Source: Lactobacillus sp. (GTDB lineage Bacteria; Bacillota; Bacilli; Lactobacillales; Lactobacillaceae). From it: a stretch of DNA of 64,000 bases. Positions 1 through 64,000 of this stretch are shown piece by piece. Under the pieces are notes generated by a model. It saw only the letters and a list, made by a program, of their open reading frames with translations, searched no databases and was not told where the DNA came from. A program made the position numbers and the translations under genes. Position 1 is the stretch's first letter; each line of letters starts with the position of its first letter. Location: assembly GCF_014803895.1 (NCBI RefSeq), contig NZ_JAAVAU010000017.1, positions 62,001 to 126,000 of the forward strand. Direction: 5' to 3'.

Positions 1-357
1 TCCTTATTTTTTGAATTAGCTCATCAAAAATGGTTGATGACTGGTGACTTAGATCAAGCAGGTGAACAAAAAATTTTTGAACACTACCCTTCTTTAAAAG
101 TTGATTATTTTAAGTTAGGACATCATGGGAGTAGAACATCTTCGAATATAGATTTTTTACATGCTATTGAACCTAAAATGGTATTTATTTCTTCTGGTCG
201 CCAAAATAGATTTGGACATCCTCATATTGAAACTTTAACTACTTTAAAAAAGTTGCATCTTCCATATTTAAACACGCAAGATAGTGGTACAATAACTTGG
301 ACTTATTCCATTTTTGGCAATCAAAGGATTTATACTTTTTTAAAAAAGGAAAAATAA
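1..357 (+). CDS. comEC: ComEC/Rec2 C-terminal part (5' end outside window)
   Basis: The frame is open from base 1, so the gene is cut by the window edge; about 118 residues remain. They match the C-terminal metallo-beta-lactamase-like domain of ComEC, the membrane channel that carries single-stranded DNA inward during natural transformation. Visible landmarks are the MTGDLD segment followed by LGHHGSRTSS, typical of this domain, and a late SSGRQNRFGHP segment. The stop codon shares one base with the holA start, so the two are probably co-transcribed; comEC-holA-rpsT is the usual Firmicute order. Whether the N-terminal membrane domain is intact cannot be seen. Confidence 0.85.
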   Translation, partial: SLFFELAHQKWLMTGDLDQAGEQKIFEHYPSLKVDYFKLGHHGSRTSSNIDFLHAIEPKMVFISSGRQNRFGHPHIETLTTLKKLHLPYLNTQDSGTITWTYSIFGNQRIYTFLKKEK

Positions 358-1346
358 TGACTCTTTTAAAGCTTTTTAAACAAACTCATCCTCAAACAAA
401 AAATATCTTAATTGAGGGTGGGGATGCATTTTTTAATAATTATTTAGCACAAAATTATGCTCAGCAACTACAGTTTAAGGATTTTGAATTTATTACAGTA
501 GATTGTAATGAAGACGGAATTGATGAATTAATAGCTACCTTGACAGAATCTTCATTGTTTGGTGAACGTAAGTTAGTAGTGGTAAAAAATCCTTTTTTTC
601 TAACTCCGAAGGTTGCAGCTAAGTTTAAGAAAAAAATTAAACAGTTAGAAAAAATTATTGATCATTTAAATGAATTAGATGACATTATAATATTTGTTGC
701 TAATTATGATAAATTAGATCGACGCAAAAAAATTACTAAGTGTCTTATTAATCAGGTTAATGTAATAAATACAGCACTAAAACCTTACGAAATAAGTGGG
801 GTGATAAAGGCTATTTCGAAAGAAGAGGGTTTTCAATTCACTAATCGGGCTCTACAAATTTTATTGCAACGTAGTGATCAAGTATTAGACTCGGTTTTAA
901 GTAATTATATTAAATTAAAAAATATTTGTGATACTGATCATCGTATTACTGAAACTTTAGTTGAGCAAAATATTGATCGGTCTTTATCAGAAAATATTTT
1001 TGAAATTTTATCGACGGCGTTTAAAGGAAATATTGCTCAAGCAATCCAACGCTTAAATGATCACTTACTTGAGGGAAATAACGTAGTACAATTAATAGCA
1101 ATTTTTGAAAGTCAAATAGAATTTTTACTATGTGTAAAAACTCTGGAAAATAGAAAATGGAGTAAGGATCAAATTACAAAAGAATTAGGTGCTAATCCTT
1201 ATCGGGTAAAATTTGCTATGCAAAATAGGGTATCGTTAAGCAAGCTTAAAAAATTGATGACGCAAATTATTGAGTTGGATTTTAACTATAAAATGGGAAA
1301 TTATCATGGTGATGAATTTTTAAAATTATTTTTATTAAATATATAA
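357..1346 (+). CDS. holA: DNA polymerase III delta subunit
   Basis: This 329-residue protein is the clamp-loader delta subunit, which opens the beta sliding clamp in the replisome. The sequence begins MTLLKLFKQTHPQ with an early LIEGGDAFF segment typical of the HolA N-terminal AAA-like fold. I chose the ATG overlapping the comEC stop; a longer frame reads upstream from 297 but lies wholly inside comEC and has no ribosome-binding site. Length and position between comEC and rpsT match the family. Confidence 0.88.
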   Translation: MTLLKLFKQTHPQTKNILIEGGDAFFNNYLAQNYAQQLQFKDFEFITVDCNEDGIDELIATLTESSLFGERKLVVVKNPFFLTPKVAAKFKKKIKQLEKIIDHLNELDDIIIFVANYDKLDRRKKITKCLINQVNVINTALKPYEISGVIKAISKEEGFQFTNRALQILLQRSDQVLDSVLSNYIKLKNICDTDHRITETLVEQNIDRSLSENIFEILSTAFKGNIAQAIQRLNDHLLEGNNVVQLIAIFESQIEFLLCVKTLENRKWSKDQITKELGANPYRVKFAMQNRVSLSKLKKLMTQIIELDFNYKMGNYHGDEFLKLFLLNI

Positions 1347-1352
1347 GTAGCA

Positions 1353-1388
1353 AAAAAGACAAGAAACTAAACTGTTTCTTGTCTTTTT
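1353..1388. terminator. Bidirectional terminator between holA and rpsT
   Basis: A 15-bp stem (1353-1367 with 1374-1388) encloses a 6-nt loop. An A-run on the left and a T-run on the right let it end both holA (+) and rpsT (-) transcripts. Confidence 0.9.
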
Positions 1389-1407
1389 AGGTTAATATTT
1401 TGCTGAA

Positions 1408-1671
1408 TTAGTTCTTTTTAGCAGCAGTTTTCTTAGCCATACGTGACTTGTCGCGATTAGCCTTGTTCTTAGAAATAAGGTGCTTACTTGCAGCCTTATC
1501 TAAAGCACGAGCAGCTTTAACTTCTAAATCGAGGACATCTTTTGCGTCAGCTTCAACAGCTTCGTTGAACTTTCTTACAGCGGTTCTCAATTTACTTAAT
1601 TCGGAAGCATTACGCTTGTTAGCAACTGCATTGGTCTTAACACGCTTAATTGCTTGTTTAATTTGTGGCAT
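1408..1671 (-). CDS. rpsT: 30S ribosomal protein S20
   Basis: This small basic protein (87 residues from the ATG) begins [14 protein letters not shown] and ends in a lysine/alanine-rich tail, as S20 does. It binds 16S rRNA early in 30S assembly. I start it at the ATG at 1671; a TTG just upstream is a less likely start because GAGGTG lies seven bases before the ATG. It is transcribed convergently with holA. Confidence 0.95.
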
Positions 1672-1748
1672 CAAAATTCACCTCGATAAAATCAGATTTA
1701 CCTGTTAATTATACTTAATAGAAGGTAAAGGTGCAAGTGAAATTACGC

Positions 1749-1777
1749 TTGCTTTTTCAAAAAAATCCAGGTAATAT
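1749..1777 (+). promoter_or_regulatory. Candidate promoter of rpsO
   Basis: TTGCTT (1749-1754) and TAATAT (1772-1777) are separated by exactly 17 bases upstream of the structured rpsO leader. Sequence inspection only. Confidence 0.55.
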
Positions 1778-1792
1778 ATATTCTTGTCAGAA

Positions 1793-1838
1793 CCATTAAC
1801 GCTGTTTCCTCGCTGCCGACGGTTAACGTTGTTAATGG
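1793..1838 (+). promoter_or_regulatory. rpsO leader structure, likely S15 autoregulatory element
   Basis: CCATTAAC (1793-1800) pairs with GTTAATGG (1831-1838), enclosing a GC-rich segment that can fold further. The structure ends about 30 bases before the rpsO start. S15 binding its own mRNA leader is known in several bacterial groups through unrelated RNA structures; assigning that role here is inference from position and structure. Confidence 0.5.
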
Positions 1839-1867
1839 CAATTTAAAGAAAGAAAGGTTTTTTTCGA

Positions 1868-2137
1868 ATGGCTATTACAAAAGAAAAGAAAGATGAATTA
1901 ATTAAGAAGTTTGCACGCCACGATGGCGATACTGGTTCACCAGAAGTACAAATTGCTTTGCTTACTGATGATATTAACAACTTGAACGCCCACTTAAAGG
2001 CTCACAAGCAAGACCACCACTCATACGTTGGTTTGCTTAAGAAGATTGGTCACCGTCGTAACTTACTTCGTTACTTAAAGAACAAGGATATTACTCGTTA
2101 CCGTGAACTAATCAAGGAATTAGGTTTACGTCGTTAA
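1868..2137 (+). CDS. rpsO: 30S ribosomal protein S15
   Basis: An 89-residue protein containing [16 protein letters not shown] and the HKQDHHS and RRNLLRYL segments characteristic of S15. It binds the central domain of 16S rRNA. GAAAGAAAGG precedes the ATG. Length equals the family norm. A terminator follows at 2161-2188, so it is probably monocistronic. Confidence 0.97.
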
Positions 2138-2160
2138 TATTATTACTTTTGCACACACTA

Positions 2161-2188
2161 AGTCAGTTCAGTTGAACTGGCTTTTTTT
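2161..2188 (+). terminator. rpsO terminator
   Basis: A 10-bp stem (2161-2170 with 2173-2182, one G-T pair) with a GT loop is followed by a run of seven T. Confidence 0.88.
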
Positions 2189-2298
2189 GTTTATTTCAAA
2201 TGTTTTACGTAATATGATAAAATTAATTAGATAAACTTCCGTTTTGATCATTCTGATCCTAATAAAAATGAATATTTAATTTAGAAAGAAGAAAATTT

Positions 2299-4095
2299 AT
2301 GTCACAAAAAATAAAATTAATGATTTTGAGCGGAGTACGTGAAAATGGAAAGAATATGTACGCCGTTCAAGTTGATGATGAAATTTTTATCATGGATGCC
2401 GGATTAAAGTATCCTGATAGTTCCTTGCTTGGAATCGATGTAGTTATTCCTGATTTAGAGTTCTTTAAAGAATATGGTGATCGTATTGCAGGTATTTTTT
2501 TAACGCATGGTCATGCTGATTCTATTGGTGCATTGCCATATATTCTGCGCGATTATGATATTCCAGTATTTGGTTCAAAGTTAACTATTGAATTAGCTAA
2601 AATTGCCGTTCAACGTGAAAATAAGCACCGTAAAAATAATTTATTTCATGTAATTGATGCTGATACAGAAATTGACTTTAAAAATGCGACAGTATCATTT
2701 TTCCCTACTACTCACTCAGTTCCTGATTCTTTGGGAATTGATATTTCTACTCAAGAAGGAGAAATTGTTTATACTGGTGATTTTAAATTTGATCCTTCAG
2801 CTAAAGAGGGTTATCAGACTGACTTTGTGAGGTTATCTGAGATTTCAAAAAAGGGTGTATTAGCTTTATTAGCAGATTCGACTAATGCTGAGGCAGTATT
2901 TCCGAATGATCAACAAACATCCATTGAAAAGTACATTTTAGAAACCTTTCAAAATCATGATGGGCGAATTATTGTTGCCTCGAAAGCATCTAATATTAAT
3001 CGTGTGCAAGAAATTTTTACAGCTGCTCATAAAACTGGTCGTAAAGTATTCTTAACTGGTCGTGATGTAGGTAAAATTGTTTACACCGCTATGAAATTAG
3101 GATATTTAGATGTTCCTAAAAATTTATTAGTTCATGGTAAGGATTTGAAGAAGATACCTGCTAATGAATTAGTAATTCTAGAAACTGGTAGAATGGGTGA
3201 ACCTCTTAAATCACTCCAAAAAATGTCAACTAACCGTCATCGTATGGTTAAAATTAAAAAAGGTGACTTAGTCTTTATAGCTACAACTCCATCGCACTCT
3301 GTTGAAACAATGGTTGCTCAAACTAGTGATATGATTTATCGTGCTGGAGGCACGGTTAAGCAATTAGGAATTGATCGTCATACTAGCGGTCATGCAACAG
3401 GTCGAGATTTACAGCTTTTAATAGATACTTTGAAGCCTAAATTTTTAGTACCGGTAATTGGCGAATATCGTCTTCTTGAGATACAAGAAAATTTAGCAAT
3501 TCAGGCTGGCATGAATCGTCATGATATTTTTATCACCAAAAATGGTGATACATTGTCTTTAGAAAAGGGGCGCTTTTATTTAAGTGACCCAGTTCCAGGC
3601 GAAGATATTATGATTGATGGATCTGGTGTGGGAGACGTTGGTAATATTGTTTTGCGTGATCGTGAAGTATTATCTGACGACGGTATTTTTATTGCGGCTG
3701 TTACAATTGACCGTAAAAAGAAAAAAATTGTTGCTAAACCTTTAGTTTCTACACGGGGCTTTGTATATATCAAGGCTAACCATGCTTTAATGGATGGATC
3801 AGTAGAGGTCATCAAAGAGGCCATTAATAATAATTTTGAAAATAAACGCTTTGATTGGACTGAGTTAAAGCAAGATGTTCGCAATGCTGTTGAAAAATAC
3901 TTATATAAAGAAACAGGTCGGCGGCCAGTAGTTTTGCCAGTAGTAATGGAAGTAAATCAAAATAGACATCGTGCTATGGTAAAAAGAAATGCTGCTAAAG
4001 AAAATACTGCGCAAACAAAAGACCAGCATAACAAAAAGAAACCGTCAAATAGAAAAGACGCTAATAAGATGAGTGCAAAGAAGGCCAATGCTTAA
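2299..4095 (+). CDS. rnjB: Ribonuclease J, J2-type (degenerate metal-binding motif)
   Basis: This 598-residue protein has the metallo-beta-lactamase/beta-CASP fold of RNase J, the 5' exo/endonuclease of Firmicute mRNA decay. The motif at residues 70-75 reads HGHADS rather than HxHxDH, so the final histidine is serine. Loss of this residue is typical of the J2 paralogue, which has weak activity and works with J1. The location next to rpsO matches rnjB of other Firmicutes. The last 40 residues are lysine/asparagine-rich and probably disordered. I call it J2-type rather than J1 on motif and context; the J1 paralogue is not in the window. Confidence 0.82.
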   Translation: MSQKIKLMILSGVRENGKNMYAVQVDDEIFIMDAGLKYPDSSLLGIDVVIPDLEFFKEYGDRIAGIFLTHGHADSIGALPYILRDYDIPVFGSKLTIELAKIAVQRENKHRKNNLFHVIDADTEIDFKNATVSFFPTTHSVPDSLGIDISTQEGEIVYTGDFKFDPSAKEGYQTDFVRLSEISKKGVLALLADSTNAEAVFPNDQQTSIEKYILETFQNHDGRIIVASKASNINRVQEIFTAAHKTGRKVFLTGRDVGKIVYTAMKLGYLDVPKNLLVHGKDLKKIPANELVILETGRMGEPLKSLQKMSTNRHRMVKIKKGDLVFIATTPSHSVETMVAQTSDMIYRAGGTVKQLGIDRHTSGHATGRDLQLLIDTLKPKFLVPVIGEYRLLEIQENLAIQAGMNRHDIFITKNGDTLSLEKGRFYLSDPVPGEDIMIDGSGVGDVGNIVLRDREVLSDDGIFIAAVTIDRKKKKIVAKPLVSTRGFVYIKANHALMDGSVEVIKEAINNNFENKRFDWTELKQDVRNAVEKYLYKETGRRPVVLPVVMEVNQNRHRAMVKRNAAKENTAQTKDQHNKKKPSNRKDANKMSAKKANA

Positions 4096-4943
4096 TGGTG
4101 AATAAGAGTCAACGTAATTTGTTGAATTTGGCTGAACAAGCGGTAGAAAATGAAAAATTAGATGAAGCTGTTCAACATTTACTAGAAGCTTTGAGATTGG
4201 GACACACTACCGAGATTGTTTATAAATTATGCGAACTTTTTTTGAAGCAGAACAAACCGTATAAGGCCTATACTTTAATTAAAGAAGAACCAGATTTATT
4301 TTCAGATAAAAAAATTTATGATTTATATTTAAAAATTTTAAAAGATTTAAATTTCAATATTGAAGCTCTAGAGCTAAGTTATTTAAGTAATCAAAAAATA
4401 GATTTAGCTATTTCTCCGATTAGTGAACAAAAGCAACAAGAATTAATGCGAAATTTTAAAACTTTAAAATCGGTTAGTGAAAATGATTATTTAAAGTTAT
4501 ATCAGCTTAGTAAGCCTAACTTTATTCAGCTATCCCAAAGTTTATTAATTGATCCAACATTGGGATTTGCATTACGGTTGTCTTTATGTGAAGATTTAAT
4601 AAAATTGGGGTATGATAATAGTGTAATAGTTTCAGTTATGGGTGAAAATAAGACATTCATTCCCAAAGAAACTATGCTTTTACAAAAAGATCCAATTTAT
4701 CGGGAATGTTGTATAAGTTTAGCAGACTATTTGAGACGTGAACCTAGCAAATTACCGATAATGGTTGGCGAACTTAATGTTTGCCTGGGGATGCTTTATC
4801 CTAAGCTTCATGATTATATTTCTGATCCAGACCAGTTTACCCATGATTTTCGACGATATCTTGAGAGTAAGCAAGGTGGCGTAAATCAAAAATTACTCAA
4901 TAAAATTTATGAATATTTAGCTTATGAAAAAGCGATAAATTAA
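4095..4943 (+). CDS. TPR-like repeat protein of unknown function
   Basis: The ATG overlaps the rnjB stop by one base, implying translational coupling. The N-terminal part (AEQAVENEKLDEAVQHLLEA) has the helix-turn-helix spacing of tetratricopeptide repeats; the remainder is helical and acidic. Such cytoplasmic repeat proteins are scaffolds. A similar gene next to RNase J occurs in lactobacilli as far as I recall, but no function is known to me. No signal peptide or membrane segment is visible. Confidence 0.6.
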   Translation: MVNKSQRNLLNLAEQAVENEKLDEAVQHLLEALRLGHTTEIVYKLCELFLKQNKPYKAYTLIKEEPDLFSDKKIYDLYLKILKDLNFNIEALELSYLSNQKIDLAISPISEQKQQELMRNFKTLKSVSENDYLKLYQLSKPNFIQLSQSLLIDPTLGFALRLSLCEDLIKLGYDNSVIVSVMGENKTFIPKETMLLQKDPIYRECCISLADYLRREPSKLPIMVGELNVCLGMLYPKLHDYISDPDQFTHDFRRYLESKQGGVNQKLLNKIYEYLAYEKAIN

Positions 4944-4973
4944 TAGTTTTAATCAAGTTTTGAGTAAAAAAGG

Positions 4974-5001
4974 TTTACTTTTTTGGCGTATTTAGTATAA
5001 T
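4974..5001 (+). promoter_or_regulatory. Candidate tuf promoter
   Basis: TTTACT (4974-4979) and a perfect TATAAT (4996-5001) are 16 bases apart. A second TATAAT lies at 5056-5061, so there may be tandem starts. Confidence 0.6.
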
Positions 5002-5015
5002 CAATAAAGGATATT

Positions 5016-5097
5016 TTCAAAGGGGTACAGGCTATGCATTTGCCTTTGAAAGTAGTATAATAATCAACAGAGAATTATCCGTTACTTACTCAACGGA
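5016..5097 (+). promoter_or_regulatory. Inverted repeats in the tuf leader
   Basis: TTCAAAGG (5016-5023) pairs with CCTTTGAA (5043-5050), and TCCGTT (5078-5083) pairs with AACGGA (5092-5097). Neither is followed by a T-run, so they are not simple terminators. They lie in the untranslated leader, between or after the two possible promoters. Function unknown. Confidence 0.4.
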
Positions 5098-5131
5098 CTT
5101 CTTGCAAATATTTACAGGAGGGTCATTTTAA

Positions 5132-6322
5132 ATGGCAGAAAAAGAACATTACGAAAGAACTAAGCCGCACGTTAACATTGGTACTATCGGCCACGTTGAC
5201 CATGGTAAGACCACTTTAACTGCAGCTATCACTACTGTTTTGGCAGAAGATGGTTTAGCACAAGCTGAAGATTACTCACAAATCGATGCAGCTCCAGAAG
5301 AAAAAGAACGTGGTATCACTATCAACACTGCCCACGTTGAATACGAAACTCCAAACCGTCACTACGCACACATGGATGCTCCAGGACACGCAGACTACAT
5401 CAAGAACATGATTACTGGTGCTGCTCAAATGGATGGTGCTATCTTAGTTGTTGCTGCAACTGATGGTCCTATGCCACAAACTCGTGAACACATCTTGCTT
5501 GCTCGTCAAGTTGGTGTTGAATACATCGTTGTATTCTTAAACAAGGTTGACTTAGTTGACGATCCAGAATTGATCGACTTAGTTGAAATGGAAGTTCGTG
5601 ACTTGTTATCTGAATACGATTACCCTGGTGATGATGTACCAGTTATCCGTGGTTCAGCTTTGAAGGCACTTGAAGGTGACAAGGAACAACAAGACGTTAT
5701 CAGAAAGTTAATGGAAACTGTTGACGAATACATTCCAACTCCAGAACGTGATACTGATAAGCCATTCTTAATGCCAGTTGAAGACGTATTTACTATCACT
5801 GGTCGTGGTACTGTTGCTTCTGGTCGTATCGACCGTGGTACTGTTAAAGTTGGTGACGAAGTTGAAATCGTTGGTTTAACTGATAAAGTTGAAAAGTCAA
5901 CTGTTACTGGTTTGGAAATGTTCCACAAGACTCTTGACTTGGGTGAAGCCGGCGATAACGTTGGTGTATTGCTTCGTGGTATCGATCGTGACCAAGTTGA
6001 ACGTGGTCAAGTTTTAGCTGCACCTGGTTCAATTCAAACCCACAAGAACTTCAAGGGTCAAGTATATATCTTGAACAAAGATGAAGGTGGTCGTCACACT
6101 CCATTCTTCTCAGATTACCGTCCACAATTCTACTTCCACACTACTGACGTAACTGGTAAGATTGAATTGCCAGAAGGTACTGAAATGGTTATGCCTGGTG
6201 ATAATGTTGAATTCACTGTTGAATTGATTAAGCCAGTTGCCATTGAAAAGGGTACTAAGTTTACTATCCGTGAAGGTGGTAAAACTGTTGGTGCTGGTCA
6301 AGTAACTGAAATTCTTGACTAA
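5132..6322 (+). CDS. tuf: Elongation factor Tu
   Basis: A 396-residue GTPase that delivers aminoacyl-tRNA to the ribosome. GHVDHGKT (P-loop), the DAPGHADY switch II segment, NKVD and the [13 protein letters not shown] domain-2 segment are all present, and length is exactly the family norm. A strong AGGAGG site precedes the ATG. Codon use is visibly more biased than in flanking genes (CAC, AAC and AAG preferred), as expected for a very highly expressed gene. A terminator at 6337 isolates it from tig. Confidence 0.99.
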
Positions 6323-6336
6323 TCCTTATTTGGATT

Positions 6337-6369
6337 AAAAAAGACATGTTGTATGACATGTCTTTTTTT
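6337..6369 (+). terminator. tuf terminator
   Basis: AAAAAAGACATG (6337-6348) pairs with CATGTC plus a run of T (6357-6369); 8-nt loop. Confidence 0.9.
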
Positions 6370-6414
6370 ATTTGTATTTATTTTTGGAAATTTTTATAAA
6401 AATTTACTGTAAAT

Positions 6415-6443
6415 TTGTGTTTTGGCGGCGTTTAAGGTAAGAT
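6415..6443 (+). promoter_or_regulatory. Candidate tig promoter
   Basis: TTGTGT (6415-6420) and TAAGAT (6438-6443) with a 17-base spacer, about 48 bases before the tig start. Confidence 0.5.
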
Positions 6444-6490
6444 AGTTGAGTGTGCAAGAGCAACCCAAATTTGACATCGGAGGTATATTA

Positions 6491-7825
6491 ATGTCTGCAA
6501 AATGGAAAAAGACCGGAAAAACAACCGGCGAATTAACTTTTGAAATTTCACAAGATCAAGTAAAAAAAGCTTTAGACCAAGCTTTTAAACGTGTAAAGAA
6601 GAATTTACGTGTTCCTGGATTCCGTAAGGGTCATGTGTCACGTATTATTTTTGATCAATACTATGGTGAAGAAGCCCTTTATGAAGATGCATTAAACATT
6701 GTTTTACCAGAAGCTTATAGTGCAGCTGTTAAGGAAACTGGTATTGATCCAGTTGGTCAACCACAAATTGTTCCTGAATCCATGGATGCAGGTAAAGATT
6801 GGGTTATGAAAGCTACTGTTAGCGTTAAGCCTGAAGTTAAATTAGGTGATTACAAGGGCGTTGAAGTTCCTAAACAAAGTACTCGTGTCTTAGTAAAGGA
6901 CGTTGATGCTGAATTAGACAAACGTCGCCAACAAAACGCTGAGTTAGTTTTGAAGGACAGTAAGTCTGCTAAGGGTGATACTGTAACCATTGATTACAAG
7001 GGTACTATTGATGATAAGCCATTTGATGGTGGTAGTGCACAAAACTACTCCTTAGAATTAGGTTCTGGTACTTTCATTCCTGGTTTTGAAGACCAACTTA
7101 TTGGTCACAAGGCTGGCGATGATGTTGACGTTGTTGTAACCTTCCCAAAAGATTACGGTGCTGAAGATTTAGCTGGTAAGGAAGCTCACTTTGCTACTAA
7201 GATTCACGAAGTTAAGTCAAAGGAATTACCTAAGCTAGATGATGAATTCGCTAAGGATGTTGATGATACTGTTGAATCACTTGACGAATTAAAGGATAAG
7301 ATTAAGAAAGACTTGAAGAAGCAAAAGGAAGACAGCGCTAAGGACGCAATTCAAGATGCTGCTATTCGCGGTGCAGTTGCAAACGCTGAAATTGAAGAAA
7401 TTCCAGATGCAATGATTCAAGATGACATTAATACTCAAATGAATCAATACTTAGGTAATATGCAACGTCAAGGTATTGATCCACAAACTTACTTCAAATT
7501 AACTGGTACTACTGAAGCTCAATTGCGTGAACAATTAGCTAAAGATGCAGCTGAACGTGTTAAGACTAACCTTGTTTTGGAAGCTATCGTTGCTGCAGAA
7601 AAACTTGATGCAACTGAAGAAGAAATTGAACAAGAAATTAAGGATTTAGCACATGACTATAACATGGATGAAAAAGTTGTACGTCGTACTTTAACTGATG
7701 ATATGCTTAAGCATGATATAGCTGTAAGAAAGGCAATTGATTTAGTTACTGATAAAGCTAAGCAAGTTCCTAAGAAGAGAAAGACTTCAACTAAAAAGGC
7801 TTCAACTAAGAAAGAAGATAAATAA
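6491..7825 (+). CDS. tig: Trigger factor (ribosome-associated peptidyl-prolyl isomerase)
   Basis: A 444-residue chaperone that meets nascent chains at the ribosome exit. The ribosome-docking signature (VPGFRKGHV) lies near residue 40, the FKBP-like domain ([19 protein letters not shown]) near 165, and a long helical C-terminal chaperone domain follows with a lysine-rich tail. I place the start at the ATG at 6491, preceded by GGAGG; an upstream GTG at 6446 in the same frame adds 15 residues that are not family-like. tig followed by clpX is a common bacterial order. Confidence 0.95.
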
Positions 7826-7853
7826 TTAATTCTTCGAAGAATCGAAGTTAAAT

Positions 7854-7881
7854 AAAAGGGCGGCTCAATAGTCGCCCTTTT
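7854..7881 (+). terminator. tig terminator
   Basis: AAAAGGGCG (7854-7862) pairs with CGCCCTTTT (7873-7881). Confidence 0.88.
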
Positions 7882-7980
7882 ATAATGAAAAATTAAAGCT
7901 TGAAGTCTATTTTTTTACCTTATTGTGAAAAAATGATAAACTATCTTTTAGTTAGTTGAGTAAGAAAGGGGTCATATAAT

Positions 7981-9234
7981 TTGACTAATGATGTCACTCA
8001 ACCGGAAGAAGTAAGATGTTCTTTTTGCGGTAAATCACAATCACAAGTAAGAAAAATTGTAGCGGGAAATGGAGTATATATTTGTAATGAATGTATTGAA
8101 GTTTCTCAAAAAATTATTGATGATGAATTACGTGCGGATTCTTTAAAAGAAACTAAAGCTCTTCCTAAGCCAATGGAAATTAAGGAAAAATTGGATGAAT
8201 ATGTAATTGGGCAAGACCGGGCTAAGCGTGTGTTATCAGTTGCTGTTTATAATCACTATAAACGAATTAGCCAAATGGATATCGATGATGGAACTGAATT
8301 ACAAAAGTCTAATATTGCTTTAATTGGACCTACTGGATCTGGTAAAACATATCTTGCGCAGACTTTGGCACGTATTTTAAATGTACCATTTGCAATTGCT
8401 GATGCAACCACTTTAACCGAAGCGGGTTATGTTGGTGAAGATGTAGAAAATATTTTGCTTAAATTGTTGCAAAATGCAGATTACGACCTTGAACGTGCTC
8501 AAAGAGGGATTATCTATATTGATGAAATTGATAAAATTTCAAAGAAGGCAGAGAATGTCTCAATTACACGTGATGTATCAGGTGAAGGTGTTCAACAATC
8601 ACTTTTAAAAATCTTAGAAGGTACTATTGCATCAGTTCCTCCACAAGGTGGGAGAAAACATCCGCAACAACAAATGATTAGAATGGATACTTCTAATATT
8701 TTATTTATTGTTGGTGGGGCCTTTGATGGTATTGAAAATATAGTTAAGAATCGCTTGGGTAAAAAGACTATTGGTTTTGGTGCTGAAAATGAAATGAATC
8801 AAGTTGATTCTAGTGAATGGCAAAAATATCTCACTACTGGAGATTTAGTTAAATTTGGATTAATTCCTGAATTTATTGGACGTATTCCTATTATCTCTAC
8901 TTTGGATAAACTTGATTCAGAATCTTTGATAAGAATTTTGACTGAACCAAAAAATGCATTGATTAAGCAATATAAGCGTTTGATGGGCTTGGATGGTGTT
9001 AATTTAGAATTCACTGAAGATGCTTTAGAAGCTATTGCAGATTTAGCTTTAAGTCGTCATATGGGAGCAAGGGGCTTACGATCAATTATCGAAAATTCAA
9101 TGATGGATATCATGTATAAGGCTCCTAGTGATGATACAATTGATACAGTAATCATTACTAAAGATGTAATCCTTGATCACGCGGAACCCAAAGTTACCTA
9201 TAAAAAAGATCTTGAAGAACAGGCGGCAAAATAA
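7981..9234 (+). CDS. clpX: ATP-dependent Clp protease ATP-binding subunit ClpX
   Basis: A 417-residue AAA+ unfoldase that feeds substrates to ClpP. A four-cysteine zinc finger (CSFC...CNEC) occupies residues 13-38, Walker A is GPTGSGKT, Walker B is IIYIDEID, and the sensor region [12 protein letters not shown] lies near the C-terminus. The start is a TTG with AAAGGGG upstream; no in-frame ATG precedes the zinc finger. The stop overlaps the engB start by one base, so the two genes form an operon. Confidence 0.96.
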
Positions 9235-9824
9235 TGAAAGTTACAGATAGTGAATTTATTATTAGCGCAGTTTCTGAGAAGCAGTATCCAGATGATGATT
9301 TACCAGAGTTTGCATTAGCTGGTCGCTCGAATGTAGGTAAATCAAGCTTAATTAATACTATTGTTAATCGTAGAAAGCTTGCTAGAACTTCACAACAGCC
9401 TGGTAAAACACAAACTTTGAATTTTTATAAAGTAAACAATGAACTTTATTTGGTTGATGTTCCAGGTTATGGCTATGCTAAAGTTTCTAAAAAGCAACGT
9501 GAAAAATTTGGTGAAATGATTCAAGATTATCTTGAATTACGCGCAGATCTTAAAGGATTAGTTCTTTTAGTGGATGCTCGTCATGATCCGACTAAAGATG
9601 ATATTAGCATGTTTGAGTATGCTCAATATTTAGATATTCCAATCTTAGTTGTTGCAACTAAGATGGATAAGCTTAAAAAGATGGAAGCAAGTCAAATTAA
9701 ACAAAAAATTGGTAAGAGCTTAGATTTAGAAAAAGAAAATGTCTCATTTTTACCATTTTCTAGTGTAGATAAACTTAATGTAGATAAATTCTGGGAGTGG
9801 GTAGAAACTCACGAAAAGGATTAG
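9234..9824 (+). CDS. engB: Ribosome biogenesis GTP-binding protein YsxC/EngB
   Basis: A 196-residue GTPase needed for late assembly of the 50S subunit. G1 is GRSNVGKSS, G3 is DVPGYGYAKV, G4 is TKMDK and G5 is SSVDK; the length is normal. It is translationally coupled to clpX, a pairing frequent in Firmicutes. Confidence 0.95.
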   Translation: MKVTDSEFIISAVSEKQYPDDDLPEFALAGRSNVGKSSLINTIVNRRKLARTSQQPGKTQTLNFYKVNNELYLVDVPGYGYAKVSKKQREKFGEMIQDYLELRADLKGLVLLVDARHDPTKDDISMFEYAQYLDIPILVVATKMDKLKKMEASQIKQKIGKSLDLEKENVSFLPFSSVDKLNVDKFWEWVETHEKD

Positions 9825-9827
9825 CAG

Positions 9828-9880
9828 AAAAATACTGTTTAACTTTAGATTTATTCATCTAAGATTATGCAGTATTTTTT
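9828..9880 (+). terminator. clpX-engB terminator
   Basis: AAAAATACTG (9828-9837) pairs with CAGTATTTTT (9870-9879), enclosing a second 6-bp hairpin (9845-9850 with 9857-9862). Confidence 0.85.
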
Positions 9881-9945
9881 TGTTTGCTCTTAAGAAATAT
9901 AATAAAACCAAGTATAATTAAAAATAGGTAGAAAAGAGGGAGTAT

Positions 9946-10464
9946 ATGACGCAAGTATGGCCGATATTTTTAGGCTTACTAATTATTTTAGGTATTATTA
10001 CCTTGTTTAAGGATAAAAATCATTTTTATTTTATAAAAGCCCTAATTTTATTTGCGGGTTTATTAATTATGAGTACAATAAATTTTCTGATTTTCTTTGT
10101 ATTAGCATTTTTATTTATTCATACAGATAAGAGTTTGCAGTTAGGAAATTTATTTATTTTATTAGGAATTTTAGTAGTTATTTCGGGAATTTTGCTTTAT
10201 TGGGGATTGAAGGCCTTTAATCACTTTTTCCCACTTTCCACAACTACTTTAACATTGATTGAATATTATATTCAGTGGACTTTAATTTATGTTACAGTCT
10301 ATCAAGCAATTTTTTCCAATATTAAGAAGATAACCAAGGTGGCGCACTATATTACTGTGGGAAATTTTTTAGATCCAAATTTGTTTGTGGTGATAGTCCT
10401 GCCTTCATTTATATCTGCTTGGATTGGATTAATTTTATTAAAAAAACATATTCATGCAATTTAG
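9946..10464 (+). CDS. Multi-pass membrane protein, unrecognised
   Basis: 172 residues with about five hydrophobic segments and almost no long soluble part. I do not recognise a family. AGAGGGAG precedes the ATG and a TATAAT lies about 30 bases further upstream. It is followed after 15 bases by another membrane protein on the same strand, so the pair may act together at the membrane; that is inference from spacing only. Confidence 0.6.
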   Translation: MTQVWPIFLGLLIILGIITLFKDKNHFYFIKALILFAGLLIMSTINFLIFFVLAFLFIHTDKSLQLGNLFILLGILVVISGILLYWGLKAFNHFFPLSTTTLTLIEYYIQWTLIYVTVYQAIFSNIKKITKVAHYITVGNFLDPNLFVVIVLPSFISAWIGLILLKKHIHAI

Positions 10465-10479
10465 GGGCGAGTAAATTAA

Positions 10480-11238
10480 ATGTTAAGAAAATTAAATAGT
10501 TGGGTTATCAAAGTAATTGCTGTAGTTGGTGTACTGATTGCCGGTTTATTAACTATTAACGGAACAGTTACTATGTCCTCTTCTACATCTGGTCTAGTAA
10601 ATTCGGTTTTAAATAAAGCTGCTGCACAGTCGGGAAATAGTAATGTTGAAACTGGTGTACAATTATTTCAAGCACTTGGTTTAGATAATGCTGTCTTAAA
10701 CCAATTACCAAAGAAAATTGAAATAAAGACTTCCTTGAGTAGTTTTAATGATACTACAAAATCTTTTCAACAAACGGGGCAGATTGAGACTAGTGACTTA
10801 GGGTTAAAAAATAATACTGACCAAGAAAAAACGATTAATGATTTATTGATAAAGTTAATTAATAATCAATTAGCCCAGAATAAAAAACAAATAAGTCAAT
10901 ATGCTCAATACTATCGAATGGCTTATTATGCTATTTTACTGCTGTATATTGTTACTATTATTCTAATTTTAACTAATAGTCGTGGAGCCATTATTCCCTT
11001 GCTAATTGCATCTGTAGGTTCCTATGAGTTACTACAATCTGGTTCTATACAAGCAATGGATATTTTGCACCAATCAATTTATTCTGGCATCAAAATCACT
11101 TTAGGTGGAGAATTTATAACTAGTATAACTATTGCAATTATTATTTCTATTTTATGGTTATTTTTAGCAAAAATTGGTAAAAAGAAAAAGACTAAGATTC
11201 AACCATCATCTAAGAAGAAATATAAGCATGCTGCCTAA
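10480..11238 (+). CDS. Membrane protein with extracytoplasmic domain, unrecognised
   Basis: 252 residues. An N-terminal hydrophobic segment (about 10-30) is followed by roughly 115 polar residues, probably outside the cell, then three closely spaced membrane segments and a lysine-rich cytoplasmic tail. It lies directly downstream of another membrane protein and upstream of a phosphatase gene. I do not recognise a family. Confidence 0.6.
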   Translation: MLRKLNSWVIKVIAVVGVLIAGLLTINGTVTMSSSTSGLVNSVLNKAAAQSGNSNVETGVQLFQALGLDNAVLNQLPKKIEIKTSLSSFNDTTKSFQQTGQIETSDLGLKNNTDQEKTINDLLIKLINNQLAQNKKQISQYAQYYRMAYYAILLLYIVTIILILTNSRGAIIPLLIASVGSYELLQSGSIQAMDILHQSIYSGIKITLGGEFITSITIAIIISILWLFLAKIGKKKKTKIQPSSKKKYKHAA

Positions 11239-11276
11239 GGGTAACTAATTATAGATAGAAAGTTTAGAGGTAAATA

Positions 11277-11735
11277 ATGACTAAAAATATTATTTTTGTC
11301 TGTCATGGAAATATTTGTCGGTCGCCAATGGCAGAATTTATTATGAAGGATATTGTAAATAAGGCTGCTAAGGGAGACCAATATAAAATTGACTCTGCTG
11401 CTGCAACTCAGGATGCAATTGGGCATAATATTGATTCTCGTGCACAACGTGTCCTTAATGAGCATAATATTCCTTTTTCTAATCACTTTGCTCGGCAACT
11501 TACCCGTGAAGATTATCAAAAATATGATTATTTAATTGCGCTAGATGAAGAAAACTTTTTTGATATTAATCGTATTTGTGGTGGGGATTTAGAACATAAG
11601 GAATATAAGTTACTTAATTTTGCTGGATCTTATGATGATGTAGATGATCCATGGTATACTGGTGATTTTGAGAAAGCATATCAAGATATTTATCGAGGAT
11701 GCCAAGCATTATTTGAAAAGATTGAAAAACAGTAG
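11277..11735 (+). CDS. Low-molecular-weight protein-tyrosine phosphatase
   Basis: 152 residues. The catalytic P-loop CHGNICRS (Cys9, Arg15) is at the N-terminus and the general-acid region DDPWYTGDF near residue 123, both diagnostic of this family, which dephosphorylates protein tyrosine or arginine residues. In Firmicutes such enzymes counter BY-kinases or McsB; no kinase gene is in view. AGAGGTAA precedes the ATG. Confidence 0.93.
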   Translation: MTKNIIFVCHGNICRSPMAEFIMKDIVNKAAKGDQYKIDSAAATQDAIGHNIDSRAQRVLNEHNIPFSNHFARQLTREDYQKYDYLIALDEENFFDINRICGGDLEHKEYKLLNFAGSYDDVDDPWYTGDFEKAYQDIYRGCQALFEKIEKQ

Positions 11736-11748
11736 GTTTAATTGATTT

Positions 11749-11780
11749 AAAAAAGCATCCCAGTAAAGGGATGCTTTTTT
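11749..11780. terminator. Bidirectional terminator
   Basis: A 12- to 13-bp stem (11749-11761 with 11768-11780) with A-run and T-run flanks lies between two convergent genes and can end both. Confidence 0.9.
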
Positions 11781-12489
11781 ATTGTATGTATATAGATTGT
11801 TTTCCTTGCTGATTATAGCTCGCCTCTAGATTATTCCAGCTAATTTTTTTGTTTTTTGTGCCAAAGGGATCGTTAACATATACAAGTTTCTTTTTCTTAT
11901 TATAACCAGTGATTACACAAGCATGTGAAGAAGGAGTTACGTTAACTTTACCTTCATTTGTCTGCCAAGTCTGCATATCAGATACTTTATTAAATTTAGT
12001 AGTTGTAATAATTAAAACCGGATGCCCCTTTGAAACTAATTTCATTACTTGTAAGAAGCTATGTCCTGTATAATTTCTAACTTTCTTAGTATATTTTCTA
12101 GCGACATTGTATAATGGTTTGTTATAAACACACCAGCCAGCATTAGCAATATTCATATATCCTACAAAACCTTCATTAGGATTACCACGATATTTTCCAT
12201 TATTAGTAAATGAATCAACATGTGCAATTTCACTAGCAAGTTTGTCCTTATTGGTCTTATAACCATAATAATTAAGAAGCATAGAAAGAGACGTGACTTC
12301 ACAGCCATTTGGAAGGTCAGGGTATTGATTTTCGAGTGGAACATTTAATTCTTGCTGTGGTCTTAAAGTTAACCAATCCCAGTTACTTGCTAATTTTTGA
12401 ATACTAAAGAATGCTAAGATAATAAAAATTAATAATATTAATAAACTTTCAATCAGATGTTTTTTTAAAAATTGTTTTTTATTTTCCAT
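11779..12489 (-). CDS. Membrane-anchored C39-like cysteine peptidase
   Basis: 236 residues with one N-terminal membrane segment (about 13-30) and an outward catalytic domain of the Peptidase_C39_2 type. The catalytic triad is visible: Cys63 in NGCEVTSLSML, His near 189 in SSHACVITGY, and Asp near 207 in VNDPFG. Such proteins in lactobacilli are usually surface enzymes of unknown substrate; there is no ABC transporter domain, so it is not a bacteriocin exporter. Confidence 0.82.
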   Translation of the reverse strand: MENKKQFLKKHLIESLLILLIFIILAFFSIQKLASNWDWLTLRPQQELNVPLENQYPDLPNGCEVTSLSMLLNYYGYKTNKDKLASEIAHVDSFTNNGKYRGNPNEGFVGYMNIANAGWCVYNKPLYNVARKYTKKVRNYTGHSFLQVMKLVSKGHPVLIITTTKFNKVSDMQTWQTNEGKVNVTPSSHACVITGYNKKKKLVYVNDPFGTKNKKISWNNLEASYNQQGKQSIYIQ

Positions 12490-12491
12490 AG

Positions 12492-12519
12492 TTAATATTT
12501 AACCATATTTTTGTATAAT
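12492..12519 (+). promoter_or_regulatory. Candidate asparaginase promoter
   Basis: TTAATA (12492-12497) and TATAAT (12514-12519) with a 16-base spacer, between the two divergent genes. Confidence 0.5.
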
Positions 12520-12548
12520 TGAGAAAAAACATAAATTGGAGAATGATT

Positions 12549-13550
12549 ATGAGTAGAAAAAAGATACTTTTATTATCTACTGGTGGTACAATTGCTTCAG
12601 TAGTTTCTGAGGATGGTTTAGTTCCTAAACAATCAGGGGAAGAATTAATTCAGTTACTTGGTGATTTACCTTATGATATTGATGTAAAAGATATTTTACA
12701 GTTAGATTCATCAAATATTCAACCAGAGGAATGGCAAATTATTGCTAAAAATATTTATAAATATCGCAATGACTATGATGGAATTGTGTTATCTCATGGA
12801 ACCGATACAATGGCTTACACAGCTTCAATGTTGTCTTTTATGATTCAAGATTTGAATTTACCAGTAGTTTTAACTGGGAGTCAGGTTCCTATCAATGTTA
12901 TGTGGAGTGATGCACCAGATAATTTACGTTTAGCTTTAGCAGCTTCAATTCGTTGTAAGCCAGGTGTTTATTTAGCTTTTGATAGAAAAGTAATGCTTGG
13001 CTGTCGAAGTGTGAAGGTACGGACTATTAATTTTAATGCTTTTGAAAGTGTAAATGTTCCACCTGTTGCAACCGTAACCTCTGATGGGCTAGTTTTTAAT
13101 AAAGATTTATCATATATTCCGCAAAGTAATTTAGCATGTAAATTAAATACAGATATTAATACTAACGTTTCGTTGGTTAAATTATTTCCTGGTTTTGATA
13201 CTAAGTTGTTATTTGCATTAGCTGATAGTGGATGTAAGGGTATTGTAATTGAGGCTTATGGTTTAGGAGGTATGACAAATATTAGAAGGAACATGGTTGC
13301 AGCGGTAGGAGAATTGATCAAGCGTGGTATTCCCGTAATTGCTAGCAGTCAATGTCTATATGAAAGAAGTGATTTGACAAAGTATGAAGTAGGACGGAGA
13401 GCCTTACTTGAAGGTGCTATTAGTGCCCGTGATATGACTTCAGAAAGTGCAATTACTAAGTTAATGTGGGGGTTAGGTCAGGGGATGGATATTCGTCAAA
13501 TTACTAAATTTTTTGATACTAATATTGTTGGTGAAGTTACTTTAGAATAA
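12549..13550 (+). CDS. ansA: L-asparaginase (type I, cytoplasmic)
   Basis: 333 residues from the ATG at 12549, which has GGAG seven bases upstream; an upstream ATG in the same frame at 12519 lies in the -10 region and is rejected. It hydrolyses asparagine to aspartate and ammonia. The two threonine motifs are visible: LSTGGTIAS near residue 10 and SHGTDTMAYTA near 84. There is no signal peptide, consistent with the cytoplasmic type. A terminator follows immediately. Confidence 0.93.
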   Translation: MSRKKILLLSTGGTIASVVSEDGLVPKQSGEELIQLLGDLPYDIDVKDILQLDSSNIQPEEWQIIAKNIYKYRNDYDGIVLSHGTDTMAYTASMLSFMIQDLNLPVVLTGSQVPINVMWSDAPDNLRLALAASIRCKPGVYLAFDRKVMLGCRSVKVRTINFNAFESVNVPPVATVTSDGLVFNKDLSYIPQSNLACKLNTDINTNVSLVKLFPGFDTKLLFALADSGCKGIVIEAYGLGGMTNIRRNMVAAVGELIKRGIPVIASSQCLYERSDLTKYEVGRRALLEGAISARDMTSESAITKLMWGLGQGMDIRQITKFFDTNIVGEVTLE

Positions 13551-13580
13551 AAACAGGATTCCAGTTGGAATCCTGTTTTT
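13550..13580. terminator. Bidirectional terminator
   Basis: A 13-bp stem (13550-13562 with 13567-13579), 4-nt loop and T-run, between convergent genes. Confidence 0.92.
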
Positions 13581-13581
13581 A

Positions 13582-14076
13582 TTAATTTTTTGTTGTTTTT
13601 TTATCAATTTTAGTATGAATTAAGAATAAAATTTTTCTAGCAATTGGTTGAGCAATTAATGTTTCAATTACTAAAGCTATCCCAAAATTTCGTGGCCAAA
13701 TGATGAAAAATTTATGTAGAGTTTCTACAGGTAAGTGTTTTTGACCAATCCAGCTACCAAGAATAGTCATTAAAGCAGAAATAATAATTACATTACAGAG
13801 AATATTAATAGTAATTTGAGTATTAAAACTATCATTTTTATCGGTAATTTTTTCTTGCAAATAAGTTGCTGGTTTTTCTGCAATTAAAACGGTGATAACT
13901 ACTGCCACCCAAATAAAAGGTAAGACTGGTAACACACTTAAGTAATTATTCCAGCTGAAGCCTATCTCACACATAGAAATAATAGGACCGATAATATTAA
14001 CCGAGATTAAAGATACGATTAGCATAAAAAGTAATTTTTCTTTTAAATTTCGGGGTAATTTCATATAAAAATCCAT
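13582..14076 (-). CDS. DUF2798-type membrane protein
   Basis: 164 residues with four hydrophobic segments. The C-terminal part (RNFGIALVIETLIAQPIARK) resembles the conserved end of DUF2798 proteins. Function unknown. AAGGAG lies 13 bases before the ATG, somewhat far. It is on the same strand as the LysR gene upstream, with an inverted repeat between them. Confidence 0.7.
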   Translation of the reverse strand: MDFYMKLPRNLKEKLLFMLIVSLISVNIIGPIISMCEIGFSWNNYLSVLPVLPFIWVAVVITVLIAEKPATYLQEKITDKNDSFNTQITINILCNVIIISALMTILGSWIGQKHLPVETLHKFFIIWPRNFGIALVIETLIAQPIARKILFLIHTKIDKKTTKN

Positions 14077-14112
14077 AAGGTATATCTTTCTCCTTAATTT
14101 TTAGCAAACAAA

Positions 14113-14150
14113 AATGGCTCAGCAAAATATGGGTGTTTTGCTGAACCATT
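14113..14150. repeat. Inverted repeat between LysR gene and DUF2798 gene
   Basis: A 15-bp imperfect inverted repeat (14113-14127 with 14136-14150, one mismatch). There is no strong T-run on the minus-strand exit side, so it may be an operator or a weak terminator. Confidence 0.45.
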
Positions 14151-14217
14151 ATACGCGAAAACTTTTAATAATTAGTATATCAAGTCTAACATATATTTAT
14201 AACAATTTCATGCGATT

Positions 14218-15096
14218 TTAGTTAACTTTTTTAAATAAAAGTTGTATAAATTTTTGAGCTGCTGGTGAAAGATATGTATTCTTTTTCCATGCTGCAATAT
14301 GTCCTGCTTGAGTGAAGGGCTTGAAAGGAATAAAAGTTAAATCGTGAGTATTGTAGATATCTAATATCCCTTTAATACTTATCATTGAAAAAATTCCATC
14401 TTTTACTAGCAATAGAGTATTTCCTGCTAAGTTATGAGTTGATCGTAAGTCTAATTTGTTAGCATCGAGTTTTAATACATCAATTAATTCATTACGCACA
14501 ATATTACGTTTAGAAATAGCAAGTGGTATGCGGTAAAGATCATCGGCAGTAACATAATCTTTTTTAGCGAGGTAACTGTTGGTTTTAACGATTAATCCCC
14601 ACTGGTCTTTAATAGAAAGTTGAAGATGATGATATTTAGCCGTTTCAATTGGTTCAATGAGAATAATTAAATCTAAGAAACCTTGATCAAGTTTTTCTTT
14701 TAAATCATTTCCATTACCAGTATAAATATCAAATTTTACATTGAGATATTTTTCTTGCATCTTTTTTACCATTTTCATGGCAAAGTAAGATACTGAGCTT
14801 TCAACACATCCTAGTCGAATTGTTCCAGATAAATCATTAGTTTGATTTTGTAATTCAGATTGAGTTTGTGACATAAAATTAAGAATCATCTGTGCGCGTT
14901 GTTGAAATAAGGCACCAGCTTTGGTTAGAATTAACCGATGGTTAGTGCGATCAAAAAGATCAACGCCTATTTCTTTTTCTAATTCATTTATTTGACGAGA
15001 TAAGGTGGGTTGGGTAATGTGAAGTTGTTCGGCGGCTTTAGTAACGTTGCCTAAGTTTGCCACAGTAATAAAATATTTGAGTACTCGAGTTTCCAT
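14218..15096 (-). CDS. LysR-family transcriptional regulator
   Basis: 292 residues. The N-terminal winged helix reads VTKAAEQLHITQPTLSRQINELEKEIG, the LysR signature, followed by a periplasmic-binding-protein-like effector domain. Target and ligand are unknown. It points away from cas3, and the 328-base gap between the two contains whatever promoters serve both. Confidence 0.92.
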   Translation of the reverse strand: METRVLKYFITVANLGNVTKAAEQLHITQPTLSRQINELEKEIGVDLFDRTNHRLILTKAGALFQQRAQMILNFMSQTQSELQNQTNDLSGTIRLGCVESSVSYFAMKMVKKMQEKYLNVKFDIYTGNGNDLKEKLDQGFLDLIILIEPIETAKYHHLQLSIKDQWGLIVKTNSYLAKKDYVTADDLYRIPLAISKRNIVRNELIDVLKLDANKLDLRSTHNLAGNTLLLVKDGIFSMISIKGILDIYNTHDLTFIPFKPFTQAGHIAAWKKNTYLSPAAQKFIQLLFKKVN

Positions 15097-15424
15097 AAAA
15101 ATACCTCTACTTATACAAGTTAAGCATTAAAAATAAATTGATATAAGTATTTTACATTAAATTAGTTCGTCAGCACAATTATGGAACTAAAGTGATCGTG
15201 TGGTAAGCTTATAGATATACTACAGAATAGAGGAAAAATAAAAAGTAGAAAGAAAATGTTGGTAAAAAATATTGTAACAGTAAGATATTAGTGTGGTTGT
15301 ACAGTATCTGTACTATGGCTTTTTATTTATCAAAAAATTATAGAATAAAAGCGTAAATATTAATAGATACTTGAAAATACTAATTTCTAAATAATTTTGT
15401 TATAAGTGTATAAGGAGAATTAGG
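15097..15424. other. Intergenic region between LysR gene and cas3
   Basis: No gene of useful length is visible. A small hairpin GTACAG-TAT-CTGTAC (15299-15313) is followed within a few bases by a T-rich stretch and might be a weak terminator or attenuator ahead of cas3. TTGAAA at 15371 is a possible -35, but no well-spaced -10 follows. I see no CRISPR-repeat-like sequence here, unlike the cas3-cse1 gap. Confidence 0.4.
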
Positions 15425-18178
15425 ATGGAACAAATAACCTTATCTAAACAAGCATTATCTTTATGGGGTAAGAAAAAAGTTAATCATAATAACGAAAAAC
15501 AATGGTTGCCATTAGTTGCGCACTTAGTTGATACCAAGAATGTTATTGGCTGGTTATACAATCACTGGCTTGATACTGGACAAAGAAATATTTTGAACAA
15601 AATTTTTGATAATAGTGATGATATTCAAAATCTGGTTGCATTTTTAGGCTATATTCATGATATTGGAAAGGCTACCCCAGCTTTTCAAACTAAGGAATCC
15701 TTTGTACATAATAAAGATTTAGACCAAGAGTTATTAGAAAAACTTATAAGGAACGGTTTTACTGGATTAGATGACTTAAATTTACAGGAGCCACGTAAGT
15801 CACTTCATGCTGTAGCAGGGGAGACAATTTTAGAAAATGCAGGTTTATGTGAAAGTGTCGGCGCCATTATTGGTGGACACCATGGTAAACCTCAAGAAGA
15901 ATATTTTGATTATGAAGATCAATTAGATAATTACACTGCTAATTATTATCAGTCTGATATGTATAAAGAAAATCCTACCCGTGAAAAATGGGAAAGAGTA
16001 CAAAATGAGTTAATTAATTACGGATTATCATTATGTAATTTAAATAGTCTTGAAGATATTCCAGAAATAACTCAACCACAGGCGGTTATCTTGGAAGGCT
16101 TAGTCATTATGGCTGACTGGTTGGCTTCAAGTGAGTTTATTATAAAAGATGAACAAAAAATACCTCTATTTCCATTAATTTCTGTTGATCAAGGTTTTAC
16201 AGATATTGATGAAACTCAAAGATACCATCAAGGGATTATGAATTGGCTTAATACAGATTCATGGACTCCTCAACCAATCCTTCAACCTGAAAAGCAATAT
16301 CAGAAACGTTGGAATTTTAATCCCAGAGCTGTACAACAAGAAATGTCTAAAATAATAGGTGACAGCGTTGATCCGGGAATGATAATCATTGAAGCACCAA
16401 TGGGTATTGGTAAAACAGAAATTGCTTTAATGGCTGTAGAGCAACTAGCTGCTAAAACTGGGAGAAATGGTCTTTTCTTTGGCTTGCCTACTCAAGCAAC
16501 TTCGAATGCTATGTTTGAAAGAGTTGATAAATGGCTTAATGAAATTGCAGAAGAGGAAGATATTAAAATCCCAATTAAATTAATGCATGGGAAAGCTCAA
16601 TTTAATAAAAAATATCGCAAAATTCCTAAGGCAGAGAACATTGAATCAGATGAAGGCTCAGTTGTAGTTAATGAGTGGTTCAATGGAAAAAAGTCAATTT
16701 TAACTGACTTTGTAATTGGAACTATTGATCAATTACTTTTAATGGGATTAAAGCAGAAACATTTAGCTTTGCGACATTTGGGACTAAGTGGCAAAGTTGT
16801 AGTTATTGATGAAGTCCACGCTTATGATACTTATATGGATTCCTATTTAGAAAAAGCAATTGAATGGTTGGGAGCGTATAATGTTTCTGTGATTGCTTTA
16901 TCTGCTACTTTGCCTGTAGCTAAAAGAAATAGTTTGTTAAAAGCATATGCTAAGGGAAAATACGGTAGTAAAAAATTTAAAACTAAGGATGATAGTTGGC
17001 AATCATGTCAAGCATATCCATTACTTAGCATGTTAGATGGGCGAAAATTAATACAAACAACAGAATTTGAAGCACCTAAGACACCAACTCATGTCGCAGT
17101 AACTCGCTTAAATGTTGAAGATGATAAAGTAATTAAGCAAGTCAATAATAAGATAAAAAATGGTGGGGTAGCTGGTGTTATTGTCAATACTGTTAAGAGA
17201 GCGCAGATGTTAGCACAAATTGCGAAAGAAAAAGTAGATAATGATACACAAGTTTTACTCTTACATTCAGCGTTTTTAGCTACAGATAGAAGTAAACGCG
17301 AAGATGATCTTCAAGACTTAATTGGCAAGGGAAAACAAAGACCTCAAAAATTAATTGTTATTGGTACTCAAGTTTTAGAACAATCTCTAGATATTGACTT
17401 TGATGTAATGTTTACAGATATTGCACCAATAGACTTGATTTTACAAAGAGCAGGCCGTCTACATCGTCACCAAATTGATAGACCACAAGGTTTAGAAAAT
17501 CCACGGCTTTATGTAATGGGTATTAAGAGTTTGGGGGACTACGATGAAGGAACTGAAGCTATTTATGAACAGTATCTTTTAATGAAGACAGATTACTTTT
17601 TGAAAGATGAAATTGATTTACCTAGCGATATTTCTCCACTGGTTCAAGACGTATATTCTGAGGATACTGATTCTGAGGTTGAAAATATTGCAGAAGCTAA
17701 GGCAAAATTAGATGTTGATCAACATGAAGCTAAAAGGAAAGCTAGAGGATATCAAATTATGCCACCTGAGGATGACGAAACTTTGCATGGTTGGCTAGAT
17801 AATTCAAACAAGGCTTCTGAACTTAGTGACATTAAAGCTGAAGCTGCAGTGAGAGATACCCAAGAAAGTATTGAAGTTATTTTACTTCGTAAGAAAGATA
17901 ATGATTATTACTTGCTGAGCGGAGAAAATATCAAAGATGTGTCTGATGATATTGTGGCGCAACAAATAATTCGTTTGCCACATGCATTGACAATGGATAT
18001 AGAGAAGTCCATCGAAACTTTAGAAAGTATTACCCAAACTAATTTTCCAGGATGGAAAGATAGTGTATGGCTTCGTGGAGCAATAGCTTTAGTATTAGAT
18101 GAAAATAATGAAGTTGAATTTGGAAATTATAAAGTTAAGTATTCTTCTGATTTTGGATTAAGTTATGAAAAAGTGTAA
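15425..18178 (+). CDS. cas3: CRISPR-associated nuclease/helicase Cas3, type I-E
   Basis: 917 residues, normal for type I-E. The N-terminal HD nuclease domain shows YIHDIGK (His78-Asp79) and GGHHGKP near 156. The SF2 helicase shows Walker A APMGIGKT near 326, the DEVH box near 461, an SAT-type motif (LSATLP) and motif VI QRAGRLHRH near 675. Cas3 is recruited by Cascade bound to target DNA, then unwinds and degrades it. A good AAGGAG precedes the ATG. It is separated from cse1 by its own downstream regulatory RNA and terminator, so nuclease and Cascade are probably transcribed separately. Confidence 0.97.
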   Translation: MEQITLSKQALSLWGKKKVNHNNEKQWLPLVAHLVDTKNVIGWLYNHWLDTGQRNILNKIFDNSDDIQNLVAFLGYIHDIGKATPAFQTKESFVHNKDLDQELLEKLIRNGFTGLDDLNLQEPRKSLHAVAGETILENAGLCESVGAIIGGHHGKPQEEYFDYEDQLDNYTANYYQSDMYKENPTREKWERVQNELINYGLSLCNLNSLEDIPEITQPQAVILEGLVIMADWLASSEFIIKDEQKIPLFPLISVDQGFTDIDETQRYHQGIMNWLNTDSWTPQPILQPEKQYQKRWNFNPRAVQQEMSKIIGDSVDPGMIIIEAPMGIGKTEIALMAVEQLAAKTGRNGLFFGLPTQATSNAMFERVDKWLNEIAEEEDIKIPIKLMHGKAQFNKKYRKIPKAENIESDEGSVVVNEWFNGKKSILTDFVIGTIDQLLLMGLKQKHLALRHLGLSGKVVVIDEVHAYDTYMDSYLEKAIEWLGAYNVSVIALSATLPVAKRNSLLKAYAKGKYGSKKFKTKDDSWQSCQAYPLLSMLDGRKLIQTTEFEAPKTPTHVAVTRLNVEDDKVIKQVNNKIKNGGVAGVIVNTVKRAQMLAQIAKEKVDNDTQVLLLHSAFLATDRSKREDDLQDLIGKGKQRPQKLIVIGTQVLEQSLDIDFDVMFTDIAPIDLILQRAGRLHRHQIDRPQGLENPRLYVMGIKSLGDYDEGTEAIYEQYLLMKTDYFLKDEIDLPSDISPLVQDVYSEDTDSEVENIAEAKAKLDVDQHEAKRKARGYQIMPPEDDETLHGWLDNSNKASELSDIKAEAAVRDTQESIEVILLRKKDNDYYLLSGENIKDVSDDIVAQQIIRLPHALTMDIEKSIETLESITQTNFPGWKDSVWLRGAIALVLDENNEVEFGNYKVKYSSDFGLSYEKV

Positions 18179-18181
18179 AAT
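18153..18181 (+). promoter_or_regulatory. Candidate promoter of the CreR-like RNA
   Basis: TTGGAT (18153-18158) and TAAAAT (18176-18181) are separated by exactly 17 bases. They overlap the end of cas3 and predict a transcription start at about 18188, the first base of the degenerate CRISPR repeat. Confidence 0.65.
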
Positions 18182-18187
18182 GTAAGG

Positions 18188-18295
18188 GTGATCCTCATGT
18201 AGGTGAGGGTGATCCTGTTAGTTATATTTCTAAAGAGTAATCCTCATTTTATGAGGCGGCGATATCAATTAAGTGATGTTGCCTTTTTATTTTTT
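18188..18295 (+). ncRNA. CreR-like cas-regulating pseudo-crRNA
   Basis: The unit consists of a degenerate repeat at 18188-18215 (28 nt), a pseudo-spacer at 18217-18236, a second repeat-like hairpin at 18237-18266 and a terminator. The first repeat keeps type I-E architecture: a 6-bp stem (18193-18198 with 18203-18208), a 4-nt loop and the 3' handle GTGATCCT (18209-18216) that Cas6e would leave on a crRNA. The pseudo-spacer matches 18346-18361, just downstream of the cse1 -10 box, with mismatches only at positions 6 and 12 of the first 16. The matched strand is preceded by AAA. I infer that Cascade loaded with this RNA represses the cse1 operon without cutting it. CreR-type RNAs are known in other CRISPR subtypes; no CreT-like toxin gene is visible. 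Confidence 0.75.
18258..18295 (+). terminator. Terminator after the CreR-like RNA
   Basis: GGCGATATC (18258-18266) pairs along 9 bases with GATGTTGCC (18275-18283), including G-T pairs, followed by a T-rich tail to 18295. Its left arm overlaps the second pseudo-repeat. Confidence 0.72.
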
Positions 18296-18316
18296 ATAAA
18301 ACACTTGTAAATGACT

Positions 18317-18366
18317 TTGTTAAGATGTATTTTTTAAATATAAATGTTAGATATATATCTATAAAA
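18317..18366 (+). promoter_or_regulatory. cse1 operon promoter with pseudo-spacer target
   Basis: TTGTTA (18317-18322) and TATAAA (18339-18344) are 16 bases apart. The sequence matching the pseudo-spacer begins at 18346, covering the likely start point and running toward the ribosome-binding site. The three bases 18342-18344 are AAA, a PAM reported for Lactobacillus type I-E systems to my recollection. Confidence 0.65.
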
Positions 18367-18380
18367 AGGAGTGATAATGA

Positions 18381-20072
18381 GTGAATAGTAAATTGCGTTT
18401 TAATTTGGTAACAGATCCATGGATCAAAGTAATCAGTAAAGATGATTATGCTGAAAAAGAGATCTCCCTAACTGAATTATTTCAAAATATTGGTAAATAT
18501 TATCAACTTACTGGTGATACCCGCGCTCAAGATTTAGCGATACTGCGTTTTTTATTATCGATACTTTTAACTGTCTATACTCGTTTTGATGCTGATGATG
18601 AACAGTATGAGTGGTTAAAATTAGATGATAAATGGCGAGTGGTTGAGATAGATGATGATATCGATAAGTTGAATAAGATATTATTGAAAACTTGGAAGCA
18701 AATTTATAAACAGCAGGGTTTCACTGATAAAGTAGTAGAGTATTTAAATAAGTACAAGAATAAATTTGATTTATTTGGCGATACTCCCTTTTATCAGGTT
18801 ACTAGAGAAGTATATGATCAAAATGTTGATGCTAAAAAGCAAGTTTCTAAAGGAAAAGGTACAGTAGCCGTTAAGCAGATAAATCGCAGAATCTCTGAAA
18901 GCAATAACACACCGTCTATATTCTCTCCTAAATCCGAAGAGGAGAAAAATAAAACGAACTTTGCTGAATTAACGAGATGGTTGATTACCTATCAGAATTT
19001 TTCTGGAGTTACTGATAAAACTAAGGTATCCTCAAAAGAAAAATTTTCAGTATCCAAGGGATGGCTATATTCGATTTCTCCTGTTTTTGTTAAGGGCAAT
19101 GACTTATTTGAAACATTAATGTTCAATTTAACATTGATAAATGATAAAGATGAAGACCTAAGAGTACTTAAGCAAAAACCAGTTTGGGAATATGAAGATA
19201 TTAATGAATATATTCAGCGTCGATTGACTGCGAAGTTTCCTGACAATTTGGCAGAATTATATACACTCTGGAGTAGGATGCTCCATATTGAGTGGGATGA
19301 GGATAAACCAACTATTTTTACTGCTGGATTACCAAAAGTTGATAGTGATGGAATCTTTTTAGAACCAATGACTACCTGGCGTAAAGATAAAAAAGGTGTA
19401 GAAAGTCCAGCGACTAAGAATAGAAATAATTTAAATATTGCTATGTGGCGTAATTTTGGTCAATATGTACCAGTTGCTGTGAAAAAAAATGATGATGACC
19501 CACGTACTCCAATAATGGTAAATTGGATTCGGAATCTTAAAAATAAGGGGTTTATTCCTAAACTTAGAAGTATAAACTTAGTTTCTGTAGCGATGATTAG
19601 TGATGGAAATACCTCGCAATCTCCATATGCAGAAGTAGTCAATAATATGGAAGCTGAAGCTGGGGTATTATTTGACGATGATCATGAATTTGCTAAAAGA
19701 TGGCCTGTAAAAATTGAATCTGTAGTTATAGATACGCAAAAAATTGCAAGTTATTTCTACTGGTTTGCAAAAGAATTTTCTGAACTTCGAGGCATAAAAG
19801 ATAATAGCTGGGCCAATAAAGCAACAGCACGGTTTTATGATCAGTTGAATATACCGTTTTATGCATGGCTTTCGAGTTTAACGAATGATGACGATCGTGA
19901 GGTTAAAGTCAAAGAATGGCGAAAAATTTTAACCCAAATCGTTACTCAGCAAGCTAGAGAAATCTTTACATTATCAGCTTCACAGGAAATAATTGGTAGA
20001 GATAAGCAGAATGTCTTTACTATCTATAATAAATTAAGAAGAAATATACATGTATATTTCAAATCAAAGTAA
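18381..20072 (+). CDS. cse1: Cascade large subunit Cse1 (CasA, Cas8e)
   Basis: 563 residues. The N-terminal segment FNLVTDPWIKVI is typical of Cse1, which recognises the PAM and recruits Cas3. The start is a GTG nine bases after AAGGAG; the nearby ATG at 18377 is out of frame. It heads the seven-gene Cascade/adaptation operon, with nine bases to cse2. Confidence 0.93.
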   Translation: MNSKLRFNLVTDPWIKVISKDDYAEKEISLTELFQNIGKYYQLTGDTRAQDLAILRFLLSILLTVYTRFDADDEQYEWLKLDDKWRVVEIDDDIDKLNKILLKTWKQIYKQQGFTDKVVEYLNKYKNKFDLFGDTPFYQVTREVYDQNVDAKKQVSKGKGTVAVKQINRRISESNNTPSIFSPKSEEEKNKTNFAELTRWLITYQNFSGVTDKTKVSSKEKFSVSKGWLYSISPVFVKGNDLFETLMFNLTLINDKDEDLRVLKQKPVWEYEDINEYIQRRLTAKFPDNLAELYTLWSRMLHIEWDEDKPTIFTAGLPKVDSDGIFLEPMTTWRKDKKGVESPATKNRNNLNIAMWRNFGQYVPVAVKKNDDDPRTPIMVNWIRNLKNKGFIPKLRSINLVSVAMISDGNTSQSPYAEVVNNMEAEAGVLFDDDHEFAKRWPVKIESVVIDTQKIASYFYWFAKEFSELRGIKDNSWANKATARFYDQLNIPFYAWLSSLTNDDDREVKVKEWRKILTQIVTQQAREIFTLSASQEIIGRDKQNVFTIYNKLRRNIHVYFKSK

Positions 20073-20081
20073 GGGGATAGT

Positions 20082-20735
20082 ATGAGTAACAAAAAGAATA
20101 CTATTCGTTCTATAACAGCACGAATAATTTATCAACTATATAATAATGGAGAAATTAATAAAGGCGTTTTGGCTACATTAAGAAGAACTACTTCTATGGC
20201 TGATAAAGGAGCTGAAAAAGTTTGGCCATTTATTTTTGATAATATAGCAACTGATAATAAAAATGCGCAGATTAATATTTTGAGTACAAATGGTAATCCT
20301 ACTAGACAGGAAAATGCTATTTATACGGCATTACATTGTTATGCAATGTTTCAACAAGGAATTGACCAAACATGTGTATACGCTGCTTCCACTACTAGAA
20401 AAGATGAAGAAGGGTCCGAAGAAAAAGGTCTTACGCTTTTTAGCGCCTTAAGAATGGTGAAAAATAGTGATTCTAAAGTTGCAGAAGCTTTAGATAGACG
20501 AGTAACAGTACTGTTAGCGACAACAAACATAAATAGTGCTATTAAATCAATCACTCATTTGGTAAGTATGCTTAAAGGCAAAAAACTAGGATTCAAAATT
20601 GATTTTGCCCAATTAGCCAGTGACTTAAATGTGTTTCAGATTAGCCCCAAGACAGCTAGAGAAATTGCTTTAAAGTGGGGAAGAGATTATTACTGGAATA
20701 CCTATGCACTAAAAAATCAAAATGAAGAAAATTAA
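20082..20735 (+). CDS. cse2: Cascade small subunit Cse2 (CasB)
   Basis: 217 residues, helical, with the early LRRTTSMADKGAEKVWPFIF segment and a late SPKTAREIALKWGRDYY segment characteristic of Cse2. Two copies stabilise the displaced strand in type I-E Cascade. It lies between cse1 and cas7 as usual. Confidence 0.9.
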   Translation: MSNKKNTIRSITARIIYQLYNNGEINKGVLATLRRTTSMADKGAEKVWPFIFDNIATDNKNAQINILSTNGNPTRQENAIYTALHCYAMFQQGIDQTCVYAASTTRKDEEGSEEKGLTLFSALRMVKNSDSKVAEALDRRVTVLLATTNINSAIKSITHLVSMLKGKKLGFKIDFAQLASDLNVFQISPKTAREIALKWGRDYYWNTYALKNQNEEN

Positions 20736-20760
20736 TCATGATTCAAGGAGAAAGAATAAA

Positions 20761-21870
20761 ATGAAGAATATGTATTTAGATATTAATTTATTACAAACTG
20801 TGCCATCCTCAAATATTAACCGTGATGATACTGGTTCCCCTAAAACTGCAATTTACGGTGGTGTGCCTCGTTCAAGAGTTTCATCTCAAAGTTGGAAGAG
20901 AGCAATGCGGTTAGCATTTGAGGAAGAAACTAAGGATGCAGAGTGGCTGGAGAGCTATCGTACATTGAAAGCACCAACTATTTTGGCTAAAAAATTACAA
21001 AAACTTGATAATGAATTAAGTGATAAAGATGCAAATGAGAAAGCAGAGAAAATTTTTAAAGCTGCTGGAATAAAGGGTCTTGATAAGAATAAAGATACGG
21101 GAGAGTATTCAACTAAAGCATTGCTCTTGGTTAGTGACGGTCAGTTGGAAAAAATTGCTAAATTTACTTTAGAGATTGATAAATTAGATAAAGATGCAGC
21201 AAAAGAAATCAAAAATATTTTAATGGGTAATCAATCATTAGACTTAGCTCTTTTTGGTAGAATGGTGGCTGATAATCCCGAATTGAATGTTGATGCGTCT
21301 AGTCAAGTAGCTCATGCTGTTTCTACTCATGAAGTTACACCAGAATTTGATTTTTATACTGCAGTAGATGATGTTAAAGAAGATAATGAATCTGGGTCAG
21401 CTATGTTGGGAACACTTGAATATAATTCTTCAACTTTGTATAGATATGCAAATGTGAATGTTAGAGACTTAATGCATAATTTAGGTAGTAAGGACTTAAC
21501 TTTAGAAGGTTTGAAGTTATTTATCAAAGATTTCATCATGACAATGCCAACGGGTAAGGAAAATAGCTATGCTAACAAGACTTTGCCACAATACGTGCTG
21601 ATTAATGTACGTGATGATACACCAGTTAACTTAGTATCTGCTTTTGAAACGCCGGTTAACTCAAATGGAGGATATGTAAATGCTTCAATTAAGCGATTAG
21701 AAGCGGAAAATAAGAATAGCTTAAAATTTGTTGATCAGCCAATATTTAGTATTGCTTTAACAAGTAAAGAATCTAAGATTGATAATGAAGCCCAAAATAT
21801 TGATGATTTGATTAATCAAACTACTGAGTTTATTGGTCAGGAGTTAAAAGATGAAGACAGCAACGATTAG
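20761..21870 (+). CDS. cas7: Cascade backbone Cas7 (CasC, Cse4)
   Basis: 369 residues from the ATG at 20761, preceded by AAGGAG; an in-frame ATG at 20722 lies inside cse2 and is rejected. It begins with LDINLLQTVPSSNINRDDTG and contains GGVPRSRVSSQSWKRAMR, both hallmarks of type I-E Cas7. Six copies coat the crRNA spacer; their thumbs cause the every-sixth-base flip that explains the CreR-like mismatch pattern. Confidence 0.95.
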   Translation: MKNMYLDINLLQTVPSSNINRDDTGSPKTAIYGGVPRSRVSSQSWKRAMRLAFEEETKDAEWLESYRTLKAPTILAKKLQKLDNELSDKDANEKAEKIFKAAGIKGLDKNKDTGEYSTKALLLVSDGQLEKIAKFTLEIDKLDKDAAKEIKNILMGNQSLDLALFGRMVADNPELNVDASSQVAHAVSTHEVTPEFDFYTAVDDVKEDNESGSAMLGTLEYNSSTLYRYANVNVRDLMHNLGSKDLTLEGLKLFIKDFIMTMPTGKENSYANKTLPQYVLINVRDDTPVNLVSAFETPVNSNGGYVNASIKRLEAENKNSLKFVDQPIFSIALTSKESKIDNEAQNIDDLINQTTEFIGQELKDEDSND

Positions 21871-22573
21871 ATTAACTGCGCCCTTGCAGTCGTACGGAAA
21901 TCAGGCTGATTTTAATCAGAGAACGACGAATTATTATCCAACAAAGAGTGCAATTATTGGTATGGTTGCTGCAGCATTGGGTTATCAAAGGGATAATTCT
22001 AGAATTGAAGAATTAAATAAATTACTAGTAGCCGTTCGGATTGAACAACCGAGTAAAATGATGACTGAATTTCAAACGGTAGAATATCATAAAAGTTCAA
22101 CTAAAACTGCTCGTAAGTTAACTTATCGTCAGTTTTTGCAAGATGCTGTTTTTGTGGTAGCAATTGGCAGTAATGATAATCAAGCAATTGATCAATTAAT
22201 TAACGCTTTGAAACATCCTAAATTTCAACTTTATTTAGGAAGAAGATCTAATCCACCTGCAGGACCGCTGAAAGTTGATGATTTTCAAGATAAAAATCCA
22301 ATCCAAGTTTTAGAAGATTTACCTTGGCAAGCTTCTAAATGGTACCAGAAAAAATTCCCTAAAAAAGAATTCACAGCTAAAATAATCGCAGATGCTGTCC
22401 TTATTCCTGATGGTAAAGTGATTTTTACCAAGGATAAGGTAGGTTCGTTTAATCAAAAAGATAGATATCATAAATATCGCGCAATAACAGAAAAGAAAGT
22501 TCAACTTGAAAACCTTGAATATGAGCAAGAAAAACATTTTCGTAGTGATTTAGATTATTGGTCAGCTATTTAG
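21851..22573 (+). CDS. cas5: Cascade Cas5 (CasD)
   Basis: 240 residues with the N-terminal RLTAPLQSYG segment and the G-rich YLGRRSNPPAGPL segment of Cas5e, which caps the 5' handle of crRNA. It overlaps cas7 by 20 bases, so translation is coupled. Confidence 0.94.
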   Translation: MKTATIRLTAPLQSYGNQADFNQRTTNYYPTKSAIIGMVAAALGYQRDNSRIEELNKLLVAVRIEQPSKMMTEFQTVEYHKSSTKTARKLTYRQFLQDAVFVVAIGSNDNQAIDQLINALKHPKFQLYLGRRSNPPAGPLKVDDFQDKNPIQVLEDLPWQASKWYQKKFPKKEFTAKIIADAVLIPDGKVIFTKDKVGSFNQKDRYHKYRAITEKKVQLENLEYEQEKHFRSDLDYWSAI

Positions 22574-22583
22574 GAGGATAATT

Positions 22584-25121
<2,538 letters not shown>

Positions 25122-25150
25122 GAAGGTTATAACAACGGGCTTTAATTACT

Positions 25151-25171
25151 GTATTCCCCACGAATGTGGTG
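25151..25171 (+). CRISPR. Truncated type I-E repeat after cas2
   Basis: GTATTCCCCACGAATGTGG (25151-25169) matches the first two thirds of lactobacillar type I-E repeats, in cas-operon orientation, 29 bases after the cas2 stop. The CCAC-GAAT-GTGG palindrome is intact, but the expected GGTGATCC end is absent; T-rich sequence follows. It is a single partial copy with no array. With the following T-run it may also work as a terminator for the cas operon. Confidence 0.65.
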
Positions 25172-25284
25172 TTTTTTATTATTTTTAGTGATTATTAGCG
25201 ATTATAAACGTTGATATATAAGCATTTTGATAATTGATAATCGTTAATAATTATAAAGTCGTTGCACGTTTCGTTGCACGGCTT
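25172..25284. other. Probable left prophage end (attL region)
   Basis: An AT-rich stretch between the truncated repeat and the integrase stop. It holds two direct copies of CGTTGCACG (25260-25268 and 25272-25280), of the kind bound as arm sites by tyrosine integrases, and several GATTAT/GATAAT motifs. The crossover core must lie in or near 25120-25260, but it cannot be fixed without the right end. Confidence 0.5.
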
Positions 25285-26448
25285 TTATTTTTTCATAAAG
25301 TTGTTTAAATATGATTCAAATTTATCATCACTATCTTTTTTGTCTTCATCTGCAAGATATGCATAGATACTTAAAGTGGTCTGTAAATTTTTGTGACCAA
25401 GTCTATGACTGATTGAGTACCAATCAACAGGTAAATTGTTTTGTTTAAAAAGGTGATGAAGTAAGGCTACATGGCAGTGACGTAAGCTGTGAAAGTGGAA
25501 ATCACCTAAATCTATTTTTAATTGACTAAGATACTCTCTTAGAAGCTCATTAAGACCTTTTGAGGCAGGAACGTAGGGCGGCTGTTTAGGATAACCGAAA
25601 ACTAAATTTAAATCATTTTTATTAGGTTTTAATTCTTTCAAGATATTTAGTAACTCATCATTTACTCTTATAGTTCGATATGAACTGTCATTTTTAAGAC
25701 CTTTAAGCAATTCTGGAGTTTTCTTAATGCGGTGATAGTTAAAGGCTTTATCAATTTTGATTGTTTTATGAGTAAAATCTATTTTATTCCATCTTAATCC
25801 TGCAATTTCACCTACACGCATTCCAGTAGCAATTGCTGTGATAATCATATAATTTTCAGGTTGGGTAGGATTTCTAGTTTCAGTAACTAGTTTAAGAAGA
25901 GCTTGAATTTGTGAGACGCTGGGATAGATAATTTTCATTTTTCTATCTTTATTACCTTTAGCATAAATTCCAGCCGTGAAATCTTTATATATGACACCAT
26001 CTTGAATTGCTGCGTTTACACATGATCTTGTAATAGATAGGTAGTGGTTGACTGATTGCTGTGCATGATTAGCTGCAAATTTATTTAAAGCCTCTTGATA
26101 CCTCATTCTAGTGATTTTATCCATGGTAAGGATGCCAAATTCTTTTTGTATTTGTTTATGTAAGGCGTAATATCTTTCGGCAGATCTAGGCTCTATTTTA
26201 GGAATTTTATAAGTCTCAGCCCATTTTATAAAGTAATCGGCAAACTTGGGTGTCTTAGGCTGTTGGATTAATCCACGGGTTCCTTTTAACTCATACTCAG
26301 TACCCCAAGCTTTAGCTTCGCGTTTGGTTTTAAAGCCTTGCTTACTTTTTTGCTTTTTAATAGGCTTTCCATTTTCATCTAAGTCATAGGGATCTCTCCA
26401 AGTTGCGCGTGCAAGCCAACCGCCATTTCTTTGTGTTATGTAAACCAT
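25285..26448 (-). CDS. int: Phage tyrosine-recombinase integrase
   Basis: 387 residues with an N-terminal arm-binding domain, a SAM-like core-binding domain and a catalytic domain. Catalytic residues are visible: Arg211 in GMRVGEIAGLRW, His320 and Arg323 in HSLRH, His352 in LGHKN and nucleophile Tyr362 in SIYAYL. It reads toward cas2, placing attL between them. It catalyses insertion and excision of the prophage. Confidence 0.96.
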   Translation of the reverse strand: MVYITQRNGGWLARATWRDPYDLDENGKPIKKQKSKQGFKTKREAKAWGTEYELKGTRGLIQQPKTPKFADYFIKWAETYKIPKIEPRSAERYYALHKQIQKEFGILTMDKITRMRYQEALNKFAANHAQQSVNHYLSITRSCVNAAIQDGVIYKDFTAGIYAKGNKDRKMKIIYPSVSQIQALLKLVTETRNPTQPENYMIITAIATGMRVGEIAGLRWNKIDFTHKTIKIDKAFNYHRIKKTPELLKGLKNDSSYRTIRVNDELLNILKELKPNKNDLNLVFGYPKQPPYVPASKGLNELLREYLSQLKIDLGDFHFHSLRHCHVALLHHLFKQNNLPVDWYSISHRLGHKNLQTTLSIYAYLADEDKKDSDDKFESYLNNFMKK

Positions 26449-26483
26449 AAAATCTCCTTTGTTTTTATATGAGGAAAATAAAA

Positions 26484-26505
26484 GCCTACCCTCAGCAGGG
26501 CAGGC
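26484..26505 (-). terminator. Terminator after the membrane-anchored lysogeny gene
   Basis: GCCTACCCT (26484-26492) pairs with AGGGCAGGC (26497-26505) with one mismatch; on the minus strand it is followed by a T-run. Confidence 0.75.
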
Positions 26506-26542
26506 ATAAGTTAAAATTAGCCTGTTAAGGCTGAATTTTGTA

Positions 26543-27253
26543 TTATTCGTTTAAGTTGATAGTCATGTCATATGTGTGGTCATAGTCAGATAAGCTATCA
26601 TCATCACTATCATCAGTATCTTGTAATTGACAATCAAACTTAAATCTAAATGATTTAATGTCGTTAACATTCTTTAAGTTATATACAGGAATATATACAG
26701 TACCAGTTTTTGACATACCTTTATCTAGATCGCCCCAATCGTCTTTAACGCTGACATCAGATTGTTCATTGATGCTTGGGATGCTGATAGTACCGATATT
26801 CATTAAAACTTGTATATCCTTAATTGCTTTAACTGAGACAGTAACAGCTAAAATACCCTGAACAGTTTTTCTGTTCTTCTTTGTCCCATACGTATATCCA
26901 TCTTTTACTTTATAAACAGTGGCAGAATCGACGGTTGCAGTTGCGTTTTTCCAAGAAGTATCGGTGCTATTAACTTTAAAGTCCTTGGATTGGGTATAGT
27001 AAATATCTTCACCATCTAAAGTAACGTAACCTTTATTCTTACTACTACTGGATTGGGTAGTTGAGGTAGTATTACTACTACTTGAATCAGATGAATCATC
27101 ATCACTACCACCACTAGCAGCCATAATAAATACAAAAATTACTACGATAGCAATAATCAACCAAACCCACCAGCGCTTATACCAAGGCTTTTTAGGCTTC
27201 TTTTCATTTACTACATAGGTTTTTCCATCTTCACCTTTAATCTCTTTTGCCAA
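26543..27253 (-). CDS. Membrane-anchored prophage protein, possible superinfection exclusion
   Basis: 236 residues: about 24 cytoplasmic residues, one membrane segment (WWVWLIIAIVVIFVFIMAA), a serine/threonine-rich linker, then an outer beta-rich domain resembling DUF4352/DUF5067-type proteins. It sits in the leftward lysogeny module between integrase and repressor, where temperate phages often carry surface proteins that block superinfection. That role is inference from position and topology. Confidence 0.6.
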   Translation of the reverse strand: MAKEIKGEDGKTYVVNEKKPKKPWYKRWWVWLIIAIVVIFVFIMAASGGSDDDSSDSSSSNTTSTTQSSSSKNKGYVTLDGEDIYYTQSKDFKVNSTDTSWKNATATVDSATVYKVKDGYTYGTKKNRKTVQGILAVTVSVKAIKDIQVLMNIGTISIPSINEQSDVSVKDDWGDLDKGMSKTGTVYIPVYNLKNVNDIKSFRFKFDCQLQDTDDSDDDSLSDYDHTYDMTINLNE

Positions 27254-27332
27254 AATAATTCCTCCAAAATAAATCTACCTTAGGTTTATAGTCACTGGCG
27301 TTGTGGACTTTGATATAATATATAACCTTTCC

Positions 27333-27355
27333 AGCACCCTCAGGGGTGCTTTTTT
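27333..27355 (+). terminator. Hairpin with T-run at the ImmA gene end
   Basis: AGCACCC (27333-27339) pairs with GGGTGCT (27344-27350), then a T-run on the plus strand, although the flanking genes lie on the minus strand. It may stop antisense transcription entering the lysogeny genes. Confidence 0.6.
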
Positions 27356-27794
27356 AATATGTAAGATATTTGCTACGCCCATCTGCTTCAAAAAGCTTTT
27401 TAGCTAGTCCTAGCATACGAAAGGGGATGCCGTAAACTTGCATGAAGCGTATCGGTTCATAGAAGTAGTGTCCATGAGATTTAGCATACTCATAGAGCAT
27501 CTTTAAGGCGTAAGCATCTGCTTGTATTTCTTCACTGATAGAGCCTGAATACCCTGTATAATACATGACACCTTGTTCTCCCAATTCTAAGTGTCCAATT
27601 TCATGACTAATAATGAAAGGAATCTCGTTAATATCATGCCAACCGGTATTGATAACCATATAATTAAACCTTTTGACTGACACAGAAGGGTCGTGTGGTT
27701 CAGCTTTGATTAAGCGATAAGAATAGCCGTGATCGAAGGCATAATTTAAAAGGTAGCGTATCAGTTCCTCACGATTACGGTCATTTTCATTCAT
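27354..27794 (-). CDS. ImmA/IrrE-family metallopeptidase
   Basis: 146 residues with the zinc motif HEIGH (His64, Glu65, His68). These proteases cleave the partner repressor to start induction, as ImmA cleaves ImmR. It overlaps the upstream repressor gene by eight bases, so the two are translated together, which supports the partnership. Confidence 0.88.
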   Translation of the reverse strand: MNENDRNREELIRYLLNYAFDHGYSYRLIKAEPHDPSVSVKRFNYMVINTGWHDINEIPFIISHEIGHLELGEQGVMYYTGYSGSISEEIQADAYALKMLYEYAKSHGHYFYEPIRFMQVYGIPFRMLGLAKKLFEADGRSKYLTY

Positions 27795-28167
27795 GCCTAG
27801 TAACCTTACCTTCTTTAATATCTTCTTCCATAAGACCCTTAATCATGTTCATGTACTTATCAGGGATATTGTAACCGCGGTAAGAGTAGGCGTGGAAGTT
27901 ATCCAAGTCTACATTTGATTGATCAGCTTCTTCATTATTAGAAGACTTTGAAGGTTTGGATGGGTCATCAGTATTTCCAGTTAAATAATCAATAGAAGTT
28001 TCATAAGCCGTAGCAATTGTTTTAAGAGTATCTATATCAGGCTCTCTATATCCTTGTTCATATCCAGAATAAGTGGAGTAAGGTATGTGTAATTCTGATA
28101 CAGCACGTTTCCTAGTCCAGTGCATTTTTTCTCTTTGTTCAATCAACCTATTACTAAGTAAAGTCAT
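27787..28167 (-). CDS. CI-like phage repressor (XRE family)
   Basis: 126 residues from the ATG at 28167, which has AGGAG eight bases upstream; the frame extends to 28269 without a plausible start. An N-terminal HTH (RKRAVSELHIPYSTYSGYEQGYREP) is followed by a serine-rich linker and a short acidic C-terminal region. It lacks a LexA-like self-cleavage domain, so inactivation probably depends on the adjacent ImmA-like protease. It is divergent from cro, with repeated operators between. Confidence 0.88.
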   Translation of the reverse strand: MTLLSNRLIEQREKMHWTRKRAVSELHIPYSTYSGYEQGYREPDIDTLKTIATAYETSIDYLTGNTDDPSKPSKSSNNEEADQSNVDLDNFHAYSYRGYNIPDKYMNMIKGLMEEDIKEGKVTRHE

Positions 28168-28196
28168 TACATTCACTCCTTTATTTATTACTCCTT

Positions 28197-28317
28197 TTGC
28201 GTTAATTTTAGTTCTTTTTACGCAAAATGAAAACATTTTTATACAAAATGCGTAAAAATATATTGACAATTACGCACAATGCGGTATTATATATTTGTAA
28301 GTTGATTACGCAATATG
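28197..28317. promoter_or_regulatory. Lysogeny switch operators and rightward promoter
   Basis: At least five related sites built on TTACGCA and its reverse TGCGTAA occur at about 28197-28205, 28217-28229, 28244-28256, 28269-28284 and 28305-28317. A rightward promoter TTGACA (28263-28268), 16 bases, TATTAT (28285-28290) spans one of them, so repressor binding there would block cro transcription. Confidence 0.75.
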
Positions 28318-28339
28318 AATAAAAAGAAAGAGGGACAAA

Positions 28340-28573
28340 ATGCCAACAGTTGTAAAAAATGATGCTGGTGAAGTTCTTCAAAATTATTTGAAGAGTCACG
28401 GCATCAAGCAAACATGGCTTGCTGACAAGCTCGGCCTGTCACCTAGTCAACTAGGAGACAGATTACATGGCCGATTAAAGTTCAATGCAGACTTTGCCAT
28501 TCAAGTAGCAAGTGTATTAGGAATATCCGCGGATATTTTTTTAAAAGAAAATTACGCGAAACGAGTAAAATAA
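28340..28573 (+). CDS. Cro-like HTH regulator
   Basis: 77 residues with an XRE-type HTH (QTWLADKLGLSPSQLGDRLHG). It is the first gene of the rightward early operon, facing the repressor across the operator cluster, the position of Cro. The 3' end contains one more operator-like TTACGCGAAACG. Confidence 0.82.
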   Translation: MPTVVKNDAGEVLQNYLKSHGIKQTWLADKLGLSPSQLGDRLHGRLKFNADFAIQVASVLGISADIFLKENYAKRVK

Positions 28574-28586
28574 AAAGGAGAACAAA

Positions 28587-29321
28587 ATGAATACATTAAT
28601 TCCAGTTCAAGTAAAGAACAACCAGCAATTAGTTTCAGCAAGAGACTTATACCAAGGATTAGAAATTAAAAGAAGATTTTCAGCTTGGTGGGAACAAAAT
28701 TCAAAAGACTTTGAAAAAGGCACAGATTTTCAACCTGTACTTAGAAGTACACCTAGAGAAAATCGTGGAAGCATTGAACTTCAAGATTACGTATTGACTA
28801 TGGACACTGCAAAAGAAATTTGCATGATGAGTCACACGGAAAAAGGCAAAGAAGTAAGAAGATACTTCATTGAAGTTGAAAAGAAATTCAGACAACAGCA
28901 AGTGGCATTGCAGCTCCCACAAACGCCTGAAGAACAGTTAGCACTTACGATGAAAGTGATGACTAGAACAACTAAGCGTGTGGATAACTTGGAAAAAGAT
29001 GTCACTTTTTTGAAAGATAATTCTGAAATTGAGGAAGATAAGAAGTTTCAATTAGAACTTCATAGAAATCGTAGAGTTGTTAAATTGTGTGGCGGTAAAG
29101 AAAGCAATTTCTACAAAACAAAAAATGCACCACGTAAGTTGTATTCTCAAATGTTTCAATACTTCAAGCGCCATTTCGGAGTTACTAAGTATGGAACTTT
29201 GAAGAAAAAAGATTTCAAAGCTGCAATTGATTTTATTGATAACTGGTCTCCGGATTATGAATTGAGACAAGAAATTAAGTCAGTTAACGCTCAATTGCAG
29301 TTGTTAGATGGTGGCAAGTAA
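28587..29321 (+). CDS. Phage antirepressor (AntA/AntB with ORF6C-like C-terminus)
   Basis: 244 residues. The N-terminal segment QQLVSARDLYQGLEIKRRFS and the later SIELQDYVLTMDTAKEICM are typical of AntA/AntB antirepressors; the C-terminal 110 residues resemble the ORF6C DNA-binding domain. Such proteins relieve repression during induction. AAAAGGAG precedes the start. A small gene overlaps its stop. Confidence 0.85.
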   Translation: MNTLIPVQVKNNQQLVSARDLYQGLEIKRRFSAWWEQNSKDFEKGTDFQPVLRSTPRENRGSIELQDYVLTMDTAKEICMMSHTEKGKEVRRYFIEVEKKFRQQQVALQLPQTPEEQLALTMKVMTRTTKRVDNLEKDVTFLKDNSEIEEDKKFQLELHRNRRVVKLCGGKESNFYKTKNAPRKLYSQMFQYFKRHFGVTKYGTLKKKDFKAAIDFIDNWSPDYELRQEIKSVNAQLQLLDGGK

Positions 29322-29470
29322 TGAGCAAGTACAAAATATCGCTAACTATGGAGCTTGAAGATTTAGATAGTTTGCTAGCTTATACAGTTGGTCATATCAG
29401 CAAAATCTATTCACAAGACCTCAAAGATAATGAAAGCGTAGATATTAAGATTTCAAAAATAAAGGAGTAA
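29321..29470 (+). CDS. Small acidic phage protein, 49 residues
   Basis: It starts MSKYKISLTMELED on an ATG sharing one base with the antirepressor stop, so it is probably translated by coupling. The length is below usual gene-calling limits. No recognised domain. Confidence 0.55.
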   Translation: MSKYKISLTMELEDLDSLLAYTVGHISKIYSQDLKDNESVDIKISKIKE

Positions 29471-29475
29471 ACATT

Positions 29476-29925
29476 ATGAAGTTTGACAGCGTTAGAGAAG
29501 CATTAAATGTGTTGATGGCCTTAGCTAATCCACAATCCAGACCTAAAGCAAGACCGGATAACGAAACGGATTGGCACGATATGAATTTTAAGGAATTGCA
29601 GCAGGATGTATACGAAATCGGGGCTAACATTTGCGACTTGCTAGGCATGAGTGATGTATATGTGCCTGAAGCTATTCCAAAAGCTGAACAAGCATCAAAA
29701 GAAGAGGGAGAATTCACAAAATACGATCAAGTAGAAGGCTTGCTTACAGAAGCGCAAGAGAATTTAAATAAAAATGAGGTAGACGAAGCAAGGTACAACA
29801 TCAAATGTGCGCTTGGATTGGTTCGGGATATGAAAAAAGCTGACTTCGAAGAGAGAAAGCAAACAAAAAAAGAGCTAATTTCAAAAGAAATAAAGCCCTT
29901 CATAAATGACTGGATTAATAGTTAG
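29476..29925 (+). CDS. Hypothetical early phage protein
   Basis: 149 residues, acidic and helical, preceded by AAAGGAG. It contains DWHDMNFKELQQDVYEIGAN and a C-terminal coiled region. I recognise no family. It belongs to the early operon. Confidence 0.65.
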   Translation: MKFDSVREALNVLMALANPQSRPKARPDNETDWHDMNFKELQQDVYEIGANICDLLGMSDVYVPEAIPKAEQASKEEGEFTKYDQVEGLLTEAQENLNKNEVDEARYNIKCALGLVRDMKKADFEERKQTKKELISKEIKPFINDWINS

Positions 29926-29950
29926 TCTCAAGAGAAAAGAAGTGATAAAG

Positions 29951-30271
29951 ATGCAACTAATCTTAGATGACAAAGATATTGATGTAAAAATTGATGCCGC
30001 TGTTAAAAGAAGATTAGCTCAAAAAAAGTTAATTGGTAGAACACTTACTATTGATGAATTCCGCAAAGAGTACTGCGGTGGCAAGGCTAAAGAGTGGGTA
30101 CGACAAAAGATTTTTGATCGTTATCCAGAAGTAGACTTTGACAATGGTGGCTGGGTGGTTAATCCACGTGCTAGCCCTAAGGGACGTAAGACTATCATCT
30201 TTGCTAAAGAAGCAAGTGAATGGATGCAAGAACATCAGCATTACATTGACTGGAATGAAAGAGTAATTTAA
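29951..30271 (+). CDS. DUF771-family phage protein
   Basis: 106 residues from the ATG at 29951. The end (GGWVVNPRASPKGRKTIIFA) and the preceding WVRQKIF segment resemble DUF771 proteins, small helix-turn-helix-like proteins common in Firmicute phage early regions. An upstream in-frame start at 29906 lies inside the previous gene and is less likely. Confidence 0.75.
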   Translation: MQLILDDKDIDVKIDAAVKRRLAQKKLIGRTLTIDEFRKEYCGGKAKEWVRQKIFDRYPEVDFDNGGWVVNPRASPKGRKTIIFAKEASEWMQEHQHYIDWNERVI

Positions 30272-30282
30272 GGAGAAAAAAT

Positions 30283-30492
30283 ATGTCATCAGAAAATAAA
30301 ACTACACAAATCGAAGAAAAAGACACAGTTTTGGTTGAAGATGCATTTGGACAAAGTCCAAGTGAACGCTTGAAACGCGCTCAAGACCAGCAAGCCGCAA
30401 TTGAAGAGGCGCAGCACAAACAAGATTTAAAGATGATTGGCTGGGTGTTGGTTGCCGCATTTATTGGGCTTTTAGCAGGTCTAGCACTTTAA
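30283..30492 (+). CDS. Small tail-anchored membrane protein
   Basis: 69 residues: about 47 polar, then a single C-terminal membrane helix (IGWVLVAAFIGLLAGLAL). AAGGAG precedes the ATG. The topology suggests a cytoplasmic domain tethered to the membrane. Function unknown. Confidence 0.65.
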   Translation: MSSENKTTQIEEKDTVLVEDAFGQSPSERLKRAQDQQAAIEEAQHKQDLKMIGWVLVAAFIGLLAGLAL

Positions 30493-30505
30493 GGAGGTGA
30501 TGAAA

Positions 30506-30649
30506 ATGAGTGAAGAAACAACGAAAAAATTAGTTATAGCATCAAATGCCATAGGTGGTGAAGAATTGTTAGAACAGCTTTCTTTCAATTTTTGCACAAA
30601 AAAAGCGCCGACTTACGGACGTCAGCGCTCAGAGAAAACTGTTAACTAA
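30506..30649 (+). CDS. Small phage ORF, 47 residues
   Basis: It starts MSEETTKKLVIASNA after an excellent AAGGAGGTGA site. The second half of the frame overlaps a hairpin and the template of a putative minus-strand RNA, so its coding status is uncertain; the 5' half looks the more protein-like. Confidence 0.45.
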   Translation: MSEETTKKLVIASNAIGGEELLEQLSFNFCTKKAPTYGRQRSEKTVN

Positions 30650-30659
30650 AACTTTCAAT
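30598..30659 (-). ncRNA. Putative minus-strand small RNA with own promoter and terminator
   Basis: On the minus strand TTGACC (30693-30688), a 16-base spacer and TATAAT (30671-30666) form a strong promoter. A start near 30659 would give about 62 nt, ending in a 9-bp hairpin (30629-30621 with 30612-30604, one mismatch) followed by seven T (to 30598). It is antisense to the 3' half of the small ORF at 30506 and opposes the early operon. An 8-bp inverted repeat (30654-30661 with 30674-30681) flanks the -10 box and may be an operator. Confidence 0.6.
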
Positions 30660-30714
30660 GTCTACATTATAGCACATTGAAGGTCAGGGTCAAAATAAGT
30701 TAGAGAGGTTAACC

Positions 30715-31593
30715 ATGGAGAAAAGTTTAATTGCATTTGAAAATCAAGACTACCCAATTAGTATCCAAGCCGCAGAAATTGATTTCCCCGGTTATGAAGA
30801 GTTAAAGAAGCGAGTTGATAAATTAACCAATGATTGGAAAGGGTACGTTGTAACGGCTGAAAGCATTGATGCAGACAAGAGAACCAAGAGGGAATTAAAT
30901 CGCCTTGCTAAGTCCTTAAATCAACGTAGAATCCAAATCAATCGTGAAGCTTCGAAGCCAATCGACGAATTTAAAAAGCAAATTGATGGGTTAGTTAAAG
31001 AGATTAAAGATGTTTCTGATCAGATGAACAAAGGTATCAAATTCTATGATGAGAAGCTTCGTGAAGATAAAAAGAAGCATAACTTAGAGCGTCTATCTAA
31101 AATTGCTACCGGCTATGGGCTAGATATTTCCGAGATTGAGTATGACGACAAATGGAGTAATAAGTCTACTGGGTGGACTTATATTGAAAATAGCGCCCGT
31201 GAACGTATGGAAAATGTTGTTCAAACTAAAAAACAGCGTCAAGAGATTGAGGATACTATCAGAGTTAAAGCCGATGAGCTTAATCAAATTGCTGATAGAT
31301 ACATTGAAATGCTTGATAAACATTCTCTTGCCGATGTTTTACATCAGATGAATGTGGACCATCAAATTGTAGTTGAGACTGCTAAGAGACAGGCTGAAAC
31401 AAAAAAGAAAGAACAGGCTTCTTTGGCTAGTCATGGTAATAAAGCAATTAATCCTGAAACGGGAGAAATTGTTGATGACATAAAGATTGCTTTGTTGAAA
31501 ATTCAAGGTACTACTACACAAATGAAAGCACTAGCTAGTTTCATGAAGGATTGGGGTATTAAGGTTTTAGGAAGTAAAGAGGTGAGTAAATAA
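30715..31593 (+). CDS. DUF1351-family phage protein
   Basis: 292 residues, highly charged and largely coiled coil (QIDGLVKEIKDVSDQMNKG), resembling DUF1351 proteins that accompany phage recombination genes. It overlaps the ERF gene by one base, consistent with a recombination/replication unit. The precise role is unknown. Confidence 0.78.
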   Translation: MEKSLIAFENQDYPISIQAAEIDFPGYEELKKRVDKLTNDWKGYVVTAESIDADKRTKRELNRLAKSLNQRRIQINREASKPIDEFKKQIDGLVKEIKDVSDQMNKGIKFYDEKLREDKKKHNLERLSKIATGYGLDISEIEYDDKWSNKSTGWTYIENSARERMENVVQTKKQRQEIEDTIRVKADELNQIADRYIEMLDKHSLADVLHQMNVDHQIVVETAKRQAETKKKEQASLASHGNKAINPETGEIVDDIKIALLKIQGTTTQMKALASFMKDWGIKVLGSKEVSK

Positions 31594-32462
31594 TGTTACC
31601 AACGACTGATCCTTTACAAGGACTTGTGATTGAAGTAGTTGATAAAAAAATGGAAGCTGCAGACCAAGTTAAAGCAAAAATCGAATTATTATCAACATTT
31701 GCCCAAGTTCAGCATGCTATTACTCCGCCTAAAAAAGATGCAGAGGCAGGTAATGGAGGTAAATTTTCTTATAAGTATGCCACTTTAGATGCTGTACTGA
31801 AATCAATCATTGATGCTTCTAAAGATTTAGACATAGGTTTTTGGCAAAAACCTGTTAGATACGGTAATGCAATCGGGGTTATCAACTACATTTTTAATGG
31901 AGCAGGAGCAATCATTAACTTTGGTGCATTCTTGCTGCCAGCAGGTAGAACACCACAAGATGCAGGTGCAGCCCTCACTTACTCTAAGAGATATTCAATT
32001 AGTTCAATTTTTGGAGTTGCCAGTGAAGAAGATGATGATGGACGTCAAACCGAATCAAATCAGAAAGTATACACCTTTTCCCCTCAACAGTTAGAACAAT
32101 ATGAGGTTCTATACAACGGCAAAAAGTCTAAATTATCAGATATTTACGATGAAGCGGTTAAGGGTGTTGAAGAAGCTCAAAAATGGATTCGTAAGAGAAA
32201 ACACAATTATCGAACAACTAGTGCTATTAAGCAACTTGATGAGAAGTATATGAAGAGAGAAGCTGACCGTAAAGCTAAAGAGAAGGCAGAAAAGGAAGCC
32301 GCAGAGGCCGCTACAATTGCCAAAAAAGAAGAAAAAAAGAAAGCGCTAGATAGGATTAAATCAACTCCGAAAAAAGAGGATGAGTTAGTAGATCCTTTTC
32401 CTGAATCTAAAGTTGATATTAAAGATGACATAACTGATTTATTTAAAACTGAGGTGAAGTAG
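31593..32462 (+). CDS. erf: ERF-family single-strand annealing recombinase
   Basis: 289 residues. The ERF core is visible in FAQVQHAITPPKK, YKYATLDAVLKSI and GAALTYSKRYSISSIFGVASEEDDDG. ERF proteins anneal complementary single strands during phage recombination. The C-terminal third is an alanine/lysine-rich extension. It is translationally coupled to DUF1351. Confidence 0.9.
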   Translation: MLPTTDPLQGLVIEVVDKKMEAADQVKAKIELLSTFAQVQHAITPPKKDAEAGNGGKFSYKYATLDAVLKSIIDASKDLDIGFWQKPVRYGNAIGVINYIFNGAGAIINFGAFLLPAGRTPQDAGAALTYSKRYSISSIFGVASEEDDDGRQTESNQKVYTFSPQQLEQYEVLYNGKKSKLSDIYDEAVKGVEEAQKWIRKRKHNYRTTSAIKQLDEKYMKREADRKAKEKAEKEAAEAATIAKKEEKKKALDRIKSTPKKEDELVDPFPESKVDIKDDITDLFKTEVK

Positions 32463-32464
32463 CT

Positions 32465-33364
32465 ATGGCACAGAGAAGAATGTTTAGCAAATTAGTTGTT
32501 GATACTGATAATTTCATGGATTTACCAGCTAGTGCTAAAGTTTTGTATTTCTATTTAAATATATACGCTGATGATGATGGGTTTGTTAGCAATCCCAAAA
32601 CCATTAAGCGCATGATTAACGCAAGCGATGATGATTTAAAAATTCTGATTGCTAAGCAATATCTTTTAGCTTTTGAAGATGGAGCAATGGTTATTAGACA
32701 TTGGCGCATTCATAACTACATTCGAAAAGACAGATATAACGGAACAGCCTTTCAAGAAGATAAGTCCCAATTACTTACTGGTGAGAACGGAGAATATTTA
32801 CTAGCCAAAGATGTTACACCCGAAAAAATTAGTCACGAAACATCGGTGAAAGTCGCAAAAAAACAACGGGTTACCGATGGTATACCAGTGGTATCCAAAC
32901 GGTTGCCTCAGGTTAGGTCAGGTCAGGTTAGGTCAGGTCAGGTTAGAGAATCTCTCTCTAGCGAGAGAGAGGAGAGAGATTTTATTAATCCAGTAGTAAA
33001 AGAAAATCTTGATTTAATTATTGATACATTCAGCAAAGCTAATAAATCTTTATCTAAAACCGATAAGTCTAAGTTAGTTAAAACACTTGATAAGTTAGAT
33101 CTAGTTGAAAATAGCGATATAAATTTAAAGATACAAAAAGTTACTCAAATTGCACTTAAAAGGGGTGATTACCCATTTGCCTACTTGCTAAAGTGCTTGC
33201 AAGACCTAGATAGTATCAATCTTGAGACGAATAAAATGCAACCACAGCAAATTACTAAAAGCATTGATTGGAATAATTATCATCCAAAATCGGAAAGTGA
33301 CGAACCTGATTTATCTAAAGAAAAAATTGCTGAGATTTTCCGAAAGTATGGAGCTAGTAAATGA
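32465..33364 (+). CDS. Phage replication initiation protein
   Basis: 299 residues. The N-terminal part (LVVDTDNFMDLPASAKVLYFYLNIYADDDGFV) is the winged-helix domain of phage replisome-organiser proteins; the C-terminal part is a helical region ending SKEKIAEIFRKYGASK. The middle is low-complexity (repeated QVRSG) because the gene contains iterons. It probably binds those iterons to open the origin and recruit the host helicase; no helicase gene is seen in the prophage. Confidence 0.85.
   Translation: MAQRRMFSKLVVDTDNFMDLPASAKVLYFYLNIYADDDGFVSNPKTIKRMINASDDDLKILIAKQYLLAFEDGAMVIRHWRIHNYIRKDRYNGTAFQEDKSQLLTGENGEYLLAKDVTPEKISHETSVKVAKKQRVTDGIPVVSKRLPQVRSGQVRSGQVRESLSSEREERDFINPVVKENLDLIIDTFSKANKSLSKTDKSKLVKTLDKLDLVENSDINLKIQKVTQIALKRGDYPFAYLLKCLQDLDSINLETNKMQPQQITKSIDWNNYHPKSESDEPDLSKEKIAEIFRKYGASK
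32911..32970 (+). repeat. Iterons and hairpin, candidate phage replication origin
   Basis: A 15-bp unit beginning GGTTAGGTCAGGTCA is repeated at 32911-32925 and 32926-32940, with a partial third copy at 32941-32946. A perfect 8-bp stem with 4-nt loop (32951-32958 with 32963-32970) follows. Iterons inside the initiator gene are common in Firmicute temperate phages. Confidence 0.7.
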
Positions 33365-33396
33365 GGCCCTTAAGATAAAAGTTATAGGAGAAACTA

Positions 33397-33720
33397 ATGG
33401 AAACTGAAATGACAAAGAAAATGAAGCGAGCGCTCGCTTATTACATGATAAAGCAAGGCATAGAAGATAGCCCAGATACACTGTTGCAACTCGAGACAAA
33501 GCAGCAAAAGAATTGTCCGTATTGTCATGGAGATATATTACCCGTAAGCGTTTGGGGACATAGTGTAATGGCTTTAGTAAATTTGGAGGGGAATTATGTC
33601 ATTTGCGCTGATTTAAAAGATCCAACTGCAGATAGATGGATTACACAATACACAATTTTTGTTAAGTATTGTCCAATGTGCGGGAGGAAGCTAGAAAAAG
33701 GCAAGAAACAGGAGGACTAG
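33397..33720 (+). CDS. Zinc-ribbon phage protein
   Basis: 107 residues with two CxxC pairs (CPYC near 41 and CPMCGRKLEKG near the end) that should bind one zinc. Such small proteins are frequent in phage early regions; function unknown. TAGGAG precedes the start. Confidence 0.68.
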   Translation: METEMTKKMKRALAYYMIKQGIEDSPDTLLQLETKQQKNCPYCHGDILPVSVWGHSVMALVNLEGNYVICADLKDPTADRWITQYTIFVKYCPMCGRKLEKGKKQED

Positions 33721-33722
33721 CA

Positions 33723-33836
33723 ATGGTTTTATCTATCGAAGAATTTAAAGCTAAACTACAAGATACCAAAGTAAGTGAAGCTGAAAAGAAAATTGAAAAT
33801 AGTATCGATGAAATATTAAAGGAGATTAAGCCGTGA
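33723..33836 (+). CDS. Small phage protein, 37 residues
   Basis: It starts MVLSIEEFKAKLQDTK with AGGAGG nearby and overlaps the next gene by four bases, the spacing of a translated gene. Charged helix; no recognised family. Confidence 0.5.
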   Translation: MVLSIEEFKAKLQDTKVSEAEKKIENSIDEILKEIKP

Positions 33837-34162
33837 ATAGCACAGAAAAAGAAATAGATAGAATTAACAAATTAAGAAGTGCCGGTTTTTTCAAAGCTGA
33901 GTACATTAGCAATGCTCATCATCAAGCTTTGCAGATAGCGTATAAGTTGGGTTACTCAACTCATAAGAGTTTTTACATCAGTGCCAAGTCTCCATTTGAA
34001 ACAATTGAAAAAATGTTAGGACCCTGGTTTGTTCCAATCATTCGCACGGGGATTTGTGCCACTACTCGTAGAACAAACCTCCTGTGCGAAGACATGATTG
34101 AGCAATTTGAAAAAGGCAAAGCAGATAAGCATGGAGATAGGAGATTAAGCCGTGACGATTAA
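33833..34162 (+). CDS. Hypothetical phage protein
   Basis: 109 residues from a GTG overlapping the previous stop; AAGGAG precedes it. Contains IRTGICATTRRTNLLCEDMIEQFEKG. No family recognised. Its end overlaps the rusA remnant start by 11 bases. Confidence 0.6.
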   Translation: MNSTEKEIDRINKLRSAGFFKAEYISNAHHQALQIAYKLGYSTHKSFYISAKSPFETIEKMLGPWFVPIIRTGICATTRRTNLLCEDMIEQFEKGKADKHGDRRLSRDD

Positions 34163-34327
34163 ATCTTTTTCCTTTGTAATTCCTGGTGATCCAAAGGGCA
34201 AAAGAAGCGCAGAATGACGATTTTAGACGGTGTTTATAAAGATGACAGTCAAGTAACCGCATGTTCAATTAAAAAGCGGTACGGAGCTAGCCCAGAGGTT
34301 AGAGTAAAGGTTAGCTGGCATGAGTGA
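34152..34327 (+). pseudogene. rusA: Broken RusA-type Holliday junction resolvase
   Basis: Two pieces of RusA are present with the middle missing. The first (34152-34217) reads MTIKSFSFVIPGDPKGKRS, the RusA N-terminus, then stops. The second (34214-34327, another frame) reads LDGVYKDDSQVTACSIKKRYG, the C-terminal part with the conserved aspartate pair. Roughly half of a normal 110- to 140-residue protein is absent, including central catalytic residues, so the resolvase is not functional. Both pieces begin with TGACGATT. Confidence 0.8.
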
Positions 34328-34403
34328 AGAAGAGAAGGAAAGAATTGGTTGGTATTAATAGCATGAGGCTATGTACTTGCTAGAAAATTCATAGAGAAGA
34401 TTA

Positions 34404-34916
34404 ATGACGAAAGATATAGATCAATTAACAAGTGATTTTTGGAATGTGGTAGATGAAAGTGACTTTACTCAAGGTTTGAAGTTACTTAATGAGATTGCTG
34501 AATATAACAAAGAATCAATTTACGATGAAGCGAGTCATATGCTGGGAATAGCAATTGCTGAAGGTAGTACTTTGGTAATGATGAGCATCGTATTCGGAGC
34601 GGATGCACAATTTACAGAACAAGATGCAAGAGAGATAGCGTCAAAAAGAGTTAAGTTCTGCTTCGGTCTCTATGACAAGGTATGTCCAAGGGATGAACTA
34701 ATAGATGAAAATGCTCAGGCCGGAAATAAATTCATCATAGCTGCTTATGAGAATAATAAGGTTGATGGCTTACTTGCTGCAAACAGAATAGCTGAGTTGC
34801 ATTTAGGTAGTTTGAATAAAGAATTAGCTGTTCTTACGGAGTGGGGATTGTATCTCAATAGTAGTTTGATTGCTAATTTTGCTAATAACTTGAGCAAGGA
34901 ACTGGAGGAAAATTGA
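34404..34916 (+). CDS. Hypothetical phage protein
   Basis: 170 residues, acidic and helical, unrecognised. It overlaps the methyltransferase start by one base, so the two may be functionally linked. Confidence 0.6.
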   Translation: MTKDIDQLTSDFWNVVDESDFTQGLKLLNEIAEYNKESIYDEASHMLGIAIAEGSTLVMMSIVFGADAQFTEQDAREIASKRVKFCFGLYDKVCPRDELIDENAQAGNKFIIAAYENNKVDGLLAANRIAELHLGSLNKELAVLTEWGLYLNSSLIANFANNLSKELEEN

Positions 34917-35449
34917 TGAAAATCTTAGACGCATGTTGTGGCTCTAAGATGTTCTGGTACGAAAAACATGAGTCACATACCACTTTTATTGATATAAGAA
35001 GAGAAGTTAAGGAAGTCAGGGACCGCGATTATGTACGCAAAGTGAAGGTAGAGCCAGATTTAATTGCTGATTTTCGTCATTTACCCTTTACTTCATATCA
35101 ATTTGATTTGGTAGTATTTGATCCACCTCATCTACTTAAAGCGGGTAAAACAAGTTGGTTAGCTGCAAAGTATGGGGTTTTAAATAAAAATAATTGGAAA
35201 GCTGATTTGAAAGCCGGCTTTGATGAATGCATGAGAGTATTGCGACTTGATGGAATATTACTGTTTAAGTGGAGTGATACTGATATCCCACACAGTAAAG
35301 TTTTAGAAACTGTAGGACAGCAACCAATTCTGGGAGATAAACGTGGTCACACTAGATGGAGCGTTTTTATAAAGCCTAATGAAGACAATACACCGTCTCC
35401 ATCGTTTACAACGGACTATATAAAGGAGCATCAACATGATAAAGCTTAA
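34916..35449 (+). CDS. Phage SAM-dependent methyltransferase
   Basis: 177 residues from the ATG at 34916 after GGAGG. Motif I-like MKILDACCGSKMFW and catalytic motif DPPH (VVFDPPHLLK) indicate a small class I methyltransferase of the kind phages use on DNA bases. No target-recognition domain is obvious. Possible role: protection of phage DNA from host restriction. Confidence 0.8.
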   Translation: MKILDACCGSKMFWYEKHESHTTFIDIRREVKEVRDRDYVRKVKVEPDLIADFRHLPFTSYQFDLVVFDPPHLLKAGKTSWLAAKYGVLNKNNWKADLKAGFDECMRVLRLDGILLFKWSDTDIPHSKVLETVGQQPILGDKRGHTRWSVFIKPNEDNTPSPSFTTDYIKEHQHDKA

Positions 35450-36011
35450 TTTGCATACCGACAACCATCCCGGTAATCCTAGAACAAAAGATGTGCATGT
35501 TGAAGACTATATGCTAGTCCAAAATGCTGCCGTGGTTCTTACTTCAGGGAAAATTATTTATACAACTACACATCAGGAAGATGTTTTGAAAGAAGTGAGT
35601 GAAAAAGGCTACTTAATAACGTGTGATTTTAAAGATTTTGGTATTTGGGAGCCTACTAAGCTGGACCTAAAGGATATCAAAGAAGTTACAAGCATTGATG
35701 AGATTGAAAAACTTGAAAAGAAAAAGGAAGAGGAAAAAATACTCTACGATACTGAACGGTGTCGCCAGAAATTTGAAATAGAGCATGCTGAATGGGTTAG
35801 AACCTTGGGTAAGGTATTTAAGCAGATGCGACTTAGTAAAGGCTGGAGCGTTAAAGAATTAGCGCATAGAACACCATTCAGCACATCTGATATCGAGCTG
35901 TATGAAAGTGGAGAGCGTGAAATTGGAGACTTGCGTCTGAAAACTTATGCCAAAACTTTCGACACTACAGTTAGTGAAATACTAGAAGCCGTTAAGTGGC
36001 ATAAAAAATAA
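35436..36011 (+). CDS. HTH-domain phage protein
   Basis: 191 residues. The N-terminal ~100 residues are unrecognised; the C-terminal ~65 form an XRE helix-turn-helix (MRLSKGWSVKELAHRTPFS then ESGEREI). It overlaps the methyltransferase by 14 bases. The unusual domain order suggests a DNA-binding effector rather than a simple repressor. Confidence 0.68.
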   Translation: MIKLNLHTDNHPGNPRTKDVHVEDYMLVQNAAVVLTSGKIIYTTTHQEDVLKEVSEKGYLITCDFKDFGIWEPTKLDLKDIKEVTSIDEIEKLEKKKEEEKILYDTERCRQKFEIEHAEWVRTLGKVFKQMRLSKGWSVKELAHRTPFSTSDIELYESGEREIGDLRLKTYAKTFDTTVSEILEAVKWHKK

Positions 36012-36027
36012 TCGGAGAAAATTTACT

Positions 36028-36408
36028 ATGACAAGAAAAAATGAAGAGTATAAGTCAACTGACAACGAAAAATGGATGCGAGAATTTTCAAGAATAGCTT
36101 GGACAGTCAAAGATGGAAAAGCAGAGCCTCCTAAATTCGATTTTCCTAAGGAAGTTAAGGATCGTTTAGATTGGGTTATTAAAAATACCAATCCTGAAGT
36201 ATGCGGAGTGTCTGTATCTTTCTGGGGTCAGGTGCAATTCTTGTTTGAAGATACACCAAAGATAAGACATGAGTGGGAAATGTTTTCCACTGTGCCGTGG
36301 ATGCCTATAACTAAGAAGTTTGAAGACTGGGCTTTTCCCTTCTTCTTTTCCCATCCTAGACAGTTATCAATGATTTTGTATCTAGCTTACGGAAATACCA
36401 AGGAATGA
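36028..36408 (+). CDS. Hypothetical phage protein
   Basis: 126 residues rich in tryptophan and phenylalanine (FEDWAFPFFFSHPRQ). CGGAGAAA precedes the ATG. No family recognised. A 24-residue membrane peptide overlaps its stop. Confidence 0.6.
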   Translation: MTRKNEEYKSTDNEKWMREFSRIAWTVKDGKAEPPKFDFPKEVKDRLDWVIKNTNPEVCGVSVSFWGQVQFLFEDTPKIRHEWEMFSTVPWMPITKKFEDWAFPFFFSHPRQLSMILYLAYGNTKE

Positions 36409-36479
36409 AAACAGTAGCATTATTACTCGGATACTTTGGCTTGATTGTCTTAGTTATCTGGATAGTTGAGAGAATATAG
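36405..36479 (+). CDS. Putative 24-residue membrane peptide
   Basis: The ATG overlaps the preceding stop by four bases (ATGA), favouring coupled translation. The product is a single hydrophobic helix between charged ends. Too short for standard gene calling; reality unproven. Confidence 0.4.
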   Translation: MKTVALLLGYFGLIVLVIWIVERI

Positions 36480-36554
36480 GAGAAAAATTAATGATGCTAA
36501 ATGGAACTTTCGAAAGATATAAAGTATTTTCATGAGATTTAAAGGGGTTTAGAT

Positions 36555-36794
36555 ATGTTGAAGTCAACTGACCGGTTTACGGTTGAATATGTAATCAAGA
36601 AGTATCTGGAGTCGGTACATTGCTACCAACTGGCAGGATTAGTTGAAAATAATTCACGTCTATTATGTGAAATTATGGCAATAGGTGGATTTAAAGAAAT
36701 CAACAAGGGTTTCTCAGAATTTATTGATGAGAATGGCTTAGTTGATGTTATTAGAATGGTATTGAAGGAGGTGCCTAAATCACATGATGACTAA
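36555..36794 (+). CDS. Hypothetical phage protein
   Basis: 79 residues, unrecognised, with helical segments (NGLVDVIRMVLKEVPKS). Its stop overlaps the next start by one base. Confidence 0.55.
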   Translation: MLKSTDRFTVEYVIKKYLESVHCYQLAGLVENNSRLLCEIMAIGGFKEINKGFSEFIDENGLVDVIRMVLKEVPKSHDD

Positions 36795-36979
36795 TGATGA
36801 AAGAAGACGCCGTCTGGGGGGCGTTAGGACCTTATAGAAAGCTTTCAATTATTAGTAAGTTTGACACTGCTACATTGACAGTAAAAGACTTGTATGAGCT
36901 GGAACAAGCAGCATATAGAAGGGGTTATATTGACTCAATCGCAAGACATGATTTTGAAAGATACGGAATAGAGCATTAA
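36794..36979 (+). CDS. Hypothetical phage protein
   Basis: 61 residues, beginning MMKEDAVWGALGPYRKLS; either of two adjacent ATGs could be the start. AAGGAGG lies about 25 bases upstream within the previous gene. Unrecognised family. Confidence 0.5.
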   Translation: MMKEDAVWGALGPYRKLSIISKFDTATLTVKDLYELEQAAYRRGYIDSIARHDFERYGIEH

Positions 36980-37005
36980 ATGATTTTCTTGGAGGGATGC
37001 AATTG

Positions 37006-37479
37006 ATGAAGCAAATGGAATTTAAAGGAGTAGAAATTGATAGACAAGCTACAGCAGCTTTAACAAAATATTTTTTAAAGTATGAGGTTGATCACTATAG
37101 AAGAGTTGCCGGGGTGATTAAAATCGACTTGTCTAGCCCTACTTTGGGAGTTGCATCCTCCCATTCAGGTAGTAATAGTTCTGAGAAGAGTATGATGAGA
37201 GCTTTCCAAAAAATGGAATATGCACAGAATGTGTTAAGGGCAGTAGGCTTGGCATATCGTAGCTGTGATATGACTAGTCAAATTATCCTTAAGTACAGTT
37301 GCTTTGAGAATTACTCGGATATTCAACTACTACAAAAAGTACCATACCAGTCTCGAAGCATTACCAAGCTTAAACAACGTGCATTTTGCCAATTTGCTGA
37401 AGCGATGATACCCGCAAAAGTAAAATTTAATTGTGAAGGTCTACATGATTTGTTGATAGAAAAAAAAAGTGCGGATTGA
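37006..37479 (+). CDS. ArpU-like phage late transcription regulator
   Basis: 157 residues from the ATG at 37006, which has GGAGGG at proper spacing; the ATG at 36997 is too close to it. Helical N-terminus and a C-terminal HTH-like part (YSDIQLLQKVPYQSRSITKLKQRA) resemble ArpU regulators, which sit just before the terminase genes in many Firmicute phages and switch on late transcription. It is the last early-region gene. Confidence 0.8.
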   Translation: MKQMEFKGVEIDRQATAALTKYFLKYEVDHYRRVAGVIKIDLSSPTLGVASSHSGSNSSEKSMMRAFQKMEYAQNVLRAVGLAYRSCDMTSQIILKYSCFENYSDIQLLQKVPYQSRSITKLKQRAFCQFAEAMIPAKVKFNCEGLHDLLIEKKSAD

Positions 37480-37539
37480 GTGCGATTTGACTGCAATTTC
37501 TTTGCCAAAGTAGTGCGTATTAAGTGTCTTGAAAGATGT

Positions 37540-37971
37540 TTAAATATGTATCGTAGGGTTTTTAGGTAGGAGCCCTACAGCGGATGCGCAATGAAAATGA
37601 CTGATTACTTTTTGAATTTTTCTTCAAATAGGAATGATCCTCTAGTGGATTTTTTGAGTTGCCATGAGTAATGCCTTGTAAGGTAGGAACTCCATAGGTC
37701 GGTTCGACTCCGGCTATGGCAATAAGGCCACGTGTTAAACGGCTCTAACTTGGCACGCTGCTTGCAAAAAGACACCTCCAAAATGTTTAACATAATATTA
37801 TTCATTGTCAGCAACTGGGGTTGGACTCCCCGGCAAGTTTTAGCTAGTACATAGTTGTACTAGTATGTCAATAAAAACAAAAGCGATGACCCCTACAAAA
37901 TAGGGCGAGCGAGCCAGCATGTCAATTAAGATTTATATCTGAAATTGGTTATCATTGCCCGCTGGCTTTTT
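37540..37971 (+). ncRNA. Candidate large structured RNA (ROOL/GOLLD-like context)
   Basis: No protein gene fits here, yet helices are dense: GTAGGG/CCCTAC, 37611-37616/37623-37628, a T-loop hairpin CCATA...TATGG capped by TTCGACT near 37690-37720, TTGCCAT (37669-37675) with ATGGCAA (37716-37722), a second GC hairpin with loop TTGGACT near 37815-37833, 37844-37851/37856-37863 (8 bp), CCCTA/TAGGG near 37893, and AGCCAGC (37912-37918) with GCTGGCT (37961-37967) followed by T. Large prophage RNAs ROOL and GOLLD occur beside phage tRNA genes; assignment to either is inference. Confidence 0.5.
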
Positions 37972-38067
37972 GGAGTTATACCCAAGTGGTTTAAGGGGCG
38001 GTCTTGCTAAGACTGTAGACGATGCAGTTAATGTTATCGTGCGAAGGTTCAAATCCTTCTGGCTCCG
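37972..38067 (+). tRNA. tRNA-Ser (anticodon GCU)
   Basis: The 7-bp acceptor (GGAGTTA with TGGCTCC), the anticodon loop TTGCTAA, a long variable arm as in class II tRNAs, and a good T-arm (GGTTCAAATCC) are all present. CCA is not encoded. Carried by the prophage. Confidence 0.88.
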
Positions 38068-38142
38068 TTGCTACTGAAAAGTAGCATTAGAGATATATCC
38101 AATAATTTAACTACTATCTACCGGGCACAACACCCGGGTTAT

Positions 38143-38211
38143 GTGGAAGTAGCTCAAAAGGTAGTAGCACCTAGGTCCCAGGTTATGCCGGTTCGAGTCC
38201 GGCCTTTCGCA
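38143..38211 (+). tRNA. tRNA-like element, probably degenerate
   Basis: A 7-bp acceptor (GTGGAAG with CTTTCGC) and a perfect T-arm (GCCGG TTCGAGT CCGGC) are clear, but the element is only 69 nt. The anticodon arm pairs over 4 bp (ACCT/AGGT) with loop AGGTCCC, lacking U33, so the identity cannot be read reliably. Confidence 0.5.
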
Positions 38212-38213
38212 TT

Positions 38214-38285
38214 ATCGTCCGTATCTTATAAAGAAGGGAGGATACTTCCTTCTTAAAGCAATAAATTCAACATAGCACGGACGAT
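38214..38285 (+). other. Long hairpin between tRNA-like element and tRNA-Tyr
   Basis: ATCGTCCGT (38214-38222) pairs perfectly with ACGGACGAT (38277-38285); inside, AAGAAGG (38231-38237) pairs with CCTTCTT (38248-38254). It may aid tRNA processing or belong to the large RNA. Confidence 0.5.
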
Positions 38286-38289
38286 TTAA

Positions 38290-38370
38290 GGCAGTGTAGC
38301 AAAGCGGCAAACGCAGCAGACTGTAAATCTGTTCTCATCGAGTTCGTTGGTTCGAGTCCAACCACTGCCA
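38290..38370 (+). tRNA. tRNA-Tyr (anticodon GUA)
   Basis: Acceptor GGCAGTG with CACTGCC, anticodon loop CTGTAAA, a long variable arm typical of bacterial tRNA-Tyr and T-arm GTTGG TTCGAGT CCAAC. CCA is not encoded. Confidence 0.9.
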
Positions 38371-38372
38371 TA

Positions 38373-38394
38373 CCCTCGTAAGAGGGGTTTGATA
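38373..38394 (+). terminator. Possible terminator after the tRNA block
   Basis: CCCTC (38373-38377), loop GTAA, GAGGG (38382-38386), followed by a T-rich stretch. The stem is short and the T-run interrupted. Confidence 0.5.
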
Positions 38395-38429
38395 TTTTCA
38401 TTAATATATCCTCTTGATTAATCAATAGT

Positions 38430-38753
38430 TTGTATGGCTGGGCGGAAGATGGATCACATTCATGGTATTCAGACAGAAAACAAACTACAATACTGCACTT
38501 TGATAAACCACTAAGAAGTGATCTTCACCCAACTATGAAGCCGATTCCTTTATTTGACTATCAAATTAAAAATAGCAGTAAATCGGGAGACATTGTTCTC
38601 GACTTATTTGGCGGTTCGGGAACTACATTAATGGCTTGCGAACAAAATGGACGCAATGCTTATTTAATGGAATATGATCCAAAATATGTAGATGTAATTA
38701 TTGATCGTTGGGAGAAATTTACAGGACAAAAGGCTGAATTTATAGAAGACTAG
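38430..38753 (+). pseudogene. 3' remnant of a beta-class DNA methyltransferase
   Basis: 107 residues correspond to the C-terminal third of a phage DNA N4/N6 methyltransferase: HPTMKPIPLFDYQIK, then LDLFGGSGTTLMACEQNG (SAM-binding motif I). In this class the catalytic DPPY motif lies further toward the N-terminus and is missing here. Upstream bases are the tRNA block, so the 5' part was replaced or deleted. No good start or ribosome site is present. Confidence 0.8.
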
Positions 38754-38800
38754 CAACAACTAGTCTTTTTATTTTGCAAAAAAGGTGGTGAATTTTAGGC

Positions 38801-39295
38801 GTGACAAGTAAGAAAAATGAGGCAGGAAGACCCCCGAAAATTACTGACAAAATAGTTAATGAAATGAAGCAGTATATGGTCGCCGGTTTATCGCTCAAAG
38901 ACGCTTGCACACTGCTTGAAATTGGATACAACACCTGGAATGACTATGAAAGAAACCACCCGGATATTCGGGCAAAAAGAAAAGCATGGCAAAACATGCT
39001 TAAAGCACAGGCACAAGCCAACATTGCTAAGCAAGTTTTGAGTGTAAAAGACCCTAGCTGGTCAAGCTATATATTAGACCGTGAATTGAAGCTTGAAGAA
39101 AAGAGAGCCAATAGTTCGCTCATAAGAGCCAGAGCTAAACGAGAAAGAATACAGGCTACGTTGCTACAGAAGCAGGTAGAACAGACAGACCAAGTAGCAG
39201 GCAAGGCATTAGATAAGATGCAAGATTTAACTACTGAACAGCTTATCTCTTTAACACATTTAGCAGATGAGGACGATGAAGAAGATGAAACTTAA
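38801..39295 (+). CDS. terS: Terminase small subunit
   Basis: 164 residues beginning with GTG after AAGGTGGTGA. The N-terminal HTH (AGLSLKDACTLLEIGYNTWNDYERNHP) would bind the packaging site; the rest is coiled coil. It lies immediately before and overlaps the large subunit. Confidence 0.85.
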   Translation: MTSKKNEAGRPPKITDKIVNEMKQYMVAGLSLKDACTLLEIGYNTWNDYERNHPDIRAKRKAWQNMLKAQAQANIAKQVLSVKDPSWSSYILDRELKLEEKRANSSLIRARAKRERIQATLLQKQVEQTDQVAGKALDKMQDLTTEQLISLTHLADEDDEEDET

Positions 39296-40745
39296 TCTTT
39301 TAGAAAGACAAGGCATTGTTCAAGCAGCAAAGATGGAACTAGCCAGACGAAGCTATGCCGATTACTTTTTACTTGCTAATCCAACAGCTAAGATGTACCC
39401 ACACATAAAAGTTATTTGTGATGCATTGCAAAAAATTATAGATGGTGAGCAGCATTTTTACATTATCGAGATGCCGCCCAGACATGGTAAGTCTTTAGCT
39501 ATTACCAAAACCTTTGCTAGTTACTACATGATGAAATACCCCGAACGTGAAGTTATGATTACAGCTTATTCAAAAAAGTTATATAAGCAGTTTTCAGGGG
39601 ATGAGCGTAGAAAATTTAAAGAGTGGGCACCTAGACTGTATGGATTAACAACAAGTGTTGATTCAGCGGATGAATTCCAGATTGCAGGACATCAAGGTAA
39701 ATTTCATGCTACTTCTATGACTGGTGGTGCAACAGGTATGGGTGCTGATCTCTTGATTATTGATGATCCAGTGAAAAATGCAATTGAGGCTAGTTCGCCA
39801 ACTATAAAAGACCGTATTTGGAATGAATGGACTGATACATTTTCTACCCGTGTGCAAGGTAAAAAATCATCTGTGATTGTAATCATGACTAGATGGCAAA
39901 CAGATGATTTAGCAGGTAAATTGCTTCAAGAAAAGGCTTTTCCATGGGAAGAAATAAAATTTCCTGCAATTGCAGAAAATATTCCACTAGGTGAAACCGA
40001 TGAGTTAGGCAGAGTTAATGGTGACCCGCTTTCTGAAGAGCGTATGTCTTTAAAGGCATTGCTAAGACAAAAGAAAAATATGGGTACACAGCGGTTTAAT
40101 GCACTGTATCAGCAAAGTCCAACTATTGAGGGTGGTAATATCTTCAAGCGTGAGTGGGTCAAGTACTATGTACCTGATAAAGAAACCATGGCTAAGCTGG
40201 GACTAACAGAAAAGGAAGTAGCAATTTTACCAAGACACTTAGATAAAGTAGCACAGTCATGGGATGCAACTTTTAAGAGTGGGGAAAATGATGACTTTGT
40301 TGCGGGGCAAGTATGGGCTAGACGTGAGGCTAATTACTATCTTATGCCGGGTGATGTGCATAAACGTATGACCTTTACAGAAACCCTTGCAGCTATCAGA
40401 GAAATGACAGCACGTTATCCACAGGCAAATGCCAAGTACATCGAAGATAAGGCTAATGGATCAGCAATTATTGATACATTAAAAGATGAAATTGGTGGAA
40501 TTATACCGGTTGAACCCGAGGGAGGTAAGGAAGTTCGTGCTAATGCTGTATCTCCTTTATGGGAAGCAGGAAACGTTTATGTTCCGCATCCCTTATGGCG
40601 ACCAGAAATAGAGGACTGGCTACAAGAAATATTTCAGTTCCCTAATGGTCCACATGATGACCGTGTAGACTCGATGACCCAAGCACTCAATAACATTAAA
40701 GTACGGCAGAGTGAAGATATATTCTCTAACTTTTATGGTATATAG
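39285..40745 (+). CDS. terL: Terminase large subunit
   Basis: About 486 residues. ATPase motifs: Walker A MPPRHGKS and Walker B LLIIDDP. The C-terminal nuclease includes WDATFKSGENDDFVAG and ends with DDRVDSMTQALNNI. It packages DNA into the prohead. Three in-frame ATGs (39267, 39276, 39285) compete; I take the third because GAGGA lies before it. Confidence 0.92.
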   Translation: MKLNLLERQGIVQAAKMELARRSYADYFLLANPTAKMYPHIKVICDALQKIIDGEQHFYIIEMPPRHGKSLAITKTFASYYMMKYPEREVMITAYSKKLYKQFSGDERRKFKEWAPRLYGLTTSVDSADEFQIAGHQGKFHATSMTGGATGMGADLLIIDDPVKNAIEASSPTIKDRIWNEWTDTFSTRVQGKKSSVIVIMTRWQTDDLAGKLLQEKAFPWEEIKFPAIAENIPLGETDELGRVNGDPLSEERMSLKALLRQKKNMGTQRFNALYQQSPTIEGGNIFKREWVKYYVPDKETMAKLGLTEKEVAILPRHLDKVAQSWDATFKSGENDDFVAGQVWARREANYYLMPGDVHKRMTFTETLAAIREMTARYPQANAKYIEDKANGSAIIDTLKDEIGGIIPVEPEGGKEVRANAVSPLWEAGNVYVPHPLWRPEIEDWLQEIFQFPNGPHDDRVDSMTQALNNIKVRQSEDIFSNFYGI

Positions 40746-40753
40746 GGGGAAGT

Positions 40754-42148
40754 ATGGTTAATTTTTTTACTAAGATGTTTAAAAATGACTCAATAGAAGA
40801 AAAAACAGACGCCTTAGAGTACATAAATAATTCTTACGGTGTTGCACATAGTACGCCAAGATTAGATACTACCGATTACTATAAGTTGTCTGAAAGCTAC
40901 CATACTAACGGAATTGCAAGAAAACTGGTAGCTAAGCCAGCAGAAGATGCTACAAGAAATGGCTGGCGTTTAGTGATAAATGGGGATGAGAAAAAGCAGA
41001 AAGTATATCAGCAGGCGCTTAGTGCCCTTAATTTAAGAGCTGCTTTCTCACAAGAAATTATTTATCAGCGATTATATGGTGATGGTTATATAACTTTTGG
41101 TATTGATGAGATAAGTAAAACGAGGACTGACATCCCTTTGATGGCAGATAATATAAAAAATGTTAAATATGTTAATGCTTTTTCTCCAATTAATGTGGTT
41201 CAGACTAGGGTAAATGATAATCCTATGAGTGAGGATTACGGTAATGAGTCGGCTGTAGTCGTGAATATCACTAGTAACGGTGAATCAGTAGATAAAGACG
41301 GTAATATTAAGTTTGAACCATTGACTACTGAAAAAATAGTGATTGATAAAAGCAGATACTTCCATGTTTCGTTAGATAAGATGGAAGATGACGAAACTGG
41401 GAACTCCATTCTCGTTAGATGTCAAGACCAAGTGGATGCTTTAGACAGCGCTATTAAGTCAACTAATGAATTTTTAGAAACTTATAATACGAGGGCTTAT
41501 TTCAGTTCAAATGTGACAAATTTGGAAGCTGGTAAAAAAAGAAAGCTAATGGAGCTTTTTGAAAAAGGTTTACGGAATCAATCTTTTTTACTTGCTGGTG
41601 ATAAAGATAGGTTTGAAAATATATCTCCTACCTTAAGTGGTATCAACGATTTATTTACTCACTCATGGGAGCAATTAACTGCTGTGAGTGAAATTCCTAA
41701 GTCTATTATGATTGGTCAGCAAGCAGGTACATTAGCCGGGGCGAGTGTTGATGTACAAAATTACTACATGATGGTTAAAAGCTTGCAGGAAGAAGTAATT
41801 AAGCCTCAGCTAGTAAAAATTGTTGAGATGCTGATGTGGTCTAGTGACATTGGTGGTATAAGTGAAGATCCAACAAGCTTAGATTGGAAAATTGAGTTTA
41901 ATCCTTTATATTCTGATGATAATAAGACACAAGCTGAAACCTTTCGGATTTATGCTAATACTTTATCAACTCTTGTAACTACTGGAATTATTGGGCTTGA
42001 TGAAGCTGCAAGTATGCTGGAAAGTCAAGATAATAATTCCGTTCATATGATGCAGATGAGTAAAAACGACTCACTAGAAGAACCAGAGTATAGTAAAGAA
42101 GAGTTAGATAAGTACAAAAAGATATTAGAAGATATAAACAATGAGTAA
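40754..42148 (+). CDS. Portal protein (DUF1073 type)
   Basis: 464 residues. YHTNGIARKLVAKPAEDATRN near the N-terminus and QQAGTLAGASVDVQNYYMMV in the middle are typical of DUF1073 portal proteins, the ring through which DNA enters the head. GGGGAAG precedes the start. Confidence 0.87.
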   Translation: MVNFFTKMFKNDSIEEKTDALEYINNSYGVAHSTPRLDTTDYYKLSESYHTNGIARKLVAKPAEDATRNGWRLVINGDEKKQKVYQQALSALNLRAAFSQEIIYQRLYGDGYITFGIDEISKTRTDIPLMADNIKNVKYVNAFSPINVVQTRVNDNPMSEDYGNESAVVVNITSNGESVDKDGNIKFEPLTTEKIVIDKSRYFHVSLDKMEDDETGNSILVRCQDQVDALDSAIKSTNEFLETYNTRAYFSSNVTNLEAGKKRKLMELFEKGLRNQSFLLAGDKDRFENISPTLSGINDLFTHSWEQLTAVSEIPKSIMIGQQAGTLAGASVDVQNYYMMVKSLQEEVIKPQLVKIVEMLMWSSDIGGISEDPTSLDWKIEFNPLYSDDNKTQAETFRIYANTLSTLVTTGIIGLDEAASMLESQDNNSVHMMQMSKNDSLEEPEYSKEELDKYKKILEDINNE

Positions 42149-42923
42149 AGAAATTAAAATTCCTCCTACTCGGTATCCAATCAAGATTGAAGACTGGTAT
42201 TTTAAGACTCTTCAGAGCTTTATAAAAGGCTGGAAGAGGGATGCAGAATATTATCTAAAGAACTATATAAATCCTTATATCAAAGGTGGTAGTACTTTTA
42301 AATTAGATGCTGATGGCGATATTTTAGATAGAATACTTGAGTCTCTAAAGTTGTTGGATACAGCTATTGAAACAGCTCAGAGTGATCATGTTCTTGAGAT
42401 AACGATTGAACAATTTATAAAGGCTGTGGATAACTTTAGTTACAACAATTCACTTATCCAGATGAAAATCATAGGATTAAACCCAATTGAAAAAAATTCC
42501 AAGTTAGATAACTACTTTAAAACTAAGATTCATGAAAATGTCCAACTCATCAAAGGCTTTCGTGATGATTATTCTAAAAGGCTAGAAGGTGATATTTATC
42601 GCAGTATTACTGATGGTGGTGGTGTAACTAGCATTACTGAAAATCTTACTAAGCGTACAAATATGGCGGTCAAACGAGCTAAATTAATTGCTGTTGACCA
42701 AACAGGCACGATTATCAGCCAAGTAAATGCTTATCGTGCAAAAAGTGCAGGTGCGGAAAAGTATAGATGGCAGTCAATGGAAGACCAAAGAGTTAGACCA
42801 AAGCACCGTGAGTTAGATGGCAAGGTTTTTGCATATGATGACCCACATGGTGGAGATGATGGGAAGCTACCCGGCGAACCTATAAGGTGTCGTTGCGTAG
42901 CTGACCCAGTATTTGAAGATTAA
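42141..42923 (+). CDS. Minor head protein (SPP1 gp7 / Mu gpF type)
   Basis: 260 residues; the C-terminal part has ARLIAVDQTG-like and WQSMEDQRVRPKHRELDGK segments ending EPIRCRCVADPVF, the signature of this head-morphogenesis family. It overlaps the portal gene by eight bases. A terminator follows. Confidence 0.88.
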   Translation: MSKEIKIPPTRYPIKIEDWYFKTLQSFIKGWKRDAEYYLKNYINPYIKGGSTFKLDADGDILDRILESLKLLDTAIETAQSDHVLEITIEQFIKAVDNFSYNNSLIQMKIIGLNPIEKNSKLDNYFKTKIHENVQLIKGFRDDYSKRLEGDIYRSITDGGGVTSITENLTKRTNMAVKRAKLIAVDQTGTIISQVNAYRAKSAGAEKYRWQSMEDQRVRPKHRELDGKVFAYDDPHGGDDGKLPGEPIRCRCVADPVFED

Positions 42924-42924
42924 T

Positions 42925-42951
42925 AGACGCTTAAGTATAGCGTCTTTTTTT
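42925..42951 (+). terminator. Terminator inside the head operon
   Basis: AGACGCT (42925-42931), 7-nt loop, AGCGTCT (42939-42945), then a run of T. All flanking genes are on the same strand, so it may tune expression downstream. Confidence 0.85.
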
Positions 42952-42976
42952 GTACCCAAAATTAGGAGGAAAAATT

Positions 42977-43390
42977 ATGGTAGATGTAAAAAGCGGAGCA
43001 AGTAATCAAAGTAGCAGTTCTAGTGAAATTAAGGCTAGTGCAACAAGTTCTGTGGCAAGTGTGGCCAAAGTATCTAGCACTTATAGTGTAAGTCCTCAGG
43101 TAGCCCCTAAGGCTACTAAACCCATTGAAACAAGAATCAATATGAAAGGAGGTGAGAAGCCTATGGCAACTAAGAAAGCAGCAGTAGATCCAACTGGTGA
43201 GTTTGATTATTCAAAGGCTGTAGCATATCAAGTACAAGAAGGCGATACTTTATTTTCAGTTGCTCAAAAGTTCTTAGTAGCAATGCAACAGTTACGCTAC
43301 TTTAACCACATTAGACCGGGTAGAAACTTAAGAGTTGGTAAAACTATCTACATCCCTAAAGAACCAATCAATGTGCCTGTAGGTAAGTAA
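42977..43390 (+). CDS. LysM-domain protein in the head operon
   Basis: 137 residues from the ATG at 42977 after AGGAGG. A serine/alanine-rich N-terminal part is followed by a LysM domain (YQVQEGDTLFSVAQKF ... IYIPKEP). LysM usually binds peptidoglycan, so its place among capsid genes is unusual. A second strong site, AAAGGAGGTG at 43145-43154, precedes an in-frame ATG at 43163 and could yield a 75-residue LysM-only form. Confidence 0.75.
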   Translation: MVDVKSGASNQSSSSSEIKASATSSVASVAKVSSTYSVSPQVAPKATKPIETRINMKGGEKPMATKKAAVDPTGEFDYSKAVAYQVQEGDTLFSVAQKFLVAMQQLRYFNHIRPGRNLRVGKTIYIPKEPINVPVGK

Positions 43391-43392
43391 AA

Positions 43393-44520
43393 ATGCTTCG
43401 ATATGATAGCGCACCTATAAAGAATAAAAAATTTTATAAGGATCCAACTTCCGGATACTTAACTTTTAAAGATGTACCAATTGCACGCGTGGGAGTTTTC
43501 CCATATCGCAATGCAGACGGTAGCTATCACATGGAGGCAAAGTTACCAGAAGATTTATTAAATCCTGATACAGTCAACTCAGCTAATAATAAAGCTTTGA
43601 CGGATGACCACCCCGGAGAAAGTGTAAATACTGAAAATTCTACGCAATACCTTAAGGGCTTCACTTCTGGGAATGCCCATGTAGAAGATGGAAAGATTAA
43701 GGTTGATGTCACTTTAACGGACAGCGCCTTGATTGAGGAAGTAGAATACGGGAAAGAGGAGCTTTCTATTGGCTTTGCTACTGATACTTTTCCAAAATCA
43801 GGAGAATTTAAAGGTACAAAATACGATACGGTTCAAAAACATATCCGTATAAATCATTTGGCTGTAGTCAAGCGTGGACGTGCTGGCCATACGGTGCGGT
43901 TAACGGGGGATTCTGCTGAGTTGGTAATGGATAAGTTAGATAGTAAAAAGAAAGAGAGTAAGCAGATGGAATATACAACTGTAAGACTTGATGGTAAAGA
44001 TATTACCGTAGCTAAAGAAGATGCAGCTATTGTTACTGGCGCAAATGATGCTGGGAAGGATAAAGATGCACAAATTACAGCTTTAAAGAAAAAGATTAAA
44101 GATCTTGAAGGTGATTCTGAAAAGACTAGTGACCAAGCTAAAAAGGATAAGCAAAAAGCTGACTCGCTAGAAGAAGAAAATAAAACTCTCAAAGAAAAGC
44201 TTGAAGAGTTTAAAGGGGATGCACTTGATGAAAAGATTGAAGCCGCTGTAGAGTTACGCAATAAAGCTAACAAGTTTTTAGGCGATTCTTATGACTTTTC
44301 AGGTAAAAGCGAAAGAGAAATTAAAGTTGCAGCAATTAAGACCGTTGATGACTCATTTAATCCGGAAGGAAAAGATGAAAGCTATATCAGCGGTCTTTTT
44401 GATGGGCTTAAACCTACTGAAAGTACTTCTGGTGTGGTTGGTTTCAAATCTAATCGTGCAGATAGTCTATCAGATGAAGCGGCGGTAATTGAAGCTCGTA
44501 AAAAGAGATATGGATTTTAA
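43393..44520 (+). CDS. Prohead protease/scaffold fusion (DUF2213)
   Basis: 375 residues. Residues about 1-190 resemble DUF2213 prohead proteases (FKDVPIARVGVFPYRNADG, TDDHPGESV, NHLAVVKRGRAG); residues about 195-300 are a coiled-coil scaffold region rich in lysine and glutamate. Protease plus scaffold in one polypeptide would mature the capsid. Confidence 0.83.
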   Translation: MLRYDSAPIKNKKFYKDPTSGYLTFKDVPIARVGVFPYRNADGSYHMEAKLPEDLLNPDTVNSANNKALTDDHPGESVNTENSTQYLKGFTSGNAHVEDGKIKVDVTLTDSALIEEVEYGKEELSIGFATDTFPKSGEFKGTKYDTVQKHIRINHLAVVKRGRAGHTVRLTGDSAELVMDKLDSKKKESKQMEYTTVRLDGKDITVAKEDAAIVTGANDAGKDKDAQITALKKKIKDLEGDSEKTSDQAKKDKQKADSLEEENKTLKEKLEEFKGDALDEKIEAAVELRNKANKFLGDSYDFSGKSEREIKVAAIKTVDDSFNPEGKDESYISGLFDGLKPTESTSGVVGFKSNRADSLSDEAAVIEARKKRYGF

Positions 44521-44535
44521 AAAGGAGGTAGTAAA

Positions 44536-45072
44536 GTGGGAATTCCAGATGCAGTGATGTATCACGATGGTAATTTAGGCGCTGGTACTGTAGCTACTAC
44601 TGAACCATCAACAGTTAATGGAGAAATTGCAGGGAGCGATATTTTATTTGGCTCAGCAGTCACTATTGAAGATGGAAAAGTGGTTCAAGCTAAGGGTGGC
44701 AAGATGTTTGGTGTGTCTTTAAAGCGCACATATTCTATGACTGATGACTTTATTAGTGATCACGTTGCAGAAGACCATTGGTATACTGGTGAAACACTTG
44801 GAGTTTTAAGAGATGGAACTATTTCAGTCTTAATCAGTTCAGATGTAGATGTTAATGATTTTGCTGCAGTAGATGCAGATGGAAAGTTTAAAGTTGCAGA
44901 ATCAGGTGATGATGTAGTAGGTGTCTTCCTAAGTTCAGGTAATGCAGGCTCAACTGCTAACTTACAAACTAGAATTCAATTTAATAACTCTACTTCGGCT
45001 AATGCTACTGCTACCCAAGCCGATAATAAATCATCTGTTAAGCAAGATACTCAAGGAAAGGACGGTCAATAA
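44536..45072 (+). CDS. Capsid cement/decoration protein
   Basis: 178 residues from a GTG after AAAGGAGG. DILFGSAVTIEDGKVVQAKGG and KMFGVSLKRTY resemble Gp24/DUF2190-type structural cement proteins. It lies directly before the major capsid gene. Confidence 0.78.
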   Translation: MGIPDAVMYHDGNLGAGTVATTEPSTVNGEIAGSDILFGSAVTIEDGKVVQAKGGKMFGVSLKRTYSMTDDFISDHVAEDHWYTGETLGVLRDGTISVLISSDVDVNDFAAVDADGKFKVAESGDDVVGVFLSSGNAGSTANLQTRIQFNNSTSANATATQADNKSSVKQDTQGKDGQ

Positions 45073-45076
45073 TTAA

Positions 45077-46003
45077 ATGCCAATTCCAGATAATACAACC
45101 ATTCTAAATAAGCGTACTTTAACTTATTTAGATAACAAATTGTATACAGCAAATGACGTTCCCTTAATCGGACGTTCTCTTTTTGGCCATATGCAGGTTG
45201 GTGCATGGGACGAGTTTGTTAAGTACTACGTAGTAGAAACAACTGGTCAAGCTATTAAGTACACTAACCGGATGACAAACATTCCTACTGGTGATGAAAA
45301 CATTACTGAGCATGCAGCTTACATCACTAGTTCTGTTTTTGCCACCACTTACTCAAATGAAGAGTTAGCTAAGGCTCAAAAGTCAAATATTAGCTTACTT
45401 GACTATAAGCAAAAGGAAACCGCACGTGCTTTTGCTGAACGTGAAGACAAGATCATTTTTAACGGTGAATCTAATTCAAATTCAGCATTGAATATCTATG
45501 GGTTAACTTCTAATGCTGAAAAAGTTGGATACCAATCAGAAGATATGCCAGCCGACTTATCAACGATTGAAACTGATAAATTCGTTAATTGGTTTAATGA
45601 GATGTTAGATAAGATTACACTTGACGGCTATGAAAATATGAAGCCTACATTGGTTTTACCAAAGAGAGCTAAGCATTACTTAAAGCGTATCTATAATGAC
45701 TACAATCCAGACAAAACTTTATACACCATGATAAAAGATGACATTGCTGACATTAAGTTTACTGATGCACTTAAGGGCAAAAATATTGGTAAAAATAAGA
45801 GTAGCATGGGGTTGCTGATGTTTACCGATTCTACGACTGGTCAAATTGTTGATGCAATGGCACCAACACGTCAGCCGGTAGAATACTCAAATATGGTTAC
45901 TAAAATCCCTTATTTGCAACGCTTAGGTGGCGTGATTATCCGTAAACCTAACGCAATTATGCAATTAAATAACATTTTGCCTAAAGAAAATGATGAACAA
46001 TAA
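45077..46003 (+). CDS. Major capsid protein (DUF2184 type)
   Basis: 308 residues. Contains MPIPDNTTILNKRTLTYLD, AREREDKIIFNG-like and LGGVIIRKPNAIMQLN segments; it matches DUF2184 capsid proteins with HK97-like fold. Codon use is biased toward highly expressed codons, as expected. Confidence 0.85.
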   Translation: MPIPDNTTILNKRTLTYLDNKLYTANDVPLIGRSLFGHMQVGAWDEFVKYYVVETTGQAIKYTNRMTNIPTGDENITEHAAYITSSVFATTYSNEELAKAQKSNISLLDYKQKETARAFAEREDKIIFNGESNSNSALNIYGLTSNAEKVGYQSEDMPADLSTIETDKFVNWFNEMLDKITLDGYENMKPTLVLPKRAKHYLKRIYNDYNPDKTLYTMIKDDIADIKFTDALKGKNIGKNKSSMGLLMFTDSTTGQIVDAMAPTRQPVEYSNMVTKIPYLQRLGGVIIRKPNAIMQLNNILPKENDEQ

Positions 46004-46376
46004 TTTAAGCCTTACTACTGTGGATAAAGTACGTGCTACTTCTAGTGATTTAACTGATGGAATTAGTGATGATACTTTAAAGCTTTTAATTGAAGATGCT
46101 TCAATTCAAGTTATTGCTGATGATTTTCCTAAGACAGTTAATAATGTTCCCATTCAGGAATTAGCTGCTAGGTATTTAGCACTACACTTGATTACAACTC
46201 AAAGTGTAGCTTCAAGTGAAAGCGTCATCTCTGAAAAGGTGGATGTTATTGAAAAACACTACTCAGATAAGAGCCGACTAGATTGGCTTAAATTATCTCC
46301 ATATGGGCGTATGTATTTACGTTTATACAATCGCTATGCAGGTGATTTAGGACTAATGGTAATTGAGTATGAGTAA
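45990..46376 (+). CDS. Head-tail connector (DUF4054 type)
   Basis: 128 residues overlapping the capsid gene by 14 bases. LTDGISDDTLKLLIEDAS and LAARYLALHLIT match the connector/adaptor family that binds the portal ring. Confidence 0.78.
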   Translation: MMNNNLSLTTVDKVRATSSDLTDGISDDTLKLLIEDASIQVIADDFPKTVNNVPIQELAARYLALHLITTQSVASSESVISEKVDVIEKHYSDKSRLDWLKLSPYGRMYLRLYNRYAGDLGLMVIEYE

Positions 46377-46989
46377 TCAAGTAGAGCATTGGAAAAAGGC
46401 TATACAAGAGCTTAAAAAACTGAACAATTATCAAGTAGCTATCGGCTTTTTTGGTGAAAGAGATAGCAGATTACTTACTATAGTCAGAGCTAACGAGTAT
46501 GGGGCACATATAAGGCCGAAAAATGGTCAGTGGCTTACTATACCTACTAAGGAAGCAGAAGATGGGGATAATGGCTTACCTAGAAGCGCCAAAGAAATAA
46601 AAGGACTTTTTAGACCGAAAGGTAAAAATATTTTATGTGTGAACAGGGATGGAAAGCTGGTAGTGATGTACTACTTGGTTAAATCTGTTGATATTCCTGC
46701 ACGCCCTTTTATCCGTACGGCGTGGATAGAAAATAAAGGTAAGTATGCATCCCTTATTAAATCTGGTATTGAGAGTATTTGCTTTGAAAACGGAACTGCA
46801 GAGAAGCTGTTAAAAAAATTAGGCGAAACTGCGGCTAGTGATATACGCAAGGCATCAATAAAGCTTTCTAAACCATCTAATGCTCCTGTTACTGTCGAAA
46901 GAAAAGGCTCAAATAACCCACTGGTAGATACTGGTGAGTTACAAAAAAGGGTTACTTATAAGATCATTCCAACTGGAGGCAAGTTATGA
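46369..46989 (+). CDS. Head-tail joining / tail completion protein
   Basis: 206 residues from the ATG at 46369. KLNNYQVAIGFFGERDS, NEYGAHIRPKNGQWLTIP and ARPFIRTAWIENKG are typical of HK97 gp10-like or virion-morphogenesis proteins. Overlaps both neighbours. Confidence 0.7.
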   Translation: MSNQVEHWKKAIQELKKLNNYQVAIGFFGERDSRLLTIVRANEYGAHIRPKNGQWLTIPTKEAEDGDNGLPRSAKEIKGLFRPKGKNILCVNRDGKLVVMYYLVKSVDIPARPFIRTAWIENKGKYASLIKSGIESICFENGTAEKLLKKLGETAASDIRKASIKLSKPSNAPVTVERKGSNNPLVDTGELQKRVTYKIIPTGGKL

Positions 46990-47342
46990 AGCTAGATGTT
47001 TTAGATATGCTGAATGAATATGGCGTTGACTTGAAAGTTCAGCCTTTCCACAAGGAATATGATGATTTTGGTGTTAAAGTTTCAGACTCACTAGATAAGT
47101 GGGAAAGCAGGCACGAACCTGTTTATCCTGCCAATGGTGGTTCACTGGCGAATATCATTAGTGGTGGCACAATCGTTTCTGATAGCCTTATTTGGCTTTC
47201 AAGTAAGGATTACAAGATTGGCACAGTAGTAGATGTTCATGGTCAAAAATACCGAGTTAAAAGTAAATCTAATTATTTGGACTATGCAACACTAGTGAAA
47301 TACGAACTAGAGGGGGATAGTCAAAGTAAAGATGGATACTAA
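46986..47342 (+). CDS. Head closure/stopper-like protein
   Basis: 118 residues after GGAGG. The GTVVDVHGQKYRVKSKSNYLDYATLVKYEL end and its place between joining and neck-terminator genes indicate a head-tail closure protein; the family is not certain. Confidence 0.6.
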   Translation: MKLDVLDMLNEYGVDLKVQPFHKEYDDFGVKVSDSLDKWESRHEPVYPANGGSLANIISGGTIVSDSLIWLSSKDYKIGTVVDVHGQKYRVKSKSNYLDYATLVKYELEGDSQSKDGY

Positions 47343-47835
47343 ATTACTAAGTGACCATAAATTAATTATTTATATACTGGGACAGATGATTAAAAGGCTT
47401 TGCAACTGTCCCTTAATTTATGAAAGCCAAACATTAAATCAAGAAAAATATCCGTTTTTTACATACAACTTTATTAGCTTAGAAGAAGACCTAACATTCG
47501 ACTGGCAAAAAGAACATCAACCATATAAAGCTCAATTCCAAGTGGATGCATATTCTGATAACCCGCTTGATGCAGAAGAATTGATATTAAAGTTATGGGA
47601 AGGTTTAAAATCCAGTCAATACAGAATATTTTTCACACAAGCTGATATAACACCTCAAACACTAGGAAACACTAGTAATAGAACAGCATTAGTAACTGGA
47701 AACTATCAATATCGTTTTGGGTTTGATGTTACTTTTTCACTATTAAGAGGGGTTGCAAAAGACGTAAATCAATTAAACTTCGATGGACAAGACTTAACCA
47801 TCGAATCCATTTCAACGAAAGAAGAGGAAGATTAA
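47332..47835 (+). CDS. Neck/tail terminator protein
   Basis: 167 residues. YPFFTYNFISLEEDLTFDW and FQVDAYSDNPLDAEELILKLW resemble the LIC_12616/gp12-like neck terminator family that ends tail polymerisation. It directly precedes the sheath gene. Confidence 0.75.
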   Translation: MDTKLLSDHKLIIYILGQMIKRLCNCPLIYESQTLNQEKYPFFTYNFISLEEDLTFDWQKEHQPYKAQFQVDAYSDNPLDAEELILKLWEGLKSSQYRIFFTQADITPQTLGNTSNRTALVTGNYQYRFGFDVTFSLLRGVAKDVNQLNFDGQDLTIESISTKEEED

Positions 47836-48996
47836 ATGACAGGAATTGCACCATTTTCTAAAACTTCAGATGTTGATGTTGTTTTAACTATTTTAAAGCC
47901 ACGTCCAGTTATTGGGCTTGGCAATATGTTAATTTTGAATGAATTAGCACCTGTTCAAACAACACCAACCAGTTCAGCAGATTCAAATGCTGATAGTTCA
48001 GCAACTCAACCAGCTACTAATACTCCATCAGGGGCAACAAAAGTAGCTGGTCTTTTAATGGACAAAACTGATTCAGTTAGTGGCGCTGTATATCGTGAAT
48101 ATGCTAACGCAGACGCTGTTTTAGATGATTATGATGAAGATTATGACAACCCAGTATATGCCAAGGCAGCAAGCTATTTTGCGCAAACTAACCCAAGTGA
48201 TCGTGTGGCTGTATTGAGTTACCCACAAGGCAAGTTACAAGATGCTTTAAAGGCATTTTGGTTTAATAACTGGACATTTGCAGTTACTACTTCAACTAAT
48301 GAAGATGATCTTCAATTAGCTTCTAATATCTTTGAAACCAATAAAGATCACTTCTTACTAATTCAACGAAATGATATTAATGCATTTGAAAAGTTTGTTG
48401 GCCAAAACTATACCATCGGTATTAAGCATGATGAAAGTGAAGCAATGGATGCCGCATTAATTGGTTCTACTGCTTCTCTAACAGTTGGTTCGGTTAACTG
48501 GAAGTTCCGTGAATTAGAAGGCATTACCCCTGATGAGTTGACTAGTGGTGAGCTTTCACAAATTAGAACAGCCCACTTGATTGCTTATATCACTATTAAT
48601 GGTCAAGGTGAAACTACTGATGGCACTGTTATGTCTGGTGACTATATTGATAGTTTGCATGGTGATATTTGGGTTAAGACTAATATTGAAAGCGAATTGC
48701 AAAGCTTATTACAGTCTTATGACAAGATTCCATATGACTCTACAGGAATTAATTTAATTTCAGCAAAAGTTACTAGTGTACTCCAAAAAGCTTATGAACA
48801 AGGCATTATCTTGGAGGATGAAACCACTAATAAGGGTTCCTACACAGTTACTGCAACTCCAAGAAGTGCCCAACCACAAGCTGATTTATCTAAGCGTCAC
48901 TATGGTGGTGTTTCATTTACTTACCACCGCAGCGGTGCAATTGATACTGTAAAGGTTGCTGGTACTATCGAAAGCGACACTTTAACCAATAACTAG
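47836..48996 (+). CDS. Contractile tail sheath protein (DUF3383 type)
   Basis: 386 residues. Begins MTGIAPFSKTSDVDVVL and contains RVAVLSYPQGKLQDALKAFW and KRHYGGVSFTYHRSGAI, matching DUF3383 sheath proteins. Its presence makes this prophage a myovirus, relatively uncommon in Lactobacillus but known. Confidence 0.83.
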   Translation: MTGIAPFSKTSDVDVVLTILKPRPVIGLGNMLILNELAPVQTTPTSSADSNADSSATQPATNTPSGATKVAGLLMDKTDSVSGAVYREYANADAVLDDYDEDYDNPVYAKAASYFAQTNPSDRVAVLSYPQGKLQDALKAFWFNNWTFAVTTSTNEDDLQLASNIFETNKDHFLLIQRNDINAFEKFVGQNYTIGIKHDESEAMDAALIGSTASLTVGSVNWKFRELEGITPDELTSGELSQIRTAHLIAYITINGQGETTDGTVMSGDYIDSLHGDIWVKTNIESELQSLLQSYDKIPYDSTGINLISAKVTSVLQKAYEQGIILEDETTNKGSYTVTATPRSAQPQADLSKRHYGGVSFTYHRSGAIDTVKVAGTIESDTLTNN

Positions 48997-49013
48997 AAAG
49001 GAATTAATAAATA

Positions 49014-49454
49014 ATGGCAAACTTTAACAATCCAAAAACAGGTTACATTGACCCTCCTTATGACTCTGGCGACCTTAGCTTAGTAATTAACGGCGTGTTG
49101 ATGTTTGATTTTGCGTCAGGCTCAACCGCAGTTGAATATGCTGATGATAATGCAGTTGCTTCTTCAACTGTTGACTTACAAGGTGCAGCTAATATTTCAA
49201 TTAACCACAAGGGGACTGGTAAGTTAACAGTTAACTTATCTCAAATGTCACCATGTAATAAAGTATTGACTGATTTATTAGATCAAAGAAAGATTTTCTC
49301 AATTGATTACCGCAATAGTGATTCTCACGTATATAGTGAACACTGCTACATTGAAAAGCACCCTAATGTTACTACTGCTGAAACAGCAGGAACTTCAGCA
49401 TGGTTAATCGTGGTACTAGACAGAACTATTGAAAGTTTATTAGGCGACTCATAA
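49014..49454 (+). CDS. Tail tube protein (DUF3277 type)
   Basis: 146 residues. LSLVINGVLMFDFASGS and LTVNLSQMSPCNKVLTDLL match the tube proteins paired with DUF3383 sheaths. The stop codon lies inside a terminator hairpin. Confidence 0.8.
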   Translation: MANFNNPKTGYIDPPYDSGDLSLVINGVLMFDFASGSTAVEYADDNAVASSTVDLQGAANISINHKGTGKLTVNLSQMSPCNKVLTDLLDQRKIFSIDYRNSDSHVYSEHCYIEKHPNVTTAETAGTSAWLIVVLDRTIESLLGDS

Positions 49455-49466
49455 TCGCCTTTTTTT
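49443..49466 (+). terminator. Terminator at the tail tube gene end
   Basis: GGCGA (49443-49447) pairs with TCGCC (49455-49459), then seven T. It would reduce transcription past the sheath and tube genes. Confidence 0.75.
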
Positions 49467-49467
49467 A

Positions 49468-49495
49468 CACTTAAAAGTTTCAAAGCTTTTAAGTG
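49468..49495. repeat. Perfect 10-bp inverted repeat
   Basis: CACTTAAAAG (49468-49477) pairs with CTTTTAAGTG (49486-49495), 8-nt loop. It follows a terminator and precedes the tail chaperone gene; possible RNA stabiliser or protein-binding site. Confidence 0.6.
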
Positions 49496-49534
49496 CATTT
49501 TAGATTATTTATTTTTACAAAGGAGAAATGAACA

Positions 49535-49918
49535 ATGGCAGCAACTAAGAACAACAAATCAACCAAGATGGCAGAAAAGGTATTGAAGCAGCGCAAGAAC
49601 GCAGCAGAACTTGCCAAGGAAAGTGAAATTCCAACTCTTCAAGGTCAAACTGAGACCGTCACTATTCGTCCAGAAGGATCTAGTCCTTATGAATTAACGC
49701 TTAGATTTCCCGGAGTAGCCCAAGCTTGGAGAGTATTAGAATCTGATACAAAAGATAGTGTAGGAAATATTGTGGGGCCAGCAGTATTAGAAAATGCCCT
49801 TAATGCGGGAATCATCGTGTATCCAAAAATTAACAGTATTGATTTCTGGAATGTTCACCGCGGATTTTATGAATCTGCAGCGGAAGTAGTTAAATTTCTT
49901 ACAGCACGGCTTAACTAA
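49535..49918 (+). CDS. Tail assembly chaperone, short form
   Basis: 127 residues after AAGGAG. It lies between tube and tape measure, the position of lambda G-like chaperones that coat the tape measure. The frame ends ...TARLN; an open frame in +1 continues without its own start, so a longer fused product is likely. Confidence 0.75.
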   Translation: MAATKNNKSTKMAEKVLKQRKNAAELAKESEIPTLQGQTETVTIRPEGSSPYELTLRFPGVAQAWRVLESDTKDSVGNIVGPAVLENALNAGIIVYPKINSIDFWNVHRGFYESAAEVVKFLTARLN

Positions 49919-50138
49919 ACGCAAATCTAATAAAGAAATAGATGAAGAAGCTGATATATTACAACGTCAACTGCGTTTAATTCTTCATGGCTTTCCTAAA
50001 GACATTGTTAATGTTGCCACAGTAGATGATTTGCGAGTTTTAGAAGAAATTGATAAGCGAAATGTCGAAGAAAAAATAGAAGTAGATTCAGTATCTGTAG
50101 CAAAAGGTATAGCAATGTTATTTGAAGGAGGTAAGTAG
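49890..50138 (+). CDS. Tail assembly chaperone, frameshift extension
   Basis: An open frame of about 80 codons, +1 relative to the preceding gene, bounded by stops at 49887 and 50136. It has no start codon or ribosome site in its first half, yet reads like a protein (LTKRKSNKEIDEEADILQRQ). The natural join is near CTT AAC TAA (49911-49919). The -1 frame closes almost at once, so only +1 (or -2) shifting works. It ends two bases before the tape measure start. Confidence 0.7.
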   Translation, partial: LNFLQHGLTKRKSNKEIDEEADILQRQLRLILHGFPKDIVNVATVDDLRVLEEIDKRNVEEKIEVDSVSVAKGIAMLFEGGK

Positions 50139-50139
50139 A

Positions 50140-53100
50140 ATGGAGCAAGAAGGCTTCAATATATTAGCTAAAGTTGATGTTGGAGAAATTGAAAAGGCAA
50201 ATAAATTAATTGAGAGCTTTGAAGGTAAGATAAAGACCATTCAAAGCTCTTTTTCTAGCCTCAAAATGCCCAACGGTGTTCTAAATGGTATTCAAAGCTT
50301 AGATAATGCTACCCAGTCATATATGAAGCGGTTGGAATCAACTGCTCGCTTGTATGCACAAGATGGTAACAGTGCCAAAGCTTACGAAACCTCAATTCAA
50401 GCTTTAAATGTTAAAACCATTTCCTACAAGGACACTATAGGCGAGTTAACTCGTAAATCTAAGGAACAAATAAATCAGCTTGAATTTCTTGGAAAGACTC
50501 AAGGAACTACTAGTAAAGCTTATCAAGATCAGAAAGCTAAGCTTGATGAAACGATTACCAGCTTAAATAACTACAAAATAGCTTTACGTCAAACTGAAAA
50601 CCTGCTTAAAGATATGCCTGATGCTGGTTTTCATAAAATGCAACTCTCTGTTGAGGAAAATGTTTCTGCTATCAAGCGTTTAGAAGCAGAAACTAAACTT
50701 TATACAATTGAGGGGAACAAAGTTAAAGCTAATGCTACTGCTTGGCAAGCTAATAAACTCAGAGTTGAAGAATACCAACGTGAGATTAAACGTACTCAAT
50801 CTGAGGAATCAAAGCTTAGAAGCGAACTGTCAAAGCTTGATCAAGGTAGTGAAGCTTATACTCGTACCAAGACTAAAATTAATGAAGTTAAAGCTAAAGA
50901 GATTGAGTTAAATTCTGCAATCAAAAAGACGCAAAGTGCAATAGAAAAAATTAGACCTACTGGATTTAATAGATTAGTTAGTGCGGCTGATAAATCTATT
51001 AGTAGAGTAGGAAGACTAAAATCACTACTAAAAAGCGGCTTTGATACTGTAAAAGCTCCTGCTATGGCAGCCGTAGGTACAGCTAGTGCAGTTGGCGCAT
51101 TTTCTATAAAAGGTGCAGAAGAATACGGAGACTTAGAGCAACGATATAAAGAAATTAATAACTTAGCTACCCTTGGTGGTGAAAAGCAAGTCGAAGTAAC
51201 TAAATCTTTAAAAGATATGCAGTCTCAAGGACGTGATATGTCTTTACAGTACGGCAAGTCACAAAAAGAAATTGCAGAAGGCTATGAAGATTTAGTAAAA
51301 AGAGGCTATACCTCGCAACAAGCTTTAGGGTCTTTAAAGAGCGAAGTTCAAGCATCTGTAGCATCAGGGGATGATTTTGCAGATGTGACTAAAGTTTCAT
51401 CACAAGCGCTAGAGTCCTTTGGCTTAAAAGCTAAAAGTACTGAAGGGATGCTAAAAAACACTAAAAAAGTTGTTAATGAGTTAGCTTATGCGGCAGATGC
51501 AACTTCAACTGGATTTAGTGATTTAGGGGTTGGATTATCTTATGTTGGTGCCACAGCTCATCAAAATCATTTACAACTTGGTGAAACTGCATCCGCTATG
51601 GGAGTACTTTCAAATGCAGGACTTGAAAGTGATAAGGCTGGTACAGGACTACGAAATGTTATCAATAATTTAGTTACTCAAACTAATAACATTGGTAGCA
51701 AAAATTCTATTTTTAGCCAATTAGGCATAAAAAAAGAAGAAATGCTTGATAGCCAAGGCAATTTAAAAAGCTTGGCAGATGCAATGGATGTTGTATACGC
51801 CCATATTAAGGCTCATAGTAAGAACTCAGTAGAAGAAAGTGGCTTTTTTAAGTCTATTTTCGGAACTACGGGTCAACAAGCTGGGCAAATTTTAGCTACT
51901 AATACTAAAGAATTAAGGGAACTTACTGGTCAAACTGATAAGGCTGGTAAAAGTGGTACGTATGCAGCCGAATTAGCTAAGAAAAACTCAAGTACGGCTA
52001 AAATGTCCATTCAACAATCTAAGATGGCTATGCAAGATTTACAAATGCAAATGGGTAAAGCTTTACTGCCTGCATTAGGTGAAGCATCCCAAAGAATGAG
52101 TAAATTTCTTAGATCAAAAGATGGCCAAGAGTTTGAAAAAGGTGTAGTAGGTGCAATTAAGAAGGTATCTACTGCTGTAATAGACTTGGTAGACTATGGC
52201 GTAAACCATAAAACCCAAGTAAAGTGGATTGCGGGAGGTTTTTTAGCTGCTTACTCAGTAAGTAAGGGACTTAAATTTATTAAATTTCTTGGGGATGTAA
52301 AAACTGCAATTACTGACTTAAAAGGCGGTAGCAGTATCTTACAAGAAATTGGCGGCGGAATTGGTAAATTATTTGGTCATAGTGTAGAGAACAAAATTGG
52401 TTCTACAGCTATTGATACCGCAGCTGATGTAGCGACGAGTAGTAAAGGCGGAATATTTAAGAAAATCTTCCGTCGAGGTGGTTCTAAAGTAGCTACAGAT
52501 GTTGTTGAAGAAGGCGCAGATGTTGCTACTAGCATCCCTAAAAAATGGTATAGCGCACCATTAGAAACTTTAAGACATTCTAATAAAGTAGCTGGAACAA
52601 GTGGTCTTGTATCAGGATTTAAAAACTTATCCACAGTCGGTAAAGTGGCTCATGTAGCTTCTGTGGCAGGGATTGCCTTAGATGCGGGATCAGATATATT
52701 TAGTGCTATTCAGCACAAAGATAATGCTACTCAAAGAAGTAAAGATATTGGTGGCGCTAGCGGTGCAGCTATTGGTGGAGCATTAGGTTTATTTGGTGGT
52801 CCACTAGGTTCAATGGTTGGTGGCTATGTTGGCGAAAAAGTCGGGCAGTATGCTGGTGGTGCAGCCGATAAAGCAACTAAAGGGTGGCAATCTTATCAAA
52901 AAGATAGTACCGCCCCTACCAATAAATGGTCTTGGAATAATGTTGGTTGGTCTACTGCTAATACGGTTAATAAAATTAGTAACTGGAGTAGTCAACAAGG
53001 TTCTAACTTTAATAAATGGACTAATAATACTGGTAAATCCATAAGTCAAAACTGGAATGGCACAGTCAAAAATGTTCAAAATTTTGGTAAAATTACCGAA

Positions 53101-56100
53101 AAAATGTGGGACGGTGCCAAGAAGAGTACAACTACTTTCTTTAAGGATCTCCCTAAAAACTTTGATAGTGCTAAGCAAAATGTAGGTAAATTTGCTAACA
53201 GTATTGGTCAAAATATCCATAAAGGTTGGAACACGGCCGCTGATGCTGGTCACAACTTCTTTAAAAATTTACCTAGCAATATAAATAAAACTAAAAAGAA
53301 TGTAACTCGCTGGGCTGATGATACTGGTAAGTCTATTAAAAAGGGATGGGATACAGGAAAGAAGAATGTAGGCAAGTTCTTTACTAGTATCCCGGGAAAC
53401 ATCACTAAGGCTAAAAAGAACGTAACCCGCTGGGCTGATGATACCGGCAAATCCATTAAAAAGGGATGGGATACCGGCAAGCAAAATGTAGGTAAGTTCT
53501 TTACCAGTATTCCTGGCGAGATAGGTAAAGCTAGGAAAGATATTAATAAGTGGACTAGTGATACTGGTAAGAATATCCAAAAAGGTTGGGAAACTGGCAA
53601 AAAAGGTGTAACGAAGTTTGTTGCTGATTTACCCTCTAATCTTGGTAAAGCAAAAGATCATACTGATAAGTGGATTAAAGATGTTGGAACAGGCATCCAA
53701 GATGGCTGGGATAAATTTTCTAAAGGCTTTGCAGAAGGCTGGAGTAAGTTTTGGGGCGGACTTGGAGATAATTTAAAGGGCTTCTTTAGTGATGTCCAGA
53801 AAAAATGGGACGGTCTTAAAAAAGGTGTGGGAGACCTAGGGAAGAATGCTAAAAACGGAGCCGTTGATGTTGCTAACGAAGTAAACTATTGGCTTGGTGG
53901 ATCACGCACTAAATATAAAAAAGCTCACGCTAATGGTGGGGCAATTACTCAAAGTCATAGCGCCTTAGTTGGTGAGGAAGGGCCAGAACTTGCTTATAAG
54001 CCATATGCTAATGAAGTACGCTTACTTGGTGCTAATGGTCCAGCCTTTGAAAGAGTCCATAGTGGAGAGCGTATTTTAAACGCTCGTGATACTAAGAAGG
54101 TAATGAATGGCGGTTTGGGTCGTGGCACTATCCTTAAAGGATATGCTAATGGCACAACCACCCTAAAAGAAAATAAAGCTCAAAACTTGCCACAGCCTGC
54201 TACGGCACCTGTTGTAAAAACAAATAGTTTTAATACTTTACGTAATAATACAGATAAAGATTTTAAGACTATTACTGTAAATGTTAAGCAGGAAACAACC
54301 AAACTTAACAAAAATACGGATAAGGATTTTAAGAATCTTACAGTAAAAGTTAAGCAAGAAACTACTAAGCTTAGTCAAAATACTAATAAGGATTTCAAGA
54401 GTACAACTAAGAATACTGAGAAGGAAACTAATTTAATTTATCGTCATACTTACGATGATTTTAAAGAAACTACTTCTAAAGTAAGCAAGGAAACTAATGA
54501 AATTCGAGTAAATTCTGAAAAAGATTACACCAATATGCGCAAGAACGTTGAAAAGCAAATGGATTATTTGCATGACGGTGTAATTGATAGCGCAGAAGGT
54601 ACTTCTAAGAGCTTTGGTAAAGCTTTAAATAAAATGACTGACTATGCCCAAGATGCAATGAAAGATACCATTAGTCAATTAAACAATGGTATCAGCAGCA
54701 TTGATAAAGTTCTTAGTCAATTTGGTGGCAATTCCCAAGTTATTAAACCAGTTCATTTTGCTACAGGTACTGATAGTGAAGGGCGTTTGACTCAAAACAC
54801 TTTAGCAATGGTTAATGATGCTCAAAGTGGACCACGTCAGGAAGCTTTAATATCTGACAAGAATGAAATTTATTACCCTCAAGGTAATAATGTCACTATG
54901 ATGATTCCTGCTGGCTGGGGCGTTCTTAACGGAGAACAAACACAAAAAGTTCAACAAGCTCAACAAGATGTACACCATTTTGCTAAAGGTTCGGGACTTG
55001 ATGAAGATAAACTTATTAAGATTGCAGAAGCAGGGCAAAAAAATCCTTCCAAAGATTTTAAGAATAGTTTTCTTTCAAATGTTAAGCCAAAGGGTCCCGA
55101 CCTAAAACAAGGTGTCATATCCATGGCTGGAAACGGCGCAAACCAATATGGTGTTCCATGGGATAATGCTATTTGGTCGGTCATTAATGATGCAATTGGT
55201 GGCGGTGCAGAAGGTAAAGGTGGAACACGTGAAGCCTTTCTTAAATATGCTGAAAAAACATTCTCAGGTGTTCCTTATGCGATGGGAGCAATGAGTAAAG
55301 CCACTACCGACTGTTCAGGAATGGTCGCACAAGCTTTAGCACATTTTGGCATTGATATTGGTCGTTCAACAGTAGATATGCAAACTAGCAAAGGCGTGCA
55401 ATCACTTGGCCAAGATATTTCTAAGACTCAACCCGGGGATATTGTAGTATTTGGTCATGGTACTGGTGCTGCAGGACACGTTGGTATCATCTCTAATCCA
55501 AAGACTCACATGATGTTCAATGCTAACGGTGGATACGGAAAAGCACTTGTATCATCAATTGATGAATCTAAATCTATGGGGTATGAGTACTTTAGAGTTA
55601 AAGGACTACACGATGCAACCAGTAATGATACTAAAAAGCTAAAGGAGGATAGCCGTCTCAAAACTTTAGCGAAAAATCAACTTGGTAGTAAAGCAATCAA
55701 ATGGATTCAAGATAATCTTGGGGATTCCGGTGACTTAGGTGGTAATCCTGGCGGTGAAGGTGTTGAACGATGGCGAGGAACAGTTAAAAAAGTTCTTAGA
55801 ATGCTGAACTTATCAACATCGCAATCAATGGTAGATAGGGTTTTACGTCAAATTAATACCGAATCTTCTGGTAATCCACGAGCTAAGCAAGCTGGTGCTG
55901 ATCCAGACGGAGACGGTTCAGGTCCAGCAATGGGGTTAATGCAGACTAAACGAGTTACTTTTGATACTTATAAGAGGTCTGCGAATAGTGACATTTTTAA
56001 TGGTCCTGATTCCATTTATGCAGGGTTAAATTATGCTAAGCATAGATATGGACCGTCTCTTTACTATTTAGGTCAAGGTCATGGCTACGCCAAGGGTGGT

Positions 56101-56490
56101 CGTCCTACTGTTCGTACTCCATTTATCGCAGGGGAACAAGGGCCTGAATTAATTACTGCTGATGGTCCAGTTAAGGTTGATACTCATGAAGAAACTAAGC
56201 GAAAACTTAGTGACGTAAAGAATATTTTGAAAACTTCAAAATCAGTAGTGGATAGACAAGAAATTACTGAAAAGAGCGGTATAAGTTCTACTTTGAAAAG
56301 AATCGTTGACAAGATTAAACCCGTAGCCAAACCAACCAAGCAAATCAACCCAACTATTAATATCAACATTAATGGATCAATTTCATCTACAAAAGATGCC
56401 CAAAATGTTGCACTTAAGGTTAAGGAAGAAGTAAGTAAAGTTATTGAGCGAATGGCTGATGCATTTGGCTCAGATGTCGAATATGTTTAA
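50140..56490 (+). CDS. Tape measure protein with two cell-wall hydrolase domains
   Basis: 2116 residues from the ATG at 50140 after GAAGGAGG. Order: coiled coil (1-290); TP901-type core (about 325-620, ADATSTGFSDLGVGLSYVG); hydrophobic glycine-rich segment (870-910); 40-residue tandem repeats (1010-1190); second repeat region (1360-1480); NlpC/P60 peptidase with Cys near 1724 in TTDCSGMVAQ and His near 1779 in AAGHVGII; lytic transglycosylase-like domain (about 1895-1985, QINTESSGNPRAKQ, MGLMQTK). It sets tail length and probably opens peptidoglycan during DNA entry. Confidence 0.92.
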   Translation: MEQEGFNILAKVDVGEIEKANKLIESFEGKIKTIQSSFSSLKMPNGVLNGIQSLDNATQSYMKRLESTARLYAQDGNSAKAYETSIQALNVKTISYKDTIGELTRKSKEQINQLEFLGKTQGTTSKAYQDQKAKLDETITSLNNYKIALRQTENLLKDMPDAGFHKMQLSVEENVSAIKRLEAETKLYTIEGNKVKANATAWQANKLRVEEYQREIKRTQSEESKLRSELSKLDQGSEAYTRTKTKINEVKAKEIELNSAIKKTQSAIEKIRPTGFNRLVSAADKSISRVGRLKSLLKSGFDTVKAPAMAAVGTASAVGAFSIKGAEEYGDLEQRYKEINNLATLGGEKQVEVTKSLKDMQSQGRDMSLQYGKSQKEIAEGYEDLVKRGYTSQQALGSLKSEVQASVASGDDFADVTKVSSQALESFGLKAKSTEGMLKNTKKVVNELAYAADATSTGFSDLGVGLSYVGATAHQNHLQLGETASAMGVLSNAGLESDKAGTGLRNVINNLVTQTNNIGSKNSIFSQLGIKKEEMLDSQGNLKSLADAMDVVYAHIKAHSKNSVEESGFFKSIFGTTGQQAGQILATNTKELRELTGQTDKAGKSGTYAAELAKKNSSTAKMSIQQSKMAMQDLQMQMGKALLPALGEASQRMSKFLRSKDGQEFEKGVVGAIKKVSTAVIDLVDYGVNHKTQVKWIAGGFLAAYSVSKGLKFIKFLGDVKTAITDLKGGSSILQEIGGGIGKLFGHSVENKIGSTAIDTAADVATSSKGGIFKKIFRRGGSKVATDVVEEGADVATSIPKKWYSAPLETLRHSNKVAGTSGLVSGFKNLSTVGKVAHVASVAGIALDAGSDIFSAIQHKDNATQRSKDIGGASGAAIGGALGLFGGPLGSMVGGYVGEKVGQYAGGAADKATKGWQSYQKDSTAPTNKWSWNNVGWSTANTVNKISNWSSQQGSNFNKWTNNTGKSISQNWNGTVKNVQNFGKITEKMWDGAKKSTTTFFKDLPKNFDSAKQNVGKFANSIGQNIHKGWNTAADAGHNFFKNLPSNINKTKKNVTRWADDTGKSIKKGWDTGKKNVGKFFTSIPGNITKAKKNVTRWADDTGKSIKKGWDTGKQNVGKFFTSIPGEIGKARKDINKWTSDTGKNIQKGWETGKKGVTKFVADLPSNLGKAKDHTDKWIKDVGTGIQDGWDKFSKGFAEGWSKFWGGLGDNLKGFFSDVQKKWDGLKKGVGDLGKNAKNGAVDVANEVNYWLGGSRTKYKKAHANGGAITQSHSALVGEEGPELAYKPYANEVRLLGANGPAFERVHSGERILNARDTKKVMNGGLGRGTILKGYANGTTTLKENKAQNLPQPATAPVVKTNSFNTLRNNTDKDFKTITVNVKQETTKLNKNTDKDFKNLTVKVKQETTKLSQNTNKDFKSTTKNTEKETNLIYRHTYDDFKETTSKVSKETNEIRVNSEKDYTNMRKNVEKQMDYLHDGVIDSAEGTSKSFGKALNKMTDYAQDAMKDTISQLNNGISSIDKVLSQFGGNSQVIKPVHFATGTDSEGRLTQNTLAMVNDAQSGPRQEALISDKNEIYYPQGNNVTMMIPAGWGVLNGEQTQKVQQAQQDVHHFAKGSGLDEDKLIKIAEAGQKNPSKDFKNSFLSNVKPKGPDLKQGVISMAGNGANQYGVPWDNAIWSVINDAIGGGAEGKGGTREAFLKYAEKTFSGVPYAMGAMSKATTDCSGMVAQALAHFGIDIGRSTVDMQTSKGVQSLGQDISKTQPGDIVVFGHGTGAAGHVGIISNPKTHMMFNANGGYGKALVSSIDESKSMGYEYFRVKGLHDATSNDTKKLKEDSRLKTLAKNQLGSKAIKWIQDNLGDSGDLGGNPGGEGVERWRGTVKKVLRMLNLSTSQSMVDRVLRQINTESSGNPRAKQAGADPDGDGSGPAMGLMQTKRVTFDTYKRSANSDIFNGPDSIYAGLNYAKHRYGPSLYYLGQGHGYAKGGRPTVRTPFIAGEQGPELITADGPVKVDTHEETKRKLSDVKNILKTSKSVVDRQEITEKSGISSTLKRIVDKIKPVAKPTKQINPTINININGSISSTKDAQNVALKVKEEVSKVIERMADAFGSDVEYV
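53173..53652 (+). repeat. Four 120-bp tandem repeats in the tape measure gene
   Basis: Units begin at 53173, 53293, 53413 and 53533, with a diverged fifth from 53653. The two middle units differ by few bases, indicating recent duplication. Each encodes 40 residues with KGWDTGKKNVGKFF at its heart. Confidence 0.85.
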
Positions 56491-56530
56491 GGAGGACTTC
56501 ATGGTTTTATATGAAGATGGAGGTGGCTAA

Positions 56531-57565
56531 ATGGCTACTGCCAAAAAGAAAAGTAGCAAAAAGACTACTAAATCTAAAGATTTAACAATAGTTTCGGCAC
56601 GCTTGAAAAATCCAAATTCTAATAAGGCTGAGAAGAAGGCAATAAAAGCTTATGATAAAGCCAAAACTAATTACGATAAAGCTAACTCCAAATTTAAATC
56701 TAAGGATAAAGTTTATCAGGCATTAGCTAAGAAAAGGGATAAGGCACGAGAAAAGGGAAATAAGGTTACAGAGGCTAAATATCAAAAGCAAATTAATGCA
56801 AGATACCCAGCTTGGAATAGTGCTAAGAAAAAATTAGATAGTCAAAAGGCTGCAAAAGATAAGGCTAAAAAGAATTTAGATAAGCTTATATCTAGTGACA
56901 AAAAATATACTGTAAATAAGTTAACTAAAAAAGTTAATACTCAAAAAAAGAAAAACTGGGCACCGGAAGGTAAAGCTGGTATTTTTCAAAGTAGTGGAAA
57001 TGACAGCACAATTATTTACCTGCACCCAACAGATAATGAAAGTGTAACGACTGCAAGTAATGTCACTAGTTGGGCTGTGGATAAAGGTAGCCCAAGGTCA
57101 GATTATGCGAGAATTTCAAGTAAACAAGTTACATTAAGTGGTGTCTTAACTGACGGTTCTACTAAGGCATTAGCTAAATATGATACTCTTAGAACTTGGA
57201 ACTCAAGGCATTATGAATTGACTTATAAAGGGAATATTTACCTAAAGCATTTAATTATCACCAACCTTGAACGAAGTTACTCGGGCTATAAATCAGACAT
57301 TAAAGTTAATATAACGTTCACTTTTGTTTATGCGGCAGAGGTAACTACTTCAAGCAAAGATAAAAATCACAGTAAAACCTCTAAGTCTCAAAAGACTACT
57401 GAGGGTGATAGAAATAAGAGCTATACAGTAATTACGATTAAGTCAGGAGATACTTTATATAAACTTTCTAAAAAGTATGGAAAATCTGTCTCTTGGCTAC
57501 AAAAAGTAAATAAAATATCAAACCCTAATTTAATTTACGCAGGTAAAAAGTTAAGGGTTAAATAA
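56531..57565 (+). CDS. LysM baseplate/tail protein
   Basis: 344 residues. A lysine-rich coiled coil (1-135) precedes a middle domain resembling XkdP-type tail proteins and a C-terminal LysM domain (TIKSGDTLYKLSKKYGKS ... IYAGKKLRVK). It follows the tape measure, as in PBSX-like baseplates. A terminator follows. Confidence 0.8.
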   Translation: MATAKKKSSKKTTKSKDLTIVSARLKNPNSNKAEKKAIKAYDKAKTNYDKANSKFKSKDKVYQALAKKRDKAREKGNKVTEAKYQKQINARYPAWNSAKKKLDSQKAAKDKAKKNLDKLISSDKKYTVNKLTKKVNTQKKKNWAPEGKAGIFQSSGNDSTIIYLHPTDNESVTTASNVTSWAVDKGSPRSDYARISSKQVTLSGVLTDGSTKALAKYDTLRTWNSRHYELTYKGNIYLKHLIITNLERSYSGYKSDIKVNITFTFVYAAEVTTSSKDKNHSKTSKSQKTTEGDRNKSYTVITIKSGDTLYKLSKKYGKSVSWLQKVNKISNPNLIYAGKKLRVK

Positions 57566-57597
57566 GAAGTACTATGTTATAGTGCTTCTTTTATTTT
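57566..57597 (+). terminator. Terminator inside the baseplate operon
   Basis: GAAGTACTAT (57566-57575), loop GTT, ATAGTGCTTC (57579-57588), then a T-rich tail. A 10-bp stem with one G-T pair. Confidence 0.82.
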
Positions 57598-57609
57598 AGG
57601 GAGAGAAGT

Positions 57610-58014
57610 ATGAGGCAATACATTCCGATTGATAAAGATGATTTACCAGATATTTTTGAAATAGAGCTAGCAGGTGATATTTTTACGATGAGAGTGGATT
57701 ATAACCAAGTTGCGGATTATTACACTCTAACCATTCAAAAAGATGGTGAAACTTTGTTAAATCGAGAGCCACTGCTATTAGGTAACTTAGTAGGCGGTGA
57801 TATTCCAAATGCTTCTTTGCCTAAAGTGGATTTAAGAACGATGGATGAGACCGTACAAGCTACTGACCAAGGGATGCTAAATTTCGGAGAGAATGTAAGA
57901 CTTTATCTTGATGTAGTAGACCCTAATGGTTCTGAAACCGATGATCCAAGCGCTACACCATTTGGCTATGATCCGAATGAAACGGATGATGATTTAACAG
58001 ATAGTGAGGTTTAA
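57610..58014 (+). CDS. Baseplate plug-family protein
   Basis: 134 residues. MRQYIPIDKDDLPDIFEI with NREPLLLGNLVGG resembles the phage baseplate plug family. The C-terminus is acidic. Confidence 0.7.
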   Translation: MRQYIPIDKDDLPDIFEIELAGDIFTMRVDYNQVADYYTLTIQKDGETLLNREPLLLGNLVGGDIPNASLPKVDLRTMDETVQATDQGMLNFGENVRLYLDVVDPNGSETDDPSATPFGYDPNETDDDLTDSEV

Positions 58015-58016
58015 AA

Positions 58017-58922
58017 ATGAGTATAGTTACTAAAGACCCTCATACATGGTTTGTGGCTACAAATGATAAGGGGAAGAAGCAAATAGTTTATAATAACGAA
58101 AGGTATGAACATAACTACCCAGTAGCATTTGAAGCTAACTTTAGTGATACCCCTACACCACCGGTAAATACGGTCACTATGTACAATATGAGTAAGGAGC
58201 ATAGAGATTTTTATAAAAAAGGTCAGAAAGTTTATCTAGCCTTTAACTGGGGTACAAGTAAAAAAATAATCTCGCAAGGATATATCAGTAAAATGCAAGG
58301 TAACTCATCTGATGGTACGACGGAAACTTTTCAGTTAACTTTTACTGAGGGGACTGACTATACAAATGTAGCAGCTTCTAAAATGAAAGTTTCAAAAAAG
58401 AAAACTACAAAGAGCAAAAAAGGAAAGACAAAAACGAAGACTGTTCAAGTAAATAAGACATTTAGAGTGGGTACTTCTACCAAAAGTGTTATCCAAGGCA
58501 TTGCAAAGCAAAGTGGAATTAAAATTGCTAAGATTCAACTTGCTAAAAATCCGAAAATGAAAAAGGCTTACACCGCAAAGGGTAAGCCTTTAACTTTACT
58601 CAAATCATTGGTTAAAACGACTGGTTCAAAAATGACATATGTTAGAGGAAATTTAGAAATAGTTAATCCCAAAGATACTAAAAGAACATGGTATGAAATT
58701 GACGATAAAGATTTAATTACACCTCCAACCTTTAATAGTGAAGATGATGATAGTAGCAAAGGGAATTGGGAAATTACTATTCCACTAGTTCCTGAAATTA
58801 CTGTTAATGTGGGAATTAAGATGAATAGCCGATATTTAAAGGGAAAATTTTACGTTAAAGCTGGTCAACATACAAGCGATGGAGAAAATCCAGAAACTCA
58901 ATGTACTTTAGTAACAATTTAA
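58017..58922 (+). CDS. Baseplate hub protein
   Basis: 301 residues with EANFSDTPTPPVNTVTMYNMSK-like N-terminal region, a lysine/threonine-rich loop near 125-145 and a C-terminal OB-like part. Position and pattern fit a gp27-like hub that holds the spike. Confidence 0.7.
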   Translation: MSIVTKDPHTWFVATNDKGKKQIVYNNERYEHNYPVAFEANFSDTPTPPVNTVTMYNMSKEHRDFYKKGQKVYLAFNWGTSKKIISQGYISKMQGNSSDGTTETFQLTFTEGTDYTNVAASKMKVSKKKTTKSKKGKTKTKTVQVNKTFRVGTSTKSVIQGIAKQSGIKIAKIQLAKNPKMKKAYTAKGKPLTLLKSLVKTTGSKMTYVRGNLEIVNPKDTKRTWYEIDDKDLITPPTFNSEDDDSSKGNWEITIPLVPEITVNVGIKMNSRYLKGKFYVKAGQHTSDGENPETQCTLVTI

Positions 58923-58932
58923 GGAGGAACGT

Positions 58933-59382
58933 ATGTCACAAGATTTTAATCAAAGAATACCTTATGAATCAGTGGAAGCAATAATTCATGCAATTAAATT
59001 ATCTATTAAAGTTGCTTGCTTAGCACGAGTAGTTAGCTACAACAAAAACAAACATGTAGCGGATATTGTGCCTTTAGTTACTTCAAGTGAGGGTGAGGTT
59101 TCTGCCCAGCTTTTAGATGTCCCAGTTTCAAGAAATTGCTATGAGTTTGATGAGTATCTAGAAAAGATTAAATCTGATTATCGAACACTTGATAACAATC
59201 CAAAAATTAGCACAAGCTTGCTATCTAGCATTCCTTCTAAGCCCGCTATGAAAAAGGGAGCTGTAGTTTTAGTGGTCTTTATGGATAAGAATCATGATAA
59301 CTGGGAAGGTAGCAATAATTTTAAGCCTAATACTACTCGGCTACATAGTATCAATGATGCGATGATTATTGGGGTGATGTAA
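58933..59382 (+). CDS. Membrane-puncturing spike (Gp138 N-terminal type)
   Basis: 149 residues. CLARVVSYNKNKHVADIVPLV and KKGAVVLVVFMDKNHDNW match the OB-fold of Gp138-type spikes. It overlaps the next gene by one base. Confidence 0.72.
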   Translation: MSQDFNQRIPYESVEAIIHAIKLSIKVACLARVVSYNKNKHVADIVPLVTSSEGEVSAQLLDVPVSRNCYEFDEYLEKIKSDYRTLDNNPKISTSLLSSIPSKPAMKKGAVVLVVFMDKNHDNWEGSNNFKPNTTRLHSINDAMIIGVM

Positions 59383-59759
59383 TGGCTAAAGATTTATTAG
59401 TTGATGAAAATGGGGATTTAGTAGTTGACCCTGTGACTCACGATTTAAAGACGGTTGAAGGTATTGAAGAGATAACCCAAAGAATTAAGGCTACCTTAGA
59501 GATTAGATATGGTGAAATGAAAAATCTTGCCCCTGAAATGGGTAGTGACTTTCATAGTATTTTGGGTAAGCAATTCGATCAAGAAAGCGCAAGTACAGAT
59601 ATTCAAAGTGCAATTACTAATTTTGTTCCGGAAGTAGAAAGTGTAACTGACATAACTTTTAAACGTTTACCACGCAGAAAATTATTGATTACTTTTACTG
59701 CTATCGTTGATGATAGCGGGCAAAAACAAAAGATAGAAGGTGACTTTGCAGTTGATTAA
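59382..59759 (+). CDS. Baseplate wedge protein (DUF2634/gp25-like)
   Basis: 125 residues. ITQRIKATLEIRYGEMKNL and the LAPEMGSDF segment match gp25-like/DUF2634 baseplate components. Coupled to both neighbours. Confidence 0.78.
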   Translation: MAKDLLVDENGDLVVDPVTHDLKTVEGIEEITQRIKATLEIRYGEMKNLAPEMGSDFHSILGKQFDQESASTDIQSAITNFVPEVESVTDITFKRLPRRKLLITFTAIVDDSGQKQKIEGDFAVD

Positions 59760-60930
59760 ATTCGGTGTAACAGAAAGTGGTTTTGTATCACCTACTTATG
59801 AGGAGTTGCTAGATAGTATAGAAAGTGACTTTCAAACCAAATTTGGGGATGATATTGCTTTAACTGCTAATAGTGTTTTTGGGATGCTTGCCCGCACTAT
59901 GTCATGGTATATATACGAACTCGTTAAACAGCTTGAAAAAGATTATTACTCTGGCTTTACTACAACAGCTACTGAAACATCTCTTGATAGAATGGGGCAC
60001 AATTACAATGTTCTTAGAAAGGTTGCAATGCCATCACATGCTACCATCGTGATCACAACCGCTGAGGAGTATCTAATCGAAGCGGGTGAAGAGTTTATGA
60101 CAAGTGATGGATATACCTTTGTGTTGACGGATGATGTGACCACGAAAAAGCAAGATGATGGTACTTATCAGGGTGTAGGTAATGTTGAAGCAGATGAGAG
60201 CGGGACAAGTACAAATGTTTTAGCTGATACGATTACAATCGTCTCTGACCCGGATGAAAATATTCTTAGTGTAACTAATCCTGAACCCGCGGGCGGTGGC
60301 CAAGATTATGAAGATGATGCTAACTTTAGAACGAGAATTATTCAAAGTATGACATCATCACCAGGCCCTACTTTAAATGGCATCAGGAGTGCATTGCTTG
60401 GAGTCTCTGGTGTACGTGAGGTAGGGATTGTACAAAATCCTAGTGGGAATGTGGACGAATATGGTAATCCGCCTTATACCGTTCATATCTACGTTTTAGG
60501 AGGTGATAATGAAGAGGTTGCAGAAACACTAGCTAATAATGTAGCTGCTGGCATTTCTTTAACTGGTAGTAAAACCTATACAGTTAAAGATAAGATGGGG
60601 AATTTATCAGATGTAAGCTTTGATAATGCTGCCGACAAAGAAATTTATGTGAAGGTCAATCTGTCTACGAATATTGACTTTAATAGTGATGATATTGAAG
60701 ACATGAAGACCGACATTGTAAACCAAATCAATACTTTACAAATGGGTGCCACTGCTCACTTAACAAAGCTTTATCCAATTATTTACAAGTATGACGGCAT
60801 TGAAGATGCAGAAATTGAAATTGGTGAAAGCGCAGATACTTTAGGCAGTGATGATATTAAAACTAGTGATTTTGAAGTTCCAGTATCAAAAGTAGCAAAT
60901 ATTGAGGTGGTAACTGATGAGGTACAGTAG
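59746..60930 (+). CDS. Baseplate J-like protein
   Basis: About 394 residues. The N-terminus (GFVSPTYEELLDSIESDFQTKFGDDI) and central ARTMSWYIYELVKQLE are typical of gpJ. It forms the wedge that carries receptor-binding parts. The start is uncertain: TTG at 59746 has AGAAGG at good spacing, GTG at 59740 is almost on top of it. Confidence 0.88.
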   Translation: MQLIKFGVTESGFVSPTYEELLDSIESDFQTKFGDDIALTANSVFGMLARTMSWYIYELVKQLEKDYYSGFTTTATETSLDRMGHNYNVLRKVAMPSHATIVITTAEEYLIEAGEEFMTSDGYTFVLTDDVTTKKQDDGTYQGVGNVEADESGTSTNVLADTITIVSDPDENILSVTNPEPAGGGQDYEDDANFRTRIIQSMTSSPGPTLNGIRSALLGVSGVREVGIVQNPSGNVDEYGNPPYTVHIYVLGGDNEEVAETLANNVAAGISLTGSKTYTVKDKMGNLSDVSFDNAADKEIYVKVNLSTNIDFNSDDIEDMKTDIVNQINTLQMGATAHLTKLYPIIYKYDGIEDAEIEIGESADTLGSDDIKTSDFEVPVSKVANIEVVTDEVQ

Positions 60931-61471
60931 CACTGACGACATCATGCGTGAAATTTCAGATCATTGGGCGAAAAGTAAAGATAGCAATCTTTATAAAGTA
61001 ATTGATGTATTTAGTCAGCCACTACTTGATATAGCCACAGAATCTGAAAGTATCGCAGAACAGCGTTCTATAAAAGAAGCCAAGGGTAATGCTTTAACTT
61101 TAATGGGAAGAGACAGAAATACCATTAGAAATAGTAATGATGATGAACTATTTAGATTTCTTGTATATATCAAAACTTTATTGGGTCAAGCTGACGGTAC
61201 TTTCCCTAAAATTGCAGATATTGCAAATACTGCTTTGAACTCAACAGATGAAGTAAAAATTATAAAGACAGGTACTCACCACATTTCAATAAGTTTACCC
61301 TTAGAAGATTTTAAAGATAGTGATGCTCAAAAAATCATTATAAAAAGTGTTTCACAACTTACAGCTTTAGGTATTTGGCTAGACAACTTCATCTTTGAAA
61401 GTGTTTCGGGTAAGCAGTTAATAATACAAGCCGCTACTACAAGTCATAAAGCATTTTTTAAACATAATTAA
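60917..61471 (+). CDS. Tail protein gpI-like (DUF2313-like)
   Basis: 184 residues overlapping the J gene by 14 bases. Between gpJ and the tail fibre this position belongs to gpI/YmfQ-type proteins linking baseplate and fibre. Confidence 0.68.
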   Translation: MRYSSTDDIMREISDHWAKSKDSNLYKVIDVFSQPLLDIATESESIAEQRSIKEAKGNALTLMGRDRNTIRNSNDDELFRFLVYIKTLLGQADGTFPKIADIANTALNSTDEVKIIKTGTHHISISLPLEDFKDSDAQKIIIKSVSQLTALGIWLDNFIFESVSGKQLIIQAATTSHKAFFKHN

Positions 61472-61484
61472 GGAGGAGTGATAC

Positions 61485-63809
61485 ATGGAAGGCCCAACGT
61501 TTATTACTGATGCAGGAAAACAATTAATTTTAGATGCAGCAGGAAGTAAAGAAAAAATAACTTATACTAATGCAGTTATGGCTTACGTGCATGATCATAG
61601 AATTGATTTCAGAACTAAGAAAGAAGATATAAGCGATATTGTAAAGCTTGACGACATTAGAAAACAGGTGCCAATTTCAGTAATAGAACTGCCTGAAAAG
61701 ACTATTAAACTGGGAGCTACGTTTACTAATAAAGATGTAACGTCAGATATTTTTTATAATGTTGTGGGTTGGTATGCTAAAAAAGCAGATAATACAGAAA
61801 TACTTTTTGCTTTATCTACAATTACTTCTGGTGATGGAGGGGAACTAACCCCATCTGATGCAAGTGATAATGGTGCAACGATTGCAATTGACTACTATCT
61901 TCAATTAACTGTAAATGATGATGTCGATATTGATTTAGTAATTGATCCGCAAGGAGTAGTTACTACAAGTCAGCTACAACTGATTGAGGACAAAATTAAT
62001 AGTAACTTGGAGGTTGCTAAAAAGGATTTGCAAAGTAAGATTGATACTAAAGAAGACAAGTCTGCTGCTGATTCATCTCACAAACAGTTACAAGATTCCA
62101 TCAATATCAAAGAAAATAAAGCTGATGCCGAATCAGCACATAAACAGTTACAAGACTCTATTAATACTAAAGAAAATAAAACTGACGCGGATAAGGCACA
62201 TAAACAGTTACAAGACTCCATCAATACTAAAGAGAATAAAACTGACGCAGATAAGGCACATAGTGAGTTAAGCGATTCAATAAACAAAATCGCTAATACA
62301 CAAATCCCATCTCTAAGGAATCAACTTACTAATTCCCTCAATACCCTTAACGGTAGCCAAAAATATAATACTGCTGTTGATGTAAACACACTTACTACTC
62401 AAGGGCTATATATTTTAAGTAATCAAAATAACACTAATACTCCTAGCTTCCTTAAAGATAAGCGTGGTACTTTAATCGTTTATAATTTTGATGGCAATGC
62501 TAAAACACAAGTATGGTATCCAGTTGGTGATGATCCAAGAAGTTCAGCTTATTTATGTGCTGTGAGGTACTGGGAACACAATGATTATGGTACTTGGCAT
62601 AGAATAGCAGTAGATAAAGATATAAATGATTTACTAACTAAAATTAATTCCGTGACTAATACTGCTAATAATGCTTTGCCAAAATCTGGCGGAATAATGA
62701 ATAAAAATGCCACGATTAACTTTAATGGTAATACTTCGACAACTGCTGCTAAAGACGGCAAAATTGGTGGTATTAAGTGGGGTGCTGCAAGTGATTATAT
62801 TGAAGTCTTTGGCGATAATGATGCAAACGATAATTTAGATTTCGCTGTAAATTTAACAGATGATAATTCTAATCACATTTCTTTTAGATGGAATGGCGCT
62901 GAAAAAGCAGGTATTAACTCTTCTGGTGTCTACACTGGTACGGTAGATTGGTCACACATCAATAGTAAGCCGGATATGTATACATCTACGAAAATTAATG
63001 ACTTATTAAAAGGGGCATTAATCGACAATTCAAACTTTATTACCAAAACTCTAACTGCTGCGGATTTAGATGATTTAAGTACTTCGATTGGTAAGATTAG
63101 CTCAAGACAAGCTTCAATTGGTGATAGAACATCTAGGGATGGATACATTATTACTTTACAAAACCCTTCCGAAAAATTGGTTGGTGCTGGTTGGCGTTGG
63201 CAATTTATTTTTAATCTCAATGGAGAGATATGGTATAGATATGGAGATAACTATGCTAAGTGGCATTCGTGGAAAGTATTAACTGATATCCCACAAACAG
63301 TTACAGATAAGCTTAGCGATATTACAAATAAGCTTAATGATACTTCTAGTAAAGTTGAAAAAGATTACTTTTCTAAATCCGATATAACTAACACGGTTAT
63401 TCCGAGTTTAAAGAATGAAATTAATACGCAACTAAATTCATGTGTTGGTTACTCTAGTGCTGATTTAAAGAAACCAAGTGATGATACGGTAAAAAATTTA
63501 CCACAGGGAATACAAACTGTTTATATGTTTTCAATTTTGGGTAACGCAGCGTCAGGACAAGTCATTACTCTAAATAATCCGAATGTATGGCCAGGTTGGA
63601 AGCAACAATTTTTTGTAGGAGCTCAAGGTCAGTTTTACTTTAGAACCATAGATGGTGGTACAGCTTCAGCATGGGTTGGATTTGCTGATAGCAATGGATT
63701 CACGAATGGAAAAGGGTTGTATGATGCAATCCTCAATCACAACCAAGCTTTAAAGGATATAAAGCAGTTAAAACAAGATGTGCAAAATTTAAAATCAAAA
63801 GTTAAGTAG
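61485..63809 (+). CDS. Tail fibre protein
   Basis: 774 residues. The N-terminal ~160 residues form a phage tail-collar-like domain (FITDAGKQLILDAAGSKEKI); then four 20-residue coiled-coil repeats (AHKQLQDSINTKENKTDADK type), then two regions resembling pyocin-knob domains (YWEHNDYGTWHRIAVDKD and WRWQFIFNLNGEIWYRYGDN). It is the likely receptor-binding protein. AGGAGG precedes the ATG. Confidence 0.87.
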   Translation: MEGPTFITDAGKQLILDAAGSKEKITYTNAVMAYVHDHRIDFRTKKEDISDIVKLDDIRKQVPISVIELPEKTIKLGATFTNKDVTSDIFYNVVGWYAKKADNTEILFALSTITSGDGGELTPSDASDNGATIAIDYYLQLTVNDDVDIDLVIDPQGVVTTSQLQLIEDKINSNLEVAKKDLQSKIDTKEDKSAADSSHKQLQDSINIKENKADAESAHKQLQDSINTKENKTDADKAHKQLQDSINTKENKTDADKAHSELSDSINKIANTQIPSLRNQLTNSLNTLNGSQKYNTAVDVNTLTTQGLYILSNQNNTNTPSFLKDKRGTLIVYNFDGNAKTQVWYPVGDDPRSSAYLCAVRYWEHNDYGTWHRIAVDKDINDLLTKINSVTNTANNALPKSGGIMNKNATINFNGNTSTTAAKDGKIGGIKWGAASDYIEVFGDNDANDNLDFAVNLTDDNSNHISFRWNGAEKAGINSSGVYTGTVDWSHINSKPDMYTSTKINDLLKGALIDNSNFITKTLTAADLDDLSTSIGKISSRQASIGDRTSRDGYIITLQNPSEKLVGAGWRWQFIFNLNGEIWYRYGDNYAKWHSWKVLTDIPQTVTDKLSDITNKLNDTSSKVEKDYFSKSDITNTVIPSLKNEINTQLNSCVGYSSADLKKPSDDTVKNLPQGIQTVYMFSILGNAASGQVITLNNPNVWPGWKQQFFVGAQGQFYFRTIDGGTASAWVGFADSNGFTNGKGLYDAILNHNQALKDIKQLKQDVQNLKSKVK
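62041..62280 (+). repeat. Four 60-bp tandem repeats in the tail fibre gene
   Basis: Units begin at 62041, 62101, 62161 and 62221. The middle units are nearly identical, so copy number can change by slippage and alter shaft length by 20 residues at a time. Confidence 0.88.
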
Positions 63810-63842
63810 ACTTTTATCACAAGTGTGGTCAAAGTCTTTTTT
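63808..63842 (+). terminator. Terminator after tail fibre gene
   Basis: AGACTTT (63808-63814) pairs with AAAGTCT (63831-63837), enclosing ATCAC/GTGGT with loop AAGT, then T-run. Confidence 0.83.
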
Positions 63843-63863
63843 AGTATTCAGAAAGGGTAAAAA

Positions 63864-64000
63864 ATGACAGAAGAAGTAAAAACAGAAGTTCAAAATGCAG
63901 CCGGTCAAACCGTAGACTTAGAACAAGCTAAAGAAGATGTAAAAAACACTTACCTTAATGGTAGCAATCCGCTATATAAGCAACTGGTATACATTTCAAA
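63864..64000 (+). CDS. Unidentified phage protein (3' end outside window)
   Basis: The first 45 codons (MTEEVKTEVQNAAGQ ...) follow AAAGGG and run to the window edge. Acidic; probably a fibre-associated protein from its position. Not identifiable from this fragment. Confidence 0.55.
   Translation, partial: MTEEVKTEVQNAAGQTVDLEQAKEDVKNTYLNGSNPLYKQLVYIS

What the first reader, a model, noticed from the sequence alone, without database searches (positions are those of the whole stretch)
18153..18366. CreR-like autoregulatory crRNA gene between cas3 and cse1 of a type I-E system
Seen: promoter TTGGAT-17-TAAAAT predicting +1 at about 18188; a 28-nt repeat-like element starting there; 8-nt handle GTGATCCT; pseudo-spacer 18217-18236; second repeat-like hairpin; terminator ending about 18295. 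The pseudo-spacer matches 18346-18361 at every one of the first 16 positions except 6 and 12. Known: type I-E Cascade flips out every sixth base, so those mismatches cost nothing, and incomplete pairing allows binding without cleavage. The target starts two bases after the cse1 -10 box and is preceded by AAA. Inference: Cascade with this RNA represses its own operon, and falling Cascade levels, for example under anti-CRISPR attack, would raise expression.
Basis: partly seen in the sequence, partly recalled or inferred. Interest (0 to 1): 0.97.

Follow-up and report, generated by a model that had tools for sequence, protein, structure and literature searches.

The report
Self-silencing CRISPR guide inside its operon
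Between two CRISPR genes of a Lactobacillus-like bacterium lies a predicted miniature guide-RNA gene whose 20-base guide matches the start of its own defence operon, and relatives with quite different guides match their own operons in the same way, so the CRISPR complex is likely to turn down its own production.

Summary
The cas3–cse1 gap (18179-18380) holds repeat (18188-18215), 20-nt pseudo-spacer (18217-18236), second repeat and terminator; the pseudo-spacer matches 18346-18361 except at positions 6 and 12, beside an AAT PAM. Chance is unlikely: 3 of 20,000 shuffles match as well, none with the AA PAM. A scan of 119 distinct loci finds such an element in 36, mostly upstream of cas3; decoys reached 13/15 in none of four runs. 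Across 27 distinct spacers, positions 6 and 12 match near chance, most others nearly always; the PAM is always AAY. Transcription, Cascade loading and repression are inferred. CreR autorepression in type I-E is already published, so this is a new, well-supported member; its place between cas3 and cse1 suggests that Cascade, but not Cas3, is autorepressed.

The parts
15425..18178 (+). cas3, type I-E helicase-nuclease, 917 aa
   Evidence: NCBIfam TIGR01587 and TIGR01596 above cut-off; ORF
18153..18181 (+). possible guide-RNA promoter TTGGAT-17-TAAAAT, inside the 3' end of cas3; weak
   Evidence: not above the scan threshold
18188..18215 (+). first degenerate repeat of the mini-CRISPR; its 3' end GTGATCC is the array-type repeat end
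18209..18216 (+). predicted 8-nt crRNA 5' handle GTGATCCT
   Evidence: register inferred from the hairpin and from position-6/12 periodicity
18217..18236 (+). pseudo-spacer, 20 nt (21 counted from the 28-nt repeat; array spacers of relatives such as L. hamsteri are 33)
   Evidence: array period 61
18237..18256 (+). second degenerate repeat (hairpin)
18258..18293 (+). predicted intrinsic terminator of the guide-RNA gene
   Evidence: stem 18258-18283, then T-rich tail
18305..18333 (+). candidate cse1 promoter TTGTAA-17-TATTTT (the alternative TTGTTA 18317-18322 / TATAAA 18339-18344 is also possible); weak
   Evidence: aligned with L. hamsteri, similar in G013
18343..18345 (+). PAM AAT
   Evidence: all 27 distinct spacers of the set have AAC or AAT
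18346..18365 (+). target of the pseudo-spacer; match 18346-18361 except positions 6 and 12
18366..18371 (+). ribosome-binding site AAGGAG of cse1
   Evidence: read from sequence
18381..20072 (+). cse1 (casA), first gene of the predicted regulated operon
   Evidence: TIGR02547 E 1.2e-15 though below cut-off; 1223 relatives, the named ones among the 120 listed mostly annotated Cse1/CasA
20082..20735 (+). cse2 (casB)
   Evidence: TIGR02548
20722..21870 (+). cas7 (cse4, casC)
   Evidence: TIGR01869
21851..22573 (+). cas5e (casD)
   Evidence: TIGR01868
22584..23291 (+). cas6e (cse3), the predicted processing nuclease of the guide
   Evidence: TIGR01907
23293..24240 (+). cas1e
   Evidence: TIGR03638
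24237..25121 (+). cas2e fused to a DnaQ-like exonuclease domain
   Evidence: TIGR01873 residues 1-85, DnaQ-type families about 108-290
25151..25169 (+). first repeat of the CRISPR array, cut off after 19 nt; prophage follows

Best explanation
The gap between cas3 and cse1 holds a repeat–20-nt spacer–repeat unit whose spacer matches the cse1 promoter region beside an AAT PAM at each of its first 16 positions except 6 and 12, and it most likely encodes a CreR-type guide RNA with which Cascade would repress its own cse1–cas2 operon. Shown by sequence: the unit, the match, the PAM, and the co-change of spacer and promoter region in relatives. Inferred: the RNA is transcribed from within the end of cas3 (or by cas3 read-through), ends at the predicted terminator, is cut by Cas6e, and is loaded into a Cascade that may be two Cas7 units short, since the guide is 12 nt shorter than array guides. 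This complex would bind at the start site of the cse1 operon. The match stops after about 16-17 nt, so Cas3 should not be licensed to cut. When Cascade is scarce, occupied by ordinary crRNAs or disabled by an anti-CRISPR, the promoter would open. Because the unit and its terminator lie behind cas3 and no such element is found just upstream of cas3 here, Cas3 would escape this control, unlike in the relatives where the element lies upstream of cas3.
For: Match beyond chance (3 of 20,000 shuffles, 0 with PAM). Three relatives with the same unit in the same gap and other spacers, each matching its own promoter region at 14/15, 15/15 and 15/15; spacers on other loci reach 8-11 of 15. The gap itself is rare: of 108 distinct loci with a cas3 ORF of 780 aa or more, 5 have over 20 nt, one of these (L063) owing to an inner stop in cas3; the other four all carry the unit. 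Wider scan: 36 of 119 distinct loci at 12/15 or more, 31 at 13/15 or more; shuffled-spacer decoys 0 at 13 or more in four runs and 1.0 per run at 12. Leave-one-out profile over 27-32 elements: positions 1-5 96-100%, 6 41% (33% expected), 7-11 89-100%, 12 30% (32% expected), 13 100%; Fisher p 4.5e-25. With no PAM required, 21 of 24 hits at 14/15 or more have AA at -3/-2; all 21 have C or T at -1. Orthologous pairs change spacer and target together at paired positions (L024/L143/L144, L008/L011, L167/L168). Literature, passages only: E. coli Cascade binds with as few as 5 bp, over 18 bp are needed for interference, and every sixth base is flipped out (PMC5904413); 20-24 bp spacers repress without new-spacer uptake, and 24 bp without interference, in a type I-B system (PMC10989794); AAT is listed for Lactobacillus type I-E (PMC8482600).
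Against: No transcript or expression data. The promoters are not better than chance. PMC5904413 saw no expression change at partly matched sites and cites work in which six PAM-distal mismatches greatly weaken promoter occlusion; here the match ends at about position 16-17. In the type I-B system of PMC10989794 a 20-bp spacer repressed much less (44-65% of mRNA left) than 21 bp (9-22%), and the guide here is 20 or 21 nt. Position 18 matches in 52% (32% expected), not at chance as a strict every-sixth rule would have it. The lowest-energy fold pairs the handle with upstream GGGU, which could hinder processing. The target contains a perfect 14-bp palindrome (18348-18361) that a protein could bind. 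83 of 119 loci gave no such element at this sensitivity. The adjoining array is broken by a prophage, so the circuit may not run normally in this strain.
Confidence: 0.87

Rival explanations
1. The circuit is ancestral but idle in this strain: the unit is intact by descent, but the prophage in the first array repeat, a weak guide promoter or a misfolded handle leaves it without effect.
For: Array repeat cut at 25151-25169 and followed by a prophage; weak promoters; handle paired in the lowest-energy fold.
Against: Spacer, PAM and target are still matched at 14/15, and all cas genes read as intact ORFs.
Confidence: 0.08
2. The promoter sequence is an operator for an ordinary protein repressor (perfect palindrome TAGATATATATCTA at 18348-18361) and the resemblance to the pseudo-spacer is secondary.
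For: The palindrome is in the sequence; the minus strand reads 13/15 against the spacer because of it. G013's target has a 10-bp palindrome.
Against: Targets in L. hamsteri and L. agilis have no perfect palindrome over 6 bp, yet match their own spacers at 14/15 and 15/15; a protein site does not explain position-6/12 tolerance or AAY.
Confidence: 0.03
3. A worn-out two-repeat array with a spacer taken by accident from the host's own DNA, or chance similarity.
For: The repeat is degenerate: 7 substitutions from an array-type repeat written from the truncated one at 25151.
Against: Four different spacers, four own promoter regions; 0 decoys at 13/15 or more; the short 21-22-nt spacer in three of the four is not array-like.
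Confidence: 0.01
4. A CreTA-type pair: the guide holds down a small toxin rather than the cas operon.
For: Same logic and anatomy as CreA; a 3-codon ORF (ATGAGTGAATAG, 18377-18388) lies behind the target.
Against: The target starts 35 nt before cse1, with no room for a toxin gene between; in the upstream-type relatives the target is near cas3.
Confidence: 0.01

Closest known systems
CreR, cas-regulating RNA from mini-CRISPRs (Liu et al. 2023, Cell Host Microbe, doi 10.1016/j.chom.2023.08.005; not held; known here from passages of PMC13131331, PMC12737573 and PMC12948488)
   Same: crRNA-like RNA of a mini-CRISPR, partly complementary to a cas promoter, repressing its own cas operon; reported for types I-B, I-E and V-A
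   Different: Here between cas3 and cse1 with its own predicted terminator, so that Cascade but not Cas3 would be controlled; guide 20 nt; whether the published I-E cases include this arrangement or lactobacilli could not be checked
CreA/CreTA of haloarchaeal type I-B (PMC9458426, passages; PMC8501985, search listing only)
   Same: Degenerate repeats round a spacer with partial match to a promoter; Cascade as repressor
   Different: The target there is a toxin RNA gene; here the cas operon itself
Long-form tracrRNA of type II-A (Workman et al. 2021; described in a passage of PMC8730458)
   Same: A natural guide represses its own cas promoter
   Different: Cas9 and tracrRNA, not Cascade and a mini-CRISPR
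scaRNA of Francisella novicida (passage of PMC8730458)
   Same: Short complementarity gives repression, not cutting
   Different: Works with Cas9 and tracrRNA, regulates lipoprotein genes

Membership tests
CreR | repeat-spacer-repeat (or repeat-like) unit next to the cas genes, with the cognate repeat end | tested here: met
CreR | spacer partly complementary to a promoter region of its own cas operon | tested here: met
   that the region is a promoter is itself inferred (one search finds only weak matches)
CreR | functional PAM beside the target | tested here: met
   AAT; 27 of 27 distinct spacers have AAY where AA was required; 21 of 24 hits AA without requiring it
CreR | match too short to license cutting | tested here: inconclusive
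   match ends at about position 16-17; lack of cutting rests on PMC5904413 and PMC10989794, not on a test here
CreR | spacer and promoter co-evolve | tested here: met
CreR | expressed and processed small RNA | not testable with these tools
   no RNA data
CreR | Cascade-dependent repression of cas genes, relieved by crRNA competition or Acr | not testable with these tools
   needs reporter or RNA measurements
CreTA | the target promoter drives a toxin gene | tested here: not met
   the target starts 35 nt before cse1, with no gene between
type I-E CRISPR-Cas | cas3, cse1, cse2, cas7, cas5, cas6e, cas1e, cas2e | tested here: met
   (cse1 under the curated cut-off; other evidence)

The most novel reading that the evidence does not exclude
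Moving the self-silencing guide from in front of cas3 to behind it splits one immune operon in two: Cas3 is left free of feedback while Cascade and the spacer-acquisition genes become autorepressed, and the paired bases of guide and promoter co-evolve with a six-base beat that records Cascade's R-loop geometry. In this strain a prophage has cut the array at its first repeat, so that the silencing guide may be the main guide left to load, turning feedback control into lasting shut-off of the defence.
Probability: 0.35. Interest if true: 0.75.

Novelty: new member of a known kind. Interest (0 to 1): 0.62.

Why it matters
It gives sequence evidence, through co-variation over 27 distinct guides, that RNA-guided self-repression of type I-E Cascade is under selection in lactobacilli and probably other Lactobacillales, and it shows which guide bases selection keeps: nearly all of the first 15 except 6 and 12, beside a pyrimidine-ended AAY PAM. 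That makes a clean bench test possible in food-grade lactobacilli, offers ready-made short guides for repression without cutting, and raises a new question: why a few lineages would exempt Cas3 from the feedback.

Tried and rejected
Chance match, array relic, protein operator and CreTA were tested as rivals (see there).

The Rfam scan at gathering threshold gave only three tRNAs, no CRISPR or CreR family. The first genome-contig scan with Cse1 alone found no relative; the alignment scan found 75. A phage-record search with part of the prophage (25100-50000) found nothing. Window 15097-15424, upstream of cas3, was read and scanned for a second guide unit: none at 11/15 or more. For G013 a looser scan gave one 12/15 hit about 1.5 kb upstream of cas3, at the level of the decoys, and I did not count it. 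Apparent wide gaps rejected: L063 (inner stop; the frame behind it reads on as the end of cas3), L035 (cas3 ORF appears broken), L076/L103, L105 and L106 (no cas3 directly upstream). L105 and L106 were fetched but not put into the scan. Hits made of array repeats were removed by motif before the counts.

Counting: 131 locus entries, 126 after a first removal of identical ones; one search showed seven of the 126 to repeat another entry (six by the look of their contigs the same contig fetched twice, one a near-copy), leaving 119, and only these are used for counts of loci. Eleven of the 119 lack a cas3 ORF of 780 aa or more as found by the script and were left out of the 108 (L003, L026, L031, L035, L051, L060, L067, L075, L076, L078, L141). 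The tree was made on the earlier 114 rows. L026 counts among the 36 but is neither of the upstream nor of the between type.

An exact-pattern scan of viral contigs gave 0; the Cse1 scan there gave one contig, with an upstream-type match of 13/15. NCBIfam at E 0.001 gave no anti-CRISPR family for the 10 prophage proteins given, of 46 ORFs of 100 aa or more listed there. Literature searches for prior notice in lactobacilli turned up only the reviews named.
Full report
WHAT IS THERE. The window carries a type I-E operon: cas3 15425-18178, a 202-nt gap, cse1 18381-20072, cse2, cas7, cas5, cas6e, cas1 and a cas2 fused to a DnaQ-like domain, ending at 25121. The gap contains, in this order, a degenerate 28-nt repeat (18188-18215), a 20-nt pseudo-spacer after the 8-nt handle GTGATCCT (18217-18236), a second repeat-like hairpin (18237-18256), a terminator-like hairpin (stem 18258-18283), a putative promoter region, and the ribosome-binding site of cse1. 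The transcript 18186-18296, if made, folds far better than shuffles (z -6.5).

THE MATCH. The pseudo-spacer equals 18346-18361 at 14 of 16 positions; the two misses are 6 and 12. In the 8-nt-handle register the PAM is AAT. Scored over positions 1-17 without 6 and 12, it has 14 of 15; 3 of 20,000 dinucleotide shuffles of the downstream DNA reach that, none with AA at -3/-2. No other site in 64 kb has full seed and AAY PAM.

RELATIVES WITH THE SAME UNIT. Cse1 relatives were collected from public genomes (75 loci), three plasmids and unnamed whole genomes (regions). In nearly all of them cas3 and cse1 overlap or nearly touch. The four true gaps all carry repeat–spacer–repeat. Their spacers differ, and each matches its own cse1 promoter region: window, L004, G013 and L069 score 14, 14, 15 and 15 of 15 with PAMs AAT, AAC, AAT and AAT; spacers tried on the other loci reach 8 to 11 of 15. 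Shuffles reaching the observed score: 3, 2, 0 and 0 of 20,000; one of the two for L004 also had the AA. In L. agilis the misses among the first 18 positions are exactly 6, 12 and 18; in L. hamsteri they are 11, 12 and 18; in G013 only 18. An alignment of the three nearest loci shows conserved repeat ends and terminator region and diverged spacer and target.

THE SAME THING UPSTREAM OF cas3. A scan for hairpin plus GTGATCC-like handle followed by a spacer with an AA-PAM target within 400 nt on either strand gives an element in 36 of 119 distinct loci at 12/15 or more, 31 at 13/15 or more; four runs with shuffled spacers gave none at 13 or more and 1.0 per run at 12. An earlier wider scan gave 61 hits against 0 decoys, but many of the 61 were array repeats. 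In 31 of the 108 loci the element lies upstream of cas3, in four between cas3 and cse1; L026 could not be placed. The upstream set includes loci from the order-level search (L127, L132-L134, L136-L138) that form a separate deep Cas3 group and are probably outside Lactobacillaceae; the tool names no family. 73 of the 108 gave none, which may be absence or limited sensitivity.

THE SIX-BASE BEAT AND THE PAM. To avoid circularity, the match rate at each paired position was counted on elements selected by the other fourteen positions (12 or more of 14). Positions 1-5 match in 96-100%, 7-11 in 89-100%, 13 in 100%, 14 in 86%, 15 in 81%, 16 in 66%, 17 in 52%; positions 6 and 12, not used for selection, match in 41% and 30%, with 33% and 32% expected from base composition. 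Positions 18, 19 and 20 match in 52, 56 and 48% (32-34% expected), so the end of pairing is gradual and position 18 does not show the dip; 21-23 are at or below chance, 24 is 48% (33% expected). Fisher p for 6 and 12 against the pool of 1-5, 7-11 and 13 is 4.5e-25. Selection thus keeps about 13-15 paired bases and ignores 6 and 12, the first two that Cascade flips out (every sixth position, PMC5904413, passages). Without requiring a PAM, 21 of 24 hits at 14/15 or more have AA at -3/-2 (the other three CC), and the base at -1 is T or C in 21 of 21 (hits, a few from near-copies; the 19 distinct spacers at 14 or more are AAT 10 and AAC 9). In the set of 27 distinct spacers at 13 or more it is AAC 14 and AAT 13, where the background rate of a pyrimidine after AA is 0.40. 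PMC8482600 (passages) lists AAT for Lactobacillus and AAC for Bifidobacterium type I-E.

COMPENSATORY CHANGES. Among closely related upstream-type loci spacer and target change together: L024 and L144 differ at 6, 14 and 15 in both; L143 and L144 at 3 and 11 in both; L008 and L011 at 5 and 11; L167 and L168 at 5, 9 and 17. One-sided changes are listed in the same output, mostly at 6, 12, 16 and 17, but also at 9, 10 and 15 in some of these pairs. Where the spacer is identical (L001, L066, L171; L137, L138), targets differ only at 6, 12, 16 and 17. The summed counts of that call also include unrelated pairs and are biased by selection on the score; the orthologous pairs carry the argument.

TREE. 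In a Cas3 tree (quick method, 114 rows) the window, G013 and L. hamsteri form one supported group (99), all of the between type; L. agilis lies elsewhere in the wider 25-row group. Two changes are needed, but one origin is not ruled out by supported branches.

HOW IT LIKELY WORKS. Shown: sequence anatomy, match, PAM, co-variation. Inferred: transcription, Cas6e cutting, loading, binding at the start site, and repression. The guide is 20 nt, 12 less than the array type (array period 61 in relatives; lengths 21-22 from the 28-nt repeat in three of the four, 34 in L. agilis). In a type I-B system spacers of 20-24 bp repressed without uptake of new spacers, and 24 bp without interference; but 20 bp repressed much less than 21 bp (PMC10989794, passages). 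In E. coli more than 18 bp were needed for interference (PMC5904413). Against this, the same paper saw no expression effect at partly matched sites and cites weak occlusion with six PAM-distal mismatches, so the strength of repression is open. Because the unit and its terminator lie behind cas3, and no unit was found just upstream of cas3 in the four between-type loci (within 700 nt of the cas3 frame, 11/15 or more), only Cascade and cas1-cas2 would be repressed.

KNOWN OR NEW. CreR autorepression of type I-B, I-E and V-A is published (Liu et al. 2023; not held; statements from passages of PMC13131331, PMC12737573 and PMC12948488). The finding is therefore a new member of that kind. The position between cas3 and cse1, the AAY rule and the evolutionary six-base profile were not met in the passages and listings seen, but the main paper and its supplements could not be read.

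LIMITS. No genome is held for the window, so other arrays are unknown; the promoter calls are weak; no RNA data exist here.

Noticed in passing
window 25151-25170 and rightwards to 64000: The first repeat of the CRISPR array behind cas2 is cut off after 19 nt and followed by a prophage (integrase 25285-26448, repressor, antirepressor, terminase, portal, tape measure) that runs on to the end of the window; no array was found in the window. The prophage may sit in the array or have replaced it.
   Followed up: partly
31 loci, e.g. L001, L007, L023, L058, L066, L137, L170: Self-matching mini-CRISPRs upstream of cas3 with the same 6/12 mismatch habit; in several (e.g. L127, L136-L138) the target lies upstream of the element, in three (L020, L046, L133) on the other strand.
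   Followed up: yes
27 distinct spacers: The PAM of these regulatory targets is always AAC or AAT, never AAA or AAG.
   Followed up: partly
L081, about 1495-1580 (genome G053): A lone repeat, about 34-nt spacer and repeat away from the cas operon, repeat 96% like the window's over 28 nt; its target was not sought. The same genome has an upstream-type element at its cas3 (L144).
   Followed up: no
L004 5478-6275: In L. hamsteri an extra gene (265 aa, with HPFRDGNGR, recalled as a Fic-domain motif) lies between cas3 and the mini-CRISPR, followed by a terminator-like hairpin read by eye (not listed by the scan).
   Followed up: no
window 18348-18361: Perfect 14-bp palindrome TAGATATATATCTA within the target.
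   Followed up: partly
window 18377-18388: ATGAGTGAATAG, a three-codon ORF overlapping the GTG start of cse1; possible leader or start-site ambiguity.
   Followed up: no
window 37972-38370: Three tRNA genes inside the prophage (Rfam).
   Followed up: no
L176 (IMG/VR contig): A contig filed as viral carries a type I-E cas operon with an upstream-type element (13/15).
   Followed up: partly
L026, 92 nt before the cse1 match: Possible element with the target upstream of it (12/15) where no long cas3 ORF was found by the script.
   Followed up: no
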